From contig NZ_VIRS01000042.1 in assembly GCF_006912135.1 (NCBI RefSeq), positions 1-59,642 of the forward strand: a DNA stretch of 59,642 nucleotides, given 5' to 3'. A program made the position numbers and the translations under genes. A model generated the notes under the pieces. It saw only the letters and a program-made list of their open reading frames with translations, made no database searches and was not told the DNA's origin. This DNA is from Cryptosporangium phraense (lineage in GTDB: Bacteria > Actinomycetota > Actinomycetes > Mycobacteriales > Cryptosporangiaceae). Positions within the stretch are counted from its first letter, which is position 1. Each line of letters starts with the position of its first letter. Positions 1-59,642 of this stretch are shown in pieces.

Positions 1-513
1 CCTTATCGGGGCCTTACCGCCGCCCTAATTCGTTCGGCGTCCTGCGTTACTACGTTATCCGGTCGATCTCGCGGCGCCAAATCGGCCGCTTCGCCCGGAC
101 GCAGTCGTACGACTCGGCTTTCGCCGACCAGTTCGTCTGCTTCCCCGCGGGCCGTCCAGCCGGCCGCTTGCGCGTCCGGTGCTTGTCCGTCTCCCCTGCG
201 GGCCTTGAGAAATCTACGTGACCTCACCGCCGATGTGCAAACCGATTATCCGTGGCGGTGGACACACCGACGACACTTCGCCGTATCCCCCGGTATTCGC
301 GCTGGTCAGCACGGTTCAGCACGGTTCCGCACACGACAACCGCGCTTCGCAGAGCGTCCACAGGCGGAAACAGTTCGTGATCCCGCCGACGGCGGGATCC
401 CCGAGCCTCGGAGGGAACCTCAGGATTTCGGTCACCGTCGCTCGTCCGATCGGCATTCCACTCCGCACGGTCGGGCAGCGCGCGACGCGGCGGCAAATGT
501 CGGACCGGCGGCC
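1..513. other. No gene identified (leading spacer)
   Basis: About 510 bases before the first gene. Frames are open on both strands, but their translations are arginine/serine-rich low-information strings without a plausible start, motif or actinobacterial third-position GC pattern. I see no tRNA, repeat or strong hairpin. It may be an intergenic spacer or the decayed edge of a gene cut by the window border. Confidence 0.4.
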
Positions 514-519
514 TAACCT
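514..519 (+). promoter_or_regulatory. -10 hexamer for leaderless 5' nuclease mRNA
   Basis: TAACCT fits the actinobacterial TAnnnT -10 consensus and ends 6 nt before GTG 526. No Shine-Dalgarno sequence precedes either candidate GTG (520 or 526). The same spacing recurs at other genes in this window, which favours 526 as a leaderless start. Confidence 0.5.
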
Positions 520-525
520 GTGGGC

Positions 526-1518
526 GTGGCTTCCCCTCCTTTGTTGCTCGTCCTCGACGGCAACAGCCTCTTGCACCGCGCGTACCACGCGGCGGCGACG
601 GGGAAGCTGCTCGATTCCGACGATCGGCCGGTCTGGGCACTCAAAGGTCTGGTCGGTTACGTGGCCCGGGCCACCGCGAAGCTCCGGCCCGACGCGGTGG
701 TCGTCGGGTTCGACTGTGGGGAGCACTCCACCCGGCAGGCGGACTACCCGCCGTACAAGGCGCACCGCCCCGAGAAGGCCGGCGACCTGGCCGAGCAGAT
801 CACGGCCGCGCCCGATCTGGTGAAGGCCACCGGTCTCTGCACGGTGGTCCCCCGTGGTTACGAGGCCGACGACGTCCTGGCCAGTGCCGCGTCCGAAGCC
901 AAGCGGGCCGGGTGGCGGTCGGTGCTGGTCACCAGCGATCGAGACGCGTTCGCGCTGATCGACGAACACACCGCGGTGATGCGGGTGCGCAACGGCGGGC
1001 TCGACGAGGCCGTGATGGTCACCCCGGCGATGCTGCAGGAGCTGTACGGCGTGGCGCCGGCGCAGTACCGGGATCTGGCCGCGCTGCGCGGGGATCCGTC
1101 CGACAACCTGCCCGGCGTCCGCGGCTTCGGCACGATTCTGGCTGGGCGGCTGCTCGGGGCGTTCGGCACCGTCGAGGCCGCGTGGGAGGCCGGCTTCGAC
1201 GACGTCCGGGCCGTGGTCGGTGACGTGGCGGCGAAGAGCCTCGACACCGACGAGGCCCGGGTCCGCGTCGAGCTCAACCGGCGGCTGATGCGGATGCGGT
1301 CCGATCTGGAGATTCCGGAGCTGGATTCCGCACGTCTCCCGGTGTCGTACGGCACCATGCGGCAGGCGTTGGCGGCCCGGGGCATCATTCTCGGCCCGTC
1401 CCTCTGGGCGCTGACCGGTCGTACCCCTCCCCCCGAACCCGACCCCGAGCCGCCGAAGTACCCGCGGAGCGTCAAGGCCCGGCGCGAACCATCCCCCGAT
1501 CAGCTCGCGCTCTTCTGA
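526..1518 (+). CDS. Stand-alone 5'-3' exonuclease / flap endonuclease with C-terminal clamp-binding motif
   Basis: This is a 330-residue protein equivalent to the 5'-nuclease domain of DNA polymerase I without a polymerase. Seen: the N-terminal LLLVLDGNSLLHRAYH block with a metal-binding Asp near residue 11; YPPYKAHRPEK in the substrate-gateway region; YEADDVLA and VTSDRDAFAL acidic metal sites; and the helix-3-turn-helix block LRGDPSDNLPGVRGFG. Known role of the family: removes RNA primers and 5' flaps with Mg2+. The last five residues are QLALF, which matches the bacterial beta-clamp binding consensus QL[SD]LF, so recruitment to the replisome is inferred. A proline-rich linker precedes it. 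GTG 520 is an alternative start; 526 is preferred for its leaderless promoter spacing. The 3' end overlaps the convergent merR-type gene by 19 nt. Confidence 0.9.
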   Translation: MASPPLLLVLDGNSLLHRAYHAAATGKLLDSDDRPVWALKGLVGYVARATAKLRPDAVVVGFDCGEHSTRQADYPPYKAHRPEKAGDLAEQITAAPDLVKATGLCTVVPRGYEADDVLASAASEAKRAGWRSVLVTSDRDAFALIDEHTAVMRVRNGGLDEAVMVTPAMLQELYGVAPAQYRDLAALRGDPSDNLPGVRGFGTILAGRLLGAFGTVEAAWEAGFDDVRAVVGDVAAKSLDTDEARVRVELNRRLMRMRSDLEIPELDSARLPVSYGTMRQALAARGIILGPSLWALTGRTPPPEPDPEPPKYPRSVKARREPSPDQLALF

Positions 1519-1880
1519 GCCTCGCAGCCCTTGCCGTCGCGGTACGCGATCGCGGAGGCGATCACGCCGTCCAGCCGGTCGCGGGTGTCGGTCAGCTCGG
1601 CGATCTGGCGGTCGATCCGGTCGCGCTCGGTGGTCAACCGGCCGAGCAGCTGCGGGGTCACGTCCCCGGTGTGGACGCACGGCAGGATCTCGAGCATCGC
1701 CTTGCTGGAGAGCCCGGCCGCGTAGAGACGCTGGATGAACCGGACCCGCTCCACCGCCGAGTCGGGGTAGACCCGCTGCCCGCTGGGCGTCCGCGACGAC
1801 GCCAGGAGCTGCTGCTCCTCGTAGTAGCGCAGCGCCCGGACGCTCACGCCCGCCTGGCCGGCCAGTTCTCCGATGCGCAT
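1500..1880 (-). CDS. MerR-family transcriptional regulator
   Basis: A 126-residue regulator. The N-terminal winged helix MRIGELAGQAGVSVRALRYY is the MerR recognition domain and is followed by the usual GLL/R-region (EQQLLASSRTPSGQRVY) and a dimerisation coiled coil near residues 75-110. Cysteines are present (CVHTG near residue 68 and GKGCEAQ at the end), but no clear metal-site or SoxR cluster pattern is visible, so the inducer is unknown. ATG 1880 is chosen because GGGGAGGG lies just upstream and the family motif starts at that Met; upstream in-frame codons are spurious. It is divergent from the SDR at 1939 and faces a MerR-type operator, so it probably activates that gene. Confidence 0.88.
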   Translation of the reverse strand: MRIGELAGQAGVSVRALRYYEEQQLLASSRTPSGQRVYPDSAVERVRFIQRLYAAGLSSKAMLEILPCVHTGDVTPQLLGRLTTERDRIDRQIAELTDTRDRLDGVIASAIAYRDGKGCEAQKSAS

Positions 1881-1899
1881 GTGGCCCTCCCCACAACCC

Positions 1900-1931
1900 T
1901 TGCCTCTGACGTCAACGTCAGGTTCTAGCGT
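1900..1931 (+). promoter_or_regulatory. MerR-type promoter with 20-bp spacer and palindromic operator
   Basis: -35 TTGCCT (1900-1905) and -10 TAGCGT (1926-1931) are separated by 20 bp instead of the usual 17. The spacer begins with the perfect dyad CTGACGTCAACGTCAG (1906-1921, 7-2-7). Over-long spacers with a central dyad are the hallmark of MerR-activated promoters, where the regulator twists the DNA to realign -35 and -10. The -10 ends 7 nt before ATG 1939, implying a leaderless transcript. Confidence 0.8.
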
Positions 1932-1938
1932 AGCCGAC

Positions 1939-2652
1939 ATGCAGATCTCAGGAGCAATTGCGCTGGTCACCGGCACCAACCGGGGCATCGGACGCCAGTT
2001 CGCGACCCAGCTGGTGGAACGCGGCGCCAAGAAGGTCTACGCGACCGCGCGCACCCCCGAAAGCATCGACATCCCCGGCGTCGAGACGCTGCGGGTCGAC
2101 GTCACCGACCTGGCGTCGATCGAGGCGGCGGCCGCGGTCGCCGGCGACGTCACGCTGCTCGTCAACAACGCCGGGATCAGCACCGGGACCGACCTCGTCG
2201 GCGGTGACCTGGACGCGATCCGGCGGGAGCTCGACACGAACTTCTACGGAACCCTGCACATGGTGCGGGCCTTCGCGCCGACGCTGGCCCACAACGGCGG
2301 TGGGGCGATCCTCAACGTGCTGTCCGCGCTGTCGTGGTTCGCCTACCCCGGGGCCGGGGCGTACGCGGCGGCGAAGGCCGCGAGCTGGAACCTCACGAAC
2401 TCGATCCGGCTGGAACTCGCGCCGCGGGGGACGCTGGTCACCGGGCTCCACCTCGGCGCGGCCGACACCGACATGATGGCCGACTACGACGGTCCGAAGG
2501 TGTCGCCGGCCGAGGTGGTGCGGGCGGCTCTCGACGGGATCGAGGCCGGGAGGTTCGAGGTCGTGGTCGACGAGTGGAGCGAGCACGTGAAGGCGTCGCT
2601 GGCCCGCGACCCCGGCGAGTTCTACGGCGAGGCCGCCCACCCGACGGCCTGA
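1939..2652 (+). CDS. SDR family oxidoreductase
   Basis: A 237-residue classical short-chain dehydrogenase/reductase. Seen: cofactor motif TGTNRGIG near the N-terminus, NNAG (LLVNNAGIS) in the middle, and active site S..YAAAK (LSALSW, then GAYAAAKAA). Length is typical for the family. The basic residue after the glycine loop and the absence of the usual Asp suggest NADPH preference (inference). The substrate is unknown. It is transcribed from the MerR-type promoter at 1900-1931 and starts at ATG 1939 almost at the predicted transcription start. The 3' end runs into a three-copy tandem repeat that includes the stop codon. Confidence 0.9.
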   Translation: MQISGAIALVTGTNRGIGRQFATQLVERGAKKVYATARTPESIDIPGVETLRVDVTDLASIEAAAAVAGDVTLLVNNAGISTGTDLVGGDLDAIRRELDTNFYGTLHMVRAFAPTLAHNGGGAILNVLSALSWFAYPGAGAYAAAKAASWNLTNSIRLELAPRGTLVTGLHLGAADTDMMADYDGPKVSPAEVVRAALDGIEAGRFEVVVDEWSEHVKASLARDPGEFYGEAAHPTA

Positions 2653-2721
2653 CCCCGCCAGGCCGCCCGCCCAGCGGCCGGCCTGACCCCGCGAGGCCGC
2701 CCACCCGACGGTACGACCCCC
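2630..2721. repeat. Three imperfect tandem copies (about 30-34 bp) across the SDR stop codon
   Basis: Units begin AGGCCGCCC at 2630, 2660 and 2694 and share the core CCGACGGCCTGACCCCG with small differences (the middle unit is 4 bp longer). The SDR stop TGA (2650-2652) is in unit 1. The copies beyond it are non-coding on the plus strand, consistent with local duplication after the gene end. Confidence 0.75.
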
Positions 2722-2722
2722 C

Positions 2723-2940
2723 TCAGGCTGCCGCCCCGGTACCCGGGGCGGCGGCCGGGCTCAGCTGACGCGTCCGGAGGTGGTAGGCGAGGAACAGCAG
2801 CGCGATCGTCAGCACCACCTCGATCCCCAGCCCGGTCCCCACCGCCACCGCGTCGCGCACCGGAAACCCGTCGAAATGCCCGACGTGACCAGCCCGTCGA
2901 GCGCCGCCAGCAACACCAGGCCGTACCGCAGAGATCTCAT
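2723..2940 (-). pseudogene. Small two-TM membrane protein, frameshifted
   Basis: From ATG 2940 the frame reads MRSLRYGLVLLAALDGLVTSG, a typical first membrane segment. The protein-like reading then continues one frame over as HFDGFPVRDAVAVGTG followed by the segment GIEVVLTIALLFLAYHL and a charged tail. Joined by a single -1 shift near 2877 they make a coherent ~72-residue two-TM protein, so either the gene is broken or one base is missing from the assembly. It lies 20 bp downstream of the Rieske oxygenase gene on the same strand. Function unknown. Confidence 0.45.
2730..2752 (-). terminator. GC-rich hairpin, terminator-like
   Basis: GCCGCCCCGG and CCGGGGCGGC form a perfect 10-bp stem with a TAC loop. 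It sits at the 3' end of the minus-strand cluster that begins with the flavoenzyme at 5282. There is no T-run, which is common for actinobacterial terminators. It also overlaps the end of the degraded small membrane protein frame. Confidence 0.45.
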
Positions 2941-2960
2941 GCCTCAAGGACTGCGCAGCC

Positions 2961-4088
2961 CTACGATTCGTGACTCATCGCCGCGCGGTACCAGCGGTAG
3001 TAGTTGTCGTTGATCGTCTCGGTCTCCAGCGGAACCAGCACCCCGCCGCGGCGGTACGCGCGCGAGCTCATGTTCGGCTGACAACCCTCGACCGCGGCGA
3101 AGTCCTGCTGGTTGACGCGGTGGAAGATCTCCACGGTGTCCGACGGATCGAACCCGGGCGCCGAGGCCACCGACCGATCGAACAGCCAGTCGCACTCCAC
3201 CACGGTCAGCTCCGGCGACACCGGCTCGAACCGGTGCACGATCACGTGGTCGGGCAGCAGCGACAGGAAGCAGTTCGGCCGCAGCACCATCCCGAAGTAC
3301 CGGCGCTCGTCGGCCGCCGACAACCCCGGCAGCAGCGGGTAGCGGGCCTCGCCGGTGATCGAGAACGAGTCCAGCCCCTCGGCGAACCCGTAACCGTTCG
3401 ACTCGTACCCGGCCGAGAGCGACGACGTACGCGCGAAGGCCGGGATCGCGTCGACCAGCTCGGGGTGGATCGTCCCGCAGTGGTAGCACTCCTGGAAGTT
3501 CTCCTGGATCAGCTTCCAGTTGGCGGCCACCGTGTAGGTCTTCCGGGCCCCGACGACGAGGTTCTCCAGCCCCCATCGGTCGATGCGTGAGGGCGACCCG
3601 CCGAATCGGTACGACAGCTGCGGCGTCAACTGCTCGAAAATCGGCGGCGGAGAATCGTCCAGATTGACCCAGACCAGGCCCGCCCATTCCACCACGTGCA
3701 CCGGGAGCAGGCCGGATCTCTCGCGGTCCTCCGGCGGCATCGCCGCGAAGTTGGGCGCGGCGATCAGCCGTCCGTCGTGGGCGTAGGTCCAGGCGTGATA
3801 CGGGCAGCGGATCGCGTTGCCGAGCGGTTGCTCGTCGGAGGTGCAGAGCTGAGCGCCGCGGTGACGGCAGACGTTGAGGTAGCAGCGCAGCGTTCCGCTG
3901 CGGTCGCGCAGCAGGACGACGGTCTCCGGACCGACCCGGCGGCGGAGCACCTTCCCGCGGGGGGTGAGTTCGTCGCCGCGGGCGACGTAGATCCATTCCC
4001 GGCCGAAGATGCGCTCGGCCTCGAGCGCGAAGACCGCCGGATCGGTGTAGGCGTGGCCGGGGAGGGTCGGGGTGAGGGTCGTCGTCAT
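2961..4088 (-). CDS. Rieske non-heme iron oxygenase alpha subunit (betaine/carnitine monooxygenase-like)
   Basis: A 375-residue aromatic-ring-hydroxylating-dioxygenase-type oxygenase. The Rieske [2Fe-2S] ligands are CRH at 74-76 and CPYH at 95-98. The mononuclear iron site is ENFQECYHCGTIHP, with His203 and His208. The ECYHC signature and the length resemble the glycine-betaine (GbcA), choline and carnitine monooxygenase branch rather than aromatic dioxygenases. Such enzymes hydroxylate an N-methyl group so that formaldehyde is released, using electrons from a separate reductase not seen here. The neighbouring gene 15 bp upstream in the same operon encodes a sarcosine-oxidase-like flavoenzyme, so stepwise N-demethylation of betaine-type compounds is the best inference. 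The substrate is not proven. Confidence 0.85.
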   Translation of the reverse strand: MTTTLTPTLPGHAYTDPAVFALEAERIFGREWIYVARGDELTPRGKVLRRRVGPETVVLLRDRSGTLRCYLNVCRHRGAQLCTSDEQPLGNAIRCPYHAWTYAHDGRLIAAPNFAAMPPEDRERSGLLPVHVVEWAGLVWVNLDDSPPPIFEQLTPQLSYRFGGSPSRIDRWGLENLVVGARKTYTVAANWKLIQENFQECYHCGTIHPELVDAIPAFARTSSLSAGYESNGYGFAEGLDSFSITGEARYPLLPGLSAADERRYFGMVLRPNCFLSLLPDHVIVHRFEPVSPELTVVECDWLFDRSVASAPGFDPSDTVEIFHRVNQQDFAAVEGCQPNMSSRAYRRGGVLVPLETETINDNYYRWYRAAMSHES

Positions 4089-4103
4089 CGTGCACCTCTG
4101 GAG

Positions 4104-5282
4104 CTAGTGCCCGGCAAACAGGTAGTCGACGGGATAGTCGGGATCGGTCAGCGCGGCCCGGGTGGCCGAGAACGCGTCGATCGGGTACTTCGTGCCGCCG
4201 TCGGCGGCCAGGTCGGCCAGCAGGCGACCGGCGAAGCTGGCGAACTTCGCCGCGTGCCCGGCGCCGACGAACAGCGCGACCCGGGGGTGTCCGGGCAGCA
4301 GGTCGAGGATGAAGTTGCGGTCCGGCGGCAGGTCGTAGACGCACGCCTTCGTGTAGAGCTCGGGCCCGACCGCCCGGGGCAGGTGCTCGGTCAGCCAGCC
4401 GGTCAGGCGGGCGCGCTGGGCCGGGTCGGGGTCCCAGGTGCGGGTCTCCTGGGTGACGACCTTGCCGCTGATGTCGATGCCGGCCTTCACGCCCTGGGCG
4501 CCGTAGACCGGGAGGCCGTAGTAGCAGTCGTTCTCGCCGTGCCAGATCCAGATCGGGAAGCGGTCGCGGGCGAACTCGTCGAGGTGCGGTGACGCGAAGT
4601 ACGTGAGCTGCTCCTGGCTGAGCAGGATCGGGAAGCTCACGCCGAGGGTCTCGGTCAGCGGCACGGTCCAGGAGCCGGCGGCGAGCGCGACCGAGTCCGC
4701 GGTGAAGACGTCCTCGTCGGTGTGGACCTCGACGTGGTTCCCGATGCTGACCAGGCGCCGGACCGGGGTGTTCGGCAGGAAGGTCGCGCCCGCTTCGCGG
4801 GCCAGAGCCCGATGGGTCGCGTTCGCCTTCCCGATCGCGAGCACGCCCGCGTCTTTCTGGTAGAGGCCGACGACGTCGTCGGCGAGCGTCCACTGCGGCC
4901 AGTTGCTCGTGATCTCGGCCGCGTCCATCTTTTTGGACGGGATTCCGACGGCGTCGAGCGCATCCGCGTAGGCGGCGATCTGTCCTTCGCCGAACGCGCC
5001 GGGGCTCAGGTCGAGGCCGCCGGTCTTGAAGACGAGCTGCTCGCCGCTGCGGCGCTCGACGTCGAACCAGGTGGCGTAGTTGGCCTCGACGAGCTGGGTG
5101 TACTCGACGGTGTTGTAGGCGTAGCGGATGATCCGCGAGTGGTCCTGGGAGGAGCCGAACTCGTGGCCGAGCGCGAATTGCTCGAGCACCAGGACGTCGC
5201 CGCCGCTGCGGTCGGCCAGCCACCAGGCCGTGGCCGAGCCGATGCCACCGGAGCCCACGACGATGTGCCGGTAATGAACCAT
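4104..5282 (-). CDS. Monomeric sarcosine oxidase / N-methyl amino acid oxidase-like FAD enzyme
   Basis: A 392-residue DAO-family flavoprotein. The N-terminal dinucleotide motif is VVGSGGIGSATAWWLA (Gly10-Gly15), followed by the MSOX-type EFGSSQDHSRIIRYAY segment. Cys314 in KACVYDLPPDRNF aligns with the cysteine that covalently binds FAD in monomeric sarcosine oxidase, and the C-terminal VGAGHAAKFASFAG matches the family's second flavin-binding region. Expected reaction: oxidative demethylation of a secondary N-methyl amine with O2, giving formaldehyde and H2O2. It is first in an operon with the Rieske oxygenase 15 bp downstream. A perfect 18-bp palindrome lies 25 bp upstream. Sarcosine, dimethylglycine or another methylated amine could be the substrate. 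Confidence 0.85.
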   Translation of the reverse strand: MVHYRHIVVGSGGIGSATAWWLADRSGGDVLVLEQFALGHEFGSSQDHSRIIRYAYNTVEYTQLVEANYATWFDVERRSGEQLVFKTGGLDLSPGAFGEGQIAAYADALDAVGIPSKKMDAAEITSNWPQWTLADDVVGLYQKDAGVLAIGKANATHRALAREAGATFLPNTPVRRLVSIGNHVEVHTDEDVFTADSVALAAGSWTVPLTETLGVSFPILLSQEQLTYFASPHLDEFARDRFPIWIWHGENDCYYGLPVYGAQGVKAGIDISGKVVTQETRTWDPDPAQRARLTGWLTEHLPRAVGPELYTKACVYDLPPDRNFILDLLPGHPRVALFVGAGHAAKFASFAGRLLADLAADGGTKYPIDAFSATRAALTDPDYPVDYLFAGH

Positions 5283-5306
5283 GCTCTGAGTGTGTATAGA
5301 ACTATT

Positions 5307-5333
5307 CCTCGATAGATATCGAGGGTGTTAACA
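5307..5333. promoter_or_regulatory. Perfect 18-bp palindrome plus TGTTAACA in the divergent promoter region
   Basis: CCTCGATAGATATCGAGG (5307-5324, 8-2-8) lies 25 bp before the start of the oxidase gene, next to the palindrome TGTTAACA (5326-5333). A related TGTTAACT occurs at 5463-5470 near the divergent SDR, inside the dyad CAGTT-N4-AACTG. A TATACA -10-like hexamer for the oxidase lies between the palindrome and its start. These look like operators for an unlinked regulator, since no regulator gene is adjacent. Confidence 0.6.
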
Positions 5334-5517
5334 ATTCAGTCTCGGGGAGGGCCGTCCCAGGCGGCGCGCTCGCGCCACTGCTCGGCCTCGGTCGCCGCGA
5401 GCAGCAGCGGGCATTGTGCTCCGGGGGCGGGGGGTTCGACAGGGTGATCAGCGGCTCAGTTTGTTAACTGCACTCGGTGTCATAATTGGCGTGAGCAGCT
5501 AAAGGAGATGAAGCGAC

Positions 5518-6345
5518 ATGGCTGGACGCTTCGAAGGCAAAGTTCTGTTCGTGACCGGTGCCGCCCGCGGGCAGGGCCGCAACCACGCGATCCGGTTCGC
5601 CCAGGAGGGCGCGGACGTGATCGCGGTCGACATCGCGCACGACATCGAGACCGTGGGCTACCCCGGCGCGACCAAGGCCGACCTCGACGAGACCGTCCGC
5701 GCGGTCGAGGCCCAGGACCGCCGGATCGTCGCCTCGACCGTCGACATCCGCGACCGCGCCGCGCTGATCGCCGCGGTCGACGAGGGCGTCGCCCAGCTCG
5801 GCCGGGTCGACGTGGTCAGCTCCAACGCCGGCATCGCGACGTTCGCGCCGGCCGCCGAGATGACCGAAGAGATGTGGCGCACGATGATCGACATCAACCT
5901 GACCGGTCAGTTCTTCACCGCTCAGGCCGCGATCCCGCACCTGGTCCGACAGGGCGACGGCGGCTCGATCGCGTTCACCAGCTCCACCGCCGGCCTCAAG
6001 GGCATGAGCAACCTGGCCCACTACTCGGCCGCGAAGCACGGCCTCATCGGCCTGGCTCGAAGCCTCGCCAACGAGCTGGCCCCGCACAAGATCCGGGTCA
6101 ACACGATCCACCCGACGAACGTCGACACGATGATGATCCAGAACTCGGCGACGAAGGCGCTCTTCGGTGGCCCGGACATCTCACGCGAGGAATTCGGCGA
6201 GGCCGCCGTCGGCATGAACATGCTGCCGGTGCCGTGGGTCGACGTCGACGACATCAGCGAGGCGCTGATGTACCTGGCGTCGGACGCGGGTCGATTCCTG
6301 ACCGGTGTGGCGCTCCCGGTGGACGCGGGGATGTCCCAGAAGTAA
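5518..6345 (+). CDS. Mycofactocin-coupled SDR family oxidoreductase
   Basis: A 275-residue SDR. The start [27 protein letters not shown] and the insert-bearing acidic segment [17 protein letters not shown] are characteristic of the mycofactocin-dependent subgroup, whose NAD is thought to be non-exchangeable and re-oxidised by mycofactocin. Catalytic residues are seen in [10 protein letters not shown]...HYSAAKHG (Ser, Tyr, Lys), with SNAG in the middle and a C-terminal PVDAG. ATG 5518 is preceded by AAAGGAGA at a good distance. It is divergent from the N-demethylation operon. The alcohol substrate is unknown, and no mycofactocin biosynthesis genes are in the window. Confidence 0.88.
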
Positions 6346-6355
6346 GCATGACCGC

Positions 6356-6817
6356 ATGACCGACGCCCGCCCGCCGTTTCCTCCGTTCGACCTCGCGTCC
6401 GCCACCCAGAAGGTCCAGGCGGCCGAGGACGCCTGGAACAGCCGGGACCCGCACCGGGTCTCGCTGGCCTACACCGAGGATTCGGTGTGGCGGAACCGTT
6501 CGCAGTTCCTGCACGGCCGCGCCGAGATCGTCGAGTTCCTCACCGCGAAGTGGGAGAGGGAACTCGACTACGTGCTGCGCAAGAGCCTGTGGGCGTTCAC
6601 CGACGACCACATCGCGGTGCGTTTCCAGTACGAGTGGCACGACGCCGAGAGCAACTGGTTCCGCAGCTACGGCAACGAGCTGTGGGAGTTCGACGAGAAC
6701 GGCCTGATGCGGCGGCGCGAGGCGAGCATCAACGACGTGCCGATCAGCGAGTCCGACCGTCGGTATTTCGCGGCCCGGACTCCGGAGGAGCACGGTCGGG
6801 AAATCCCGCTGCAGTAG
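6356..6817 (+). CDS. DUF1348 / NTF2-like (SnoaL-fold) family protein
   Basis: A 153-residue single-domain protein of the nuclear transport factor 2-like superfamily, specifically the DUF1348 type. Seen: [27 protein letters not shown], then the block [13 protein letters not shown] and [25 protein letters not shown]. Members fold as a cone-shaped alpha+beta barrel; enzymatic activity is not established. ATG 6356 starts 11 bp after the SDR stop, so the two genes may be co-transcribed, although no good ribosome site is visible. Confidence 0.8.
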
Positions 6818-6854
6818 CCGATTCCTTCCGCGTCGCCGGCGCGGTCTAAGCGGC

Positions 6855-7640
6855 ATGGATACGAATCGGGAGTTGTGGCAGGAGCGGGCCGCGGGCGACG
6901 CGAGCCGGCAATGGGAGTCGCTGACGACCGAGCCGGCCGGGCTCGAGACCGCGCTGACGATGCGCCCGCCGGACGCGCCGGACGACCTGACGCTGATGGC
7001 GATCCACGGCGGCGGATTCGTCAGCGGGTCGATCGAGACGCACCGGCGGATGTTCGGCCACCTCGCGCTCGCGGCCGGGCTGACCACCGTCGTGGTCGAG
7101 TACGGGCTGGTCCCCGAGCACGTCTTCCCCTCGCAGCTGGATCAGGTGACCGAGGCGTTCCGCCGACTGCCGGGGCGGGTGGCGATCGTCGGCGACTCGT
7201 GCGGGGCCACGCTGGCGCTCGGGGTCGCGCTGCGGGAGCGGGACGCGGGACCGGCCGCGTTGATGCTGATGTCCCCCTGGGTCGACTTCACGTTCTCCGG
7301 CCCGGGCTACGACGCCGGCACCGACCCGTTCTTCAGCCGGGAGGTCGTCCGCGGGCTGGCCGCCGCGTACCTGGCCGGCGCCGACTACCCGGCCGAGGTG
7401 GATCCGGGGCGCGCCGACCTGCGTCGGCTCCCGCCGACGTACGTGCAGGTCGGTGCGGACGAAGCCCTGGTGGACGACGCCCGGCTGCTGACCGGGCGGC
7501 TGCGCGAAGCCGGGGTGGACGTCATGCTGGACGAGTTCGCGGGGCAGCTGCACACGTTCCAGATGGGCGCGGGCAACTCGGCGGTCGCCGACGACGCGAT
7601 CGGGAAGGCGGGCGCGTGGCTGCGTTCGACGCTGCGGTAG
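6855..7640 (+). CDS. Alpha/beta hydrolase (HSL-type esterase)
   Basis: A 261-residue hydrolase of the hormone-sensitive-lipase group. Seen: oxyanion motif HGGG (IHGGGFVSGS), nucleophile elbow GDSCG, acid in GADEALVDDA, and catalytic His in QLHTFQ. Length is slightly short for the family because the N-terminal cap is reduced. The substrate is probably a short acyl or carbamate ester (family inference). The following sigma-factor gene begins at GTG 7616 inside its 3' end, a 25-nt overlap that suggests translational coupling. Confidence 0.87.
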   Translation: MDTNRELWQERAAGDASRQWESLTTEPAGLETALTMRPPDAPDDLTLMAIHGGGFVSGSIETHRRMFGHLALAAGLTTVVVEYGLVPEHVFPSQLDQVTEAFRRLPGRVAIVGDSCGATLALGVALRERDAGPAALMLMSPWVDFTFSGPGYDAGTDPFFSREVVRGLAAAYLAGADYPAEVDPGRADLRRLPPTYVQVGADEALVDDARLLTGRLREAGVDVMLDEFAGQLHTFQMGAGNSAVADDAIGKAGAWLRSTLR

Positions 7641-8494
7641 AGCCGCACCGGCGGGAGCTGGTCGGGTACTGCTACCGGCTGCTCGGGGCCTGGGACGACG
7701 CCGAGGACGCGGTCCAGGAGACCTACGTCCGGGCCTGGCGGTACTGGGACTCGTTCGAGCAGCGCTCGTCGGTCCGGACCTGGCTGCACCGGATCGCGAC
7801 CCGGGTCGCACTGTCGGCCTTGGAGGGACGGCAGCGCCGGGCGCTGCCGTCCGGCCTGGCCGACGCCGACGACGCGCTCCCGTGGATCCAGCCCTACGCC
7901 GACGACCGCGACGACCTGCGGCTCGCGCTGATCGCCGGGCTCCAGACGCTGACGCCGTCCCAGCGCGCGGTGCTGGTGCTGCGTGACGTCCTGGCTTTTC
8001 CGGCGGCCGAGGTGGCGTCGATGCTCGACGTCAGCATCGGCGCGGTGAAGAGCACGTTGCAGCGGGCGCGGGCCACCCTGGCGCGGGTCGCTCCGCGTCC
8101 GGAGGACGTGGTCGAGCCGCGGAGCGCGGAGGCGCGGAAGCAGCTCGAGGCGTACGTCGCCGCGTTCGAGAAGGCCGACGTGTCGCTACTGCTCGACGTG
8201 CTGCGGGCGGACGCGTCGCTCGAGGTGATGCCGGGGCGGCCGTGGTTCGACGGCATCGCCGCCTGCACGCCGGTGCTGACCGACGCGGTCGGCGCGCCGG
8301 GCGACTGGCGGATGGATCCGTGCGTGGCCAACGGGCAACCGGCGGCGCGGGTGTGGTTCCGCGGCGAGCCGATGGGCGTCGTGGTGCTGGACTGCCGGGT
8401 CGACGGGATCGCGTCGATCCGCGTGTTCGGCGACAGCAGCCTGGTGGCTCGCGTCGAGTGGACGAGCGTGGGCCGGGGCGGCACCGTGGAGTGA
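7616..8494 (+). CDS. ECF-type sigma factor with C-terminal SnoaL-like domain
   Basis: A 292-residue sigma-70-family factor. Region 2 is seen as PHRRELVGYCYRLLGAWDDAEDAVQETYVRAWR (two parts) and region 4 as LTPSQRAVLVLRDVLAFPAAEVASMLDVS with VKSTLQRARATL. After about residue 160 comes a SnoaL/NTF2-like domain (KQLEAYVAAFEKADVSLLLDVL...), as in the SigG/SigJ-like ECF groups, where the tail regulates activity in place of a separate anti-sigma factor. GTG 7616 is the only start that keeps region 2 whole without a long non-homologous lead; it overlaps the hydrolase by 25 nt. No anti-sigma gene follows. Confidence 0.85.
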   Translation: MAAFDAAVEPHRRELVGYCYRLLGAWDDAEDAVQETYVRAWRYWDSFEQRSSVRTWLHRIATRVALSALEGRQRRALPSGLADADDALPWIQPYADDRDDLRLALIAGLQTLTPSQRAVLVLRDVLAFPAAEVASMLDVSIGAVKSTLQRARATLARVAPRPEDVVEPRSAEARKQLEAYVAAFEKADVSLLLDVLRADASLEVMPGRPWFDGIAACTPVLTDAVGAPGDWRMDPCVANGQPAARVWFRGEPMGVVVLDCRVDGIASIRVFGDSSLVARVEWTSVGRGGTVE

Positions 8495-8548
8495 CTCATT
8501 GCTGACCGAAACTCCCTCCGGTGACGGCCGAGCGTCACGATGGGGCGC

Positions 8549-8791
8549 ATGCGAAAGGCGGCGATCAACGGCGGAGTGTGGCTGGTCCTCATCGGGCTGA
8601 TCGAGGGCTTCTCGTTCTACCTGGGGAATCGGGTCGCGCTCTGGGGCGCGGTCGTGAGCGCGACGCTGTTGATGCTCACCTACGCGCTGCTCAAGCTCGA
8701 CTTCCAGTTCCTGCAGCCGTGGCTCTGGCACACGGTCGGCGGCCTGCTGGGCGTGGCGATGATCGTCGGCGTCGTGTCCGCGTTCCTGTAG
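8549..8791 (+). CDS. Small membrane protein
   Basis: An 80-residue protein with three probable membrane segments (roughly 10-27, 33-49 and 62-78) and basic N-terminal residues. No recognisable family. ATG 8549 is preferred because a CACGAT hexamer lies 7 nt upstream, similar in spacing to the leaderless promoters in this window; ATG 8540 would add three residues. The stop is 7 bp from the end of the convergent XRE regulator gene. Confidence 0.6.
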   Translation: MRKAAINGGVWLVLIGLIEGFSFYLGNRVALWGAVVSATLLMLTYALLKLDFQFLQPWLWHTVGGLLGVAMIVGVVSAFL

Positions 8792-8798
8792 GCCGTCG

Positions 8799-9638
8799 TC
8801 AGAACTTCTCGACGCCGACGACGCGCAGGAGCTCCAGTCGCTCGCGAGCGTCCGCGTCGGCCGGCGTCAGGACCAGGAGCTGTTGCCCGAGGTCAGGCGT
8901 CACCAGAGTCTCGCAGTCCATCAGGATCGGGCCGACCCGCGGGTGCACGAACGTCTTGCGGTCCGCTCGGCGGACCGCGACCTCGTGGTCGGCCCACAGC
9001 CGGCGGAAGTCGGCGCTCTGCGCCTGCAGGCGCTCGACCAGCGCGGCGACCTCGCGGTCGCCGGACCGGCGGCCGACCGCGGCCCGGAGGTCGGCCACCA
9101 GCTGTCGGGCGTGGTGCTCGGCGTCCTCGGACGTGTGGACGGCCCGGGTGTCGGGCTCGGTGAACCAGCGGTAGATCATGTACCGGCGGTCGCCGGTGCG
9201 GGCCGAGAGGTCGCCGGTCAGCAGCAGCGAGCCGCGGTTCTGGGCCAGCACCTCGCCGAGGTCGGAGATCACCAGCGCGGGGGTGTCGCCGAGCAGGTCG
9301 AGCATCCGGACTAGCCCGGCCCGGGCCAGTCGGGCGGTGCCGTCGGCGGGTGGCGGCTGGTGGCCGGCCAGGTGGAACAGGTACGCGCGCTCGTCGTCGG
9401 ACAGGCGGAGCGCGCGGGCCAGCGCACCGAGCAGCTGCGTCGACGGCTGGCTGCTACGGCCCTGCTCGAGGCGCACGATGTAGTCGACCGACATCCCGGC
9501 GAGCATCGCGACCTCCTCCCGGCGCAGGCCGGCCGTGCGACGGCGCGGCCCGTCGGCGATGCCGACGTCGGCCGGGTGGATCGCCTCGCGACGGCGGCGC
9601 AGGAAGTCGGCGAGCTGGTCACGCTGCATGCTCTTCAT
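8799..9638 (-). CDS. XRE-family regulator with MmyB-like ligand-binding domain
   Basis: A 279-residue regulator. The N-terminal helix-turn-helix (about residues 7-75) includes RRRTAGLRREEVAMLAGMS and the recognition segment VDYIVRLEQGRSSQPSTQLL, typical of the XRE branch found throughout Actinobacteria. The rest (about 105-275) matches the MmyB-like ligand-binding fold with LVISDLGEVLAQN near its start and the C-terminal LLVLTPADADARERLELL. Ligands are thought to be fatty acids in this family. It is divergent from the aldo/keto reductase, and the 93-bp gap contains three dyads that share one half-site, so it probably controls that gene and itself. Confidence 0.85.
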   Translation of the reverse strand: MKSMQRDQLADFLRRRREAIHPADVGIADGPRRRTAGLRREEVAMLAGMSVDYIVRLEQGRSSQPSTQLLGALARALRLSDDERAYLFHLAGHQPPPADGTARLARAGLVRMLDLLGDTPALVISDLGEVLAQNRGSLLLTGDLSARTGDRRYMIYRWFTEPDTRAVHTSEDAEHHARQLVADLRAAVGRRSGDREVAALVERLQAQSADFRRLWADHEVAVRRADRKTFVHPRVGPILMDCETLVTPDLGQQLLVLTPADADARERLELLRVVGVEKF

Positions 9639-9664
9639 CGTGCTGGGTGGCCGCAGAGTATCCA

Positions 9665-9719
9665 GGGAGCGGCGCTCCCACGATGAGCGCTCCGCTGCCG
9701 GGTTCGCGCTCCCGGGAGC
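9665..9719. promoter_or_regulatory. Operator cluster: three dyads around the half-site GGGAGC
   Basis: GGGAGC-GGC-GCTCCC (9665-9679), GAGCGCTC (9685-9692) and GCTCCCGGGAGC (9708-9719) lie between the divergent XRE regulator and the aldo/keto reductase. The first and third use the same hexamer in opposite arrangement. They are likely binding sites of the XRE protein and are placed to occlude both promoters. Confidence 0.6.
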
Positions 9720-9731
9720 AGGCTTGCGGAC

Positions 9732-10691
9732 ATGACGAAAACACTGGGCCTGGGTGCGATGGGCATGTCGGGCGTCTACGGGCCGTCCGACCGCGCGGAG
9801 AGCATCGCGACCGTGCACGCGGCGCTGGACGCCGGGATCACGCTCATGGACACCGGCGACTTCTACGGCAACGGGCACAACGAGCTGCTGCTGGCCGAGG
9901 CGCTGCGGGGCCGTCCGCGGTCGGAGTACGAGCTGAGCGTGAAGTTCGGGGCGCTGCGCGGTCCGGACGGCTCGTTCGGCGGCATGGACGGGCGGCCGGC
10001 CGCGGTGAAGAACTACCTGAACTACTCGCTCAACCGCCTCGGTGTCGACTACGTCGACGTCTACCGTCCGGCCCGGCTGGACCCGGACGTCCCGATCGAG
10101 GACACGGTCGGCGCGATCAAGGAGATGGTCGACGCGGGATTCGTCCGCCGGATCGGGCTCTCCGAGGTGGGGTCGGAGACGATCCGCCGGGCGCACGCGG
10201 TGCACCCGATCAGCGATCTGCAGATCGAGTACTCGATCATCTCCCGGGCGGTCGAGGAGTCGGTGCTGCCCACGCTGCGCGAGCTGGGGATCGGCATGAC
10301 CGCCTACGGCGTCCTGTCCCGCGGTCTGATCTCCGGCCACTGGTCCGGTGGCGCGCCGGCCGCCGGTGACGGCCGGGCCATGCAGCCGCGCTTCGCGGCC
10401 GAGAACCTCGGCCACAACCTCACTCTGGTGGACGCCCTGCGGCGCATCGCGTCGGCGAAGGGGTGCACGGTCGCCCAGCTGGCGATCGCCTGGGTGCTGG
10501 CCCAGGGTCCGGAGATCGTGCCGCTGATCGGGGCGCGGACCCGGGAGCGGCTGACCGAGGCGCTGGGCGCGGTGTCGGTGTCGCTGGGGGCCGAGGAGCT
10601 GGCCGAGATCGAGCAGGCGGTGCCGCGCGGATCGGCCCGCGGAGACCGCTACCCGACCGCGATGATGGCGATGCTCGACGTGGGCAACTAG
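9732..10691 (+). CDS. Aldo/keto reductase
   Basis: A 319-residue (beta/alpha)8 NADPH-dependent reductase. Seen: LMDTGDFYGNGHNE with the catalytic Asp and Tyr, VKFG with the catalytic Lys, and SEVGSETIRRAHAVHPISDLQIEYS with the strand-6 region. At the position where most members have the catalytic His (usually QHRVDP), this protein reads VYRPARLDP, so the His is missing; a subset of the YajO/AKR13-like branch appears to share this. The C-terminal cofactor loop PLIGARTRERLTEAL is intact. ATG 9732 follows the operator cluster. The 3' end overlaps the convergent gene by 4 nt. Confidence 0.87.
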   Translation: MTKTLGLGAMGMSGVYGPSDRAESIATVHAALDAGITLMDTGDFYGNGHNELLLAEALRGRPRSEYELSVKFGALRGPDGSFGGMDGRPAAVKNYLNYSLNRLGVDYVDVYRPARLDPDVPIEDTVGAIKEMVDAGFVRRIGLSEVGSETIRRAHAVHPISDLQIEYSIISRAVEESVLPTLRELGIGMTAYGVLSRGLISGHWSGGAPAAGDGRAMQPRFAAENLGHNLTLVDALRRIASAKGCTVAQLAIAWVLAQGPEIVPLIGARTRERLTEALGAVSVSLGAEELAEIEQAVPRGSARGDRYPTAMMAMLDVGN

Positions 10692-12103
10692 GCCGTTTCG
10701 CGGAGGATCTCGGTGATCCGCTCCGCCCGGCCCGGCTCGGCCGCGTAGCGGTCGAGCTGCGGCCAGCGGAGCCGCCACTTCCGGTAGTCGCTCGCGGCGC
10801 CCGGATCGTGCCGGCAGGCTTCGACGGCCTTCACGAACGCGGGCATCGACGCGGTACCGATCGTGTTCGCGTCACCGCGCTGCCCGCCGTCGACCTCGGC
10901 GGCCAGCCAGGCCGACATCGCCTCGACCGCGTCGTCGTCGAGGACGTGCAGCGTGAGCGAGTCGTCGACGACGACCGGGCACGGCAACTCGTGCCGCGGG
11001 GTGACCAGGCCCAGGTATAGGCACAGCTGCACGAGGGAGCGGCGGTGATCCTTGTTCAGCGGCCAGTCGGCCCCGTCCGGCTTCTGCACGGGCCGGCACA
11101 GCGCGGTGAACGGCTCGTTGAACTGGCCGAGCAGCTCGGCCTGGTAGTCCGCCCAGGTCTGCGCGCCGACCGGGGTCCGGCCGGCGTCGTCCATGGCCGG
11201 GCAGAGGGAGTAGGCGAGCAGGAGGGCCCGGCACGTCATGATCGCCGGGTTGCGCAGGCCGGTGACGAGGATCAGCCGCTTCTCGGAGACCTGATGGGCG
11301 AGCCCGTGCTCCTCCCTGATCCGCTCACCGGCCGCGACAGCCCGCCTGCCGGTCTCGAAACCGTCGATGAGCTGGTCGAACATCTTCTGGGTCCAGCGCG
11401 CCTGCTCGTCTTTGCTCCGGCTGCCGTAGAGCGGCTCGAAGTCCTGGTCCCACCGTCCGATCACCCGCTCGGCGGTCCGGCAGGCCGTTCCGGTCGCGGC
11501 CAGGTCGAGCTGGAGCCGGACTTCGTCGAGGTCCAGCACGGCCCGGGCCCGCTCCCGCCCCTGGCCGAGCGTGTCGAGGTAGATCCGGTACTTCTGCTCG
11601 GCCTCGCGGTGGTAGATCCAGGCGGCGTCGTAGCCGGCCTCGTCGTCGCGTTTCGACTCGACCAGGGCCTGCGCACGGATGGCACCGAGGGCGCGCGGAG
11701 CGTATTCCGGCCAGACGAGCATCCGGGCCAGGTTGGCCAGGCGCCGGACCAGCGTCGCCGCGGCCATCGACTCGTCGTCCTCGCCGTCGGGAGAGACGCC
11801 GGACCGCGGCTTCACGTCCCAGAGCCGGTCGAGCGACGCCTCGTAGACGAGCCAGCCCATCAGCGGCAGGAGCTCACGCAACGGTTCCGGCGGCAACTGA
11901 GGCACCGGTTTGTGGTAGTACGCCGACCGGTATTCACGGACGTCGGCCTCCAGGCGGTCGACCAGCGCCCCGTCCACCTCCGGGCTGCCCGGCGGCGGTC
12001 CGGACGCCGCCCCGCGGCGCCGGATCCCCCGGCACAGATCCGTCAGTTGCTCTGCCGTCATCATCGTCAGATCCCCCATCGACGCACCCCCTGCGTCCGT
12101 CAT
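10688..12103 (-). CDS. Uncharacterised CHAT-associated protein (paralogue A)
   Basis: A 471-residue mostly helical soluble protein that I do not recognise. It is clearly homologous to the divergent gene at 12204-13334: shared blocks include LPLMGWL[VI]YEAS, WPE[YF]APRALGAIRAQAL, WIYHREA, TGTACRTAERVIG, VTG[LF]RNP and a C-terminal WP[QE]L[DG]RY. Relative to its paralogue it has an extra N-terminal ~50 residues and an insert around 300-370. No signal peptide or membrane segment is visible. ATG 12103 is the first start; ATG 12079, preceded by a GGGGG ribosome site, is a good alternative. Its position beside a CHAT protease suggests a partner or substrate role (inference). The start is 38 bp from the divergent paralogue's likely original ATG at 12142. 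Confidence 0.75.
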   Translation of the reverse strand: MTDAGGASMGDLTMMTAEQLTDLCRGIRRRGAASGPPPGSPEVDGALVDRLEADVREYRSAYYHKPVPQLPPEPLRELLPLMGWLVYEASLDRLWDVKPRSGVSPDGEDDESMAAATLVRRLANLARMLVWPEYAPRALGAIRAQALVESKRDDEAGYDAAWIYHREAEQKYRIYLDTLGQGRERARAVLDLDEVRLQLDLAATGTACRTAERVIGRWDQDFEPLYGSRSKDEQARWTQKMFDQLIDGFETGRRAVAAGERIREEHGLAHQVSEKRLILVTGLRNPAIMTCRALLLAYSLCPAMDDAGRTPVGAQTWADYQAELLGQFNEPFTALCRPVQKPDGADWPLNKDHRRSLVQLCLYLGLVTPRHELPCPVVVDDSLTLHVLDDDAVEAMSAWLAAEVDGGQRGDANTIGTASMPAFVKAVEACRHDPGAASDYRKWRLRWPQLDRYAAEPGRAERITEILRETA

Positions 12104-12203
12104 GCCTTGACGGACGCCCCGCCGGAGAGAAAGGACACAGCATGATGGACGGCGCCGAGCTGCGTGACCACTCGGGGACCTCGTCGACCGGATCGAGACC
12201 GAC

Positions 12204-13334
12204 GTGAAGGCCTATCGGGCCCAGCTCACCGTCCGGCCGCGGCCCCAGCTCCCGCCCGAGTCGCTCCGGGAGCGTCTGCCGCTGATGGGCTGGCTGATCT
12301 ACGAGGCGAGCTGGAACGCGGTCCAACGGATCGTCGCCTCGTACGACGAGCTGCCTGCCGGCCCCGAGCGCGCGGACAGCGAAGCGGCTCACGGCCAGGT
12401 CCGGCGCCTCGGGAACGCGGCCAGGGGTCTGGTCTGGCCCGAGTTCGCGCCTCGGGCCCTCGGCGCGATCCGCGCCCAGGCACTGGCTGAGTCCAAACGG
12501 GACACGCCGCTGAGCTACGACGAAGCCTGGATCTACCACCGCGAAGCGAAGAGGAGGTACCGGACCTACCTCGACGCCCTCGGCACGGTGCCGGAGCGCA
12601 CCCGTTTCGTCATCGCGCTCGACGAGGTGCTGCTGCAGCTGGCGCTGGCCGAGACCGGAACCGCCTGCCGGACCGCGGAGCGCGTGATCGGCAAATGGGC
12701 CGAGGAGTCCCCCGACGCTCCGGTCGAGGAGGAGGAGCGACGCGTCCAGGTCATCTACCCGGACGTGGAGGAAGCGGCCGAGACCGGTGCCCGCGCCCTC
12801 GCCGCGGCCGCGAAGATCAGGGACGAGTACGGCCTCGTCCACGAGGTGACCGAGGACCGGATGGCGTTGGTGACCGGCTTCCGCAACCCGGGCATCATGT
12901 GTGCCAGGGCGGCGCTCATCGCCCTCGCGCTCTGCCCGGCGATGGAGAGCATCGGCCTGGTCCAGCTACGCCTCAACTTCGCGCTGCTCGTCCCCGGACA
13001 CTCGCTTCCCGCCACCGCGCCGTTCGATCCCTGTCTCGCGGTGGATCCGCTGGACGGTGCGGCGGTCGGGGCGCTCTCGGCCTGGCTGGCGCCCGAGACC
13101 AGGAGCTCCCAGCGGGTGCGCGGCAACATGATCGGCAGCGCCACGTTGCCGCTGTTCATCCAATCGGTCATGGCGTTGCGGTCGCTCACCGGCGACGCCC
13201 ACGGCTACCTCGACTGGCGTCGCGAGTGGCCCGAGCTGGGCCGCTACTGGCAGCAGGGCGGTCGCGAAGACCCGGTGGACCGGGCGATCAGCGCGGCCCT
13301 GAGACGGCAGTCACTGGACGTAGGCCGCGAGTAG
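12204..13334 (+). CDS. Uncharacterised CHAT-associated protein (paralogue B), 5' frameshift suspected
   Basis: This 376-residue protein is homologous along its length to the gene at 10688-12103 but lacks that gene's central insert. Conserved blocks are LPLMGWLIYEAS, WPEFAPRALGAIRAQALAESKRD, TGTACRTAERVIGKW and VTGFRNPGIM. GTG 12204 is the first start in this frame after a stop, but homology to paralogue A continues upstream of it (DLVDRIETD versus ALVDRLEAD). A well-placed AAAGGA and ATG at 12142 open another frame (MMDGAELRD) that would join by a one-base shift near 12165. So the real start was probably 12142 and the 5' end is frameshifted or mis-assembled. It is convergent with the CHAT gene, overlapping by 24 nt. 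Confidence 0.7.
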   Translation: MKAYRAQLTVRPRPQLPPESLRERLPLMGWLIYEASWNAVQRIVASYDELPAGPERADSEAAHGQVRRLGNAARGLVWPEFAPRALGAIRAQALAESKRDTPLSYDEAWIYHREAKRRYRTYLDALGTVPERTRFVIALDEVLLQLALAETGTACRTAERVIGKWAEESPDAPVEEEERRVQVIYPDVEEAAETGARALAAAAKIRDEYGLVHEVTEDRMALVTGFRNPGIMCARAALIALALCPAMESIGLVQLRLNFALLVPGHSLPATAPFDPCLAVDPLDGAAVGALSAWLAPETRSSQRVRGNMIGSATLPLFIQSVMALRSLTGDAHGYLDWRREWPELGRYWQQGGREDPVDRAISAALRRQSLDVGRE

Positions 13335-15641
13335 CGCCCACTTGCGTTCGAGACCGCGCGACGCCTCCCGCTGCGCTTCGTGCAGCGCGACGTCGAGCGC
13401 GACCGGCCCGCTCCGGATCTTCTCCACGACCTTGGCGGCCACCTCGCTGGTACCCCGGTCGTCGACCGACGTCATGCCGGCGACGACGCACCGCGCACCG
13501 CCGGTGAGCAGCGCCATCACCAGGTTGAGGGGCTCGGCCGAGGCGTGGTTGATGACCTGTCCGACGTGACACGAGGCCATCAGCACGGAGCCCGGCCACT
13601 GGAGGCTGAGCGCCCGGGCGAACGAGAGCGAGTCACCGGGGATCTCGAGACGCTGCTCCAGCTCCCGGCCTTCCCCGTGGGCGGCGATGTGGAGGAACCC
13701 CCAGTCGTCCCCGCTCCTGCTCGCGTCCGCGAACGAACCCGGCCACGGCACGGGCGGTTCCGCGCCGATGACGTCGCAGGCACTGAGCGGGACGCCGGCG
13801 GTGCTCTTCCTGTCCAGCTTCCAGGCCGCCCGTTCCTTGCGCACGTCGACGCCGTGTTCGTCCCGGCCGACCAGCCGGATCAGGGCGCGGCCGGTGACCG
13901 GGGCCGGTCGCGGGTGCTGAAGGCAGGTGAACACCGGCGTCTGGGTCACGACGGCCCGCTCCACGAGGCGGACACGCCCGCCAGTCGGCTCGGCGACCTC
14001 GAGCGCCGGCCACGGAACCAGACACAGCCACGAGTGCGCGGAGATCAGGAGTTCGACCGGCCGGCTCCGCTCGGTGCGCAGGTCGGCCCGGAGCTCAGCC
14101 GGCAGGACGCTGTCGGCGAGCGTCAGCCAGTCGAACTCGCTCAGGTCGTCCGCGACGGGCCGGGCGGCCGTCCCGGCGCGGCACGGATCCTCTTTCGCGA
14201 GGCGTTGCTCGACCACGTCGTCCAGCAGCTGTGCCAGGTCCTCGTGGGTGCGGGCCCGTTGAAAGAACTTCCGGTGGAAGGTGTCCGGGACGAACCGTTC
14301 GAACGTCACCCGCCGTCCGGGACGCACGAGCGTGCGGAACAGGTTGGGCTCGTCGGAGAGCGAGTCGGGGAGTTCGTGGAAGTCCACCGCGTGCCGGGTG
14401 CCGATCAAGTCGAAGACCGTGGTCAGGTCGGTCGGCGGCGGGATCACCGTGTCGGCCAGCATCGGTGAGACGGCCTGCGCGAGCTCGAATCTCCGCTTCT
14501 CCAGACGCACCCGGGTCTCGTCGGACTCCTCGCGGTCCTCCAGGTCGACGATGGCCTGGATGATCCCCTCGATCTTCGGGCTCAGGAGCTGGCGACCGGA
14601 CCGGATGCGCGCGGCGAACCCGGTCTGTTTCGCCGACAGTGCGACCCGTAGCCCGAGCTCAGCGGCCCGCTGCCCGCCCAGACCGGCAGCGAGCAGCGCG
14701 ATGTCGCCGTAGACGCGATGGAAGACGACGGCGAGCGGCGCCCGTGACCGGGCGATGACCCGCCAGCGGCCACGCACCTCCTCGGCGATGTCGAGAGCCT
14801 GGTGCCCCAGCTCGGTTGCTCGCCGGTGATCGGCCGGTGAGACGGCGTGCTCGGCCAGATGTTCAGCGACGGCGAGGATCACCGAGAGCCGCTGCAGCTC
14901 GCGGTCCGACGTCGGCACCTCGTCGTGGTCTTCGCGGACGCGGCGGAGAGCGTCATCGAGCCGGTCGGCGGCGTGGGCGTCGCCGGCCTCCCACAGCGCC
15001 AGCGCCACTCCGAAGTCGAAGTGGTAGCGGGTCGAGTATCCCGCCGCCCGGGTGTCGGACCAGTACCCGTCGAACTCCCCGAGCACCCGCTCGACGTGGC
15101 CGGCCTGACCGGCCTGGATCATGACCGCCGCGATCTCGAACATCAGGTGAGCCAGGTAGGGCTCGGCCCCGGTGCCGTGCAGATCCTCCTCGGACACCCA
15201 GGCCATCGCGACCGCGTCCTCGAGGTCGTCGGCGAGCCGGAGATCGCGGGCGGTCGCGTACCGGTTGAACGTGTGGAGCATGAGATCGAGGGCCGGGTCG
15301 TCCGCACCACCGTCGGGATCGCGGAGCGCGCTCAACGAGCGGGCGTGGAAGTCCTTCGCCCGGTCGGGCTTCTCGACCGGGATGCCGACCAGGTCGCAGA
15401 AGCGCACGATCACGCCCGCGTATCTCCACGCCTGGGCCCGCGCGGCCCATTCCTCGTCGCTGGTGGCTACCGCGAGGTGGTGGTCGAGTGCGGTCGAGAA
15501 CAGGCTCTTCTCGTCCTTCGCGAGGAGGGCCAGCGTCTCCCGCTGCCGGACGATTCCCACCGCCTCGTCGGCGTCGATCGCCATCATCAGCAGCTCGTCC
15601 CGATCGAGCGCGCGCCGGACCGGCTTCGAGACGTCGCTCAT
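13311..15641 (-). CDS. CHAT-domain (caspase-like) protease with helical repeat N-terminus
   Basis: A 776-residue protein. Roughly residues 1-400 are all-helical with alanine-rich repeated helices, TPR-like by appearance. The C-terminal third is a CHAT domain: GFLHIAAHGEG with catalytic His655, VLMASCHVGQ with catalytic Cys691, then ALLTGGARCVVAGMTSVDD, the usual block after the cysteine. CHAT proteases are clan CD peptidases related to caspases and separases and are used in bacterial conflict systems (for example TPR-CHAT of the Craspase complex and gasdermin-activating proteases). Here it sits beside two paralogous proteins of unknown function, which are candidate substrates or sensors (inference). 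ATG 15641 is chosen; a GGGGG tract lies just upstream. Confidence 0.85.
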   Translation of the reverse strand: MSDVSKPVRRALDRDELLMMAIDADEAVGIVRQRETLALLAKDEKSLFSTALDHHLAVATSDEEWAARAQAWRYAGVIVRFCDLVGIPVEKPDRAKDFHARSLSALRDPDGGADDPALDLMLHTFNRYATARDLRLADDLEDAVAMAWVSEEDLHGTGAEPYLAHLMFEIAAVMIQAGQAGHVERVLGEFDGYWSDTRAAGYSTRYHFDFGVALALWEAGDAHAADRLDDALRRVREDHDEVPTSDRELQRLSVILAVAEHLAEHAVSPADHRRATELGHQALDIAEEVRGRWRVIARSRAPLAVVFHRVYGDIALLAAGLGGQRAAELGLRVALSAKQTGFAARIRSGRQLLSPKIEGIIQAIVDLEDREESDETRVRLEKRRFELAQAVSPMLADTVIPPPTDLTTVFDLIGTRHAVDFHELPDSLSDEPNLFRTLVRPGRRVTFERFVPDTFHRKFFQRARTHEDLAQLLDDVVEQRLAKEDPCRAGTAARPVADDLSEFDWLTLADSVLPAELRADLRTERSRPVELLISAHSWLCLVPWPALEVAEPTGGRVRLVERAVVTQTPVFTCLQHPRPAPVTGRALIRLVGRDEHGVDVRKERAAWKLDRKSTAGVPLSACDVIGAEPPVPWPGSFADASRSGDDWGFLHIAAHGEGRELEQRLEIPGDSLSFARALSLQWPGSVLMASCHVGQVINHASAEPLNLVMALLTGGARCVVAGMTSVDDRGTSEVAAKVVEKIRSGPVALDVALHEAQREASRGLERKWALLAAYVQ

Positions 15642-15710
15642 CGCTCGCCCATCCCCCAGAAGTCGCCCCCACCCTCCATGACGGACAGTCGACGGGCGCG
15701 CCGGACGGGC

Positions 15711-16002
15711 TCAGCGCGAGTAGCGGTGCTTGACGCCGACCGGGAAGTTGTCCGGATCCCCGACCGTGCGGACGTGCACCTCCGGCACCTGCCGAGCCGG
15801 CGGCACGTAGTGCGCGAACTCGCTGTTCACCGCGGTCACGTCGAGCAGCCGGTCCCCGTCCGCGGTGAAGATCAGGCAATCTCGTCCATCACGTCGCCCG
15901 GCGTCGCGACCAGGATCCGGTACCCCCACGGCCAGCGGGCTGCGCTCGGCCGCGCCGAAGTTCGGCGACGTCGTGGAACAGCTCAACCGGGTCGAGGCTC
16001 AT
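15711..16002 (-). pseudogene. Small operon-terminal protein broken by two frameshifts
   Basis: ATG 16002 overlaps the stop of the preceding membrane protein gene as ATGA, so it is the natural sixth gene of the sigma/ABC operon. The frame starts MSLDPVELFHDVAELRRG, then protein-like sequence continues in a second frame (RWPWGYRILVATPGDVMDEI) and in a third (CLIFTADGDRLLDVTAVNSE, ending in FPVGVKHRYSR). Two shifts in the same direction are needed to restore a ~98-residue protein. This may be true decay or missing bases in the assembly. No family recognised. Confidence 0.6.
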
Positions 16003-16550
16003 GACCATGAACTACCACGCGGCCCCCGGCCGACGTAGGCCACGAAGCCCGCGAGGGCCAACCCACCGGCCACCAGGTCCGCCGGGCGGCTCGGACCTCC
16101 CTGCGTCGGCCAGGTCAGCACCTCTCCGAGCACTCCGTCGGCCGGGAAGATCGTCGCGCCGAGCGTCCACCCGAGCGGCAGGAACCAGGAGCGGCCGGTG
16201 CCGACCGTCGACGCTCCGAGGGCGGTGAGCCCGAGCAGACCGGCCGCATCGCGGACGACCGGCCGGACCGGGCCCGGGGTCAGCACCACGAGCACCAGCA
16301 GCAGAGCGGCCACCAGGTGCGACGCCCGCAACCACCCCCACGGACGAGCCGCGGTGCGGTCGAGGCTGTCGTCCGGGCCGCTCAGCGTGGCCGTGACCAC
16401 CGCGACCAGCACCAGCACGGTCAGCACCAGCGCCGTCCGGTTGATCCCGCCGGGGCCGCCGAAGACCCAGGTCACCCCCGTCACCCCGGCCGCCGCGGCG
16501 ACCGCGGCCGGCACCCGCCGGGAGCGCGCGTAGAGCGTCACCCACCTCAT
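15999..16550 (-). CDS. Membrane protein of the sigma/ABC operon
   Basis: A 183-residue protein with about five hydrophobic segments (for example AAVAAAAGVTGVTWVFGG, ALVLTVLVLVAVVTATL and LVAALLLVLVVLTPG). ATG 16550 overlaps the permease stop codon by 4 nt (ATGA), and its own stop overlaps the next start at 16002 in the same way, so it is translationally coupled on both sides. It is probably an accessory membrane component of the adjacent ABC exporter. No family recognised. Confidence 0.75.
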   Translation of the reverse strand: MRWVTLYARSRRVPAAVAAAAGVTGVTWVFGGPGGINRTALVLTVLVLVAVVTATLSGPDDSLDRTAARPWGWLRASHLVAALLLVLVVLTPGPVRPVVRDAAGLLGLTALGASTVGTGRSWFLPLGWTLGATIFPADGVLGEVLTWPTQGGPSRPADLVAGGLALAGFVAYVGRGPRGSSWS

Positions 16551-17827
16551 CGGACGCCCAGCACGGCGGCCGCGTCCCGGCACTCCTGCGCCGCGCGGTA
16601 GGCGGCCGAGACCCGTGCGGCGGCGTCCGGCGCGTCCCGCAGACGCTTCCAGATCGCGACCGCCTCCGGATCTCCGAAGCCGAGCCCGGCGTCGGATCCC
16701 AGCAGCCAGAAGGCGACGGCGTGCGCCGCCAGGTAGTTGTTCACGGTCGTCAAGCAGTCCGACGGGCCGACGAAGGCGCTCGTGATCAGCGACGTTTCGA
16801 GCCGAGCCGGATGGGCGAGGCCGCCGTGCGCGTCGGCGGCGACCTCCATCAGCGCGGTGTCGGCCCGGAACTCCGGCTCGGTGGGCGGGAACACGGTCGA
16901 CGTGTCCTCGTGGGCCGAGGTCACGCGTACTCCGGGCACGGACGCCAGCAGCCCCAGCGCGTGCCGCGCCCTCGGCTCCACCGAGGGCAGCAGCGGGGCG
17001 TGGACCCGGCTCACGCACACCGGGCCGTCGCACACCAACTGCTGCGCCACCGGGTCGACGATCCCCTTGTCGTACTCGTCGCCCGTCGGTACCACCAGGA
17101 GGGTCGCCGCCGCACCGACCGCAAGCGGCAGCAGCGCGGCGAGGCCGGTCCGACGACGACGGGCCGCCAGGAGCACGACCGCGGCCACCGCGAGCGCCGT
17201 CACCCACACCGCCTGAGCGACGCTGACCGCGCCGGCCACCGTGTCGTAGGCGCTGAACTGGCTCATGCCCATGCTCGGCGAGAACGCGGCGAAGAGCCCC
17301 GGGTCGTCGAACGCGTGCGGCGCGAAGACCTGCAGCGCGAAGTCGGCGACGGCGATCGCCGGCGCGGTCGCGAGCGCGGGCACCAGACGTCCGACGGCCA
17401 GCCCGATCCAGACCGACGCGATCATCGCGACGAGCCCGACCGCGGTGACCGCGACCACCGCTCCCGGGAGGTATCCGCCGGCGATCCGGGGCAGCGCCCC
17501 GGCCAGGGACACCAGGTACGCGAGCGCGACCGCGACCCCGGTCGCGGCCAGGATCGGCACGATCCGCTGCGGCTGCGGCCGGGGCACGCTGCGGAACAGC
17601 TCGGCGACCTTCGCCCGGTGCTCGCGATAGGACTGCCAGGCCCCGGCGGCCATCGCGAGCGGCGAGAGCAGGGACAGGTACTCTCGCTGGGTCATGGCCA
17701 GCGACATCCAGCCGGTCGACCACCGCTGGGGTGTCGCGTAGAGCGTCACCAGGCCCGCGAGCGCGATCAGCAGAGCCGCGCCGAGCGCGGACGACCGCCG
17801 GAGCTCCATTCCGACGACCCGGATCAC
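16547..17827 (-). CDS. ABC transporter permease-like membrane protein
   Basis: A 426-residue ABC-2-like permease. An N-terminal helix (GAALLIALAGLVTLYAT) is followed by the short basic coupling segment AWQSYREHRAKVAELFRSVPRP, then five more membrane segments up to about residue 250 and a long extracytoplasmic C-terminal half with two close cysteines (VCDGPVC). It starts at GTG 17827, overlapping the ATPase stop by 4 nt, so ATPase and permease are made together. It probably exports a lipid, peptide or antibiotic; the substrate is unknown. Confidence 0.78.
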   Translation of the reverse strand: MIRVVGMELRRSSALGAALLIALAGLVTLYATPQRWSTGWMSLAMTQREYLSLLSPLAMAAGAWQSYREHRAKVAELFRSVPRPQPQRIVPILAATGVAVALAYLVSLAGALPRIAGGYLPGAVVAVTAVGLVAMIASVWIGLAVGRLVPALATAPAIAVADFALQVFAPHAFDDPGLFAAFSPSMGMSQFSAYDTVAGAVSVAQAVWVTALAVAAVVLLAARRRRTGLAALLPLAVGAAATLLVVPTGDEYDKGIVDPVAQQLVCDGPVCVSRVHAPLLPSVEPRARHALGLLASVPGVRVTSAHEDTSTVFPPTEPEFRADTALMEVAADAHGGLAHPARLETSLITSAFVGPSDCLTTVNNYLAAHAVAFWLLGSDAGLGFGDPEAVAIWKRLRDAPDAAARVSAAYRAAQECRDAAAVLGVR

Positions 17828-18618
17828 GCGCCCTCCCGGTGCTTGCGCAGCAGCGCCGAGTAGCCACGCTCCGCCGGGCTGTCCCCGGCGTCGGCGTCGC
17901 CGCCGCGGGCGACCAGGTCGTCGGGCGTCCCGTGGAACACCAGCTTCCCTTCGTTCATCAGGACGACGTCCGAGCAGGCGGCGACGACGTCCTCGACGAG
18001 ATGGGTGGAGACGAGCACGCAGCTGTCGGTGCCCAGGTCACGCAGGAGGTCGCGGAAATCGAGGCGCTGTTCCGGGTCGAGCCCGACCGTGGGCTCGTCG
18101 AGCAGCAGCAGGTCGGGGTCGTTGACGATCGCCTGGGCGATGCCGGCCCGGCGCAGCATGCCGCCGGACAGCGTCTTCATCCGGTGGCCGGCCCGGTCGG
18201 TGAGCCCGACCCGGTCGATGGCCCGCTGGACGGCGTCGGGGATCGCGGCCTTGGGCATCTCCTTGAGCCAGGCCAGGTACTCGACGAACTCGCGCACGGT
18301 GAACCGCGGGTAGAAGCCGAACTGCTGCGGGAGGTATCCGAGCCCGCGGCGGACCTCGCGCAGGTCGGCCCGGCCGTCGACCGGCTTGCCGAGCAGCGTC
18401 AGCGTCCCGCCGGCCGGTTCGACGACGGTCGACAGCGCGCGCATCAGCGTCGTCTTGCCGGCTCCGTTCGGGCCGAGCAGGCCGTGGACGCCGGTCGGCA
18501 GGGCCAGGTCCAGACCGTCGACGGCCAGGTGCCGCCCGGCCCGGACCCGCAGCCCGGACGCGTGGACCAGCCAGGGATGAAGGGTGGGGGCCGTCTCGGC
18601 CGCGCTCACCGTACGCAT
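17824..18618 (-). CDS. ABC transporter ATP-binding protein
   Basis: A 264-residue ABC-2-type ATPase. Walker A is GPNGAGKTT (residues 49-57), the Q-loop is YLPQQFGFYPRFTVREFVEYLAWL, the signature is LSGGMLRR, and Walker B is LLLLDEPTVGLDPE, followed by the H-loop VSTHLVED. The short N-terminal lead (about 20 residues) is unusual but harmless. AGGAGA lies 6 nt before ATG 18618. It begins 15 bp after the anti-sigma gene and overlaps the permease gene, so it is the third gene of a sigma/anti-sigma/ABC operon. Confidence 0.92.
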   Translation of the reverse strand: MRTVSAAETAPTLHPWLVHASGLRVRAGRHLAVDGLDLALPTGVHGLLGPNGAGKTTLMRALSTVVEPAGGTLTLLGKPVDGRADLREVRRGLGYLPQQFGFYPRFTVREFVEYLAWLKEMPKAAIPDAVQRAIDRVGLTDRAGHRMKTLSGGMLRRAGIAQAIVNDPDLLLLDEPTVGLDPEQRLDFRDLLRDLGTDSCVLVSTHLVEDVVAACSDVVLMNEGKLVFHGTPDDLVARGGDADAGDSPAERGYSALLRKHREGA

Positions 18619-18633
18619 GGTTTCTCCTAGAGC

Positions 18634-19431
18634 TCAGTTGCCGCTGGACAGGCGGCGGAAGTGGTTTCCGGCGAGCGGGGTGAGGGCGGCCAGCGCCACG
18701 GTGGCCACCGCCCAGGCCACCGCGCTGCCCGGCTGCAGCACCGGCGACAGCCGTTCGACGGCGATGCTCGGCAGCAGCACGGCCGCGAGCCAGACCGCGC
18801 CGAGGCCGATCGCCGCCCGGCGCACGCCGGTGAGAGCGCCCAGCGCGACGGTCGCCGCGGTGAACGCCAGACACGGCAGCAGCACCAGCGCGAGCGAGGA
18901 GCCGGTACCGGCCCCGGCCAGCAGCAGCGCGGGCACCACGACGACGAGCACCGCGAGCGTCCGGCGCAGCACCAGCGCGAGGCCGGCGGCGGGCGTCGTG
19001 GCGATCAGCTCCCAGACCGGGTCGGTCCGCCGGCTCCAGGCCACCGCGACCCCGGGCAGCGGCGCGACCGGGGAGAGCAGCAAGACCAGCGACGGCAGCG
19101 AGGGCTCGGCCGCCTGCAGCAGCACCGCGCAGCCCAGCACCGCGACCGTCATCGCGAGCCACGGCACCAGCGTCCAGACCAGCCACCGGCGGGAGGCGGA
19201 CGCGGCCCGGCCGCGGGGGGCCGGCGCCGGGTCGGCCGCGATCCGGTCGTCCAGCGCCACCGAGACCCGGTCGAGCAGGGCGCGCGTCGAAGGCGCGGCG
19301 AACCCGGCCAGCCCGGCCCGGCAGCCCGCACACGTGTCGAGATGGGTCTCGATCGACCACAGGGCGGCGTCGTCGAGCGCGGTGCTCCCGGCCGCGTAAC
19401 CGGCCAGCTGAGCGTCACTGGGATGAGTCAT
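18634..19431 (-). CDS. Zinc-finger anti-sigma factor with multi-TM domain
   Basis: A 265-residue protein. The N-terminal anti-sigma zinc-binding motif is IETHLDTCAGC (H-x3-C-x2-C), preceded by the helix DAQLAGYAAGSTALDDAALW. It is followed by about six membrane segments from residue 85 onward, more than the single TM of classical ZAS anti-sigma factors. Known role of the family: sequesters its cognate ECF sigma at the membrane until a signal releases it. ATG 19431 overlaps the sigma stop as ATGA, a standard sigma/anti-sigma arrangement. The polytopic part could sense the same compounds the adjacent ABC system exports (inference). Confidence 0.85.
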   Translation of the reverse strand: MTHPSDAQLAGYAAGSTALDDAALWSIETHLDTCAGCRAGLAGFAAPSTRALLDRVSVALDDRIAADPAPAPRGRAASASRRWLVWTLVPWLAMTVAVLGCAVLLQAAEPSLPSLVLLLSPVAPLPGVAVAWSRRTDPVWELIATTPAAGLALVLRRTLAVLVVVVPALLLAGAGTGSSLALVLLPCLAFTAATVALGALTGVRRAAIGLGAVWLAAVLLPSIAVERLSPVLQPGSAVAWAVATVALAALTPLAGNHFRRLSSGN

Positions 19432-19976
19432 GACAGCGCCTCCCGCAGTGCGATCCGGGCCCGGCGGGCGCGGGTCTTGACCGTGCCCTCGGGCACGCTG
19501 AGCAGCACCGACGTCTGCCGGACGGACAGCCCGTCGAGCACCATCGCCTGCAGCACCTGGCGCAGCTCGGGCGGCAGGCGCAGCAGGGCCTGCTCCAGGT
19601 CCTGGTCGACGCGACCGGCCAGCACCTCGTCCTCGGCGGCCGGTGCGGTGGCGCCCAGCAGCGGAATCGTCGGCACCCGGGCCTGGCGGGCGCGCCGGCG
19701 GAACGCGTCGACCAGCCGGTTGGCGGCGATGCTCCACAGCCAGCCCACCGCGCTGCCGTTGGTCGCCGCGCCCGCGTAGCTGCCCGCCGCCCGCCAGACC
19801 GCCAGGTAGGTCTCCTGGAGGACGTCGGCGATCACGTCGTCGTCGGTGCAGCGTCGACGCAGGCGCACCGCGAGCCACGGCGACGTCCGGCGGTACAGCT
19901 CGTCGAACGCGGCCCGGTCGCCCGTCGCGACGCGTCGGACGAGTTCTTCCTCGTCGGGGTCTGCCATTCCTCTCAC
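19428..19976 (-). CDS. ECF RNA polymerase sigma factor
   Basis: A 182-residue ECF sigma factor. Region 2 is seen as RAAFDELYRRTSPWLAVRLRR with DVIADVLQETYLAVWR, and region 4 as LPPELRQVLQAMVLDGLSVRQTSVLLSVPEGTVKTRARRAR. GTG 19976 is followed four codons later by ATG 19967, which has AGAGGA directly before it; either could be the start. It is first in the six-gene operon ending near 15711 and is probably autoregulated. The 66-bp gap to the divergent amidase holds two copies of ATGTATAGG. Confidence 0.9.
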   Translation of the reverse strand: MRGMADPDEEELVRRVATGDRAAFDELYRRTSPWLAVRLRRRCTDDDVIADVLQETYLAVWRAAGSYAGAATNGSAVGWLWSIAANRLVDAFRRRARQARVPTIPLLGATAPAAEDEVLAGRVDQDLEQALLRLPPELRQVLQAMVLDGLSVRQTSVLLSVPEGTVKTRARRARIALREALS

Positions 19977-20023
19977 GCCCAGGGAGACGACCGGACCACG
20001 AGTTCCGGTTCTCGTTGTGTCCT

Positions 20024-20051
20024 ATGTATAGGGTTGTGCCCCATGTATAGG
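20024..20051. promoter_or_regulatory. Divergent promoter region with ATGTATAGG direct repeat
   Basis: ATGTATAGG occurs at 20024-20032 and 20043-20051, 19 bp apart; the first copy is within the dyad CCTAT-GT-ATAGG (20021-20032). TAGGGT (20029-20034) has the TAnnnT form and ends 8 nt before ATG 20043, so the amidase mRNA is probably leaderless. The second repeat overlaps the amidase start itself. Confidence 0.5.
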
Positions 20052-21923
20052 CATGAGGCGCGGTACCGCATCCTCACATTTCTCTTATCCCTGGCCGTCG
20101 TGGGCTCCCTCGGGGTCGCCACCCGGCCGGCCGCGGCGGCCGACGGCACGCTGCAGAGCGAGTTCGCCGCGGCCGCGGCCGAGTCGAAGGTTCCGGCTCC
20201 GGTCCTGCTCGCGGTCTCCTACGCGCTGACCCGCTGGGACGACCACGGCCCGGCCGCCAGCGCGTCCGGCGGGTACGGCCCGATGCACCTGACCGACGTC
20301 GACCCGGCCGACGTGCGCGCGGAGGACGCACGAGGGACGGGCGCGGACGTCGACGCGGCGGCCATCGAGAAGGATGAGTCGCTGCACCGCCTGGACGCGG
20401 CGGCGAAGCTGCTGGGCGTCGACGCCGAGCAGCTCAAGACCGACCGGGCGCTGAACATCCGGGGCGGGGCACTGCTGCTGGCGCACCACGTCGGCACGAC
20501 GCCGAAGGACCTCGCCGGGTGGTATCCAGCGGTCGCCTGGTACAGCGGCGCGTCGGCGACCGGCGCGGACGCCTTCGCCGACGACGTGTTCGAGTCGATG
20601 CGGGCCGGCGCGGCCCGAACGACGACGAACGGCCAGCGGGTCTCGCTGCCGAAGACCGCGGTGACCACCCCGGCCCGCGCGCGGGCCGCCGACCCCGCCG
20701 TGGAGTGCCCCTCCGGTGTGACCTGCCGGTTCGTCCCGGCCGCCTACGCCTGGAACAACACCGCCGACCCGAACGACTACGGCAACTACGACCCGGCCGA
20801 CCGCCCGGCCGACGGGGACAAGATCCGGTACATCGTCATCCACGACACCGAGAGTTCGTACGAGAGCACGATCGCCGCGGCCCAGAACCCGCTCACGTAT
20901 GTCGCGTCGCACTACGTGATCCGGTCCAGCGACGGCGAGATCACGCAGATGATCCGCACCAAGGACGTCGGCTGGCACGCGGGCAACTGGAACATCAACC
21001 AGACGTCGATCGGCATCGAGCACGAGGGCGTCGCCCGCGAGGGCGCGACCTGGTACACGGAGGCGATGTACCGGTCGTCGGCCAAGCTGGTGCGCTACCT
21101 GGCGGCGAAGTACCAGATTCCGCTCGACCGCAACCACATCATCGGCCACGACGAGGTGCCCGGCCGGGACGCCGCCCGCGTCGCCACCCAGCACTGGGAC
21201 CCCGGCCCGTTCTGGGACTGGCAGCACTACATGGACCTGATCAAGGCCCCGGTCCGGAGCGCGGCGGCCTTGAAGGCCGGCGACGTCGTGACGATCTCGC
21301 CCGACTTCGCCACCAACCGCCAGGCCATCCCGGGCTGCTCCCCCACTCCGTGCCAGGACCTGCCCGAGCAGGGTACGAACTTCACGTTCCTCTACAGCGC
21401 CCCGCAGGACGACGCGCCGCTGATCAGCGATCCGGCGTTGCAGCCCAGCGGCTCCCCCGGCACCCGGAACGCCGAGGACTGGGGCGACAAGGCCACGTTC
21501 GGCCGGCAGTACGTCGTCGCGGGCGTGCAGGGCGACTGGGTGGCGATCTGGTGGGCCGGGCAACAGGCCTGGATCCACGACCCGACGCACACGATCGTCA
21601 AGCGGTGCGGCGTCGCGGTGAAGACGATCACGCCGGCCGCCGGGAAGACGTCGATCCCGACCTACGGCAAAGCGTTCCCGGACGCGTCCGAGTACCCGTC
21701 GGGCATCACGCCGGACGTCGGGACGCCGTTGCAGTACACGATCGCGGCCGGGCAGAAGTACGTTGTCGGGGAGGTCACGCCGGCGGCGAACTACTACGCC
21801 CGGTTCGACGGGGCGAACGTCCCGATGAACCATACGGTGATCAAGGGGGCGCAAACCTACCTGGCGATCTCCCTCAACCATCGCTGGGCGTACGTGAAGC
21901 TGTCCGACGTCGTCTACGGCTGA
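20043..21923 (+). CDS. Secreted N-acetylmuramoyl-L-alanine amidase (PGRP/Amidase_2)
   Basis: A 626-residue exported protein. The signal peptide is basic then hydrophobic (RYRILTFLLSLAVVGSLGVA) with cleavage likely after AAAA near residue 34. Residues about 35-215 are a helical domain without a recognised family. The amidase domain (about 255-400) shows YIVIHDTESS with a Zn ligand His, SHYVIRSSDGEITQMI, WHAGNWNINQTSIGIEHEG, and HWDPGPFWDW with the second Zn His and Asp. The C-terminal ~200 residues contain SH3-like segments (FTFLYSAP, YVVAGVQGDWVAIWW). It cleaves the lactyl-amide bond of peptidoglycan. ATG 20043 is chosen over GTG 20034 because of its leaderless promoter spacing. Confidence 0.88.
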   Translation: MYRHEARYRILTFLLSLAVVGSLGVATRPAAAADGTLQSEFAAAAAESKVPAPVLLAVSYALTRWDDHGPAASASGGYGPMHLTDVDPADVRAEDARGTGADVDAAAIEKDESLHRLDAAAKLLGVDAEQLKTDRALNIRGGALLLAHHVGTTPKDLAGWYPAVAWYSGASATGADAFADDVFESMRAGAARTTTNGQRVSLPKTAVTTPARARAADPAVECPSGVTCRFVPAAYAWNNTADPNDYGNYDPADRPADGDKIRYIVIHDTESSYESTIAAAQNPLTYVASHYVIRSSDGEITQMIRTKDVGWHAGNWNINQTSIGIEHEGVAREGATWYTEAMYRSSAKLVRYLAAKYQIPLDRNHIIGHDEVPGRDAARVATQHWDPGPFWDWQHYMDLIKAPVRSAAALKAGDVVTISPDFATNRQAIPGCSPTPCQDLPEQGTNFTFLYSAPQDDAPLISDPALQPSGSPGTRNAEDWGDKATFGRQYVVAGVQGDWVAIWWAGQQAWIHDPTHTIVKRCGVAVKTITPAAGKTSIPTYGKAFPDASEYPSGITPDVGTPLQYTIAAGQKYVVGEVTPAANYYARFDGANVPMNHTVIKGAQTYLAISLNHRWAYVKLSDVVYG

Positions 21924-21933
21924 GTTGAACGGT

Positions 21934-21965
21934 GGTGGGAACGCTCTCACCGAGGCGTTCCCACC
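21934..21965 (+). terminator. Rho-independent-like hairpin after the amidase
   Basis: GGTGGGAACGC (21934-21944) and GCGTTCCCACC (21955-21965) form a perfect 11-bp stem with a 10-nt loop, beginning 10 bp after the amidase stop. There is no T-run. Confidence 0.75.
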
Positions 21966-22009
21966 CCCTATGCTCCTCCCGTCTGATTCAGACTGCGCGG
22001 GAGACAAAC

Positions 22010-22738
22010 ATGGCTAAACCCACCATCGTCCTCGTTCACGGCGCCTGGGCCGACGCATCCAGTTGGAACCCGGTCGCGTCCGAGCTGCAGAGCCAAGGCT
22101 TCACCGTCCTCGCTCCCCCGAACCTGCTGCGCGGCCCCGAGACCGACGCCGCCTACATCGCTTCGTTCCTGGCCCAGCGCACGAGCGGCCCGGTCGTCCT
22201 GGTCGGGCACTCCTACGGCGGCTTCGTCATCACCAACGCGGCCACCGGCGGGGGTGACGTCAAGGCGCTGGTCTACGTCGATGCGTTCATCCCCGACGAG
22301 GGCGAGTTCGTCTTCCAGATCCTCGGCGGCTCCGGCTCGGCGCTCGCCGTCGCCGACCCGACGACCGTGCTCGACATCGTCGGCTACCCGGGTGCGCCCG
22401 AGGGCGACGCCGAGGCGTTCCTGAAGCCCGACACCGTCCACAAGTTCTTCGCCCAGGACCTGTCCGAGACCGACCGGTCGCTGATCGCCACCGGCCAGCG
22501 GCCGATCACGCTGGCCGCCAACACGACCCCCTCGCCCGGCGCGGCCTGGAAGGTGCTGCCGAGTTGGGCCGTCGTCGGCACGGAAGACCTGATCATCCCG
22601 CCGGCGACCCAGCGCTCGATGGCCGAGCGGGCCGGGGCGACGATCTCCGAGGTCAGCGCGTCGCACGTCTCGATGGTGTCGCAGCCGCAGCCGGCCGTCG
22701 ACGCGATTCTGGCCGCGGCCGCGCACGTCGGGGGATGA
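22010..22738 (+). CDS. Alpha/beta hydrolase (EstC/methylesterase-like)
   Basis: A 242-residue hydrolase. It starts with IVLVHGAWADASSWNPV, a signature of the small esterase group that includes salicylate methylesterase-like and EstC proteins. The nucleophile elbow is VGHSYGG, the acid is in VVGTEDLIIP and the catalytic His is in ASHVSMVSQP. ATG 22010 has GGGAG 9 nt upstream and no extra N-terminal sequence; longer readings from 21932 lack support. The substrate is unknown. It is monocistronic, between the amidase terminator and a decayed hydrolase gene. Confidence 0.87.
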   Translation: MAKPTIVLVHGAWADASSWNPVASELQSQGFTVLAPPNLLRGPETDAAYIASFLAQRTSGPVVLVGHSYGGFVITNAATGGGDVKALVYVDAFIPDEGEFVFQILGGSGSALAVADPTTVLDIVGYPGAPEGDAEAFLKPDTVHKFFAQDLSETDRSLIATGQRPITLAANTTPSPGAAWKVLPSWAVVGTEDLIIPPATQRSMAERAGATISEVSASHVSMVSQPQPAVDAILAAAAHVGG

Positions 22739-22750
22739 TCGCCGCCTGAG

Positions 22751-23577
22751 TTGGCGAAACTGACCCGTTCGGCCGGTGGGGTGGCGGACGGCGTCACGCT
22801 CCTGGCCGACCGCTGTCGTCCGGTCGGCCCGGAGCGTCCGCGGCCCGTGGTCCTCATCCGCCTGCGGCGGACTGTTCGCGGCCCCGCCGGCGCGCGCCGG
22901 CTTCCAAGTGTTCGCCCAGGCCACCCGGCGACGTTCACTCCGGCGGGCGGTTCCGGCCGTTCACGACCGGGCGCGACGACGGGCGGGTCGCGATGACCGG
23001 CGGGAGCTACTTCGGACACACGCAGCGGGCGGTGGCTCGGTGAGCCGGCACGGCGTGCCGCGGCTCCGCACCGCGCTGAGCTGGTCGGCGACCGTCGGCA
23101 GGCAGGAGCGCGGCCGCCCCGGCCTCGGGTCCGGACCGCGGGTGCGCCACGCGCCGGAGGGCCTGCCCCGGCAGGCCGCCGACGTGCGGGTCGCGGGCGC
23201 CCCGGTGCCGTTCTGGCGTAACTTCGTCGCCCGCGGCCCTGCGTGTGGCGGGTATCCGGGGTGGCTCGTCGTCGGCCCGTGGATCCACGGCGAGTCGGGT
23301 GAGCTGCGGGCGTCCGAAGCGACGTCCGATGGCTGAACCATCACCTCGACGGCAGACCCGGCGGTGGCTGGCGATCGAGTCCTGGCCTCCGCCCGCGCGC
23401 GACGAGGTGCTGCACCTCCGGGGCGGAGGCGGCCTCGGCGTCGCGCCGGACGACGAGGCCGGGCCCGGCCGGTTCACTTACGACCCGGCCGACCCGACCC
23501 CGACGGTCGGCGGTCCGCTGGTCGACGTGCTGAGGCCGGTCCGCGCGGTGGCCCGTTCCCGACGGGGTGCGGTAGGT
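22751..23577 (+). pseudogene. Decayed CocE/NonD-family hydrolase
   Basis: Pieces of one protein are scattered over three frames in order. They are GVADGVTLLADRCRPVGPER (N-terminal start of the family), GLFAAPPARAGFQVFAQ, the active-site-region TGGSYFGHTQRA near 23000, DVRVAGAPVPFWRNFVAR, WLVVGPWIHGESGE, and the C-terminal jelly-roll part RRWLAIESWPPPA, VLHLRGGGGL and FTYDPADPTPTVGG. Several frameshifts and deletions shorten it to about half the ~550-residue family length. It was once an X-Pro dipeptidyl-peptidase/cocaine-esterase-like enzyme and is no longer functional. Confidence 0.8.
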
Positions 23578-25088
23578 CAGGCCGGGGGGATGTTGTGGTT
23601 CAGGCGGAACGTGTTCGTCGGGTCGACGCGGCGCTTGAGCCGGCGTAGCCGCTGGTAGACGTCGGGGCGGTAGGCGTGGCGGACGGCGTCGGGTGAGGCG
23701 TCGTCCTCGGCCATGAAGTTGAGGTACATGCCGCCGGTGCTCCAGGGGGCCATTCTCCGGATGACCTCGGCTTCCGCGCTCCTGGTCGCGTCGGCCTCCC
23801 CGAAGCCGGCCATGAAGAGCGTGTAGGCCGCGTCGCGGTTCGAGACCGCGTCCGGCTGCTCGGGCGCGCGGCCCAGCGCGCCGCCGAGGTGCCGGACCTC
23901 GACCAGCGAGATCGGGACGGGCGCGGCCGGGCCGGTCAGCGCGATCAGCGTGTCGACCGCATCGGCGGTGAGCTCGCGGAGCAGGCCGGTGCGCTCGTAC
24001 GCGGCGACCGGATCGACGGGGTCGGCGTGGATGGACGGGAACGCTTCGAAGGGCTGGGTCTTCACGCCGTCGATCAACGGGGTCGCGGCCGCGCGCAATG
24101 GCTCGACCAGGCTCTTTCCGGCCTTCTCGGAGCCGAGGTAGCAGATGCGCAGGGCGGCGACGAGCTTGTTCCGGAGCGGGGGCGGCGCGGCCGGCGGCAT
24201 CCTGATCAGGGCCACTGAGGACGACATCGCGTCGGGGACGGTCGTGGTCCAGCGGCGGTAGGCGTGGAACAGCCGGGCCGCGTCCTTTCCGTCGAAGTAG
24301 ATCGCGCCGCCGTAGAACGAGGTGACCGGGAACAGGTCGAACTCGATCGCGGTGACCAGGCCGAAGTTGCTCTTGCCGCCGCGGAGTCCGAAGAAGAGTT
24401 CCGGGTCGCTGTCGGCGGTGACCGTGCGGAGTCGTCCGTCGGCACCGACCAGGTCGACGCTGCGGACGTGGTCGGCGGCGTACCCGTAGGTGCGGCCGAG
24501 AGTCGGGCTGAGTCCACCGCCGAGCGTGTAGCCGACGACGCCGACGATCGGGGTGGAGCCCACGATCGGCGCGAGCCCGGCCGGGACGCACTTGTCGAGG
24601 ACGTCCTGCCAGAGCGCGCCGGCCTCGGCCCGGGCCCGGTGGCGGCGGGCGTCGATCGTGACCCCGCGCATCGACCGGGTGCTCACCAGGACGGCGTCCC
24701 GGCCGATCGGGACCGAGGGCTGGTGGCCGGTGGCGAGCACGGCGACCGGCGCGTGGCGCTCGGTGGCGAGCCGGACGGCGGCCCGGACGTCGGCCGGGGT
24801 CTCGGCGGCGATGACGAGGCCGGGGGTGGGTTGCTGGGTGAGGTTGAACGGGGCGGTCTCGAGGGCGTAGCCGCGGTCGCCGGGGAGCAGCGCGCGGCCG
24901 TCGAGCCCGCGGGGCCGGGTGAACGGCCCGGGCCCGCCGGTTCCGGGGCCGGTGCGCGGGCCGGTGGGGGCGGCCGCGGTTGCGGCCGGGCCGGAGGCGG
25001 CCGTGGCGGCGGCGAGGCCGCTCAGGGCGCCGAGCGTGAGCGCTCGGCGGCGGCTCAGCTCCCTCGAGCGTGCGGGATCCTGACCCAT
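23577..25088 (-). CDS. Exported FAD-binding oxidoreductase (BBE/PCMH family)
   Basis: A 503-residue protein. The N-terminus has a twin-arginine-like signal (SRRRALTLGALSGLAAATA). The FAD-binding PCMH domain shows ATGHQPSVPIG with the His used for covalent FAD attachment, and VVGYTLGGGLSPTLGRTYGYAADHV. Where bicovalent relatives have a Cys before this block, this protein has GSTPIVG, so only single attachment is expected. The middle has NFGLVTAIEFDLFP and the end has the BBE motif DPTNTFRLNHNIPP. Members oxidise sugars, alkaloids or polyketides; the substrate is unknown. The 3' end abuts the CocE/NonD remnant. Confidence 0.86.
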   Translation of the reverse strand: MGQDPARSRELSRRRALTLGALSGLAAATAASGPAATAAAPTGPRTGPGTGGPGPFTRPRGLDGRALLPGDRGYALETAPFNLTQQPTPGLVIAAETPADVRAAVRLATERHAPVAVLATGHQPSVPIGRDAVLVSTRSMRGVTIDARRHRARAEAGALWQDVLDKCVPAGLAPIVGSTPIVGVVGYTLGGGLSPTLGRTYGYAADHVRSVDLVGADGRLRTVTADSDPELFFGLRGGKSNFGLVTAIEFDLFPVTSFYGGAIYFDGKDAARLFHAYRRWTTTVPDAMSSSVALIRMPPAAPPPLRNKLVAALRICYLGSEKAGKSLVEPLRAAATPLIDGVKTQPFEAFPSIHADPVDPVAAYERTGLLRELTADAVDTLIALTGPAAPVPISLVEVRHLGGALGRAPEQPDAVSNRDAAYTLFMAGFGEADATRSAEAEVIRRMAPWSTGGMYLNFMAEDDASPDAVRHAYRPDVYQRLRRLKRRVDPTNTFRLNHNIPPA

Positions 25089-25197
25089 CGGTGCGCTCCG
25101 TTCCGTCGACGTCGGCTCACTCTGGGGTGCGCACGGCGTTGCGGACCGTCGGCGGCGGCCGAGCCACGCCGATCCCCACCCAGGGGACGAGCCGGCG

Positions 25198-26025
25198 TCA
25201 GGCGTGGTCGCGGAGGAACGAGAGGATCAGCGCGGCGGTCCGGTCGGGGTACTGGGTGTGCGGGTAGTGACCGGCGCCCTCGACCAGCTCGAGCCGGGCC
25301 AACCCGGCCGGCATCGCGGCCACGATCGCCTCGCCCTCGGCCCGCGGGTCCACCCAGTCGGGGTCCTGCGTGCCCTCGATGATCAGCACCGGGCAGCGGA
25401 CGTTGCCGAGCTGTGCGCCGGCGTCCTTGGGAGCCGACAGCCCCATCTTCTGCATGGCCTTCATCCGGCCGGGCTCGCGCATCAGCGCGTCGACCCGCTG
25501 GACGTCGACGGCCCAGTCGGCCGGCTTGACGCCGGGGAACGCCAGCGCGCGGTAGCTCCTCCAGAGCTTGACGCTGCCCAGCAGGCCGGTGCCGAGTAAC
25601 CGGAACGCGCCCCTGCGGTAGTGCGTGTGCCGGAAGTCGCCGAGCCGCATCGACGTCGGCCGGGTGAACGGCGCGATCTCGACGATGCCGGTGATCAGCT
25701 CGGGCGCCTGCGCGGCCGCGATCGTGGCCGCGCCACCGGAGATCGACTGCCCGACGAGCACGGCCAGGCCGCCGAGGTGGCGGATGACCGCGATCAGGTC
25801 ACCGGCGATGTCGGTGCGGGAGTACGACGGCCAGCCGACGCTCGACTCGCCGCAGCCGCGCAGGTCGACGGCGGCGACGCGGTACCCGGCCGCGGCCAGC
25901 TGCGGAGTGACGAAGCGGTAGGACTCGCGGCTGTCGCCCATGCCGTGGGCCAGCACGACCAGCGGCCCGCTGCCGGTCACCTCGTAGGCGATCGTCCCAC
26001 CGTCGACGTTCAGGAACTCAGTCAT
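25198..26025 (-). CDS. Alpha/beta hydrolase
   Basis: A 275-residue alpha/beta-fold hydrolase. Seen: the VVLAHGMGDSRESYRFV oxyanion block, LRGCGESS, the nucleophile elbow VGQSISGG (Ser in GQSISG), the acid in IEGTQDPDWVDP and the His in GAGHYPHTQ. ATG 26025 is preceded by GGAAGGGAAA and matches the family's start (MTEFLNVDGGTIAYEV). The Gln at the nucleophile elbow is also seen in epoxide-hydrolase/haloperoxidase relatives, so the precise reaction is open. A 6-3-6 dyad lies 37 bp upstream. Confidence 0.85.
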   Translation of the reverse strand: MTEFLNVDGGTIAYEVTGSGPLVVLAHGMGDSRESYRFVTPQLAAAGYRVAAVDLRGCGESSVGWPSYSRTDIAGDLIAVIRHLGGLAVLVGQSISGGAATIAAAQAPELITGIVEIAPFTRPTSMRLGDFRHTHYRRGAFRLLGTGLLGSVKLWRSYRALAFPGVKPADWAVDVQRVDALMREPGRMKAMQKMGLSAPKDAGAQLGNVRCPVLIIEGTQDPDWVDPRAEGEAIVAAMPAGLARLELVEGAGHYPHTQYPDRTAALILSFLRDHA

Positions 26026-26061
26026 GGCATTTCCCTTCCGGCTAACTTTGTTATCCAGAAG

Positions 26062-26076
26062 GCTAATGCTATTAGC
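26062..26076. promoter_or_regulatory. Dyad GCTAAT-GCT-ATTAGC upstream of the hydrolase
   Basis: A perfect 6-3-6 inverted repeat in an AT-rich patch, overlapping the stop codon of the upstream membrane protein (26072-26074). It may be an operator for the hydrolase at 26025 or part of the end of the upstream transcript. Confidence 0.45.
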
Positions 26077-27511
26077 TACGGACGTCAAGCAGGAGGACGC
26101 GGTTGCGATCGGAGGCCCGCACGCGCCAGCCCTCGGCCTTCGCCTGGGCGACCAGCGGGCGGTGCGGCATCAGCAGCAGGCAGTGGACCTCGTGGCGGGC
26201 CAGCTCGGCGAGCGCGCCGGGACGCCCTTGGATCAGGCCCTGCTGGTGGGTGATGAGCTCGGCGCCGTAGACGTCGTTCCGCCCGTCGAGCGCGACGCGC
26301 ACCCCGTCCTCGGAGCGGCGCAGGATGAGATAGCCGCCGTCGTCGTACTCGTTGAGCACTCGACAGCCGTCCGGAATCGCCTGCACGGTGGCGTCGGTGG
26401 GATAGCTGGCCGGGGTCGGACGTCCGAGGTCGGGCAGTCGGACCAGGCTCACGACCAGCAGCGTGGCGGCGAAGCCGGCCGCGGTGCCGCTGGACAGGAA
26501 CGCGACCCGGCGGCGGCGCGGACCGGCGCGCCAGTCGACGCCGGACGCCCAGGAGGCGACCGCGGGCACCGCGAGGATGAGCGCCATCGGCGCGAACCGG
26601 ATCGAATCGACGCTGGCCAAGAGCAGGATGCCGGTCGCGCCGGTCCAGACCGCGAGCAGCGGCTCCCGCGGACGACGCCGCCACCCGGCGGCGGTGAGCG
26701 CGACCGCGAGCGCGGCGCCGAGCCAGGTGAAGAGCGTCAGGCCGTTCGCGCGCCAGAGCGGGGCCCACTCGGGGATCAGCGCGGCCGACGCATCCCTGGT
26801 CGCGAGCGCGGAGCTGAGCGCGTCGGTGCCGAACGGTGAGCTGAGGCAGCCGAGCAGCACGACGGTCGTGATCACCGCGGCTCGGGGACGCGCGCGCCGT
26901 TGGGCGAGCATCAGGGCACCGAGCCCCGCGGCCACCGCGGGCACCGCCGCCAGCGCGGCCAGGTGCAGGTTCATCCACAGCACGACGAGCAGATACAGCC
27001 CGGCGAGGCCGACCAGGAATCGACGCCCGCTCCACTCCATGAGCCGGGCCGCCAGCAAGACGACGATCGGCAGCAGCGCGTACGTCAGCGTCTGCGGGCG
27101 GGCGCTGAGCCAGAGCACCAACGGCAGCACCAACAGCGTCGTACTGACCGCGAGGACCTCCGGACGCACGCCGAGCGCGCGCGCCGGCAGCCCGACGCCC
27201 ACCCCGACCACCGCGACGCAGCACAGAGTGCAGAGGGCGAGCCCGATCGGGCCGGCCGAGGTGTAGGCCACCGAGAGCAGGACGTCGAACAGCCAGGAGT
27301 TGGGGTGCCAGGTCCGGCCGGCCAGCGACCAGGAGAACGTGTCGGGGAGGAACACCGTGTGCCGGTGCCGGATCTCCGTGCCGGTCTGGACCTGCCAGAA
27401 CGTGTCGCCCTCGGTGAACCATCCACTACGAGCGGCCCCGACCAGCGCGAAGATGGCCAACCCGACCGCCAGCGGCGACCCCCGCACGCCTCTTTCGGCA
27501 GCAACCCGCAT
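26072..27511 (-). CDS. Polytopic membrane protein, glycosyltransferase-39-like architecture
   Basis: A 479-residue protein with about ten membrane segments. After the first helix comes a conserved extracytoplasmic loop, GWFTEGDTFWQVQTGTEI through FSWSLAGRTWHPNSWLFDVL, with acidic and Trp/His residues in the style of GT-C enzymes that use lipid-linked sugars. The C-terminal ~110 residues are a soluble domain (CRVLNEYDDGGYLILR, VALDGRNDVYG). This two-part pattern is common in uncharacterised actinobacterial proteins; transferase activity is only an inference. ATG 27511 is the first Met after upstream non-homologous sequence. Confidence 0.75.
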   Translation of the reverse strand: MRVAAERGVRGSPLAVGLAIFALVGAARSGWFTEGDTFWQVQTGTEIRHRHTVFLPDTFSWSLAGRTWHPNSWLFDVLLSVAYTSAGPIGLALCTLCCVAVVGVGVGLPARALGVRPEVLAVSTTLLVLPLVLWLSARPQTLTYALLPIVVLLAARLMEWSGRRFLVGLAGLYLLVVLWMNLHLAALAAVPAVAAGLGALMLAQRRARPRAAVITTVVLLGCLSSPFGTDALSSALATRDASAALIPEWAPLWRANGLTLFTWLGAALAVALTAAGWRRRPREPLLAVWTGATGILLLASVDSIRFAPMALILAVPAVASWASGVDWRAGPRRRRVAFLSSGTAAGFAATLLVVSLVRLPDLGRPTPASYPTDATVQAIPDGCRVLNEYDDGGYLILRRSEDGVRVALDGRNDVYGAELITHQQGLIQGRPGALAELARHEVHCLLLMPHRPLVAQAKAEGWRVRASDRNRVLLLDVRS

Positions 27512-27549
27512 GATCCATAGATTCGGCCGGGCGGGGACCCGGTGAAGCT

Positions 27550-28521
27550 TTATGCGCCGAGTAGGCGGCGGAGCCAGCGTAGGCGGGCCTCTCGGGTGTC
27601 CTCGGAGAGCGCCGCGTGCGGCACGAAACCGTCGTAGCCGTGGAATCCGCCCGGCCAGACGTGCAGTTCGCACTGCCCACCGGCCTGCCAGATCGCGCTC
27701 GCATAGGCCACCGCCTCGTCGCGGAACGTCTCGGCCGAACCGACGTCGACCAGGGCCGGCGGCAGGTTCCGCAGGTCGGTGGCGCGGGCCGGGGCCGCGT
27801 ACGGGGACACGTCGGCCGTGCCTCGGGCCTCGCCGAGCAACGCGCCCCAGCCGGCCGCGTTGGCCTGGCTGTCCCACACCCCGAGGCCGGTCATCTGGAC
27901 GGCCGAGACCGTGTCGTTCCGGTCGTCGAGCATCGGGCACATCAGCACCTGACCGACCACCGCGGGCCCGCCCCGGTCCCGGGCCAGCAGCGCGAGCGCA
28001 GCGGTGAGCCCACCGCCCGCGCTGGCTCCGGCGATCACCACCCGGGACGGGTCGATCCCGAGCGACACCGCGTTCGCGGCCACCCACTCCAGCCCGGCGT
28101 AGACGTCCTCGATCGGCCCGGGGTGGGGCGTCGCCGGAGCCAGGCGGTACTCGACCGACACGACGGCCGCACCGAACTCCTCGGCCCAGGTCAGCACCGA
28201 GTCCAGGCCGAGCCGGTTGTCGCCGGTGATCATCCCGCCGCCGTGCGTGTGGTAGAAGACCGGCGTCGGGCCGGGCGCGTCGACCGGCCGGATGATCAGC
28301 AGCGAGATCTCGGGACTGTCCGGCGGCCCCGGCACCGACCGCTCCTCGACGCTGAACCGGCCGTTGCGGGTCAGATCCTCGTCGGTCAGCGGCACCATCA
28401 GCGCCGGCTGATCGCCGGCCGGGACCTCACCGCTCATCAGCGACGCGAGCAGCGGAACGATCTGCTCCAGTGCGGCGGCGAGCTCGGGGTCGTAGGGCGT
28501 GGGCGGGCCGATCACCGTCAT
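27550..28521 (-). CDS. Alpha/beta hydrolase fold-3 esterase
   Basis: A 323-residue esterase of the HSL/fold-3 group. Seen: the oxyanion motif YHTHGGGMITG, the nucleophile elbow IAGASAGGG, the acid in VGSAETFRDEAVAYA, and His in WPGGFHGYDGF. It has the expected N-terminal cap helices (ELAAALEQIVPLLASLM). It is divergent from the PucR-type regulator at 28631, the likely controller. The substrate is unknown, probably short-chain esters. Confidence 0.88.
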   Translation of the reverse strand: MTVIGPPTPYDPELAAALEQIVPLLASLMSGEVPAGDQPALMVPLTDEDLTRNGRFSVEERSVPGPPDSPEISLLIIRPVDAPGPTPVFYHTHGGGMITGDNRLGLDSVLTWAEEFGAAVVSVEYRLAPATPHPGPIEDVYAGLEWVAANAVSLGIDPSRVVIAGASAGGGLTAALALLARDRGGPAVVGQVLMCPMLDDRNDTVSAVQMTGLGVWDSQANAAGWGALLGEARGTADVSPYAAPARATDLRNLPPALVDVGSAETFRDEAVAYASAIWQAGGQCELHVWPGGFHGYDGFVPHAALSEDTREARLRWLRRLLGA

Positions 28522-28630
28522 CGCGACTCCTTCGTTGCGGTGGAGTCCCAGTCTCAGTCCTGGTCACCGATCCGGGCAGCCGCCAATGGCCGCGATGTTA
28601 AGGTCGCTACCCGACATATGGCGGTGGCTC

Positions 28631-29629
28631 GTGCGCGAGTTGATCAACAAGCTCAGCGTCGTCGACGGCGACGCGGCGACCGCGCTGCGCGTGATCTCGC
28701 ACTTCGAGGCCCTCGTCGACCAGCGCGCCTCCACCCCGGCGATGCTGCGGGCCGCGGCCGCGCTGGCCGGCTGCCCGGCCGGGCTGCACGACGCCGGCCG
28801 CGGGGTACACGTCTGTTTCGACGCCCGGGGCCGCCGCCTCCCGGCCGACTCCGTCCCCTCGTCGGCGACCGTCGAGCGGTGGGAGCGGCTGACCGTCTGG
28901 CTCACCCGCGACGGGGCCGCCGGCCCGCTCGACCAGCTGATCCTCGAGCGCTGCGCCCGGAGCATCGACGCGGTCGCGCAGACCCGCGACGCCCATCCGT
29001 CGCTGGCCGCGATCCGGATCGCCTGTGACCCGGACTCCGGCCTCGCCGAGCGCCGGGCCGCGGTCCGTCACCTCGGGCTCGGCGCGACCGTCGAGGTCGT
29101 CGCCACCTCCGTCGGCGAGGCCGACGGCCTCCCGCCCGGCCCGGTCCTCGACGGCCTGCGCATCCACCTGCTCGCTCCGTCCGACGTCGTCCCGACGGCG
29201 ATCGCGGCCGGTCGCACCACCTCCACCAGCGACGATCTCCCGGACGCCCGGCGCCGAGCGGCCACCGCCCTGCGCCTGGCCGTCGACCCGATCACCGGCG
29301 GCCCGGTCCACGTCCGCTACGAGGAGCTGGGCAGTCTGGCCGCGCTGGCCGAGCAGTTCGACGCCGAAGCCGCCGCCGCCGTCCCCGACGTCCGGCGGAT
29401 CGAGGAGCTGTGCGCCCAACGGCCCTGGGTCACCGCGGTGATCGACGCGGTGCTGAGCCACAGCAGCATCCGGGAGGCCGCCCGGCGGCTGAACCTGCAC
29501 CACTCGACGCTGCACCAGCGCATCGTCTGGGTCGAGTCCCACCTCGGGTACGCGCTGCTCAGCCCGGCCGGCTACGCCCGCGCGGCCACCACCGTCGCGC
29601 TCTGGCGGATCGCCCGGTCACCGGGCTAG
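28631..29629 (+). CDS. PucR/CdaR-type helix-turn-helix regulator
   Basis: A 332-residue regulator beginning VRELINKLSVVDGDAATALRVI, the usual opening of actinobacterial PucR-like proteins. The middle has no clear ligand motif. The C-terminal HTH_30 domain is seen as WVTAVIDAVLSHSSIREAAR with LNLHHSTLHQRIVWVESHLG. GTG 28631 is preferred because the only good -10 (TAAGGT, 28599-28604) lies upstream of it; ATG 28595 would place the start before that promoter. It is divergent from the fold-3 esterase and probably regulates it. The 3' end overlaps the convergent dehydrogenase gene by 12 nt. Confidence 0.82.
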   Translation: MRELINKLSVVDGDAATALRVISHFEALVDQRASTPAMLRAAAALAGCPAGLHDAGRGVHVCFDARGRRLPADSVPSSATVERWERLTVWLTRDGAAGPLDQLILERCARSIDAVAQTRDAHPSLAAIRIACDPDSGLAERRAAVRHLGLGATVEVVATSVGEADGLPPGPVLDGLRIHLLAPSDVVPTAIAAGRTTSTSDDLPDARRRAATALRLAVDPITGGPVHVRYEELGSLAALAEQFDAEAAAAVPDVRRIEELCAQRPWVTAVIDAVLSHSSIREAARRLNLHHSTLHQRIVWVESHLGYALLSPAGYARAATTVALWRIARSPG

Positions 29630-30670
29630 GTCCGGGTGGGCGCGGCCGGTCACCAGCGAAAGATCGACGAACGTGACGACGCCGGGCGGCGCCGCGCAGA
29701 CGGCCGGTATGGAGTTCACGCAGTGCGCGGCGGTCGCGACGACGCCCGGGTTCCGCCCGGCGTCGGCGACCGTCGACGGCGTCCAGCCGTTGATCACCAC
29801 CGTGCACCCCGGATCGCCCTGCACCTCGACCTCGTAGCGCTCCCCGGCCGGACCGAACGTCCACGGCGGGTCCAGGTGCTCGTCCCCCATGAACCAGTTG
29901 ACGGCGACCCGCACCACCTTGCGCTCCCCCACGAACGCCTCCCACGCGAACCGCTGAGCCGCGACCTCCCCGGGCCGGATCGTCCCGGCCGGCCCCTCGA
30001 TCGGTGCGGTCGCGACCGCGATCTCGTGGCTCGGGCGGATCTCGGCGTCGGCGAACCCGAGAGCGTCGAGGCACATCTGCACCGACTGCGTGAACCCGCC
30101 GCTCAGCCGGCGCAGCAGGGACCCGGCCCGCGCCTCCTCGGGCGGACCGCCGAACCCCATGAAGTACCGGACGACGTCCGGCGCGCCGTACGTCCGGACG
30201 TCGGAGAATTCCTCGCCGCGCACGAACGTCACCGCCGACGACAGGCCGGCGAAGAACAGCGGGTGCTGCTCGGTCACCCCGCCGGGGTCGATGCCGGTGC
30301 CGTGCAGGCTGACCCCGCCCTCGACGGCGGCCGCCTCCATGGCCGCCCGCTCCTTCGGCCCCGGCCAGAACCAGCCGACCGGCGTGACGACGTTCTTGCC
30401 CGAGCGGAGCAGGGCCGCGACCTCGGCCGGGTTCGGCACCAGCGGCGCGTACAGCACGCAGTCGGCGTCCGACCGCAGGATTTCGTCCTGGTCGTTCGTC
30501 GCGGGGACGCCCAGCGGCCCGATCCCGGCGATCTCCCCGGCGTCCAGGCCGGCCTTCTCCGGGCCGTGCACCCAGCAGCCGACGAGGGTCAGGTCGGGGT
30601 GCAGCACGAGGTGTTCGATCGCCGCCCGGCCGACGCCGCCGGTTGCCCACTGGATCACGCGGTAGGTCAT
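29618..30670 (-). CDS. DapB-N-like NAD(P)-dependent amine dehydrogenase family protein
   Basis: A 350-residue Rossmann-fold protein. The N-terminal cofactor motif is VIQWATGGVGRAAIEHL, followed by DQDEILRSDADCVLYAPL and VVTPVGWFWPGP, typical of the dihydrodipicolinate-reductase N-terminal superfamily that includes 2,4-diaminopentanoate dehydrogenase. The family's GTGIDPGG motif is present (LHGTGIDPGGVTEQ). ATG 30670 starts right at the motif. Many actinobacteria have several such genes in lipid or steroid catabolic contexts; the substrate is not known here. Confidence 0.83.
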   Translation of the reverse strand: MTYRVIQWATGGVGRAAIEHLVLHPDLTLVGCWVHGPEKAGLDAGEIAGIGPLGVPATNDQDEILRSDADCVLYAPLVPNPAEVAALLRSGKNVVTPVGWFWPGPKERAAMEAAAVEGGVSLHGTGIDPGGVTEQHPLFFAGLSSAVTFVRGEEFSDVRTYGAPDVVRYFMGFGGPPEEARAGSLLRRLSGGFTQSVQMCLDALGFADAEIRPSHEIAVATAPIEGPAGTIRPGEVAAQRFAWEAFVGERKVVRVAVNWFMGDEHLDPPWTFGPAGERYEVEVQGDPGCTVVINGWTPSTVADAGRNPGVVATAAHCVNSIPAVCAAPPGVVTFVDLSLVTGRAHPDLAR

Positions 30671-30736
30671 GGCCGCGATTGTGGACACTCGCGGAGCCGC
30701 CCGGGCGGGTTTCGCCGGGCGTCCACCGCGACCGGT

Positions 30737-31063
30737 TCATCGCGCAGCGATGGCCGTGGCGACGTGAACGACGACGAGAACCGACGCGCCGGCGATCATC
30801 GCCCATTTCCGGGTGGCGAGCCCGATCGCCGCGTCACCGACCTGGGCCGCCGCGGCCGCGAGCAGCACGACCACCACCGCGGGCCCGGTCCAGAACAACG
30901 GAACGAGCCCCGCGGCCACGCCCAGCGGCACGCCCCGGACCGCGTACATCCAGGCGAAGAACCGGTCACCCTCGCTCAACGCCTCCGGCCGCACCCCACC
31001 GAGCACCGCGAACCCGACGCTGACCAGCGCGGCGAGGGTGTTGGCGAGCAGAAGAACGGTCAC
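30737..31063 (-). CDS. Small four-TM membrane protein (DUF4267-like)
   Basis: A 108-residue protein with four hydrophobic helices (LLLANTLAALVSVGFAVL, GVPLGVAAGLVPLFW, AVVVVLLAAAAAQVGDAAIG and GASVLVVVHVATAIAA). The conserved pattern around RFFAWMYAVRGVPLG and AAAAQVGDAAIG resembles DUF4267-like proteins. ATG 31063 overlaps the stop of the cupin gene upstream by 4 nt. It probably forms an operon controlled by the TetR protein at 31600. Confidence 0.72.
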   Translation of the reverse strand: MTVLLLANTLAALVSVGFAVLGGVRPEALSEGDRFFAWMYAVRGVPLGVAAGLVPLFWTGPAVVVVLLAAAAAQVGDAAIGLATRKWAMIAGASVLVVVHVATAIAAR

Positions 31064-31506
31064 GCCGGCTCGGTGCCGTACTTGGTCCAGACCGCGGCGA
31101 CGGTCTCGCGCGTCAGCGGCTGCCCGGATTCGACCATCGACTTCAGGTCGCGGAAGTACTGCACGTACAGGTCCGGCGTGAACGTGTTCAGCATGACCGC
31201 GGTGTCGTCGCCGACGTTGGCGAACGTGTGCGGCGCCCCCGGCGGCACCATCACCCAGGTGCCGGCGGGCGCGTCGTGGTCGTCCTCCCCCACCGTGAAA
31301 CGCACGCTGCCCGAGAGCACGTAGAAGCCCTCGTCGTGCTGGGAGTGGCGGTGCTGCGGCGGGCCGGCCGTGTGCGGCGGGATCACGATCTCGCCCAGCC
31401 CGAGCCGGTGGGCGGTGTTGCTGCCGTCCTCGAGGATCCGGATCCGCGTCGGCCCGTTGACGATGAGCTCGCCGTCGTCCGGACCGACGATCGACACCGC
31501 GACCAT
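31060..31506 (-). CDS. Cupin-domain protein
   Basis: A 148-residue single cupin. Motif 1 is PPQHRHSQHDEGFYVLSGSVRF (metal ligands H-x-H and E) and motif 2 is PPGAPHTFANVGDD with the third His. The C-terminal helix carries YVQYFRDLKSMV. Such proteins may be isomerases or dioxygenases or may simply bind small molecules; no specific function can be assigned. It begins near TetR-type dyads and is followed by an overlapping membrane protein gene. Confidence 0.83.
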   Translation of the reverse strand: MVAVSIVGPDDGELIVNGPTRIRILEDGSNTAHRLGLGEIVIPPHTAGPPQHRHSQHDEGFYVLSGSVRFTVGEDDHDAPAGTWVMVPPGAPHTFANVGDDTAVMLNTFTPDLYVQYFRDLKSMVESGQPLTRETVAAVWTKYGTEPA

Positions 31507-31524
31507 GTCGCCTCCTGGGTAGTT

Positions 31525-31594
31525 GGTGCCTGCACCTTAGGAGGGTTCACTCGCTTAATGCAAGTGCGCTCTCATAAAGGGAGGGTGCTATCGT
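31525..31594. promoter_or_regulatory. Operator dyad and leaderless promoter between cupin and TetR genes
   Basis: GGTGC-CT-GCACC (31525-31536) is a 5-2-5 dyad just upstream of the cupin start and is a candidate TetR site. TATCGT (31589-31594) ends 5 nt before ATG 31600, giving a leaderless start for the TetR gene. Confidence 0.5.
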
Positions 31595-31599
31595 CGGCC

Positions 31600-32160
31600 A
31601 TGCGCACCAACCAGATCGAGCGCACGCGGTCGGCGATCGTCGCGGCCGCCCGCGAACTCGCCGACTCCGGTGCGGAGATCTCGATGCCGGCGATCGCGGC
31701 CGCGGCCCGGGTCTCCGAGGCGACCGCCTACCGCCACTTCCCCGACCTGGTCACGCTGCTGCGGGCCGCGGTGATGGTGGAGGACCAGGTCGCGGTCCTG
31801 CGGTCGGTCGTCGAGGGCGACGATCCGGTCGAGCGGGTCGGCCTGGCCGCGGAGATCCTCGGCCGGGCCGTGCTGCGCCGCCAGGGCGCGGTCCGGATGG
31901 TCGTCGCCTCGACGATCGCGAAACCGTCGACCGCTCCGGACCGTCCGGTCCAGCGGTTCGCGCTCATCGAGCACGCGCTCGCCCCCTGGGTCGAGAAACA
32001 CCCCGATTTCGACGTCGACGAGCTCGTTCGTGACCTCTCGGTCGTGATCAGCGCGGAGTCGGTGTTCACGCTCCTCGACCTGTGCCGACTGCCGCCCGAG
32101 GAGGCGATCGCGAGCCTGGTGAGCACGGCCCGGAAAATTGTTTCGGCGGCGGTGTCGTAG
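31600..32160 (+). CDS. TetR/AcrR-family regulator
   Basis: A 186-residue regulator. The N-terminal helix-turn-helix is QIERTRSAIVAAARELADSG followed by PAIAAAARVSEATAYRHFPDL; the C-terminal ligand domain does not identify an inducer. ATG 31600 is chosen because TATCGT lies 5 nt upstream and the motif starts at residue 4. It is divergent from the cupin/membrane-protein operon, its probable target. It ends 49 bp before the RibD-like gene. Confidence 0.87.
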   Translation: MRTNQIERTRSAIVAAARELADSGAEISMPAIAAAARVSEATAYRHFPDLVTLLRAAVMVEDQVAVLRSVVEGDDPVERVGLAAEILGRAVLRRQGAVRMVVASTIAKPSTAPDRPVQRFALIEHALAPWVEKHPDFDVDELVRDLSVVISAESVFTLLDLCRLPPEEAIASLVSTARKIVSAAVS

Positions 32161-32209
32161 CCCGGGCACGGCGCTCGTAGTAGTGGCAAAGAGTTCAGGA
32201 GGAAACACC

Positions 32210-32782
32210 ATGCGCACTCTGATCAGCACCGCGTTCGTCTCGCTCGACGGCGTGGTCGAGGCCCCGGGCGGCGAGCCGGGCTACCGCAACTCCGGCTGGA
32301 CGTTCAAGAACGTCGAGTTCCTGCCCGAGGCCTTCGAGATCAAGGGCCGCGAGCAGGAGGAGGCGGCCGCGATGCTGATGGGACGGGTCAGCTACCAGGC
32401 GTTCAGCCCGGTGTGGCCGGGCATGGACGACTTCGCGCTCTACAAGGTGATGCCCAAGTACGTCGTCTCGACCACCCTCGCCGAGAACGACCTGGTCACG
32501 AACTGGGGCGAGACCACGATCCTGCGGTCGGTGGACGACGTCGCCGCCCTCAAGGAGACCGACGGCGGGCCGATCATCGTGCACGGCAGCGCGTCGCTGA
32601 ACCAGAGCCTGTCCGACGCCGGCCTGATCGACCGCTACCACCTGCTGGTCTTCCCGCTCCTGCTCGGTGCGGGCAAGCGTCTGTTCAGCGCCACCGACAA
32701 GGACGCCCAGAAGCTGACGCTGGTCGAGTCGGCGACCTACCCCAACGGCGTCCAGAAGAACGTTTTCGACGTCGTGCGCTGA
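32210..32782 (+). CDS. Dihydrofolate reductase-like (RibD C-terminal domain) protein
   Basis: A 190-residue protein of the RibD_C family. It begins MRTLISTAFVSLDGVVEAPG, the usual start, with MLMGRVSYQAF and VHGSASLNQSL marking the NADPH-binding segments and a C-terminal DRYHLLVFPLLLGAGKRLF. Most stand-alone members are uncharacterised reductases rather than riboflavin or folate enzymes. AGGAGG lies 7 nt before ATG 32210. Confidence 0.87.
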   Translation: MRTLISTAFVSLDGVVEAPGGEPGYRNSGWTFKNVEFLPEAFEIKGREQEEAAAMLMGRVSYQAFSPVWPGMDDFALYKVMPKYVVSTTLAENDLVTNWGETTILRSVDDVAALKETDGGPIIVHGSASLNQSLSDAGLIDRYHLLVFPLLLGAGKRLFSATDKDAQKLTLVESATYPNGVQKNVFDVVR

Positions 32783-32828
32783 CCGCCGTTGGCTACAGTC
32801 AGGCCTGACTACTTCTGAGGGGACGAAT

Positions 32829-33605
32829 ATGGACATCAATGGCGCTAGTGCCATCGTCACCGGAGGCGCGTCGGGTATCGGTGCGGCTGCGGCCCGCCAG
32901 CTCGCCGCCAAGGGTGCAACGGTCGTCGTCGCCGATCTGCAGGCCGACAAGGGCGAGGCGCTCGCGAAGGAGATCGGCGGCCTCTTCGTTCGGGTCGACG
33001 TCACCGACACCGACCAGATCAAGGCGGCTGTCACCGCGGCGACCGAGATCGCGCCGCTGCGCGCGGTGGTCAACTCGGCCGGCATCGGCTGGGCCCAGCG
33101 CACGGTCGGCCGCGACGGCGAGTTCGACTCGGCCCACGACCTCGACGCGTTCCGCAAGGTGATCGCGATCAACCTGATCGGGACGTTCGACATGACCCGG
33201 CTGGCCGCGACCGCGATGAGCCGCAACGAGCCCGACGCCGACGGCGCCCGCGGCGCGATCGTCAACCTGGCCTCGGTGGCCGCGTTCGACGGGCAGATCG
33301 GCCAGGCGTCGTACTCGGCCTCGAAGGGCGGGGTCGTCGGCATGACCCTGCCCGTGGCCCGCGACCTGGCCGCCATCGGCGTCCGCCTCAACACGATCGC
33401 GCCCGGGCTGATCGACACCCCGATCTACGGCGAGGGCGAGGGCGCCGACGCGTTCAAGGCCAAGCTCGGGGCGAGCGTGCTGTTCCCGAAGCGGCTCGGG
33501 GTCGCCGACGAGCTCGCCAGCATGGTCGTCGAGGTGCTGACCAACAGTTACATGAACGCCGAGGTCATCCGCGTCGACGGCGGCATCCGGATGCCTCCGA
33601 AGTAG
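32829..33605 (+). CDS. SDR oxidoreductase (3-hydroxyacyl-CoA dehydrogenase type-2-like)
   Basis: A 258-residue classical SDR. Cofactor loop TGGASGIG, then VVADLQADKG with the Asp that favours NAD; NSAG in the middle; active site SVAAFDGQIGQASYSASKGG with Ser, Tyr and Lys. The long substrate loop after PIYGEGEGADAFKAKL and the end VIRVDGGIRMPPK match the type-2 3-hydroxyacyl-CoA dehydrogenase group used in beta-oxidation. The gene has its own GAGGGGA ribosome site and is not clearly linked to other fatty-acid genes here. Confidence 0.88.
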   Translation: MDINGASAIVTGGASGIGAAAARQLAAKGATVVVADLQADKGEALAKEIGGLFVRVDVTDTDQIKAAVTAATEIAPLRAVVNSAGIGWAQRTVGRDGEFDSAHDLDAFRKVIAINLIGTFDMTRLAATAMSRNEPDADGARGAIVNLASVAAFDGQIGQASYSASKGGVVGMTLPVARDLAAIGVRLNTIAPGLIDTPIYGEGEGADAFKAKLGASVLFPKRLGVADELASMVVEVLTNSYMNAEVIRVDGGIRMPPK

Positions 33606-33619
33606 AGCGTCGGGCCGGG

Positions 33620-33713
33620 TGCGCCGCAGGCGCGCCCGGCAGCGGCGCCGCGGGCGGCCCGTCAGCGGCGCGGCAGCGGCGGCACGGGCGGCGCGGCAGC
33701 GAGGCAGCGCGGC
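33620..33713. repeat. GC-only low-complexity spacer with GCGGCAGCG-type repeats
   Basis: Between the SDR and the glycosylase, the DNA is nearly all G and C and repeats GCGGCAGCGGC/GGCGCGGCAGCG motifs several times. No open frame of interest; it is prone to self-pairing and may act as a weak terminator. The -10 TAAGCT of the next gene follows at once. Confidence 0.5.
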
Positions 33714-33719
33714 TAAGCT
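33714..33719 (+). promoter_or_regulatory. -10 hexamer for leaderless glycosylase mRNA
   Basis: TAAGCT fits TAnnnT and ends 8 nt before GTG 33728; no Shine-Dalgarno sequence is present. Confidence 0.5.
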
Positions 33720-33727
33720 GCCGAAGC

Positions 33728-34522
33728 GTGCCTGAGCTGCCCGAGGTCGAATCGGCCCGAAGCGTCATCGAGAGATCGGCCCTGAAGCGGACGATCGTGG
33801 CCGTCGACGACACCGACAGCTACGTGTGCCGCCCGCACCCACCGGGCCAGATCCGCGACGCGCTGGTCGGCACCGAGCTCATCGCCGCGCACCGCCGGGG
33901 CAAGACGATGTGGTGCGACACCGCGACCGGTCCGGTGCTCGGCCTCCACCTGGGCATGTCCGGCAAGATCGTGATCGCCGACGCGGACGGCCACGAGGTC
34001 GACGGCGGCGACCATTGGGAGTACGGCCGCGCACCCGGTGACTACCGGTTCTCCCGGTTCGCGCTCACGTTCGCCGACGGCGGCGTCCTCCGCCTGCTCG
34101 ACCCGCGCCGGCTCGGCCGCGTCCGCCTCGACCCGCGGCTCGACGACCTCGGTCCGGACGCCGCGACGATGACCGGCGCGCAGTTCGCGCGGGCCTTGAC
34201 CGGCCGGGCGCCGATCAAGGCGCGCCTGCTCGACCAGCACGCCCTCGCGGGCGTCGGAAACCTGCTGGCGGACGAGATCCTCTGGCGGGCCAAGCTGAAC
34301 CCGGCCCGGCCGGTCGACGCGATCACCGACCCCGAACGCCGACGGCTCTACCGCGCGCTGCACACGACGATCGAGGAGGCGCTGCGCAACGGCGGGGTGC
34401 ACACGCTGCCGCTGGTGCCCGAGCGCCGGCCCGGCGGCCAGTGCCCGCGCGACCACACGCCCCTGGTCCACGGCGCGGTCGGCGGCCGCACGACGTACTG
34501 GTGCCCGAAGCACCAGCTCTGA
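33728..34522 (+). CDS. Fpg/Nei-family DNA glycosylase with altered zinc finger
   Basis: A 264-residue H2TH glycosylase/AP lyase. PELPEVES at the N-terminus provides the catalytic Pro2 and Glu3; HRRGKTMWC has the conserved Lys; the H2TH segment is LLDQHALAGVGNLLADEILW. The C-terminal finger is GQCPRDHTPL...GGRTTYWCPKHQ: the usual four Cys are replaced by a C-x3-H...C-x2-H arrangement, which could still bind zinc. Family role: excision of oxidised bases. Several actinobacterial paralogues share reduced-Cys fingers, and whether it acts as Fpg (8-oxoG) or Nei (pyrimidines) cannot be told. The GTG start is fixed because PEL must follow it. Confidence 0.9.
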   Translation: MPELPEVESARSVIERSALKRTIVAVDDTDSYVCRPHPPGQIRDALVGTELIAAHRRGKTMWCDTATGPVLGLHLGMSGKIVIADADGHEVDGGDHWEYGRAPGDYRFSRFALTFADGGVLRLLDPRRLGRVRLDPRLDDLGPDAATMTGAQFARALTGRAPIKARLLDQHALAGVGNLLADEILWRAKLNPARPVDAITDPERRRLYRALHTTIEEALRNGGVHTLPLVPERRPGGQCPRDHTPLVHGAVGGRTTYWCPKHQL

Positions 34523-35047
34523 TCACCCCGTCAGCATGTCCAAGGCCAGTTCGAAACGGGCCTGCACCTGGCCGGGGGCCAGGCGACCGCCGGCCTCGAG
34601 CGTCGCCAGACCGTGCAGGAGTGACCAGGCGACCTCGGCCCGGGTGTCGTCCGGGAGCACCGCGCGCATCCCGGCGAACGCCCGCCGGAGCGGCGCGGGG
34701 GTGTCGTCGACCGCGAACGGCAGCCCGGTCGGCATCGAGAACATCGCGTCGTAGACGCGCGGGTGCGCGGCCGCGAAGTCGAGGTAGGCGCGCATCCGCG
34801 CCCGGAGCGACGCATCCGCCGCGGCCAGCGCGTCCGCGAGATCACCGAAACCCTGCTGCGCCACCGCGTCGATGAGCGCCTGCCGGCTCGCGAAGGCCGA
34901 GTAGAGCACCGGCTGGGTGACGCCGAGGTCGCCGGCGAGGCGACGCATCGTGACGGCCGCCCAGCCGGCCGACTCGGCGACTTCGCGGGCGGCCCGGATG
35001 ACCTGATCGCGCCGCAGGTTCAGGTCTGGAGCTGGTCGCGGAGACAT
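34523..35047 (-). CDS. TetR/AcrR-family regulator (WHG domain)
   Basis: A 174-residue regulator. The DNA-binding domain is RRDQVIRAAREVAESAGWAA with VTMRRLAGDLGVTQPVLYSAF; the C-terminal half contains WSLLHGLATLEAGGRL, the WHG-type ligand domain. It is divergent from the DUF4267-like gene at 35099, and the 51-bp gap contains a good dyad. It ends one base after the glycosylase stop on the other strand. Confidence 0.87.
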   Translation of the reverse strand: MSPRPAPDLNLRRDQVIRAAREVAESAGWAAVTMRRLAGDLGVTQPVLYSAFASRQALIDAVAQQGFGDLADALAAADASLRARMRAYLDFAAAHPRVYDAMFSMPTGLPFAVDDTPAPLRRAFAGMRAVLPDDTRAEVAWSLLHGLATLEAGGRLAPGQVQARFELALDMLTG

Positions 35048-35070
35048 AGGTGTAGCCTAGCACCGTTAAA

Positions 35071-35081
35071 TAACACTGTTA
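35071..35081. promoter_or_regulatory. TetR operator TAACA-C-TGTTA
   Basis: Perfect 5-1-5 dyad in the divergent gap, nested in a wider imperfect CCGTT...AACGG (35064-35088). The spacing from both starts suits repression of the regulator and of the membrane protein gene. Confidence 0.6.
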
Positions 35082-35098
35082 GACAACGGAGCACCGTC

Positions 35099-35461
35099 AT
35101 GACCATCGCTGCCTTAGTGATCGGCATCACCGCCTGCGTCGCCATCGTCGTCATCGGACTGCGGTTCCTGCTGACGCCCGCGCGGGCGATGACGGACTTC
35201 GGCGTCGCCGCGGACAGCCTTCGCGCGATGAGCGCGGCCAAGGGCGTCCGCGACATCACGTCGGGCGTGGTGCCGCTCGTGGTCTGGGCCGCCGCCGGGC
35301 GCAACGCGCTCGGCTGGACGCTGGTGGCCGCGGCTCTCACGCCGATCGGCGACGCCGTCATCGTGGTCCGGAACGGCGGGAAGCTCTCGACGGCGCTGAC
35401 CATCCACGGCCTCACGGCCGCCGTGCTCGTCGTCGTCGGCCTGGTCCTGGCGCTGGCCTGA
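35099..35461 (+). CDS. DUF4267-family small membrane protein
   Basis: A 120-residue protein with four membrane helices. Seen: IGLRFLLTPARAMTDFGV, AKGVRDITSGVVPLVVWAAAG and the TPIGDAVIVVRNGGKLSTALTIHG block, typical of DUF4267. GGAG lies 8 nt before ATG 35099. It is the probable target of the divergent TetR repressor. The function of the family is unknown; such genes often lie next to TetR regulators. Confidence 0.82.
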   Translation: MTIAALVIGITACVAIVVIGLRFLLTPARAMTDFGVAADSLRAMSAAKGVRDITSGVVPLVVWAAAGRNALGWTLVAAALTPIGDAVIVVRNGGKLSTALTIHGLTAAVLVVVGLVLALA

Positions 35462-35670
35462 TCAGGAGGCCGCCGTCGCGACGAGAAGGGCGGTCGTCCG
35501 GATCGAGGAGGCGGAGGCCGATCTCGTCGGTCAGCACGTGCGGCGCGCCGTCGAGCCGGACGTGCAGCGCGCCAGTTGTGGGTTTCCGGGGATGACGCGG
35601 TCGACTTTGGTCGATGGGGCACGGTCTCTCGGCCGCTGCCCCGGCGCCGCGCGCTCGCTGTGCTGGACCC

Positions 35671-36585
35671 ATGGTCTTCCGGCCGAGTCTGACGATCCTG
35701 GTCCTCGCGCCCCTGCTGGGCGAATCGCTCTCCACCGCGACGCCGCCGCTCGACGTGCTGCTGTGGGGACCGGTCGTGCTGGTGCCGCTCTACGGGTGCG
35801 GTGCGTTGCTCGTCCGCGAGCTGTCCCGCCGCTACGGCCGGGGGCTGATCCTGCTGGCGGCGGCCTACGCGGTGTACGAGGAGGCCCTGGTCGACGGGTA
35901 CTGGTTCGACCCCGGGTACGCCGAGAAGGTCGGCATCGGCGGGTACTCACGGGTCGGCGGCACGAACCTGCTGATCGCCGCGCATTTGACGGTGTTCCAC
36001 GTGGTCGTGAGCATCGGCGCGTCGATCGTGATCGTCGAGCGGCTGTTCCCGGCGCACCGGAAAGAACCGTGGGTGCCCGGGAAGTGGCTGGTGGTTCCGC
36101 TGCTCGCCTTCGCGTCGGTGCCGGTGGTCACCGCGGAGGACTACGTGCGCGGCCCGGTCATCGCGCCCGCCCTGCTGTTCGGGCTGCTGGTCGTCGCCGC
36201 GTTCGTCCTACCCCGGCGCGGCCCCCGGCCGCGGCCGAGGGCCGAACCGGGGCCGCGCCTCGCGGGTCTGCTGGCCTTCGCCTGCTCTGGCGCCCACTTC
36301 GTCCTGGTGTACACGGTGCCGCACCTGCCCGCGCCCTGGCCGGCGGGGCTGGTGGCGGCGTTGTTCCCCGTAGCCCTGGGCGCCTGGCTGGTGCCGCGCC
36401 TCTCCCCCGGTTCCGCCCTGCCCGGCGTCACCGGCGTGCTCGTGCAGACCGCGCTCGTCGCGGCCGCCGTCGGGCTCGGCGGCCGCTACGACCTGACGGT
36501 CTGGGCCCTCGTCGTCGTGGTCCTGCTGTGGTGGCTGAACCGAGGCGAGCGGCAGGCGCGGCTCAGCGCGGCGGCCCCACGATGA
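35671..36585 (+). CDS. Polytopic membrane protein
   Basis: A 304-residue protein with about eight hydrophobic segments and no recognised domain. A conserved-looking loop is YAVYEEALVDGYWFDPGYAEKVG with paired glutamates, which recalls membrane proteases only superficially. A basic stretch (RRGPRPRPRAEPGPR) separates two halves. ATG 35671 starts directly before the first helix. The 3' end overlaps the convergent cupin gene by 23 nt. Confidence 0.7.
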   Translation: MVFRPSLTILVLAPLLGESLSTATPPLDVLLWGPVVLVPLYGCGALLVRELSRRYGRGLILLAAAYAVYEEALVDGYWFDPGYAEKVGIGGYSRVGGTNLLIAAHLTVFHVVVSIGASIVIVERLFPAHRKEPWVPGKWLVVPLLAFASVPVVTAEDYVRGPVIAPALLFGLLVVAAFVLPRRGPRPRPRAEPGPRLAGLLAFACSGAHFVLVYTVPHLPAPWPAGLVAALFPVALGAWLVPRLSPGSALPGVTGVLVQTALVAAAVGLGGRYDLTVWALVVVVLLWWLNRGERQARLSAAAPR

Positions 36586-37024
36586 CGCTGCCGTACCGCT
36601 CCGCGGCCGCCGGGTCCGGCGTGATCGTGAACCCCTCCGGACGCGGTGTCGCCTTGTCGCGCCCGGCCTCCCGGAACATCCCTTCGATGCCGGCCGGCGT
36701 GTTGATCATCAACAGGTCGGCCTTCTTCGACGTGATGCGGTACGCGTGCGGCACGTTCCTGGGCAGGAAGACGATCCCGCCCTCGGCGAGCTCGTACTCC
36801 TGGTCGTCGTACCAGACCAGCGCCGTGCCCTTGATCAGCAGGAAGACCTCGTCCTCCCGGGTGTGCTTGTGATACGGGGGCGCCTCCCCTTCGGCGACGT
36901 CGAAGCGGCCGACCATCAGCTGGCCGTCGGTCGCCCGGCCGTCGAGCAAAATGCCGAGCGTGCCGCCGTCGAGCCATTCGAGCTGCTGCTGTTGTTCGGG
37001 TTGCGCGAGGTAGAGCTGACTCAT
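36563..37024 (-). CDS. Cupin-domain protein
   Basis: A 153-residue cupin. Motif 1 PPYHKHTREDEVFLLIKGTALVWYDD gives H-x-H and Glu ligands, and motif 2 FLPRNVPHAYRITSKKA gives the third His. It resembles the quercetin-dioxygenase-like cupins, but is a single domain. The tail (RPEGFTITPDPAAAERYG) is usual for this group. Function unknown. It is divergent from the LacI-family gene. Confidence 0.82.
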   Translation of the reverse strand: MSQLYLAQPEQQQQLEWLDGGTLGILLDGRATDGQLMVGRFDVAEGEAPPYHKHTREDEVFLLIKGTALVWYDDQEYELAEGGIVFLPRNVPHAYRITSKKADLLMINTPAGIEGMFREAGRDKATPRPEGFTITPDPAAAERYGSVIVGPPR

Positions 37025-37101
37025 GGCGCGATCATCCGCCCGCCGTCCACCCCGATCCAGGGCCGATCCGGCCCAGGCACGCCGATCGACCCGCGGATCG
37101 G

Positions 37102-37107
37102 TACCGT
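37102..37107 (+). promoter_or_regulatory. -10 hexamer for leaderless LacI-type regulator mRNA
   Basis: TACCGT fits TAnnnT and ends 6 nt before GTG 37114; GTG 37108 directly abuts it and is therefore a less likely start. Confidence 0.5.
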
Positions 37108-37113
37108 GTGAGC

Positions 37114-38100
37114 GTGGGTCGCCAGCAGCCCGGTAAGCGTGCCGCCACCCAGGCGGACGTCGCTCGCTACGCGGGCGTGAGCGGCGCCGTCGTCAGCTAC
37201 GTCGTCCACAATGGGCCCCGTCCGGTCTCGCCCGAGACCGCCGCGCGGGTGCGCGAAGCGATCCGCGTCCTCGGTTACCGGCCGAACGCCAGCGCGGCCG
37301 CGCTGCGCACCGGGTCGTCGAAGCTCCTCGGGCTCGTGCTGCCGGAGTTCGACAACTCGATCTGGGCCGACCTGGCCGTCGCGGTCAGTGACTGCGCCAA
37401 CGCGCGGGGCTACGACCTGATCACGGCCAGCAGCGGGGGCGACGTCACGCTCGAGCAGCAGCACATCCAGAGCCTGTCCGGACGTCAGGTCGAGGGTCTG
37501 CTGGTCACCTGCGTCGAGATGATCGACCCGGCGATCGACGGCGTCGCCGACATCCCGACCGTGCTCCTCAACGTGTTCTCCGATGCCCCGGGCGTGACGA
37601 GCATCGGCGTCGACGCCCGCCAGGGCGCGATCGACGGCGTCGAGCACCTGCTCTCCCACGGCTACGACACCGTGGGGCTGATCGCGCATCGGGGCATCGA
37701 CCTACGGGAAGAGGGTTGGCGTCAGGTGCGCGAGGCGCCGCTCGGGCCGATCGAGCGCGACGCCTCCACCCGGCAGGGCGGCTACGACGCCGCCCGGCGG
37801 ATGTTCGGCTCGCCCGACCGGCCGCGGTCGGTGTTCGTGTGCAGCGACATGCAGGCGGTCGGCTGTCTCCGGGCGCTCTGGGAGCTCGGGCTGCGCGTGC
37901 CCGACGACGTCGCGATCGTGTCGTTCGACGGAACCGTCGACTCCCGGTTCACCGCTCCGCCGCTGACCGCCGTTCAGCAACCGATCGCGACGATGGCCCG
38001 GATCGCCGTCGACCTCGTCCTGGACGGGCCGGTCAACGGCGTCCACCACCGGGTCGTCGAGCCCACCCACCTGGTGATCCGGGAGTCCTGCGGCTGTTGA
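37114..38100 (+). CDS. LacI-family transcriptional regulator
   Basis: A 328-residue regulator. The N-terminal LacI helix-turn-helix is ATQADVARYAGVSGAVVSYV with the hinge RVREAIRVLGYRPNASAAALR; the rest is a periplasmic-binding-protein-like sugar domain with GLVLPEFDNSIWADLAVAV, VEGLLVTC and a C-terminal VVEPTHLVIRESCG. It is followed after 35 bp by an MFS efflux transporter whose promoter carries a perfect palindrome, so it is probably the local repressor. The ligand is likely a sugar (family inference). Confidence 0.88.
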   Translation: MGRQQPGKRAATQADVARYAGVSGAVVSYVVHNGPRPVSPETAARVREAIRVLGYRPNASAAALRTGSSKLLGLVLPEFDNSIWADLAVAVSDCANARGYDLITASSGGDVTLEQQHIQSLSGRQVEGLLVTCVEMIDPAIDGVADIPTVLLNVFSDAPGVTSIGVDARQGAIDGVEHLLSHGYDTVGLIAHRGIDLREEGWRQVREAPLGPIERDASTRQGGYDAARRMFGSPDRPRSVFVCSDMQAVGCLRALWELGLRVPDDVAIVSFDGTVDSRFTAPPLTAVQQPIATMARIAVDLVLDGPVNGVHHRVVEPTHLVIRESCGC

Positions 38101-38112
38101 GCGTCGGCCGAT

Positions 38113-38125
38113 CTATACGTATAGT
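38113..38125 (+). promoter_or_regulatory. LacI-type operator overlapping the MFS gene -10
   Basis: CTATACGTATAG (38113-38124) is a perfect 12-bp palindrome with the central CG usual for LacI operators. It overlaps TATAGT (38120-38125), a -10 hexamer 10 nt before ATG 38136. Binding there would block transcription of the transporter. Confidence 0.65.
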
Positions 38126-38135
38126 CCGACGAGCG

Positions 38136-39446
38136 ATGACAGCACTCACCGACGCGCCGCCCGCGTTCCACCTCGTCCTGCGGAATCCGCTCTATCGGGG
38201 CGCGACGATCGCCCTGTTCCTGGCCGGCATCGGTTACTCGGCGGCGGCTCCCCAGATGTCGCTGTTTCTGGTCGACGACCTGCACGCCTCGCTCTCGACG
38301 GCCGGCCTGTTCGCGCTGACCAACCTCACCGCGCCGCTGGCCGGCTACCTCATCGGTGCCCGCTCCGACCGGATCGGCGACCGGCTCGGACTGTTCCGGC
38401 TGTGCTCGGTGCTGGGGTTCGTCGGCTGGGCCGTCATCGCGGTCTCGACCCAGCTGTGGGTGCCGATCGTCGTCAACACGCTGGTGCTGGGCTTCGCCGG
38501 GGCGGCCACGTCGCAGCTTTTCGCGGCGGTGCAGGACAAGCCGGTGCCGGGGCTCGACGGCGTGATCGGGATCGTCCGGATCGCGCTGGTCGCGGGCTGG
38601 GTGGTGGGGCCGGTGCTCGGTTCGCTGCTCGCGGCCTGGACCGGCGTCCGGGTCATGCTCTTCGCGACCGCGCTGTGCCTGCTCGCCCAGATGCTGCCGC
38701 TGGGCAGGCAGCGGGCGCGCGTCGCCCCGCACCACGAGACGCACCGGTTGGCCGCGCGAGGCCCGATGCTCCCGCTGATCCTGTTCACCGCGCTGACCGT
38801 CGTCGTGTACGCCGGCGACACGATCAAATTCGCCTACCTGCCCCTGCACATGAGCCGCGACCTGCACTTCTCGTCGGGCCTGTCGGGGGCGATCATGGGC
38901 ACCCAGCCGATGGTCGAGGTGCTCGTCATCCCCCCGGCGATGGCGCTGGCCCGCCGGTTCGGTGCGCTCCGGTTACTCACGCTCACGTCCGCGCTCGCCG
39001 TCGCCGGAGCGCTCTGCTTCGCGCTCAGCCACAACGCCGTCGGGCTGTTCGTCGGACAGGCCCTCATGGGGTGCCTGTGGGGCAGCTTCGGCGGCCTCGG
39101 CATCCTCGTCGCCCAGCGTCTGCTGCCCGCCGCCGTCGCGACGGCCTCGGCCATCTTCATCAGCGCCGAGCCGGTCAGCACCGCGCTCGGCGGGCTCGCC
39201 GGAGGCCTGGGGGTCGACCCGCTGGGGCTCGACCACGTCTTCCTCGTTCCCGCCGTGCTCGCCGCCGTTGCCGCGGTCGGCTTGGGCGTGATGAGCGCAG
39301 TCCCGTCCTTGAAGGCGACGACTCAGGACGACGTATTGCCCGCCGGCGCCAACGACCTCCAGCCGGGCGACGTCGAGATGGTGGCCGTCCCGGGCGTTCT
39401 CCGGGTCGAAGCCGACGATGACCGGAAACCCGACCCGGAACAGTAA
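38136..39446 (+). CDS. MFS transporter, sugar efflux (SET)-like
   Basis: A 436-residue protein with about 12 membrane helices. Seen: the MFS loop 2-3 motif GYLIGARSDRIGDRLGLFRL, central loop around residue 195 (RQRARVAPHHETHRLAARG), and helix-rich second half. The overall pattern and the IGYSAAAPQMSLFLV start resemble the sugar-efflux (SetA-like) group. The C-terminal ~35 residues are hydrophilic. It is probably repressed by the preceding LacI protein through the palindrome at its promoter. Confidence 0.82.
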   Translation: MTALTDAPPAFHLVLRNPLYRGATIALFLAGIGYSAAAPQMSLFLVDDLHASLSTAGLFALTNLTAPLAGYLIGARSDRIGDRLGLFRLCSVLGFVGWAVIAVSTQLWVPIVVNTLVLGFAGAATSQLFAAVQDKPVPGLDGVIGIVRIALVAGWVVGPVLGSLLAAWTGVRVMLFATALCLLAQMLPLGRQRARVAPHHETHRLAARGPMLPLILFTALTVVVYAGDTIKFAYLPLHMSRDLHFSSGLSGAIMGTQPMVEVLVIPPAMALARRFGALRLLTLTSALAVAGALCFALSHNAVGLFVGQALMGCLWGSFGGLGILVAQRLLPAAVATASAIFISAEPVSTALGGLAGGLGVDPLGLDHVFLVPAVLAAVAAVGLGVMSAVPSLKATTQDDVLPAGANDLQPGDVEMVAVPGVLRVEADDDRKPDPEQ

Positions 39447-39479
39447 CCAGGGCCAGGGACGGCCGCCGGACCGGCGCGG

Positions 39480-40223
39480 TCAGCCGGGCAGGAGGCTGCG
39501 TTCTCCGCCGTGGACGGCCATGACCGTGCCGTTCACGTAGCTGCTCCGGTCCCCCACCAGGAACAGGACGACGTCCGCGATCTCCTCCGGGTCGCCGATC
39601 CGGCCGCGTGCGTTCGTCTGGTCCAGCGCGTCGGGGAAGGCGGCGAGCAGCGGCTCGGTGCCCGACGTGCGGACCGGCCCCGAGGAGACACCGTTGACCC
39701 GGACGCCGGCCCCGCCGAACTCGGTGGCCCAGTAGCGGGTCAGCGTCTCCAGCGCGGCCTTCGACGCGCCGTACGCGGCCCCGATCGGCGCCACCGCGGT
39801 CGCCGCGGTCGAGCTGACGTTCACGATCACGCCGGACCCGCGCTTGACCATGCCCGGCGCCAGCGCCGCGACCAGCATGAACGGCGCCCGGGTGTTGATC
39901 GCCAGGTGCCGGTCGACGCTCTCCACACTCGTGTCGGCGGTCGGGGCGAACTCGTAGATCCCGGCATTGTTCACCAGGATGTCCACCTCCCCGGCCTCGA
40001 CCGCCAGCCGCGCGGTGTCGGCCGCGTCGGCCAGGTCGGCGGCCACGAACCGGGCCCGGCCGCCCCGCCGCGCGATGCCGGCGACGACCTCGGCCCCCCG
40101 CTCCGGGTCCCGGCCGTGCACCACGACCTCTGCTCCGTTCTCCGCGAGCCGTACGGCGACGGCGCGGCCGATGCCTGCGGTCGCTCCGGTCACCAGCGCC
40201 AGTTTTCCTGCCAGGTCCGACAT
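39480..40223 (-). CDS. SDR family oxidoreductase
   Basis: A 247-residue classical SDR. Cofactor loop TGATAGIG, then VVHGRDPERG (Arg suggests NADPH); NNAG in VDILVNNAGIYEF; active site NVSSTAATAVAPIGAAYGASKAA. The end SSYVNGTVMAVHGGERSLLPG is typical. It has a GGAG ribosome site before ATG 40223. It is divergent from a TetR regulator, and the two genes share two identical-format operators, so it is surely the target. The substrate is unknown. Confidence 0.9.
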   Translation of the reverse strand: MSDLAGKLALVTGATAGIGRAVAVRLAENGAEVVVHGRDPERGAEVVAGIARRGGRARFVAADLADAADTARLAVEAGEVDILVNNAGIYEFAPTADTSVESVDRHLAINTRAPFMLVAALAPGMVKRGSGVIVNVSSTAATAVAPIGAAYGASKAALETLTRYWATEFGGAGVRVNGVSSGPVRTSGTEPLLAAFPDALDQTNARGRIGDPEEIADVVLFLVGDRSSYVNGTVMAVHGGERSLLPG

Positions 40224-40236
40224 CTCGACTCCATTC

Positions 40237-40299
40237 TGGGTTGATGAACCCACTTTCTAGTCCGAGATTTTGGGTTGCGCAACCCAGTCGAGCTACGCT
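40237..40299. promoter_or_regulatory. Twin TetR operators TGGGTT-N4-AACCCA and TetR promoter
   Basis: TGGGTTGATGAACCCA (40237-40252) and TGGGTTGCGCAACCCA (40271-40286) share the half-site TGGGTT with a 4-bp centre; centres are 34 bp apart. The second is a perfect palindrome. TACGCT (40294-40299) ends 6 nt before GTG 40306, a leaderless start for the regulator. Confidence 0.8.
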
Positions 40300-40305
40300 G
40301 GGGGC

Positions 40306-40902
40306 GTGGCACTGACGCGCAAAGGGCAGGCGACCAGGGAACGCATCCTCGACGCGGCCACCGAACTCATCGCCCAGCACGGCGTGGCCGGCACCAGCAC
40401 CGAGGACGTGCGCAAGGCGGCGGGCGTCGGCGGCTCGCAGCTGTACCACTACTTCGACAGCAAACAGGCGCTGATCAGGGCGGTCATCACCCGCCAGGCC
40501 GAGGCGCCGCTCGTCCCCGGGCAGCCGGTGATGGGCGCCCTCGACAGCTTCGACGCCCTCCAGGCCTGGGCCGACGCCGCGATCGAGAACCAGGAACACC
40601 ACGGCGGCCGCGGCGAGTGCTCGCTGACGACACTGGCCGGCGAACTGGGCCCCACCGACGAGCAGACCCGCGAGGACCTCTGCAACGCGTTCGGGCGCTG
40701 GCAGTCCCTGCTGCACGACGGCCTGGGAGCGATGCGCGAGCGCGGCGATCTGCGTCCGGAAGCCGACCTCGACGAGCTCTCGCTCGCCCTGCTCACCGCA
40801 CTGCAGGGTGGCAGCCTGCTGAGCCAGACGCTGCGCACCGCCGACCCGATGCGCGCCTCGCTGACCGCCGCCCTGGCCTACGTCCGGTCGTTCGGCGCCT
40901 GA
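40306..40902 (+). CDS. TetR/AcrR-family regulator
   Basis: A 198-residue regulator. The helix-turn-helix is QATRERILDAATELIAQHGV with STEDVRKAAGVGGSQLYHYF; the ligand domain includes HHGGRGECSLTTLAGELG and LTALQGGSLLSQTLRT, the TetR_C-type block of YxaF/LmrA-like repressors of flavin/SDR genes. GTG 40306 is leaderless by promoter position. It should bind the twin operators and repress both itself and the SDR. The 3' end overlaps the decayed monooxygenase on the other strand. Confidence 0.88.
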   Translation: MALTRKGQATRERILDAATELIAQHGVAGTSTEDVRKAAGVGGSQLYHYFDSKQALIRAVITRQAEAPLVPGQPVMGALDSFDALQAWADAAIENQEHHGGRGECSLTTLAGELGPTDEQTREDLCNAFGRWQSLLHDGLGAMRERGDLRPEADLDELSLALLTALQGGSLLSQTLRTADPMRASLTAALAYVRSFGA

Positions 40903-41534
40903 CCGGTGATCCGGCGGAGCACGCTGGTCAGCGTGGCCGGGCACAGCCCCTGGTCGGAGCGCGCGGCGGCCGCGGCCGCCCGCCACGCCGACCCGTCCGC
41001 GTGGGCCAGGACCGTGAAGCCCGGCCCGCAGAGGTCGAGGGTGGAGACCTGACGTCCGTCGTGGTCCAGCCAGTCGTGCGGAACGCGCGTGATCGCACCG
41101 GCGTCGAGCTGACGGGCCCGGTCGGCCGCGTTGTCCGGGGTCGGCACCCTCCCCCACCGGGCTTCCGGCGCCGTCGGCGGCCAGCAGGTAGTGCTGTCGT
41201 CCCCACCGAGGCAGCCGGCGAGGCCGCGGAGGTCCGACGCTTCGGAGTCGAGCACGGTCGTGCCGTGCTGGGCGCCGCCGAAGGCGCCGCGCGCGAGCGC
41301 GGAGGCCGCGGCCCGCTGCACCTGCTCCTCGACCCCCACCTGCCGGAACATCTCGACGGTGCGGGAGTGGACCCCGCGCGAGCGGGGCAGCACCGAGGCG
41401 CCGTCCCGCCGCTCGACCAGCACGAAGTCGACGCCGTGGTACTGCAGGAACAATCGCTCAGCGAGACGGTGCCACGATTGGATCGGCTCATGTTTTCGTT
41501 GCCCGGGGCGATCGATCGAGTCTATTGACGGCAC
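40878..41534 (-). pseudogene. Decayed FAD-binding aromatic monooxygenase (PheA/TfdB family)
   Basis: The frame still shows GVDFVLVERRDGASVLPRSR followed by GVHSRTVEMFRQVGVEEQ, the family's first FAD strand and the R-x-x-G-x-x-x-R-T-x-E block, and a C-terminal VSTLDLCGPGFTVLAHADGS. The N-terminal dinucleotide motif and roughly 300 central residues (including the GD motif region) are missing, leaving ~215 of the usual ~500 residues. A deletion joined the two ends, so it is a remnant. It marks the left edge of the accessory region. Confidence 0.7.
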
Positions 41535-41814
41535 CCATTTCGACCGGGGCCAGGTCGGGTCAGAACGGCAGGTGAGTGCATCATCTCGGAGGAGTTGTCA
41601 GGCGGGCCGCCGACACCCCTGCTCGCCCGACGACCTCGAACGCGAGCCATGGTGACCCGACAACCCCGCTGATCGTCGACGACATCGTCGGCGGCGACCT
41701 CGTCTTCGGCGAAGTCCACCTCCGCGGAGAACCGGCTACCCAGCGGCGTCGACATCGCTTGGACCGCTGCGCCGCCGGCCGTCATCGCCGCCCAGGGACG
41801 GACCGCCGCTTCCG
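41535..41814. other. Spacer without identifiable gene
   Basis: A minus-strand frame reads through (it includes RFSAEVDFAEDEVAADDVVD), but has no recognisable motif or ribosome site. I see no promoter-like palindrome or tRNA. Probably remnant DNA at the edge of the island. Confidence 0.35.
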
Positions 41815-43347
41815 TCAGACGCGCCGAAGGTGATGACGGCTTGCCATACGCGCCCATTCCGTGGCCAGCTTCCGGTGAGCGGTGTCGTCGGTCCTCGCCG
41901 CCAGCGCCCGGAGATCGCCAGCTGCCCCTGGCCGGCCTTCCAGCCAGACAGCAGCCAGGGCATCCCGGACCGGCGGCGAGCCATCGGCCGCGGCGGCGAT
42001 CACCACCTCGGCGGTTTCGTCCCGGAGACTCTCCACGGTCGGCACTTCGACGCCCTCGCCCCGGAGGTGTGCCGCCATGAGCGCTGTGCCCAACGGCGTC
42101 AACACCGCCTGGTCCGTGTCGAGCTCGACCACACCGAACATTGCCAGCGCCTCCAGCGCGCGCCGGACGTCGTGATCGGACGCCTGCCGCCACGGGGTGT
42201 CCCGCTCTGCGACGTCGATCAGCTCTGCGGCAGCAACGATTCCAGCAGCGATCTCCTGCAAATCGGCCACCGGTACCGATTCCTGCGCCAGGTACAGACC
42301 CATCACTAGGCCGAAGGTCACCTCGTCGAAATGCCAGCGCACCGTCGATCCGGTCCAGTCTGCACCGCAAACCACCTCGCCCATGCCGAAGAACGCGTCG
42401 AACGCGCGAGAGCTCAGCGCCACTGGATCCTGGAGCACCTTGCGCGTGCTCTTCACCGGCAACAAACGCCCTTTGGCGATCCGCACGATTCGCGCGGCTC
42501 GGGCCCAAGCCAGCACGAGTGATGTTTCGTACAGTTCTTCGCTGCTCGTCGTCTTGAACCTTCGGTGCCCGATCTGCGGGTCGACCACGTCAGCCAGGTC
42601 AAGTATGCCGATCACCTCGCGGGCATCGGCCAGGCGGAGGCGACCGGTAGCCGTCAAGGTACGCCCGTCGCCGACCCACTCGACGAAGTCGACGAGACGG
42701 TTCAGCATCCGTGACTTCGTAGCTGCGGCACGCAGTTCGTCGTCCGGCAGGAGTGCCACCACCGGCAGCGGCGGGGGCGGCTCGGCGTCCAACCGCTCGA
42801 GATGACCGGCCATGACCTGCGCGAGCGTTGCCTCGTCCACCTCGACACGGCCCGCGCGTACGTCGTCGATGAAACGCTGAGCGGCTGTCGGGTCACCCGG
42901 GTCGACGCCGGTGTCGAGCATTCGCAGCGACCAGAATTTCGCCGGTCCGTACCGAGCCGGATCAGCCATCGCCCGGTCGAACTCGTCCACCAGCGCATCG
43001 AGCGCGGCATGCAGAACTTCCGGGTCCGCACCACGGGCATCCGCGAGGCCGCGCTCGTACAAGAAATCGATGAATCCCCGCACCGTCGGTAGGACCGTCG
43101 CCCACTCGTCAGCGCGCATCGTGACCGCACGCGGGAACCATTCGCACAGCAGCAGGCGGAGATCTTCCGGCTGCCAGCGGCCGAGCAGCCCGTCGCCCTC
43201 TGACCACCGGTACTCGACCATCACCTCGACCACGAACGGATCAGCCGACGCTCGGCGCCGGCCGGCCCAACGCCCGAACTCCGCGACCAATCGATCCCGG
43301 GCTGGATAGAAGACGTCCTCCGGCGCACGCGTGAAGACCATCCGCAT
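41815..43347 (-). CDS. Large hypothetical protein with winged-helix-like C-terminal part
   Basis: A 510-residue soluble protein of a family I do not recognise. The first third is helical with Trp/acidic residues (FIDFLYERGLADARGADPEVL). The middle has LVDFVEWVGDGRTLTATGRLRLADAREVIG, and a second similar unit later reads RRALEALAMFGVVELDTDQAVLTPLGTALMA. Both look like winged-helix ends of the form seen in actinobacterial SEC-C-associated hypothetical proteins. No membrane segment or catalytic motif is visible. ATG 43347 is chosen; upstream in-frame sequence is low quality. Seen only as an isolated gene at the left of the island. Confidence 0.65.
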   Translation of the reverse strand: MRMVFTRAPEDVFYPARDRLVAEFGRWAGRRRASADPFVVEVMVEYRWSEGDGLLGRWQPEDLRLLLCEWFPRAVTMRADEWATVLPTVRGFIDFLYERGLADARGADPEVLHAALDALVDEFDRAMADPARYGPAKFWSLRMLDTGVDPGDPTAAQRFIDDVRAGRVEVDEATLAQVMAGHLERLDAEPPPPLPVVALLPDDELRAAATKSRMLNRLVDFVEWVGDGRTLTATGRLRLADAREVIGILDLADVVDPQIGHRRFKTTSSEELYETSLVLAWARAARIVRIAKGRLLPVKSTRKVLQDPVALSSRAFDAFFGMGEVVCGADWTGSTVRWHFDEVTFGLVMGLYLAQESVPVADLQEIAAGIVAAAELIDVAERDTPWRQASDHDVRRALEALAMFGVVELDTDQAVLTPLGTALMAAHLRGEGVEVPTVESLRDETAEVVIAAAADGSPPVRDALAAVWLEGRPGAAGDLRALAARTDDTAHRKLATEWARMASRHHLRRV

Positions 43348-43454
43348 GCCGCCGCACTCTACGGTCAGCCCACGCGGCAAGGAGACCCGCGTACGCACCG
43401 GGCACTGCGGCCTGGCCCGCATACCGTTCCCGGTGCGTCAAGCAGAACGGCGAC

Positions 43455-43484
43455 GGGGACGGGGACGGGGACGGGGACGGGGAC
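43455..43484. repeat. Hexanucleotide microsatellite (CGGGGA)x5
   Basis: Five perfect tandem copies of CGGGGA. The plus strand is a run of G4 tracts with short spacers, suited to G-quadruplex formation. It lies 108 bp upstream of the start of the gene at 41815-43347, where variation in copy number could affect expression. Confidence 0.85.
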
Positions 43485-43560
43485 CAATTACCAGAGAACG
43501 GGCGAATGACAACCGAGGACTGACCAGGGTCGGCTCACCGGTTTCGCACACAGTTGAATA

Positions 43561-43960
43561 GTGGGCCGGTGGGGGCAATGTGCAAACCGGCCCGTCCTAC
43601 TACCAGGCACCCCGCTGCCGGTGCGTTTGCGCAGTTCACGGGAGCTCTGAACCCCGATCCAAGCATGCTACAGCGCGTCGTACGGTTCATTCGGACCGAA
43701 ACGCGCCCTGGCTCCCTGCCATCTGAGAATCGTCCGCCGGATGCGCGGCGAGGTACTGCCGGATCAACACCGCCAGCACATCCACCGCCCTCTGGTACTG
43801 CTCCTGCGTCATCGGAACGAACTGCGGAGCGCACAACCGCACCTCCGGCAGCCGCCCGCCACGACGATGAACCACAACCACCACTCCCCAGCCGGCCGGC
43901 CCGGTCGAGCACACCGACCGTAGCCGCCAGCAGCAGTCAGACGCTGCCCTAGGGCTCCCA
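43561..43960. repeat. Long direct repeat, copy A (flanks the two-gene module)
   Basis: About 400 bp that is strongly similar to 46577-46967 in the same orientation. It begins GTGGGCCGGTGG and contains the identical-looking stretch ATGTGCAAAC...CACCCCGCTGCCGGTGCGTTTG and the small minus-strand gene at 43687. Similarity ends near ACGCTGCCC. A single extra C near 43582 distinguishes this copy. Confidence 0.8.
43687..43914 (-). CDS. Small conserved island protein (paralogue of 46705-46938)
   Basis: About 75 residues from GTG 43914. The core HRRGGRLPEVRLCAPQFVPM and the helix QRAVDVLAVLIRQYLAAHP are almost identical in the gene at 46705-46938. Similar short ORFs with a RLCAPQFVPMT-type motif occur in actinobacterial integrative elements; the function is unknown. 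It may be a small regulator or structural helper. Start uncertain; upstream in-frame residues are not conserved between the copies, so a later start is possible. Confidence 0.6.
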   Translation of the reverse strand: MCSTGPAGWGVVVVVHRRGGRLPEVRLCAPQFVPMTQEQYQRAVDVLAVLIRQYLAAHPADDSQMAGSQGAFRSE

Positions 43961-44290
43961 GGCGGGAGCTGCAAGGACATGGACGTCATGAGCAGGTAGA
44001 GACATGCCGCATCAGATGTGCCCCACTCTCCCACTTTGCCGATAGATTCACCAATTGACGGACGGTTCTTCCTCATACATGGTCAGGGAAGTCAGAGACC
44101 CATCATGGTGCACCAAATTGACAATCCCTCCATAGCACCCGAAAGAACCTCTGAAATGCATATTTACATTAGACCTGGAACGGCACCTTTATCCGCGCTG
44201 GCATAAATTGAAATTCGACATGACGGACCTTTATGAAATGGCCCGTCTCGGCTAGTACGCTAGGGATCCCACCAGTGTTAGGAGCACTGC
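43961..44290. other. AT-richer leader region upstream of the two-gene module
   Basis: About 330 bp with no convincing gene, clearly richer in A and T than the chromosome. It contains short AT runs, TTGACA at 44118-44123 and TAGTACGCT near 44254 that could serve as promoter parts for the operon at 44291, but spacing is not conclusive. The composition suggests acquired DNA. Confidence 0.4.
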
Positions 44291-44926
44291 ATGGAGGTCA
44301 GCGAGACGCTGAAGAAGGCGTGGAGTGCTGTCGAGAACGCCGGTCTGCCCGACAAGATTCACGAGATTGCTTTCCGCGAAGCGGTGCGACTGCTCGCCCC
44401 TGCCCCGATTGGGGCTGCTGCCCCTGCCACCGCAGCTTCGCAGGTGTCTGGCCAGACGGAGAAGTCTGGTTCGCCCGGCGGTGGTATGGCGGGCAGCGGG
44501 GGTTCTATCGGCGATACATCGAAGATAGTTGAGGACGAGAGCATCCTGCTCGACAAGGTCGCACAGCACACTAACGTGCCGCGCGGGAGGGTGGATGAAC
44601 TCGTGCACCTGGACGGCGGAGTCCTGAAGGTGAGCATCCCCGGCATAAGGTTGGGTAAGAGCAACGCGGACAAGACTCGGGCGATTGCACAGATCCTCAC
44701 CATCGTCCGCGGCTTTGGGTTGGACGAGGACGAGACCTCGCTGGAACTCGTGCGGGCAGAGGCTCAACGGCTCAAATGCTACGACTCGGCGAACTTCTCG
44801 TCGCAGGTCAAGGCGCTAAACGGCTATCTGATCACCGGCAACGGCGCCAACCGCCGCATCCGGGCGAAGGCCGCTGGCATCGCTGCGTTCCCTGCGCTAG
44901 TAGACAGCCTGCTAGGCGAGTCGTGA
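44291..44926 (+). CDS. Two-gene module, first protein (function unknown)
   Basis: A 211-residue protein. The N-terminal helix ETLKKAWSAVENAGLPDKIH is followed by FREAVRLLAP, then a Gly/Ser/Ala linker (about residues 38-75) and a helical C-terminal domain with HTNVPRGRVDELVHLDGG, DKTRAIAQILTIVRGFGL and FSSQVKALNGYLITGNG. The end suggests a small winged fold. I do not recognise the family. TTAGGAGC precedes ATG 44291. Its stop overlaps the next start as GTGA, so the two proteins are made together and probably interact. Confidence 0.72.
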   Translation: MEVSETLKKAWSAVENAGLPDKIHEIAFREAVRLLAPAPIGAAAPATAASQVSGQTEKSGSPGGGMAGSGGSIGDTSKIVEDESILLDKVAQHTNVPRGRVDELVHLDGGVLKVSIPGIRLGKSNADKTRAIAQILTIVRGFGLDEDETSLELVRAEAQRLKCYDSANFSSQVKALNGYLITGNGANRRIRAKAAGIAAFPALVDSLLGES

Positions 44927-45693
44927 CCTCGCTCGACGTTCGCACCCGGCAGGGCTTCGTCGCGGCGGGCATCCCTGCCGAATTGGTGAAGGAACTGCTG
45001 GAGGCGTTCGCCGAAGCCAAGCGGCGGTTCTACCGCGATGACCTGCGACCCTCCGAGATCGAGGGTGCTCGATTCTCGGAGGCCGTGTTCCGCATCCTCG
45101 AATGGTCGACGACTCAGCAGTACACGCCGCTCGGGCGCGACCTGCCTAAGGTTCCGACCCTGATGGGCAAGTTGGAACAGGCCACGGCAGCGCCAGAAAG
45201 CGTGCGCTTCCACATTCCGCGCACATTGCGCCTCATCTACGACGTCCGGAATAAGCGGGACGTGGCGCACCTCGGTGACGGCATTGACCCGAACCAGCAG
45301 GACGCAACGATGGTCGTCCGGAATATGGAGTGGGTGCTCGCTGAACTGGTGAGGCTCTATCACAACGTGTCGGCCACCGAAGCGCACGGAATAATCGTGG
45401 ACTTGGTGTCGAAGGACGTGCCGCTGATACAAGTCTTCGACGGCTTCCCCCGAGTGCTCAAGCAGTTGAAGGCCTCCGACCACCTGCTTGTCCTGCTCTA
45501 CTGGCGCGGTACAGATGGTGCTACCTTCGCCGAACTTCACTCTTGGGCGCGTGCCGAAATGCGCGCAAACCTCAAGCGCACGCTCAGCACGCTCGACGGT
45601 AAGGACCTCATCCACCTTAACGGCGACCGGTACGTGCTCACGCACCTCGGCGAGCAGAACGTCGAGGAGCGCAAGTTGCTCGAACCGCAGTAG
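44923..45693 (+). CDS. Two-gene module, second protein: HEPN-like domain plus winged helix
   Basis: A 256-residue protein. Residues about 20-150 are helical and contain IYDVRNKRDVAHLGDG: Arg109 and His116 are spaced as in the R-x(4-6)-H motif of HEPN RNases, which act as toxins or defence effectors. The C-terminal ~65 residues (LLVLLYWRGTDGATFAELHS, then KDLIHLNGDRYVLTHLG) form a winged helix. The HEPN assignment rests on the motif and its helical context only. GTG 44923 overlaps the previous stop codon by 4 nt. A clear terminator follows, and the operon is enclosed by ~400-bp direct repeats, all of which suits a mobile toxin- or defence-type cargo. Confidence 0.72.
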   Translation: MTSLDVRTRQGFVAAGIPAELVKELLEAFAEAKRRFYRDDLRPSEIEGARFSEAVFRILEWSTTQQYTPLGRDLPKVPTLMGKLEQATAAPESVRFHIPRTLRLIYDVRNKRDVAHLGDGIDPNQQDATMVVRNMEWVLAELVRLYHNVSATEAHGIIVDLVSKDVPLIQVFDGFPRVLKQLKASDHLLVLLYWRGTDGATFAELHSWARAEMRANLKRTLSTLDGKDLIHLNGDRYVLTHLGEQNVEERKLLEPQ

Positions 45694-45708
45694 GTCGCTC
45701 CGAGAGAG

Positions 45709-45742
45709 CCCGCGAGACGGGTCAGACCGGCCCTCTCGCGGG
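45709..45742 (+). terminator. Terminator hairpin after the two-gene module
   Basis: CCCGCGAGA (45709-45717) and TCTCGCGGG (45734-45742) form a 9-bp perfect stem; the loop contains a second short GGTC-A-GACC stem. It begins 16 bp after the stop at 45693. Confidence 0.65.
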
Positions 45743-45773
45743 GCAGGTTCACCGCTTCGTTGGGTTGTCCCGG

Positions 45774-46390
45774 CTACGTTCCACTCGGCGTGCATGTCGT
45801 TGAGGCGGCCAGGTCGAGAGTTCGGGCGTCCCAAACTCGGACGGGGTCGGCCAGCAATCCGGCGGCTTCGTCGCCAGTCGGTCGAGGCAGTGCGTCCAGG
45901 GCTGGAGTTACATGCCGCCCTTGAGATAGATGCCCCAGAGCACGACGTCTCGGCACCTGGTGAGCGCGGCTAAGACGACGTTCAGAACTCCACTCCTGCC
46001 GGAACCGACCACGCCACCGATTAGGCCGTGCTTCCGGAGCAAGGTGACGCGGACGGGGCCGGCGTCTTCGTAAATTCCGAGTCCGATCGGTTCGGCGATG
46101 CTGCGGGCGGGCGACCCGCGCCAGGGGATGGATTCGGCGTGGGGGCCGCGGATCAGGATGTGATCGGCGCGCACCGGGTCGGCTTCGACACCTAGCACCA
46201 CGGGGCGCAGGCCGAGGCCGGATTCCAGCGCCGGGAGCCGGTTGAGCGTGTCGGTGACGGTCTGACCCCTCGCGAGGGCGATGCGGGGCGCGCCAGCCCC
46301 CACGCGTCGACCAGGGCGGGCACGACGCGGGAGTCGGCCAATTGGATAGACTTCGTCATCCGCCGACGGCGTGGCCGGACTGGAGAGCAA
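45774..46390 (-). pseudogene. Remnant of an FtsK/SpoIIIE-type conjugal DNA translocase
   Basis: The minus strand encodes GLGIYEDAGPVRVTLLRKHG, then LIGGVVGSGRSGVLNVVLAA and RDVVLWGIYLKGGM before a stop. The Walker A would normally read GSGKSG; here Lys is Arg. After a frameshift, related sequence resumes as DEAAGLLADPVRVWDARTLD. This block is the start of the motor domain of Tra/FtsK ATPases of actinomycete integrative conjugative elements (AICEs), which move double-stranded DNA between mycelia. Only ~200 of ~450+ residues remain, so it is a dead fragment and a marker of an ancestral element. Confidence 0.75.
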
Positions 46391-46427
46391 GACCCGCCTG
46401 CGCGCCAGCCGCCGTCAATTACGGATC

Positions 46428-46510
46428 AGATGGGGCTGGTCTTTGCACAGCTCATAAGCACGCGCAGGGGTTCGATCCCCAAGCGGTCGTCCACGGATCG
46501 GGGTGACCCG
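46428..46510. repeat. Inverted repeat with tRNA-like core (partner near 50311-50400)
   Basis: This segment, reversed, matches about 50311-50400 (CGGGTCACCC, CGACCGCTTGGGGATCGAAC, GCAAAGACC in the same order). On the plus strand here it contains CTCATAA followed by GGGGTTCGATCCCC, reminiscent of a Met anticodon loop and a T-arm, but the stems are imperfect. It could be a decayed tRNA-derived attachment site. Confidence 0.45.
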
Positions 46511-46576
46511 TTGTGACGATCTGGCGATGGGCGGAACTGCGGCGTTTGAGCACGTCAGACGGCTCGTCGCTCTGCG

Positions 46577-46967
46577 GGGTGGGCCGGTGGTGGCAATGTG
46601 CAAACGGCCCGTGCTACTACCCGGCACCCCGCTGCCGGTGCGTTTGCTCAGCTCACGACTACCGTGAGCAGAATCCAGACGGGCGCCGCCGCGCGCCGCG
46701 CGGATCATTTAGACCGGAACTCGCCGTGGATCCCGGCGACCCTCGAATCGGCCGCCGGACGCGCGGCGAAGTACTGCCGGATCAACACCGCCAGCACATC
46801 CACCGCCCTCGCGTACTGGTCCTGCGTCATCGGAACGAACTGCGGAGCGCACAGCCGTACCTCCGGCAACCGCCCGCCCCGACGATGGGCCACAATCCAC
46901 CACTCCTCAGCCGATCGGCGCAGACGAGCACCGACCATAGCTGCCAGCAGTAGCCGCACGCTGCCCC
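46577..46967. repeat. Long direct repeat, copy B
   Basis: Same orientation and content as 43561-43960, about 3.0 kb apart. It carries the paralogous small gene at 46705. The 30-odd bases just before it (46546-46576) also match the sequence before the tRNA-derived copy at 50476. Confidence 0.8.
46705..46938 (-). CDS. Small conserved island protein (paralogue of 43687-43914)
   Basis: About 77 residues from ATG 46938 (ATG 46959 is possible). The core HRRGGRLPEVRLCAPQFVPM and the helix YARAVDVLAVLIRQYFAARP match the gene in repeat copy A with few changes, so the frame has been kept under selection in both copies. Function unknown; short ORFs of this type are found in actinobacterial integrative elements. 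Confidence 0.62.
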   Translation of the reverse strand: MVGARLRRSAEEWWIVAHRRGGRLPEVRLCAPQFVPMTQDQYARAVDVLAVLIRQYFAARPAADSRVAGIHGEFRSK

Positions 46968-47180
46968 GTCAACACCAGCCGACGGACAGACCAGAGCGGT
47001 AGCAGCGGCACGAGAGCGCGGCGGTGCGTCGCACGGCCGCTCGAGACCACGCAGGTCGACTGTTGTGAGGCGAACATTCCCGGCGTCACGCCGCCGATCG
47101 AACGGTGCGCCGTTCCGCGCGAATCTGGTTCCAGGACGGGGAAACACCTTCCCCGCGAAACTCTCCGGAGGCTGGACGAC

Positions 47181-47315
47181 ATGAGCGGCTGCTACGACAA
47201 CTCGTACGACTACTGCAACGACAACTACTCGTACGACTACGACTGCCGCCCGCGCCGTCGCCACCACAAGCGCCGTCACCACAACGACTGCTGGGACTAC
47301 AGCTACTGCAACTGA
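47181..47315 (+). CDS. 44-residue Cys/Tyr/Asp-rich peptide with basic His/Arg centre
   Basis: A 44-codon gene with GGAGG 9 nt before ATG 47181 and a strong terminator 19 bp after its stop. The product has five Cys (positions 4, 12, 22, 37, 43), eight Tyr, seven Asp, one Trp (38) and a strongly basic stretch at 23-34 (RPRRRHHKRRHH). Acidic Tyr-rich arms on both sides of the basic core give it a near-symmetrical layout. Repeated short units such as YDYC, YSYDYD and WDYSYC are seen. I recognise no family. It could be a metal-binding peptide, a precursor of a ribosomal natural product, or a secreted antimicrobial peptide; no leader/core boundary or modifying enzyme is visible. Two small hairpins (47101-47114 and 47138-47154) lie in its upstream region. 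Confidence 0.72.
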   Translation: MSGCYDNSYDYCNDNYSYDYDCRPRRRHHKRRHHNDCWDYSYCN

Positions 47316-47334
47316 CCCCACCAGCCCGCCAAAA

Positions 47335-47360
47335 GGCCCGGAGCAAATTCGCTCCGGGCC
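47335..47360 (+). terminator. Strong hairpin terminator after the small peptide gene
   Basis: GGCCCGGAGC (47335-47344) and GCTCCGGGCC (47351-47360) form a perfect 10-bp stem around AAATTC, preceded by AAAA. It confirms that the 47181 gene is a separate transcription unit. Confidence 0.85.
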
Positions 47361-47486
47361 GTTCCACGTCGACACACGGCCGGCCGGCACGATGATGAGC
47401 GTACGGCCGCTATGCGGCTACGAGAGTGCACGCCCGACCGAGACAGCGACTCGTCGAAAACATGACACCGCTAACCGGCTTCGGGC

Positions 47487-47492
47487 TACGGT
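47487..47492 (+). promoter_or_regulatory. -10 hexamer for leaderless small gene
   Basis: TACGGT fits TAnnnT and ends 7 nt before ATG 47500. Confidence 0.5.
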
Positions 47493-47499
47493 CGCCGCC

Positions 47500-47676
47500 A
47501 TGACCGACCCCGACGCGGTGCGCCTTCGACAGATCGCCGATGAGCTACGGGAGATCCGGAACCGCACATGCGAACCGAAGAGTAACCAGAATCCTCGATA
47601 TCACCGGCTATCGATGGCGGTGTCGTCGGTCGAGTTCGCGGCCGACGACATCGACGACGAGGCTGCGCTGGACTGA
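47500..47676 (+). CDS. Small hypothetical protein
   Basis: A 58-residue protein: MTDPDAVRLRQIADELREIR is a likely amphipathic helix, and the tail is acidic (FAADDIDDEAALD). No family recognised. The start is supported by a TAnnnT hexamer at leaderless distance and by the change from non-coding to coding-like sequence at that Met. Confidence 0.5.
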   Translation: MTDPDAVRLRQIADELREIRNRTCEPKSNQNPRYHRLSMAVSSVEFAADDIDDEAALD

Positions 47677-47814
47677 CCGTTCACGACGCTCGCTGCGCTG
47701 ATGAGAGTTAGTCGAGACGAAACGGCCGGCACGCCACCGGCCGACCGCGTGCCACGCTCGCGACGGCCACGCCGCCCGCGGCCTTGAGTCCGAGCGCGGT
47801 GGCACGATGGCGGC

Positions 47815-48222
47815 GTGAGTGACCAGATCGACGACCACTCGTGCCCGATGCTGGCCCGGCAACTCGCCCAGACCTGCGACCAACACCCGTCTCCATGGGA
47901 CTGCGCCCACCACGTCGTCGTGCGGCTGGACGACGGGCGCTACGGGCTGCCGGTGCGTACGGGCCCGGACGGCTCAGCGTCTAGTTGGATTGAGATCTGG
48001 CACTGCCCGTGGTGCGGCGCCGCGCTACCCGGTCACCGCACCCACCCGGCCCCGGACGACGGCGCCGACCGAGGTAAAGCCCTGACCAACGAGGAGATCG
48101 ACGCCCGCATAGACGCCTGGCACCACGGCGCCGGGGGCGCGATGGCGATGCATGAGTACCTGGGGTGGACGTGGGAGGAGTACCGGGCCTGGGCCGAACG
48201 ATCCGAGTTGCCCCGAGACTGA
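47815..48222 (+). CDS. Zn-ribbon protein (DUF6980-like) fused to a small acidic helical domain
   Basis: A 135-residue protein with two parts. Residues ~5-75 have CPMLARQLAQTCDQHPSPWDC, YGLPVRTG and HCPWCGAALPG, the cysteine layout of the DUF6980-type Zn-binding family often found near mobile DNA. Residues ~88-135 (NEEIDARIDAWHHG and HEYLGWTWEEYRAWAE) correspond to a short protein found on its own in many actinobacteria. The fusion is unusual to me. GTG 47815 is the start; CACGAT lies 6 nt upstream. Function unknown, perhaps regulatory. Confidence 0.7.
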   Translation: MSDQIDDHSCPMLARQLAQTCDQHPSPWDCAHHVVVRLDDGRYGLPVRTGPDGSASSWIEIWHCPWCGAALPGHRTHPAPDDGADRGKALTNEEIDARIDAWHHGAGGAMAMHEYLGWTWEEYRAWAERSELPRD

Positions 48223-48485
48223 CACCCCCGAATACCCACGACGGTGGCCAGACGGCATCGTCCAAGTTCTCACCGCACTGAACGCGGCATGTGCGGATGT
48301 AGCGAGTCGAACGTAGGCGTCATCGGCATGATCGCGGGTGCGGTGGTTCGGGCGAATTGGATATCCAGTCGCAACCCCGCCTAACGTGGGTTGACAGACG
48401 GCTGACCGCCGATGAGCTGAATGGGCACCGGAAGCCGCACGACCGGACATTCGAACCTGAAAGATGGCGTACCCGTTCGGACTCG

Positions 48486-50000
48486 ATGACGATGATCGAC
48501 TCCCTCCACATTTTCCAATACACTTACGCCCTGGGGCGGATGCAAGAGTTGGCAGAGCACGCTGCGGTGGGGGATGCGATGCCCAAGGCGACGGCAGAAG
48601 TTGTCGAAGACTGGAAGAATGTAGTTGTTCACGGTCCTGGACTGTCTTGCCAACCGTATCTTTTTGATATCTTGTGCGAATCTCATACGTTGTTTCTGCC
48701 CGGCAATGAACCCGGACCCCGTCTTTCCCCGAGAGCAAGAACGATCCTTGGGTTCGGTGCGGCATCGCTTCCCCCGCTAGCGCTTCTCGCGACAGCGCTC
48801 AAATTCGGACCATTGCCACTAATTGTTTTAGCCAACGCAGTACTAAGCTGCCTCCTACTTCTACCCCTTCGCAATATTCCCGGCCTGCTTCCGACTGCAA
48901 CGACGACCTGGTTTCTTGCTGGATTAGCAGCCGACCTTGATCACTTTGCCCTAGCAAATCGACGCCTTATCCTCAGTGGGCTATTGCTTGCATTCTCGGC
49001 GTTCTGGTCACTCGGCTGCTGGATCGAGTCCCGCTTAGCCTTTCCAAGTTTACGGAGCTCCCACTCGAATACTATCGGACCGTCGCCAGTAGCCGCCCCC
49101 GCGGTTGCGACAGCACTCTTGATTGCACCAGTTACGGGCACTTTAGCTCTTCTAGGTCACCTAGGCCTGCTATATGAATTTCCGTCCTGGTTCCGCGCGC
49201 TTGTCGACCTCAAATTGACGGTTACCGCTGGCGGGCTATTGGTAGTTCTATTTATCACCGGCATCTCTCGCGGTGCACTGGGAACTGTGAGGTACGGTTC
49301 TCCAGGTATCGTGGCATCAAGGCCGCGTCGAGATTTCGCGATGGGCCCGCTAGGACTAACAGCAAAATTCGTGGAAGCGTTATGGCGCTCCGTTGCGCGG
49401 ACAGCACTCACAATCGCGGATTCAATCCATTCCGGTTTCAGGCTAGCATGGACCGTGCTACGAGAAGGACGCCCATGGCTTCCCTTCGTCGGCGCGCTTA
49501 GCGCCCTGTCGTCAGCCTACCTGGTAATACCGTGGGCGTACGCAACTCAAGGATATCTTGTCAATGGGACACTTCGTTCGCTCACAATTTCTGTCACCAC
49601 TGCGGTGGTGGCTGTATTGGCCGTGTCAAGCGCCTGCGTCATCGTTCTCGCCATGAGGGAAGCTCCGGCGGCCGCAGTGCTTCAATCTAATGTGCACACC
49701 TTGAGCAACTTCGCTGCGGCTACAATAATTCTCACTGCACTGTTTGGTTTGGTTGAAGGTACGTTCGGCATGTACGGGATCGGGCCACTCCGAGTGGGGT
49801 GGTTAACCCTTAGCTCCGTTGCGTTCTTTTTCGTGGCGTCCTTGATAGCAAGTTTCTGGCAGAGAAGTGACTTTCGTGGGGACGTGGCGCGGCGAGAAAG
49901 ATGGGGCGCATTCCTGCTCGTGCTATTCCTTCTACTATGGGGACTCTTCGTGAGGTTTGCAGGCGAGGTATCGGCCTTCGGCATTCCGATTCATCCTTAG
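48486..50000 (+). CDS. AT-richer multi-pass membrane protein
   Basis: About 504 residues from ATG 48486 (an in-frame TTG 48357 is possible). After ~75 soluble residues (DSLHIFQYTYALGRMQELAE) come about ten membrane helices in three groups separated by basic loops such as GSPGIVASRPRRDFAMG and RQRSD-like turns. No transporter motif is recognised. The codon use is much richer in A/T at third positions than the rest of the window, so this gene was acquired recently from a lower-GC source. It is a single gene without obvious operon partners. Confidence 0.7.
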   Translation: MTMIDSLHIFQYTYALGRMQELAEHAAVGDAMPKATAEVVEDWKNVVVHGPGLSCQPYLFDILCESHTLFLPGNEPGPRLSPRARTILGFGAASLPPLALLATALKFGPLPLIVLANAVLSCLLLLPLRNIPGLLPTATTTWFLAGLAADLDHFALANRRLILSGLLLAFSAFWSLGCWIESRLAFPSLRSSHSNTIGPSPVAAPAVATALLIAPVTGTLALLGHLGLLYEFPSWFRALVDLKLTVTAGGLLVVLFITGISRGALGTVRYGSPGIVASRPRRDFAMGPLGLTAKFVEALWRSVARTALTIADSIHSGFRLAWTVLREGRPWLPFVGALSALSSAYLVIPWAYATQGYLVNGTLRSLTISVTTAVVAVLAVSSACVIVLAMREAPAAAVLQSNVHTLSNFAAATIILTALFGLVEGTFGMYGIGPLRVGWLTLSSVAFFFVASLIASFWQRSDFRGDVARRERWGAFLLVLFLLLWGLFVRFAGEVSAFGIPIHP

Positions 50001-50475
50001 TCGAAGGCCTCTAAACGGGCTATTACGTCCCACCGCTATCGCGCTCTCGTCGGCAAAGTAGTGCGCTCACGCACCGCGGACGACGGCCACCCGCGTAGCC
50101 CTAGTCAATCGAGACCGGACGGAAGCCGGATCTTGAACGCGAAGGCCGCCACCACCGACCTGTCCGCGACGCAGTTCTACGCCAGAGCGATGGTGAACGC
50201 CGCCCCCGCCGGCCGACTATCTCCTACACTTCCAACGCGAACCGCCAACGGCCGACGACGGGGCCTATCCCGGAGCAACGCTGCCTGCCACCCGGCCGCC
50301 AAAATTGTTACTGCGGGTCACCCAGAACTCGGTCGACCGCTTGGGGATCGAACCAGCGCGCGCCCATTGACCTGCACAAAGACCGGCTCCACTCAATCCA
50401 TGATCGACGTCGACCACGTGGGCTATCGCCGAAGCGCAGCATCAGAGCACGTCACGCGGTTCGTCACTCTGCGGG
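50001..50475. other. Island spacer with repeat fragments, no gene
   Basis: About 475 bp between the membrane protein and the tRNA-derived repeat. A weak plus-strand frame is shadow-like. It contains the inverted partner of the repeat at 46428-46510 (about 50311-50400) and, from 50442, a segment similar to 46546-46592 leading into the tRNA-derived copy. Otherwise nothing identified. Confidence 0.45.
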
Positions 50476-50519
50476 GTGGGGCGGGTGGGGCTCGAACCCA
50501 CGACCAAGGGATTATGAGG
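50476..50519 (-). repeat. 44-bp duplicate of the tRNA-Met 3' half (attachment-site copy)
   Basis: Identical to 52648-52691 in the same orientation, covering the Met anticodon loop, T-arm and acceptor 3' strand. This is the usual signature of integration into a tRNA gene: the intact gene is kept at one end and the duplicated 3' part marks the other end. Here it bounds a 2.1-kb segment with no integrase, so the element has been reduced or is a satellite. Confidence 0.75.
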
Positions 50520-50645
50520 ACTTGAGGGTGTAGCGCTGCGCAGGCAAGCGAAGGCGCAGGTCGGCCCATACCGTAGAGCTTCGAATACTTTGCTGAACGC
50601 CAGGCTGTAATCCACATCGACTGGAACGGCGGCGAGTCGATTCGC

Positions 50646-51175
50646 CTACTCGTCGCCGAAGACGTCCTCAAGAATTCGGTGAGCCCTCGGCGGAACTTCC
50701 TCGTCGGGGAACACCTCGGTGCACACTGCCAGCACCTGCTCGATGTCAGTCAGGTCGAGGTGCTTGACGAGGAAGCGGATGTCATCAATATCCCGGCGCC
50801 TGGCCGCGAGCACCTTCATTGCCAGAAGGTGCTCCGGCGACGCGGCAGCCACTCTCAACCCGGGGTGGTCAAAGACCCTCGCCGCGTCAGGGTCTCCGCC
50901 CGGTGCGACGTAGCTGCTCGCTTGCTCGTTCAGCCACCATTGAGCAAGCCGAGCTCGTCCGCCACTGCCCGTGCCTCATCCAGAACCACGCCGTGCGGTT
51001 GGAACACAGCACCGATGTCGCGGGTCGATCGGCGCGCGTCGTAGGCCAGCGCCATCGCTGCTCCGCCGAAGATGTACAGATCCGCGATCACCCCGCGGCG
51101 CGCAAGCCGATCTCCTGGGCGCCGGAATGCATCCTCGATCGACGCCCTATCGAGAAACGAATCGCCGCTGCTCAC
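50646..51175 (-). pseudogene. DUF6036-type nucleotidyltransferase, frameshifted
   Basis: The N-terminal half reads ADLYIFGGAAMALAYDARRS followed by TRDIGAVFQPHG, the GG...T-R-D-[IV]-D block of AbiEii-like/DUF6036 nucleotidyltransferases, but the second Asp is Gly. A one-base shift near 50941 interrupts it. The C-terminal half continues in another frame (WWLNEQASSYVAPGGDPDA, SPEHLLAMKVLAARRRDIDD and so on to 50646). Without both the shift and the Asp it is likely inactive. ATG 51175 overlaps the stop of the upstream partner gene by 4 nt. Confidence 0.7.
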
Positions 51176-51534
51176 GCGACTTCAAGCTCTTGAGCAGCGA
51201 CGAAGACTCCTCGGCGTCGGAACGCCGCCGGCGCATGCACCACAGCGTCCACCCTGGCGGCGCGGGTGTTGAACGGAAACCAGAACGTCCGCAGCGACCG
51301 CCCTTCCGCCCAGGCTGGCGCTCTACGCCCATCCTTCGCGGCCAGATGCTCGGCCAGGGCAGCTAGGAACACGTCCCAGTGCGCATCGCCGGTTGCAGTG
51401 GGCTCTTCTCCCAGCAGGCGAGGACGGACCTCAGCCGGCTCCCACCGGTGCTCCTCCAGGAACTCCGCGACCCAACGCCACCGCTCCGAGTCATCAGCGG
51501 CCGACAGCCCTTGACCGAGCCGGACAAGAGTCAT
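51172..51534 (-). CDS. Partner protein of the nucleotidyltransferase (probable antitoxin-type pair)
   Basis: A 120-residue protein: WRWVAEFLEEHRWEPAEVRP, TGDAHWDVFLAALAEHLAAK and a C-terminal TFWFPFNTRAARVDAVVHAP. I recall this arrangement as the usual upstream partner of DUF6036 proteins in actinobacteria, often with an N-terminal XRE helix-turn-helix; here that part is absent, so the protein may be truncated or of the short type. ATG 51534 is the first reasonable start. Its stop overlaps the nucleotidyltransferase start. A toxin-antitoxin or abortive-infection role is inference. Confidence 0.62.
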   Translation of the reverse strand: MTLVRLGQGLSAADDSERWRWVAEFLEEHRWEPAEVRPRLLGEEPTATGDAHWDVFLAALAEHLAAKDGRRAPAWAEGRSLRTFWFPFNTRAARVDAVVHAPAAFRRRGVFVAAQELEVA

Positions 51535-51637
51535 CGGTTCATAGGGCCGGATCGGCGTATCTCGCTGCACGGTGACGAGGATAGCGCAGACACCCAGCTC
51601 TATCGCCTGTCGCGGCAGTGGGAACACTCGGTGCTAA

Positions 51638-52471
51638 CTAAAGTGCGATCTGTTTGAGCTCATTTATCAACGACTCGAACGGCAGGTCGACGTCTCCTTC
51701 AATTGGCAGCATCCTTGCCATCTTGCGGGCCGTCTCGCGACCTTCCCACGTGGTGAACACCAACTGCTCGCCAACCGTCTTTCTCCCGAAAGCCCGAATA
51801 CTTCCTCCTCCCCTCTCAATATAGTCAATAGCTTGGACGATCAACGGATGTGCACAATTGAGCCCTTGTTGACGTTCAGGCTCTCGAATTATGAGAGTTG
51901 CAGCCCCAAGGTCGTTCACAATTCGCTTCACTTCTGGACCCGCGACGCCTATATGGGCAGGGCTGAAATTCAAACGCATACCATTCACCGCGTCCAGCCC
52001 GCTCACCCATGAATCGAACTCTTCAGCTTCGCTCAACAGCGACACTTCCCAACGTAGCCCACCGACCGATCGCAAGGCATCCGCCAGAACTCCGACGAAG
52101 GTCGCCTCGGTGATATCCGAGGCCCGCGCGTGAAAAACCACCAGTAGGCGATCGAGATCAAGCACGAAGTTGCATGATTCGCCAGCAGGACGCTCCGAAT
52201 CGCGGAACCTGCTGTCACGGTATTGCTTCCAACGGTCTCTGGACTCGTAGCCGAGCTGTCCCTTGATCAGACTCTCTGACTTGTCCACCATCGCCAGTCG
52301 CCACCCCTTGTTCCGGTAAACGAACGGCTCGCCTCGGCCGACAACCTCGTCGATCGTAGTTCTCCAAAAGGCGGGTAAATCCTCGATCTCGGCGGTGAAC
52401 AGGTCTCGCCGCTCGTCCGGAAATATGCGCGCGTATGCGACTCGCGCCTGCCTATGCCCGCCCGATACCAT
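51638..52471 (-). CDS. Hypothetical protein on the tRNA-linked island
   Basis: A 277-residue soluble protein that I do not recognise. The middle has NFVLDLDRLLVVFHARASDI and TFVGVLADALRSVGGLRWEV, and the end has TVGEQLVFTTWEGRETARKM. It is alpha/beta by appearance. Codon use is less GC-biased than in chromosomal genes, in line with transfer. It is the gene closest to the tRNA-Met 3' end, where cargo or integration genes usually lie, but it has no integrase or excisionase motif. Confidence 0.62.
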   Translation of the reverse strand: MVSGGHRQARVAYARIFPDERRDLFTAEIEDLPAFWRTTIDEVVGRGEPFVYRNKGWRLAMVDKSESLIKGQLGYESRDRWKQYRDSRFRDSERPAGESCNFVLDLDRLLVVFHARASDITEATFVGVLADALRSVGGLRWEVSLLSEAEEFDSWVSGLDAVNGMRLNFSPAHIGVAGPEVKRIVNDLGAATLIIREPERQQGLNCAHPLIVQAIDYIERGGGSIRAFGRKTVGEQLVFTTWEGRETARKMARMLPIEGDVDLPFESLINELKQIAL

Positions 52472-52646
52472 GGATCCACATTAGGCATGAAGTTGAGCCA
52501 ACGGAGGCGATCGGAACTACATGGCCGAGTATCCGATTCGATAATGCCGATGTGAATTAATACGTCAGTTCCCCCGGTGACCTGATGGCCGTTGCGTGTT
52601 CGACGAGTGCAGATGCCCGTCGGGTCGCCAAAGTAGGCGGTGCGCT

Positions 52647-52723
<77 letters not shown>

Positions 52724-52809
52724 CGACCACGGCACATTAGCGTCCACTCCCGGGCCGCCGGGGCACACCCCTCCGGACTGTCCGGTGGCCGACACTCAGC
52801 GTGGGTCCC

Positions 52810-53970
52810 CTACTTCGACGAGCGGCCGCGTCTGGTCGGCTTCGCCTCGGGTTCCGGGTCTTCGCCGTCGGACGGTTGCTGCTCCGACGTCGGCTCGATG
52901 GTCGTCGGGGTGCCCTCGGCGGGGACCGGCGCGGACGCGGCCGTTGGGCGCGTGACAGCCGCGCGCGGCTCGGTGACGGCCTCGACCGACGCCGACCCTC
53001 GCGCGGACGACGCCGACGAGCCGACCGGCGCGGGCGCGTCCGCCACGGAAGACGCAGACGAGGGCGTCGACGCTCGGACGTCGTCCAAGGCCTGGGCCAC
53101 CCTCGACCTACCGCCCACCACCGTCGTACCCGCGCCGGAGACCGGGACCGGCACCCGTTCCGCGGGGGAGGACGCAGCGCGACGCGCGCGTCCGAAGCGC
53201 CTCGGGCGCGGCTCGTCCTCGGACGAGTCCTCCGACCGCGCCGGGGGCGCCGACACCGGCTTGGGCGCCAGCGGCGCCGCGAACGCCGCATCCGTCAGAT
53301 CGATCGGACGGGTATCGAACGACCGGTATCCCAGCACGTACCGCACCGAGATCGCCACGAAGAACGAGCCCTTGCCGACCTTCCTCAGCACGTCCGGATA
53401 GCGCGCGACGAAGTACCCGGCCGCGGCGGTCGCCACCGCGGAGTGGCCCCACACGATGAGCGCTGTCCCGGGCAGCCCGGTGTCCCTGGGCGACAGCCTC
53501 GCGATGAACGCGAACGTCTCGTCGTCCGTCCGGTCGAAGGTCCGGCCGCCGCAGCGGTACGACAACCGTCCGGTGTCGGGGTCGGTCAGCACCTCGAAGC
53601 CGGGGCAGTACGCCTTGAGGAACGTCGCGCTGACCTGGTTGCCCGACGGGCCACCGATCGCGATCACGTCGAGCGGCGAATTCTCGGTCGACTCGCCACT
53701 CCGGGTGATGACCGGGACCGTCCCCAGGCGGTTGCAGGCCTCGAGGACGTGGGCGAGGCCGATCGCGTCGTACGTCGTGAGAAGTCCGGACGGATGGCCT
53801 TGACCGGCCCAGGGGTAGACCGGCGTCACCACGGACGCGGTTTCCGTGCCGATGAGCCACCGTAACGCGCGCTTTCGATACCTCCGGCGCACCGCCAGGT
53901 AGATCTCCACCAGCAGCACGGCGAGCACGCTGGACACGACCCCCGCGATGAGCTCCTCGGCGATCGCCAT
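52810..53970 (-). CDS. Membrane-anchored protein with disordered C-terminal tail
   Basis: A 386-residue protein. One N-terminal membrane helix (AEELIAGVVSSVLAVLLVEIYLAV region) is followed by basic residues (RRRYRKRALRW) and a globular domain of about residues 40-225 with VTPVYPWAGQGHPSGLLTTY, DVIAIGGPSGNQVSATF and GLPGTALIVWGHSAVATAAA. The C-terminal ~150 residues are Ala/Pro/Ser-rich with many charges and are probably disordered. I do not recognise the family. ATG 53970 is preceded by TACTCT 6 nt upstream, another leaderless arrangement. It ends 87 bp before the tRNA gene 5' end. Confidence 0.7.
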   Translation of the reverse strand: MAIAEELIAGVVSSVLAVLLVEIYLAVRRRYRKRALRWLIGTETASVVTPVYPWAGQGHPSGLLTTYDAIGLAHVLEACNRLGTVPVITRSGESTENSPLDVIAIGGPSGNQVSATFLKAYCPGFEVLTDPDTGRLSYRCGGRTFDRTDDETFAFIARLSPRDTGLPGTALIVWGHSAVATAAAGYFVARYPDVLRKVGKGSFFVAISVRYVLGYRSFDTRPIDLTDAAFAAPLAPKPVSAPPARSEDSSEDEPRPRRFGRARRAASSPAERVPVPVSGAGTTVVGGRSRVAQALDDVRASTPSSASSVADAPAPVGSSASSARGSASVEAVTEPRAAVTRPTAASAPVPAEGTPTTIEPTSEQQPSDGEDPEPEAKPTRRGRSSK

Positions 53971-54055
53971 GCGCACAGAGTAGCGGCGTACCGCACCCCG
54001 AACGGCACAAATGGCCGGCCCCCTCAGTACGGTAAGAGCGGATCAGGAGGTCAGG

Positions 54056-54838
54056 ATGGACTTGGGGCTCGACGGCGCACGCGCGGTCGTCACCGGTGGG
54101 AGCCGCGGACTGGGGTTGGCGATCGCCGACTCCCTCGCCGCCGAAGGCGCCTGGGTGGGGCTGATCGCCCGGGGCCCGGACGGTCTGGCCGACGCGGCCG
54201 AGAAGGTCGGGCGCCACGGCCGTCCGGTCGTCACGGTGGTCGCCGACGTGAGCGACGCGGGCGCGCTCACGGCCGCTGTCGACGAGGTCGCGGAGGCGCT
54301 CGGCGGGCTCGATCGGGTCGTGGCGAATGCCGGCGGTACGGTCGGGCCGGGCAACCTGCGGACGAGCTCCATCGAGGACTTCGTCGACACGTACGCGCTC
54401 AACGCCGGCCACGCGGCCGCGGCCACGAAGGCCGCGCTCCCCCATCTCGAGCGGGCCGGTGGGGGGTCGGTGTTGTTCGTGGCCTCGGTGAACGGGACGA
54501 AGCCCGCGCCTCGGACGGCGTACTCGGCGGCCAAGGCCGGGGAGATCCATCTCGCGGCGACGCTGGCGCTGGAGTTGGCTCCGTTGAACATCCGGGTGAA
54601 CGCGATCAGCCCCGGGTCGATCATGTTCGAAGGGGGTACGTGGGAGCGGTTCAAGGCGCGGGATCCCGAGGTGTTCGAGAGCTTCCGGGCCAACGAGTTC
54701 CCGTTCGGACGGCTCGGGCGGCCTGAGGAGATCGGTGACGTGGCCGCGTTCCTGCTGTCGGCTCGGGCGTCGTGGATCACGGGTGCCAACGTCGTGGTCG
54801 ACGGCGCCCAGGGGCGCCCCAGCGCCCGGTCGTTCTAA
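54056..54838 (+). CDS. SDR family oxidoreductase
   Basis: A 260-residue classical SDR (3-oxoacyl reductase-like). Cofactor loop TGGSRGLG, then VGLIARGPDG (Arg, NADPH-type); VVANAGG; active site FVASVNGTKPAPRTAYSAAKAG; C-terminal ITGANVVVDGAQGRPSARSF. AGGAGG lies 6 nt before ATG 54056. No clear partners; the 3' end overlaps the next gene on the other strand by 4 nt. Substrate unknown. Confidence 0.9.
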   Translation: MDLGLDGARAVVTGGSRGLGLAIADSLAAEGAWVGLIARGPDGLADAAEKVGRHGRPVVTVVADVSDAGALTAAVDEVAEALGGLDRVVANAGGTVGPGNLRTSSIEDFVDTYALNAGHAAAATKAALPHLERAGGGSVLFVASVNGTKPAPRTAYSAAKAGEIHLAATLALELAPLNIRVNAISPGSIMFEGGTWERFKARDPEVFESFRANEFPFGRLGRPEEIGDVAAFLLSARASWITGANVVVDGAQGRPSARSF

Positions 54839-55323
54839 CCCCGCCGCCTCGGCGACGCTCCACAACTCCTCGAACTCGCGACGCGGTGTGTTCGCTGGTC
54901 GTCGCGGATGCGTTCGAAGCCTGGGTCGGCATGTGGATGGTCGAGCACGAAGAGGCGGCGGGTGGGGACGCCTCGGTCGGCGGCGGTGTCGAGTTCACGG
55001 AGATAGCGCAGTCCGATCGAGGTGTCCCAGAAGCCGCCGCCGAACCCGGCTGGACCGCCGTCGGCGTCCGGCGTGCTCACCGCATCGATGCGCACCGCTG
55101 CCGCCGTCACGAGCGTGAGGAGCCAGTCGCTCGCATCGCCGTCGTAGTCGACCGACCCGTTCTCGAGCTGGCTCAGCAGCAACGCGGCGTTGTCGATCTC
55201 CGCGCGTACCAGGCGCGCCGCGAGTGAGTCCTCCGGGTTGCCCAAGCCGGCCAGCCGGTCGAGCAACCGGTCGAACGCCGGCGCGGCCCGGGGTAAGCCC
55301 TCGACGAAGCCGACGCTCGGCAT
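54835..55323 (-). CDS. Orphan domain protein, probably the remainder of a TIR-type gene
   Basis: A 162-residue protein: SLAARLVRAEIDNAALLLSQ, then DWLLTLVTAAAVRIDAVSTP, FWDTSIGLRYLRELDTAADR and GVPTRRLFVLDHPHADPGFE. The fragment looks like the distal domain of a larger actinobacterial effector or sensor protein, and the C-terminus ends abruptly in a non-conserved Arg/Ser tail. GGGGGAG precedes ATG 55323, so it may still be translated. A TIR stub lies directly upstream on the same strand; together they suggest one original TIR-domain gene split by deletion. Function unknown. Confidence 0.55.
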   Translation of the reverse strand: MPSVGFVEGLPRAAPAFDRLLDRLAGLGNPEDSLAARLVRAEIDNAALLLSQLENGSVDYDGDASDWLLTLVTAAAVRIDAVSTPDADGGPAGFGGGFWDTSIGLRYLRELDTAADRGVPTRRLFVLDHPHADPGFERIRDDQRTHRVASSRSCGASPRRRG

Positions 55324-55361
55324 CACTCCCCCGCGGACGTCCTCGTGGTGCAATCCAAGCG

Positions 55362-55442
55362 TCAGAAACGGCGGCCGGCCGCCTCCAGCCTCTGGACGTA
55401 CGGCCGGTCGTCCCGGCTGTAGCTGAGGAATACCGCGGACAC
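55362..55442 (-). pseudogene. Truncated TIR-domain stub
   Basis: A 26-codon frame from GTG 55442 (AAGGGGG just before it) reads VSAVFLSYSRDDRPYVQRLE then a short Arg/Gly tail and a stop. The VFLSYSRDD-RPYV string is the first strand and helix of a bacterial TIR domain. The remaining ~110 residues with the catalytic Glu are missing. Too short for normal gene calling, and probably a remnant of a defence- or signalling-type TIR NADase. Confidence 0.6.
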
Positions 55443-55482
55443 TGCAGCCCCCTTCGCCCCCTGATCTGTCCACTATGCAGGG

Positions 55483-57186
55483 CTACGGGGCCGGGCTCGC
55501 GGGAACTCCCTCTACGTCGGTCAGGTCGTACGCGTACCGGCCGACCGCCGTCGCGATGGCATCGCTGATCAAGTCGAGCGGCACCACGTTCACGTTCCCG
55601 ACCAAGCGGCTCCCGTACGCCTTGCGCAGCTTTCGGTACGCCTCCCGGTGCGCGCGGTCGCGGTACTTCGGCGTCAGCGCATCGCAGGCCTGGTGGTAGC
55701 ACGGATCGAACGCGACCCCCGGCACGCCACCGAACCTGGCGACCTCGGCCGCCGACTTCGTGCCCTCCGCGCCGGTGTCCATCCCGCCGACCGGGATGCC
55801 CGCGTCGGCGAAGGCCGCGTAGTCGGAGCGTCCGTCCAGGCCACTCGGCGACGACTTCTGGCCGCGGGACGCCAGGAACTCCCGGAAGAACCTCTCGATC
55901 CTCGCCGACCCGGGCGGTCCGGCCTCGGCCTCCGCCTGACGGGCCGAGGCATCCCCGTCCAGGACGCCCAGCTCGTAGTTCGGCGACGCGATCATGTCGA
56001 AGTTGAGGTACAGCGCGATCTTGCGCCGCTGCGCCTGCGTCAGCCCGGCCACGTAGTGCTCCGACCCCAGCAGCCCGAACTCCTCCGCCCCCCACCAGGC
56101 GAAACGCACGTCGTTGGGCGGCGCGCTGCGTCGCGTCTGCTCGGCGTAGCGCAGCGCGACCTCGAGCACGCCCGCGCTCCCGCTGCCGTTGTCGTTGATC
56201 CCCGGCCCCTCCGGGACCGAGTCCAGGTGCGCGCCGACCAGCACGGTCCGGCCGCCGCGGTGCGCCGGCAGCTCCGCGGTCAGGTTCTCGGTGGTCCGCG
56301 TCTGCGCCAGCGTGTCGGTCTTTATCTGGACGTTCACCCGCGCCGACTTCGCGAGCTCGGCGCCGACCGCGTACGACACGGAGATGGCCGGAATGCCCAC
56401 CGGCGACTGCAGCGTCCCGCCGAAGGCGTCGAACTGGTCTTTGTTGGCCGTAGGGGTGCCCTTCCCCTGGTTGAAGACGACGACGGCGGACGCGTGGGCC
56501 GCGGCGGCGTTGCGGACCTTGTCGCGGAACTCGCAGGTGCCGCGCTGGAGCAGCGCGACCGCGCCGCGCGGGAAGCCGGCGAAGTCGGCGGCCTCGCAGC
56601 CGCTGGTCGAGGTCCGCGGCGGGGTCAGGTCGACGTCGACCGGCACCACCGGGGCATCGACCGTGCCGGATCCGGCGAAGCTCAGGATCTGGAAGTCGGC
56701 CGGCGAGCGGTAGGTGTGGGAGCCGCGGCGGAACGTCGTCGGGTGGCGCTCCTCGAAGTACGGGTAGTCGAAGCGCTGGCGGGTGACCCGGTAGCCCGCG
56801 CCCCGGAGCTGCTCCTCGACGTAGTCGATGCTGCGGGGGTAGCCCTTGCCCGGGCCGGCCATCCGGGTGTTGCCGGACGAGTCGGCGATCTTCTGGAACG
56901 CGCGCAGGTGCGAGAGCACGCCCTCGACGGTGACCTGGGCGGCCAGCGCCCGCCCGGCCGCCAGCCCTCGATCGCCAGTGACAGGAGGAGCCTTGGGCTC
57001 CGGCCGAACGGCCGGCCCGACCGGCCGAGCCGCGGGCCGGGCCGCCGGCTGATCGGCGGCGGGCCGATCCGCGGTCGCCGGCTGGTCCGCGGCCGCGTTC
57101 ATCTGGTTGGCGGCCAGGCCGATCAGGGCGGCGATTCCGACTGCGGCCATCACCCGCAGAGATCGGGGCTGGGAGCGGGCGACCAT
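55483..57186 (-). CDS. Secreted M28-family metallopeptidase with PA domain (paralogue 1)
   Basis: A 567-residue exported protein. The signal segment (SLRVMAAVGIAALIGLAANQ) is followed by a Pro/Ala-rich linker, then a PA domain (TSGCEAADFAGFPRGAVALL, RGTCEFRDKVRNAAAA). The Zn peptidase domain shows VGAHLDSVPEGPGINDNGSG (His and Asp ligands), WWGAEEFGLLGSEHYV (Glu pair), LYLNFDMIASPNY and FDPCYHQACD (last His). It resembles Streptomyces-type aminopeptidases. It is ~50% similar by eye to the tandem gene at 57305-58948. ATG 57186 is supported by GGGGGAG. Confidence 0.88.
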   Translation of the reverse strand: MVARSQPRSLRVMAAVGIAALIGLAANQMNAAADQPATADRPAADQPAARPAARPVGPAVRPEPKAPPVTGDRGLAAGRALAAQVTVEGVLSHLRAFQKIADSSGNTRMAGPGKGYPRSIDYVEEQLRGAGYRVTRQRFDYPYFEERHPTTFRRGSHTYRSPADFQILSFAGSGTVDAPVVPVDVDLTPPRTSTSGCEAADFAGFPRGAVALLQRGTCEFRDKVRNAAAAHASAVVVFNQGKGTPTANKDQFDAFGGTLQSPVGIPAISVSYAVGAELAKSARVNVQIKTDTLAQTRTTENLTAELPAHRGGRTVLVGAHLDSVPEGPGINDNGSGSAGVLEVALRYAEQTRRSAPPNDVRFAWWGAEEFGLLGSEHYVAGLTQAQRRKIALYLNFDMIASPNYELGVLDGDASARQAEAEAGPPGSARIERFFREFLASRGQKSSPSGLDGRSDYAAFADAGIPVGGMDTGAEGTKSAAEVARFGGVPGVAFDPCYHQACDALTPKYRDRAHREAYRKLRKAYGSRLVGNVNVVPLDLISDAIATAVGRYAYDLTDVEGVPASPAP

Positions 57187-57264
57187 GAACAACTCCCCCG
57201 GAAGACGTCACTATGTCCCAGACCAGGAGATTAGTCGCATTTACCCAGCGCAACCGACACCCGA

Positions 57265-57294
57265 GTCCCCGGCGCGCCGCAGCGCGCCGGGGAC
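57265..57294 (-). terminator. Very strong hairpin after the second M28 gene
   Basis: GTCCCCGGCGCGC (57265-57277) and GCGCGCCGGGGAC (57282-57294) form a perfect 13-bp stem with loop CGCA, 10 bp downstream of the stop of the gene at 57305-58948. Confidence 0.85.
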
Positions 57295-57304
57295 CGGGCC
57301 GGGC

Positions 57305-58948
57305 TCAGGCGGTCGGAATCGGGCCCCGCTGACCCCCGCCGCCGGTCGACGCGGACGCCGGGGCGGTGTCGCCCGGCGCGCTGATGCCGGTCGTGTCGAA
57401 CGACAACCGCGCCACCGCGTCGGCGATCGCGTCGGTGTTCAGGTCGAGCGCGAACACGTTCAGGTTGCCGACGATCTTCTTCTTCCCGTAGGCCTTGATG
57501 ATCTTCTGGTAGGCCGCCGCGTCCGCGCCCGTCCGGGCGAAGCCGTCACAGGCCTGGTGGTAGCACGGGTCGTAGGCGACGTCCGGGACGCCACCGAACG
57601 CGGCCGCCTCGTCGGCGGTCTTGATGCCCTCGGCCCCGGTGAACAGGCCACCGGCCGGGATCCCGATGCCCTCGGCGATGAACGGCCCGTAGTCCGAGCG
57701 TCCGTCGAACTCCGTGTCGATCACCTTCTGACCGCGGCTGGTCAGATACGTCCGGAAAATCGTCTCCAGGGCGCCGGACCCGGCCGGCGGAGCGCCGGTA
57801 CCGGTGGAGTTGTCGCCGTCGTAGACGGCCAGCACGTAGTTCGGCGAGCCGATCATGTCGAAGTTCAGGTACAGGCCGATGTCGGCGACCTGGGCCGGGG
57901 TCAGGCTCGCGACGTAGTGCTCCGACCCCAGCAGACCGCCTTCCTCAGCGCCCCACCAGGCGAAACGCACCTTGTTCGTCGGCTTCGCCGACTTGGCCAG
58001 CGGCGCGTACTTCAGCGCGATCTCGAGCAGCGCGGCACTGCCGGTGCCGTTGTCGTTGATGCCCGGGCCTTCCGGCACCGAGTCGAGGTGCGCGCCCGCC
58101 ATGACGACGTTGTCCGCGCGACCGCCGGGGGTCTCGGCCAGAACGTTCTGGGTGGTGCGGGTCTCCGACAGCGTGTCCGTCTCGATCTTGACGACGGTGT
58201 TGGACGTGCCGGCGAGCTGGGCGCCGAGCGCGTACGGCACCGAGATCGCCGGGATCGGTACCGGGCCGCCGAGGTTGCCCTCGAACAGCTCGTAGCGGTC
58301 GGGGTTCTCGGCCTCGGTGCCGTTGCCCTGGTTGAACACGATGACGCCGACCGCGCCGGCCGCTGCCGCGTTGGCGACCTTGACCGAGAAGTCACAGGTG
58401 CCGCGCTGCACGAGCGCGACGTTGCCCTTCGGGAAGCTCGCGAAGTCGGCTGCCTCGCAGCCGCTCGTCGAGGCGCGCGGCGGCGTCAGGTTGACGTCGA
58501 CCGCGGTGACCGTGCCCTGCGCGCTGCCGTCGGCCGAGAAGCTGAGCGTAGCGAAGTCGGTCCCGTTGACGTACGTCGTCGCGGTGGGGCTGACCTGGGA
58601 GAACTTCGACGGCGAGAGCTCCTGGAAGAACGGGAACTCGAAGCTCTGGCGGGTGACCCGGTACCCGGCGCGCTTGAGCTTGCCGGCGACGTAGTCGGCG
58701 CTCTTGTCGAAGCCGGGGGTGCCGGAGGCGCGGGTGCCGTTGTTCGCGTCGGCGATCCGCTGGAACTGGCGCAGGTGGCCGAGGACGCCGTCGACGTGCA
58801 CGGCCGAGGTCAGCTTCTTCGACGCGGCCGCGCCGGCCTGGGCGGGGGTCGGCGGACCGGCCACGGCCGGGTTGCCGGCGGCCTGGGCGCCGACGGCCAG
58901 CCCGACCAGGGCGACGACGGCGACGGATAAGGAGCGGCGACGGAGCAT
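57305..58948 (-). CDS. Secreted M28-family metallopeptidase with PA domain (paralogue 2)
   Basis: A 547-residue exported protein with the same layout as its neighbour: signal peptide (RRRSLSVAVVALVGLAVGAQA), short linker, PA domain (TSGCEAADFASFPKGNVALV) and M28 catalytic domain with AGAHLDSVPEGPGINDNGTG, WWGAEEGGLLGSEHYV, LYLNFDMIGSPNY and YDPCYHQACDG. Zn ligands and catalytic Glu are intact. CTGGAGG lies 6 nt before ATG 58948. It ends at a very strong hairpin, so the two paralogues are separate transcripts that arose by tandem duplication. Confidence 0.9.
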   Translation of the reverse strand: MLRRRSLSVAVVALVGLAVGAQAAGNPAVAGPPTPAQAGAAASKKLTSAVHVDGVLGHLRQFQRIADANNGTRASGTPGFDKSADYVAGKLKRAGYRVTRQSFEFPFFQELSPSKFSQVSPTATTYVNGTDFATLSFSADGSAQGTVTAVDVNLTPPRASTSGCEAADFASFPKGNVALVQRGTCDFSVKVANAAAAGAVGVIVFNQGNGTEAENPDRYELFEGNLGGPVPIPAISVPYALGAQLAGTSNTVVKIETDTLSETRTTQNVLAETPGGRADNVVMAGAHLDSVPEGPGINDNGTGSAALLEIALKYAPLAKSAKPTNKVRFAWWGAEEGGLLGSEHYVASLTPAQVADIGLYLNFDMIGSPNYVLAVYDGDNSTGTGAPPAGSGALETIFRTYLTSRGQKVIDTEFDGRSDYGPFIAEGIGIPAGGLFTGAEGIKTADEAAAFGGVPDVAYDPCYHQACDGFARTGADAAAYQKIIKAYGKKKIVGNLNVFALDLNTDAIADAVARLSFDTTGISAPGDTAPASASTGGGGQRGPIPTA

Positions 58949-59136
58949 GGGCGCCTCCAGGGTGACCGTTGAGCACTGCGGTCAGTGCGCGGTTGGAGCC
59001 AGAACGTAGCCGCATCCGGGAATTTACGGGGCCAAATTGGATTAAAGATGATCTTGGTGGTTGTCACTAATTCGTAACGGCACAGTGGACGGGCGTCGGA
59101 GCACCCGACGACGGTGCGGAGGCGGGCGGGACGGAC

Positions 59137-59142
59137 TAGGTT
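59137..59142 (+). promoter_or_regulatory. -10 hexamer for leaderless membrane-protein mRNA
   Basis: TAGGTT fits TAnnnT and ends 7 nt before GTG 59150; no Shine-Dalgarno sequence. Confidence 0.5.
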
Positions 59143-59149
59143 CACGCGG

Positions 59150-59572
59150 GTGTCCGGGATGTCGCCGACGGCGGCGGAGGTCAGCCTTCGCCGGGTCAGC
59201 CTCGCGCTCATCACGCTGGGGCTGCTCGACCTGCTGCCGGCTCTGGTCCTGGTCTGCGCCGAGCCGTTCTCGTACGGGCGGGTCGGGCCGGAGCGGGCGC
59301 GTGGGGTCTGGGAGCAGCTGGCCGCGCTGGGCAGCACCGCGTTCGCGGTCATGAGCCTGCCCCTGGGCGCGGTGATCCTGGCCGGGGGTATCGCGTTGTT
59401 GCAGCGGCGGGCGCGGATCTTCGGGGTGATCAGCGCGAACGTGGCGATCGTGCCGTTGTCGTGCATGTTCGTGGCGAGCATCCCGATCGGGATCTGGACG
59501 ATGACGGTCCTGGCCCGCGACGACGTCCGCGCGCTGTTCGAGCAACCCGGCCCGACGGCCCGAAAGCCCTAG
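59150..59572 (+). CDS. Small membrane protein
   Basis: A 140-residue protein with three clear membrane segments (LALITLGLLDLLPALVLVC, AFAVMSLPLGAVILAGGIALL, FGVISANVAIVPLSCMFVA and a shorter following stretch). It has no recognised family. GTG 59150 is supported by a TAnnnT hexamer; ATG 59159 is the alternative. It is divergent from the M28 peptidase gene. Confidence 0.7.
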   Translation: MSGMSPTAAEVSLRRVSLALITLGLLDLLPALVLVCAEPFSYGRVGPERARGVWEQLAALGSTAFAVMSLPLGAVILAGGIALLQRRARIFGVISANVAIVPLSCMFVASIPIGIWTMTVLARDDVRALFEQPGPTARKP

Positions 59573-59642
59573 TGCGTTGGCCGGTTCCGGCGATCGCGAC
59601 GCCGGTCGCCGCGGAGTTTGACGGCTTTCCGGGCTCAAACAG

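Follow-up and report, generated by a model that had tools for sequence, protein, structure and literature searches.

A dispersed multicopy family of small tyrosine- and cysteine-containing peptide genes with a common upstream site in the genus Cryptosporangium

The DNA analyzed here, hereafter the window, is a stretch of 59,642 nucleotides from Cryptosporangium phraense (contig NZ_VIRS01000042.1). On its forward strand, an open reading frame of 44 codons that starts with ATG at position 47181 and ends with the stop codon TGA at 47313-47315 (47181-47315 including the stop) specifies a peptide of 44 amino acids, MSGCYDNSYDYCNDNYSYDYDCRPRRRHHKRRHHNDCWDYSYCN, with five cysteine and eight tyrosine residues. 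As far as can be judged from sequence, this is a real, translated-looking small gene with a Shine-Dalgarno sequence and a hairpin of its own, and it belongs to a dispersed multicopy family that has so far been seen in a single genus. The gene was delimited from the list of open reading frames, a family search and the comparison of frame and codons. Its Shine-Dalgarno sequence GGAGG (47167-47171, forward strand) sits nine nucleotides before the ATG inside an almost fixed block, GGAGGCTGGACGAC-ATG, and downstream of the stop codon folding and a survey of stems revealed a terminator-like hairpin, GGCCCGGAGC-aaattc-GCTCCGGGCC, with ten perfect pairs (47335-47360, forward strand). The surrounding 66 nucleotides (47310-47375) fold with -25.5 kcal/mol (z = -3.6; two of 200 shuffled sequences folded at least as well). 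An earlier note on this DNA had described the reading frame with its cysteines and tyrosines, the GGAGG and the perfect stem, and all of them were recovered where it had placed them. It had also regarded the hairpin as the terminator of the gene, which holds for the stem but not for the remainder of such a signal, as no T run follows and a simple terminator scan of the window contains no entry for it.

With regard to distribution, the genome from which the window stems (G000) contains 21 matches to the window peptide, three of which, the window copy included, are identical in peptide sequence. Eighteen of these places carry an intact reading frame with Shine-Dalgarno sequence; at two, a contig end truncates the copy (C47 and C75; C and a number denote contigs of G000), and the copy at C27:93381 no longer has its start. 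When 61 genomes were searched with the peptide, matches appeared in four only, namely G000 and three others of the genus (G001, G002 and G003), and a profile built from eleven members retrieved the same four among 397 genomes of the order and none of the other 393 (E ≤ 0.001), with at least 18 matches in G000, at least 17 in G002, at least 11 in G003 and at least nine in G001. Copies that agreed both in reading frame and in the 60 bases next to it upstream were counted only once, and some G001 and G003 matches were partial or not taken whole; on this basis, there are 44 distinct copies with an intact frame (18 in G000, 16 in G002, six in G003 and four in G001). Because the same frame together with its Shine-Dalgarno sequence recurs in these 44 copies from four genomes, the window reading frame is more than a chance occurrence. 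Conservation of the frame in relatives, which had been set beforehand as the refuting test, was examined and found, so that the small-gene reading of the earlier note stands, although it had missed the approximately 20 dispersed copies and the upstream site common to them. Outside the genus, no relative was confirmed in the genome_contigs collection, from which the genus itself may be missing (19 pattern-matching stretches, none supported by tblastn), among viral contigs (600 pattern matches) or in plasmid and phage collections; confirmation by tblastn may be blunted because the query is so low in complexity. Narrow searches of the open-access literature yielded no account of such a family.

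The copies reside in discrete units of about 310 bp, which consist of a 43-bp promoter-like site, a leader, the near-fixed Shine-Dalgarno block, the reading frame and the hairpin, and which are embedded in mostly unrelated flanks. Unit boundaries were derived from pairwise blastn comparison of copies, each taken with at most 600-700 bp of flanking sequence. For the majority of the 60 pairs listed, homology extends from about -112/-139 to +165/+195 around the ATG and gives way to unrelated sequence beyond. Exceptions are overlapping neighbors in clusters, the copies in the window and on C1 and C12, which share sequence up to -160/-175, several pairs whose similarity reaches +205 to +241 on the 3' side (two pairs +306), and the C27:93381 and C19 copies, which have 714 bp downstream in common. 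Gene neighbors of the copies, as predicted by a crude gene caller, are unrelated to one another, and judged from this arrangement most copies are self-contained expression units.

In the window, the upstream site (TGTTGTGAGGCGAACATTCCCGGCGTCACGCCGCCGATCGAAC) occupies positions 47061-47103 and is followed by the 5' leader at 47104-47166, which contains the conserved stretch CGCGCGAATCTGGTTCCAGGACGGGG according to an alignment of leaders (both forward strand); in some copies, this alignment would also allow a local GGGG..CCCC hairpin. The site conforms to the consensus TGTt-N6-CGAACGtTcc-N-G-N-cGT, about eight further bases and CGATCGAgC, keeps a constant register in the aligned copies and appears to be promoter- or operator-like. 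A matrix derived from 43 distinct family sites, that of the window among them, assigns 55.0 bits to the window site, and in a scan of 702,334 bases, which covered the window and L031-L050 on both strands, all 32 hits above 8 bits were family units, which had also served to train the matrix and one of which is cut by a contig end. At the other end of the unit, a stem of at least ten pairs is present in 28 of the 44 copies and any stem of at least six pairs in 40, G-T pairs being allowed, and some copies have an altered stem that still pairs, e.g., GGGCCGGGGAGC/GCTTCCCGGCCC. The exact stem GCCCGGAGCG..CGCTCCGGGC, to which the window hairpin is not an exact fit, occurs at five places in G000 (four of them at units), at eight in G002 (seven at units), at one in G003 that belongs to no recognized unit, and at none in G001.

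Two candidates for the control of these units were considered and set aside. Control by FliA (sigma-28) found no direct match: upstream of the four best Flagellin_N-matching flagellin genes the sequence CTCA-N16-(G/A)GCGATG was recognized by eye, while the peptide units have AACG or similar in the place of CTCA and a GCCGATC that resembles the -10 element. Control by BldM/WhiI was likewise dropped, since the BldM sites TCACcCgnncGgGTGA or TGnnCCGnnCGGGTGA, as given in the accessible part of the source (PMC4125116), have no counterpart in the consensus of the unit site when compared by eye.

The leader, the Shine-Dalgarno block with the start codon, which is almost fixed across copies, and the hairpin are strongly conserved, and relic units retain parts of these elements without a reading frame. 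The conserved entity might thus be a regulatory RNA composed of leader and hairpin, in which the reading frame is incidental or acts as a sensor. We consider this very improbable, as RNAalifold found no consensus structure for 43 leaders (energy 0.0) and changes within the reading frame follow the genetic code. The intact frames comprise 30-44 codons, use the same start and all reach an in-frame stop. Within genomes, pN/pS amounts to 0.35, 0.39, 0.37 and 0.59. The between-genome values of 0.60-0.78 count against selection on a needed product, although pS is lowered by a strict use of C-ending codons. Third-base differences within genomes, compared for 43 of the 44 copies after exclusion of one divergent member, affect 34-52% of paired arginine CGN codons and 0-1.5% of codons for tyrosine, aspartate, asparagine, cysteine and histidine. 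From the preserved frame and the concentration of differences in arginine third bases we infer that selection acts on the peptide.

The codons also carry a signature of expression. CGT accounts for 43-44% of arginine codons in the copies from G000 and G002, compared with 8-10% in a background of 129 and 43 script-called genes from the two genomes, respectively, and 18-26% in rpsL, rpsG and fusA, and CGG for 10% in the copies compared with 40-43% and 20-28%. By this measure, codon usage of the copies is of the highly expressed type. A constraint at the level of DNA could conceivably underlie the fixed C-ending codons, yet these accompany a strong bias of the expression type. For 42 of the 44 copies, the nearest reading frame is found in the same genome, and this would fit recent expansion in each species and gene conversion alike. 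The nearest upstream region stems from the same genome for 36 copies, while the other eight are closer to, or tied with, a copy from another genome, and this difference between reading frame and upstream region leans weakly to gene conversion.

Not all copies have remained intact. Units without a reading frame are present at L126 and L138 and probably at L052 and L060; L127 has an altered Shine-Dalgarno sequence and start, and L121 and C27:93381 are broken early. Such damaged units suggest birth and death of copies, and their existence implies that not every copy is needed. The earlier note had furthermore located the window gene in an accretion island, which may be the case: G+C content is 0.58-0.68 at 42-54 kb as opposed to 0.69-0.75 in the remaining window profile, and at C19, the sole comparable locus, all four genomes are syntenic in the upstream block while the copy itself exists in G000 only and is missing from the approximately 1 kb read downstream in the other three. 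Among seven flanking proteins, one is found in all three other genomes (E ≤ 1e-12), one more in G002 only and five in their own genome only.

Observations of this kind, i.e., discrete units in mostly unrelated flanks, the presence/absence pattern at C19, relics that retain site and hairpin but no reading frame and neighbors that are mostly accessory, are those expected if the unit were a small selfish or mobile cassette, similar to a MITE or REPIN, that happens to carry a reading frame and whose copy number reflects spread and not a need for the peptide. We rate this explanation as unlikely, though deserving of serious attention. The longest direct repeat between a copy's own flanks averages 6.6 bases, compared with 6.8 for shuffled partners (31 copies), and hence gives no signal of target-site duplication; no terminal inverted repeats of the units were noticed by eye; no relative was confirmed in the viral, plasmid and phage collections; and the codon bias together with the preserved site, Shine-Dalgarno sequence and peptide argues that the product matters.

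Several further observations concern the surroundings of individual units. A gene for a large serine recombinase (L038 9382-11106, on C27 of G000; Pfam families Resolvase and Recombinase) begins about 34 bp from a copy that is cut at codon 4/5. In the same genome, the copy on C60 (L121 1490-1620) is interrupted at these codons too, with both junctions reading GCTAC, and contigs stop between GGCTG and CTACGAC in four cases (both ends of C75, one each of C47 and C60). The pattern suggests an integrating element for which the peptide gene serves as attachment site, although assembly also causes contigs to end at repeats. At L131 (G002 2966400-2968400), the leader and Shine-Dalgarno block of a unit have been joined to a small reading frame that is unrelated and membrane-protein-like, an apparent case of promoter capture, and at L050 7227-8417 (G002) a copy is adjoined by a gene that we take to be EF-Tu-like, apparently a divergent paralogue. 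Within the window, the strand opposite to the peptide gene contains an open valine-rich frame of 187 codons (46827-47390, reverse strand) that automatic annotation could call in place of the peptide. A 395-bp duplicate (43561-43949 and 46579-46966, 82% identity) carries a short reading frame (RRGGRLPEVRLCAPQFVPMTQ..) in both copies, and a gene for a DUF6980 protein (Pfam PF22400, E 2.6e-9) lies just downstream of the peptide gene (47815-48222, forward strand). The short stretch 47492-47698, which includes a small reading frame, matches L031 8956-9157 with 78% identity; it follows the unit in the window but precedes the one on C12, and pieces around the units have therefore been shuffled.

The peptides of the family are hydrophilic, 39-44 residues in length (30 in one copy) and made up of three blocks: an acidic arm rich in tyrosine, aspartate, asparagine and cysteine, a basic core that follows the pattern (K/R)PRRR-HH-KRR, and a tail with C-W-D-Y. 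Across eleven aligned members, P-R-R-R is invariant and the first histidine of the core nearly so. These core residues, the multicopy genes of the highly expressed type and a gene organization that resembles that of the small acid-soluble spore proteins (SASP) would suit a small nucleic acid-binding protein. Its basic core would hold DNA or RNA, its acidic arms would adjust the affinity, and it might, for example, shield DNA in spores or in stationary cells. We judge this quite unlikely, since the two members computed have almost no net charge (pI 6.9 and 7.6) and a Pfam search returned no family for the window peptide (E up to 1). Pfam was equally negative for a member of the G003 subfamily (E up to 0.1). 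In NCBIfam one of eleven members was matched at an unconvincing E of 0.35, the best PHROGs hit was likewise unconvincing (E 0.32), and no match was found in the PDB. A structure model computed from a single sequence, an input that makes it say little, showed no fold (pLDDT 45.5).

The earlier note had offered three functions for the peptide, a metal-binding peptide, a small antimicrobial and a natural-product precursor, and none of them gained specific support. The two members computed contain five cysteines, four or two histidines and six or seven aspartates, and in combination with tyrosine these residues could equip a metal-binding or redox peptide. This appears improbable to us, as cysteine is not strictly kept: its number varies between two and five in intact members (three to five without one divergent member), the first is replaced by serine in G002 6243847, middle ones are missing in several members, and the last is missing in all four G001 copies and in four of the six G003 copies, which speaks against a classical metallothionein. 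Small size, cysteines and multiple copies would also be compatible with a secreted antimicrobial or with a ribosomally made and modified natural product; a GRAVY of -2.0, a composition and hydropathy without any hydrophobic signal-like stretch, and sequences that are homogenised within a genome, not diversified, count against this, which we consider highly improbable. When the neighboring proteins were read by eye (with starts taken from a crude gene caller), neither a modifying enzyme nor an exporter or immunity gene was seen to recur among them.

Known systems offer partial parallels. The alpha/beta-type SASP of Bacillus and Clostridium are near-identical small proteins that protect DNA and are encoded by dispersed single-gene units with a common type of promoter, which provides for a high dose. 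The peptide family shows the same layout, with scattered copies that form single-gene units behind one type of promoter, by analogy only, yet its members are shorter than SASP, match none of the SASP models in Pfam and NCBIfam, are rich in tyrosine, cysteine and histidine and occur in up to about 20 copies. The short chaplins of Streptomyces are also small, multicopy, cysteine-containing actinobacterial proteins and are under developmental control, but they are hydrophobic and possess signal peptides, whereas the present peptide is very hydrophilic, without signal-like stretch and without Pfam match. Bacterial metallothioneins such as the mycobacterial MymT are again small and contain cysteine; the peptide differs in that it has no Cys-x-Cys array, its cysteines are not conserved and tyrosine, arginine and aspartate dominate. 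SspA of Actinoplanes missouriensis resembles the peptide in being a protein predicted to be disordered from a sporangium-forming actinomycete and is set apart by its description as a sortase-dependent spore-surface protein with a wall-localizing signal, for which the accessible part of the source describes no multicopy family (PMC13293333). Overall, the arrangement is one that resembles SASP or chaplin families, while peptide, unit and upstream site matched nothing in the searches made.

The upstream site may extend to other genes. A second small tyrosine-rich reading frame (MSYGTETYEESGSAG.DY..YENGYYYR..., 31-37 residues) is present in all four genomes (L072, L061, L141 and L145). It adjoins what is presumably an smc-like gene in three of them, in G000 lies about 0.7 kb away with another gene in between, and matched one of 394 genomes of the class, its own. 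The site scores 29.8 bits before this frame in G001, 22.2 in G003, -11.4 in G002 and -8.1 in G000; 70 Mb of simulated sequence contained no hit of at least 22.2 bits (maximum 17.9). The second frame could be a regulon partner, or it could have captured the promoter of a unit. A DUF3558 lipoprotein gene (Pfam) with 15.3 bits in G000, 9.7 in G002, 8.4 in G003 and 9.6 in G001 is a weaker candidate and only suggestive (two simulated hits of at least 15.3 bits, 28 of at least 8.4). Both were chosen post hoc from hits of a genome-wide site scan, and a later pattern was drawn in part from both. A gene in G003 and G001 that we assume to encode an M23-type peptidase was dropped because its site in G003 scored -2.0 bits.

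Gene number, codon bias and sameness of the product point to a bulk need. The reading that we favor, with confidence somewhat short of even, is that of a peptide made in bulk, perhaps with a developmental or structural role that would have to be deduced from these traits, whose dose derives from gene number. A presumed common regulator would switch the copies on together, gene number would thereby give a very high dose, and the peptide would have a stoichiometric role, either inside the cell or as part of a surface layer or spore layer. The link to spores is tentative, being suggested by the genus and by flagellin genes in all four of its genomes. The oppositely charged blocks might bind one another or a polyanion, for instance DNA, RNA or a wall polymer, and tyrosine, cysteine and histidine might lock the assembly through oxidation or metal bridging; what is said here of assembly, cross-linking and polyanion binding is guessed from composition. 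If the product had to be uniform, the likeness of copies within a genome would be accounted for. It is a bolder and doubtful, though not far-fetched, proposition that a motile actinomycete genus has invented a tiny self-associating polyampholyte peptide with tyrosine, cysteine and histidine, encoded by about 20 closely similar expression cassettes kept alike by gene conversion and placed, together with a second tyrosine-rich peptide, under a dedicated new promoter, which would amount to a new type of bulk biomaterial or condensate system.

If the favored reading is true, the genus would possess a large family of small proteins without entry in the libraries, with up to about 20 loci per genome, whose genes gene callers can miss or replace by an opposite-strand valine-rich frame. 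Two ideas could then be put to the test with the family, namely that scattered gene copies set dosage and that bacterial genes evolve in concert, and its upstream signature would offer a handle for finding the regulator.
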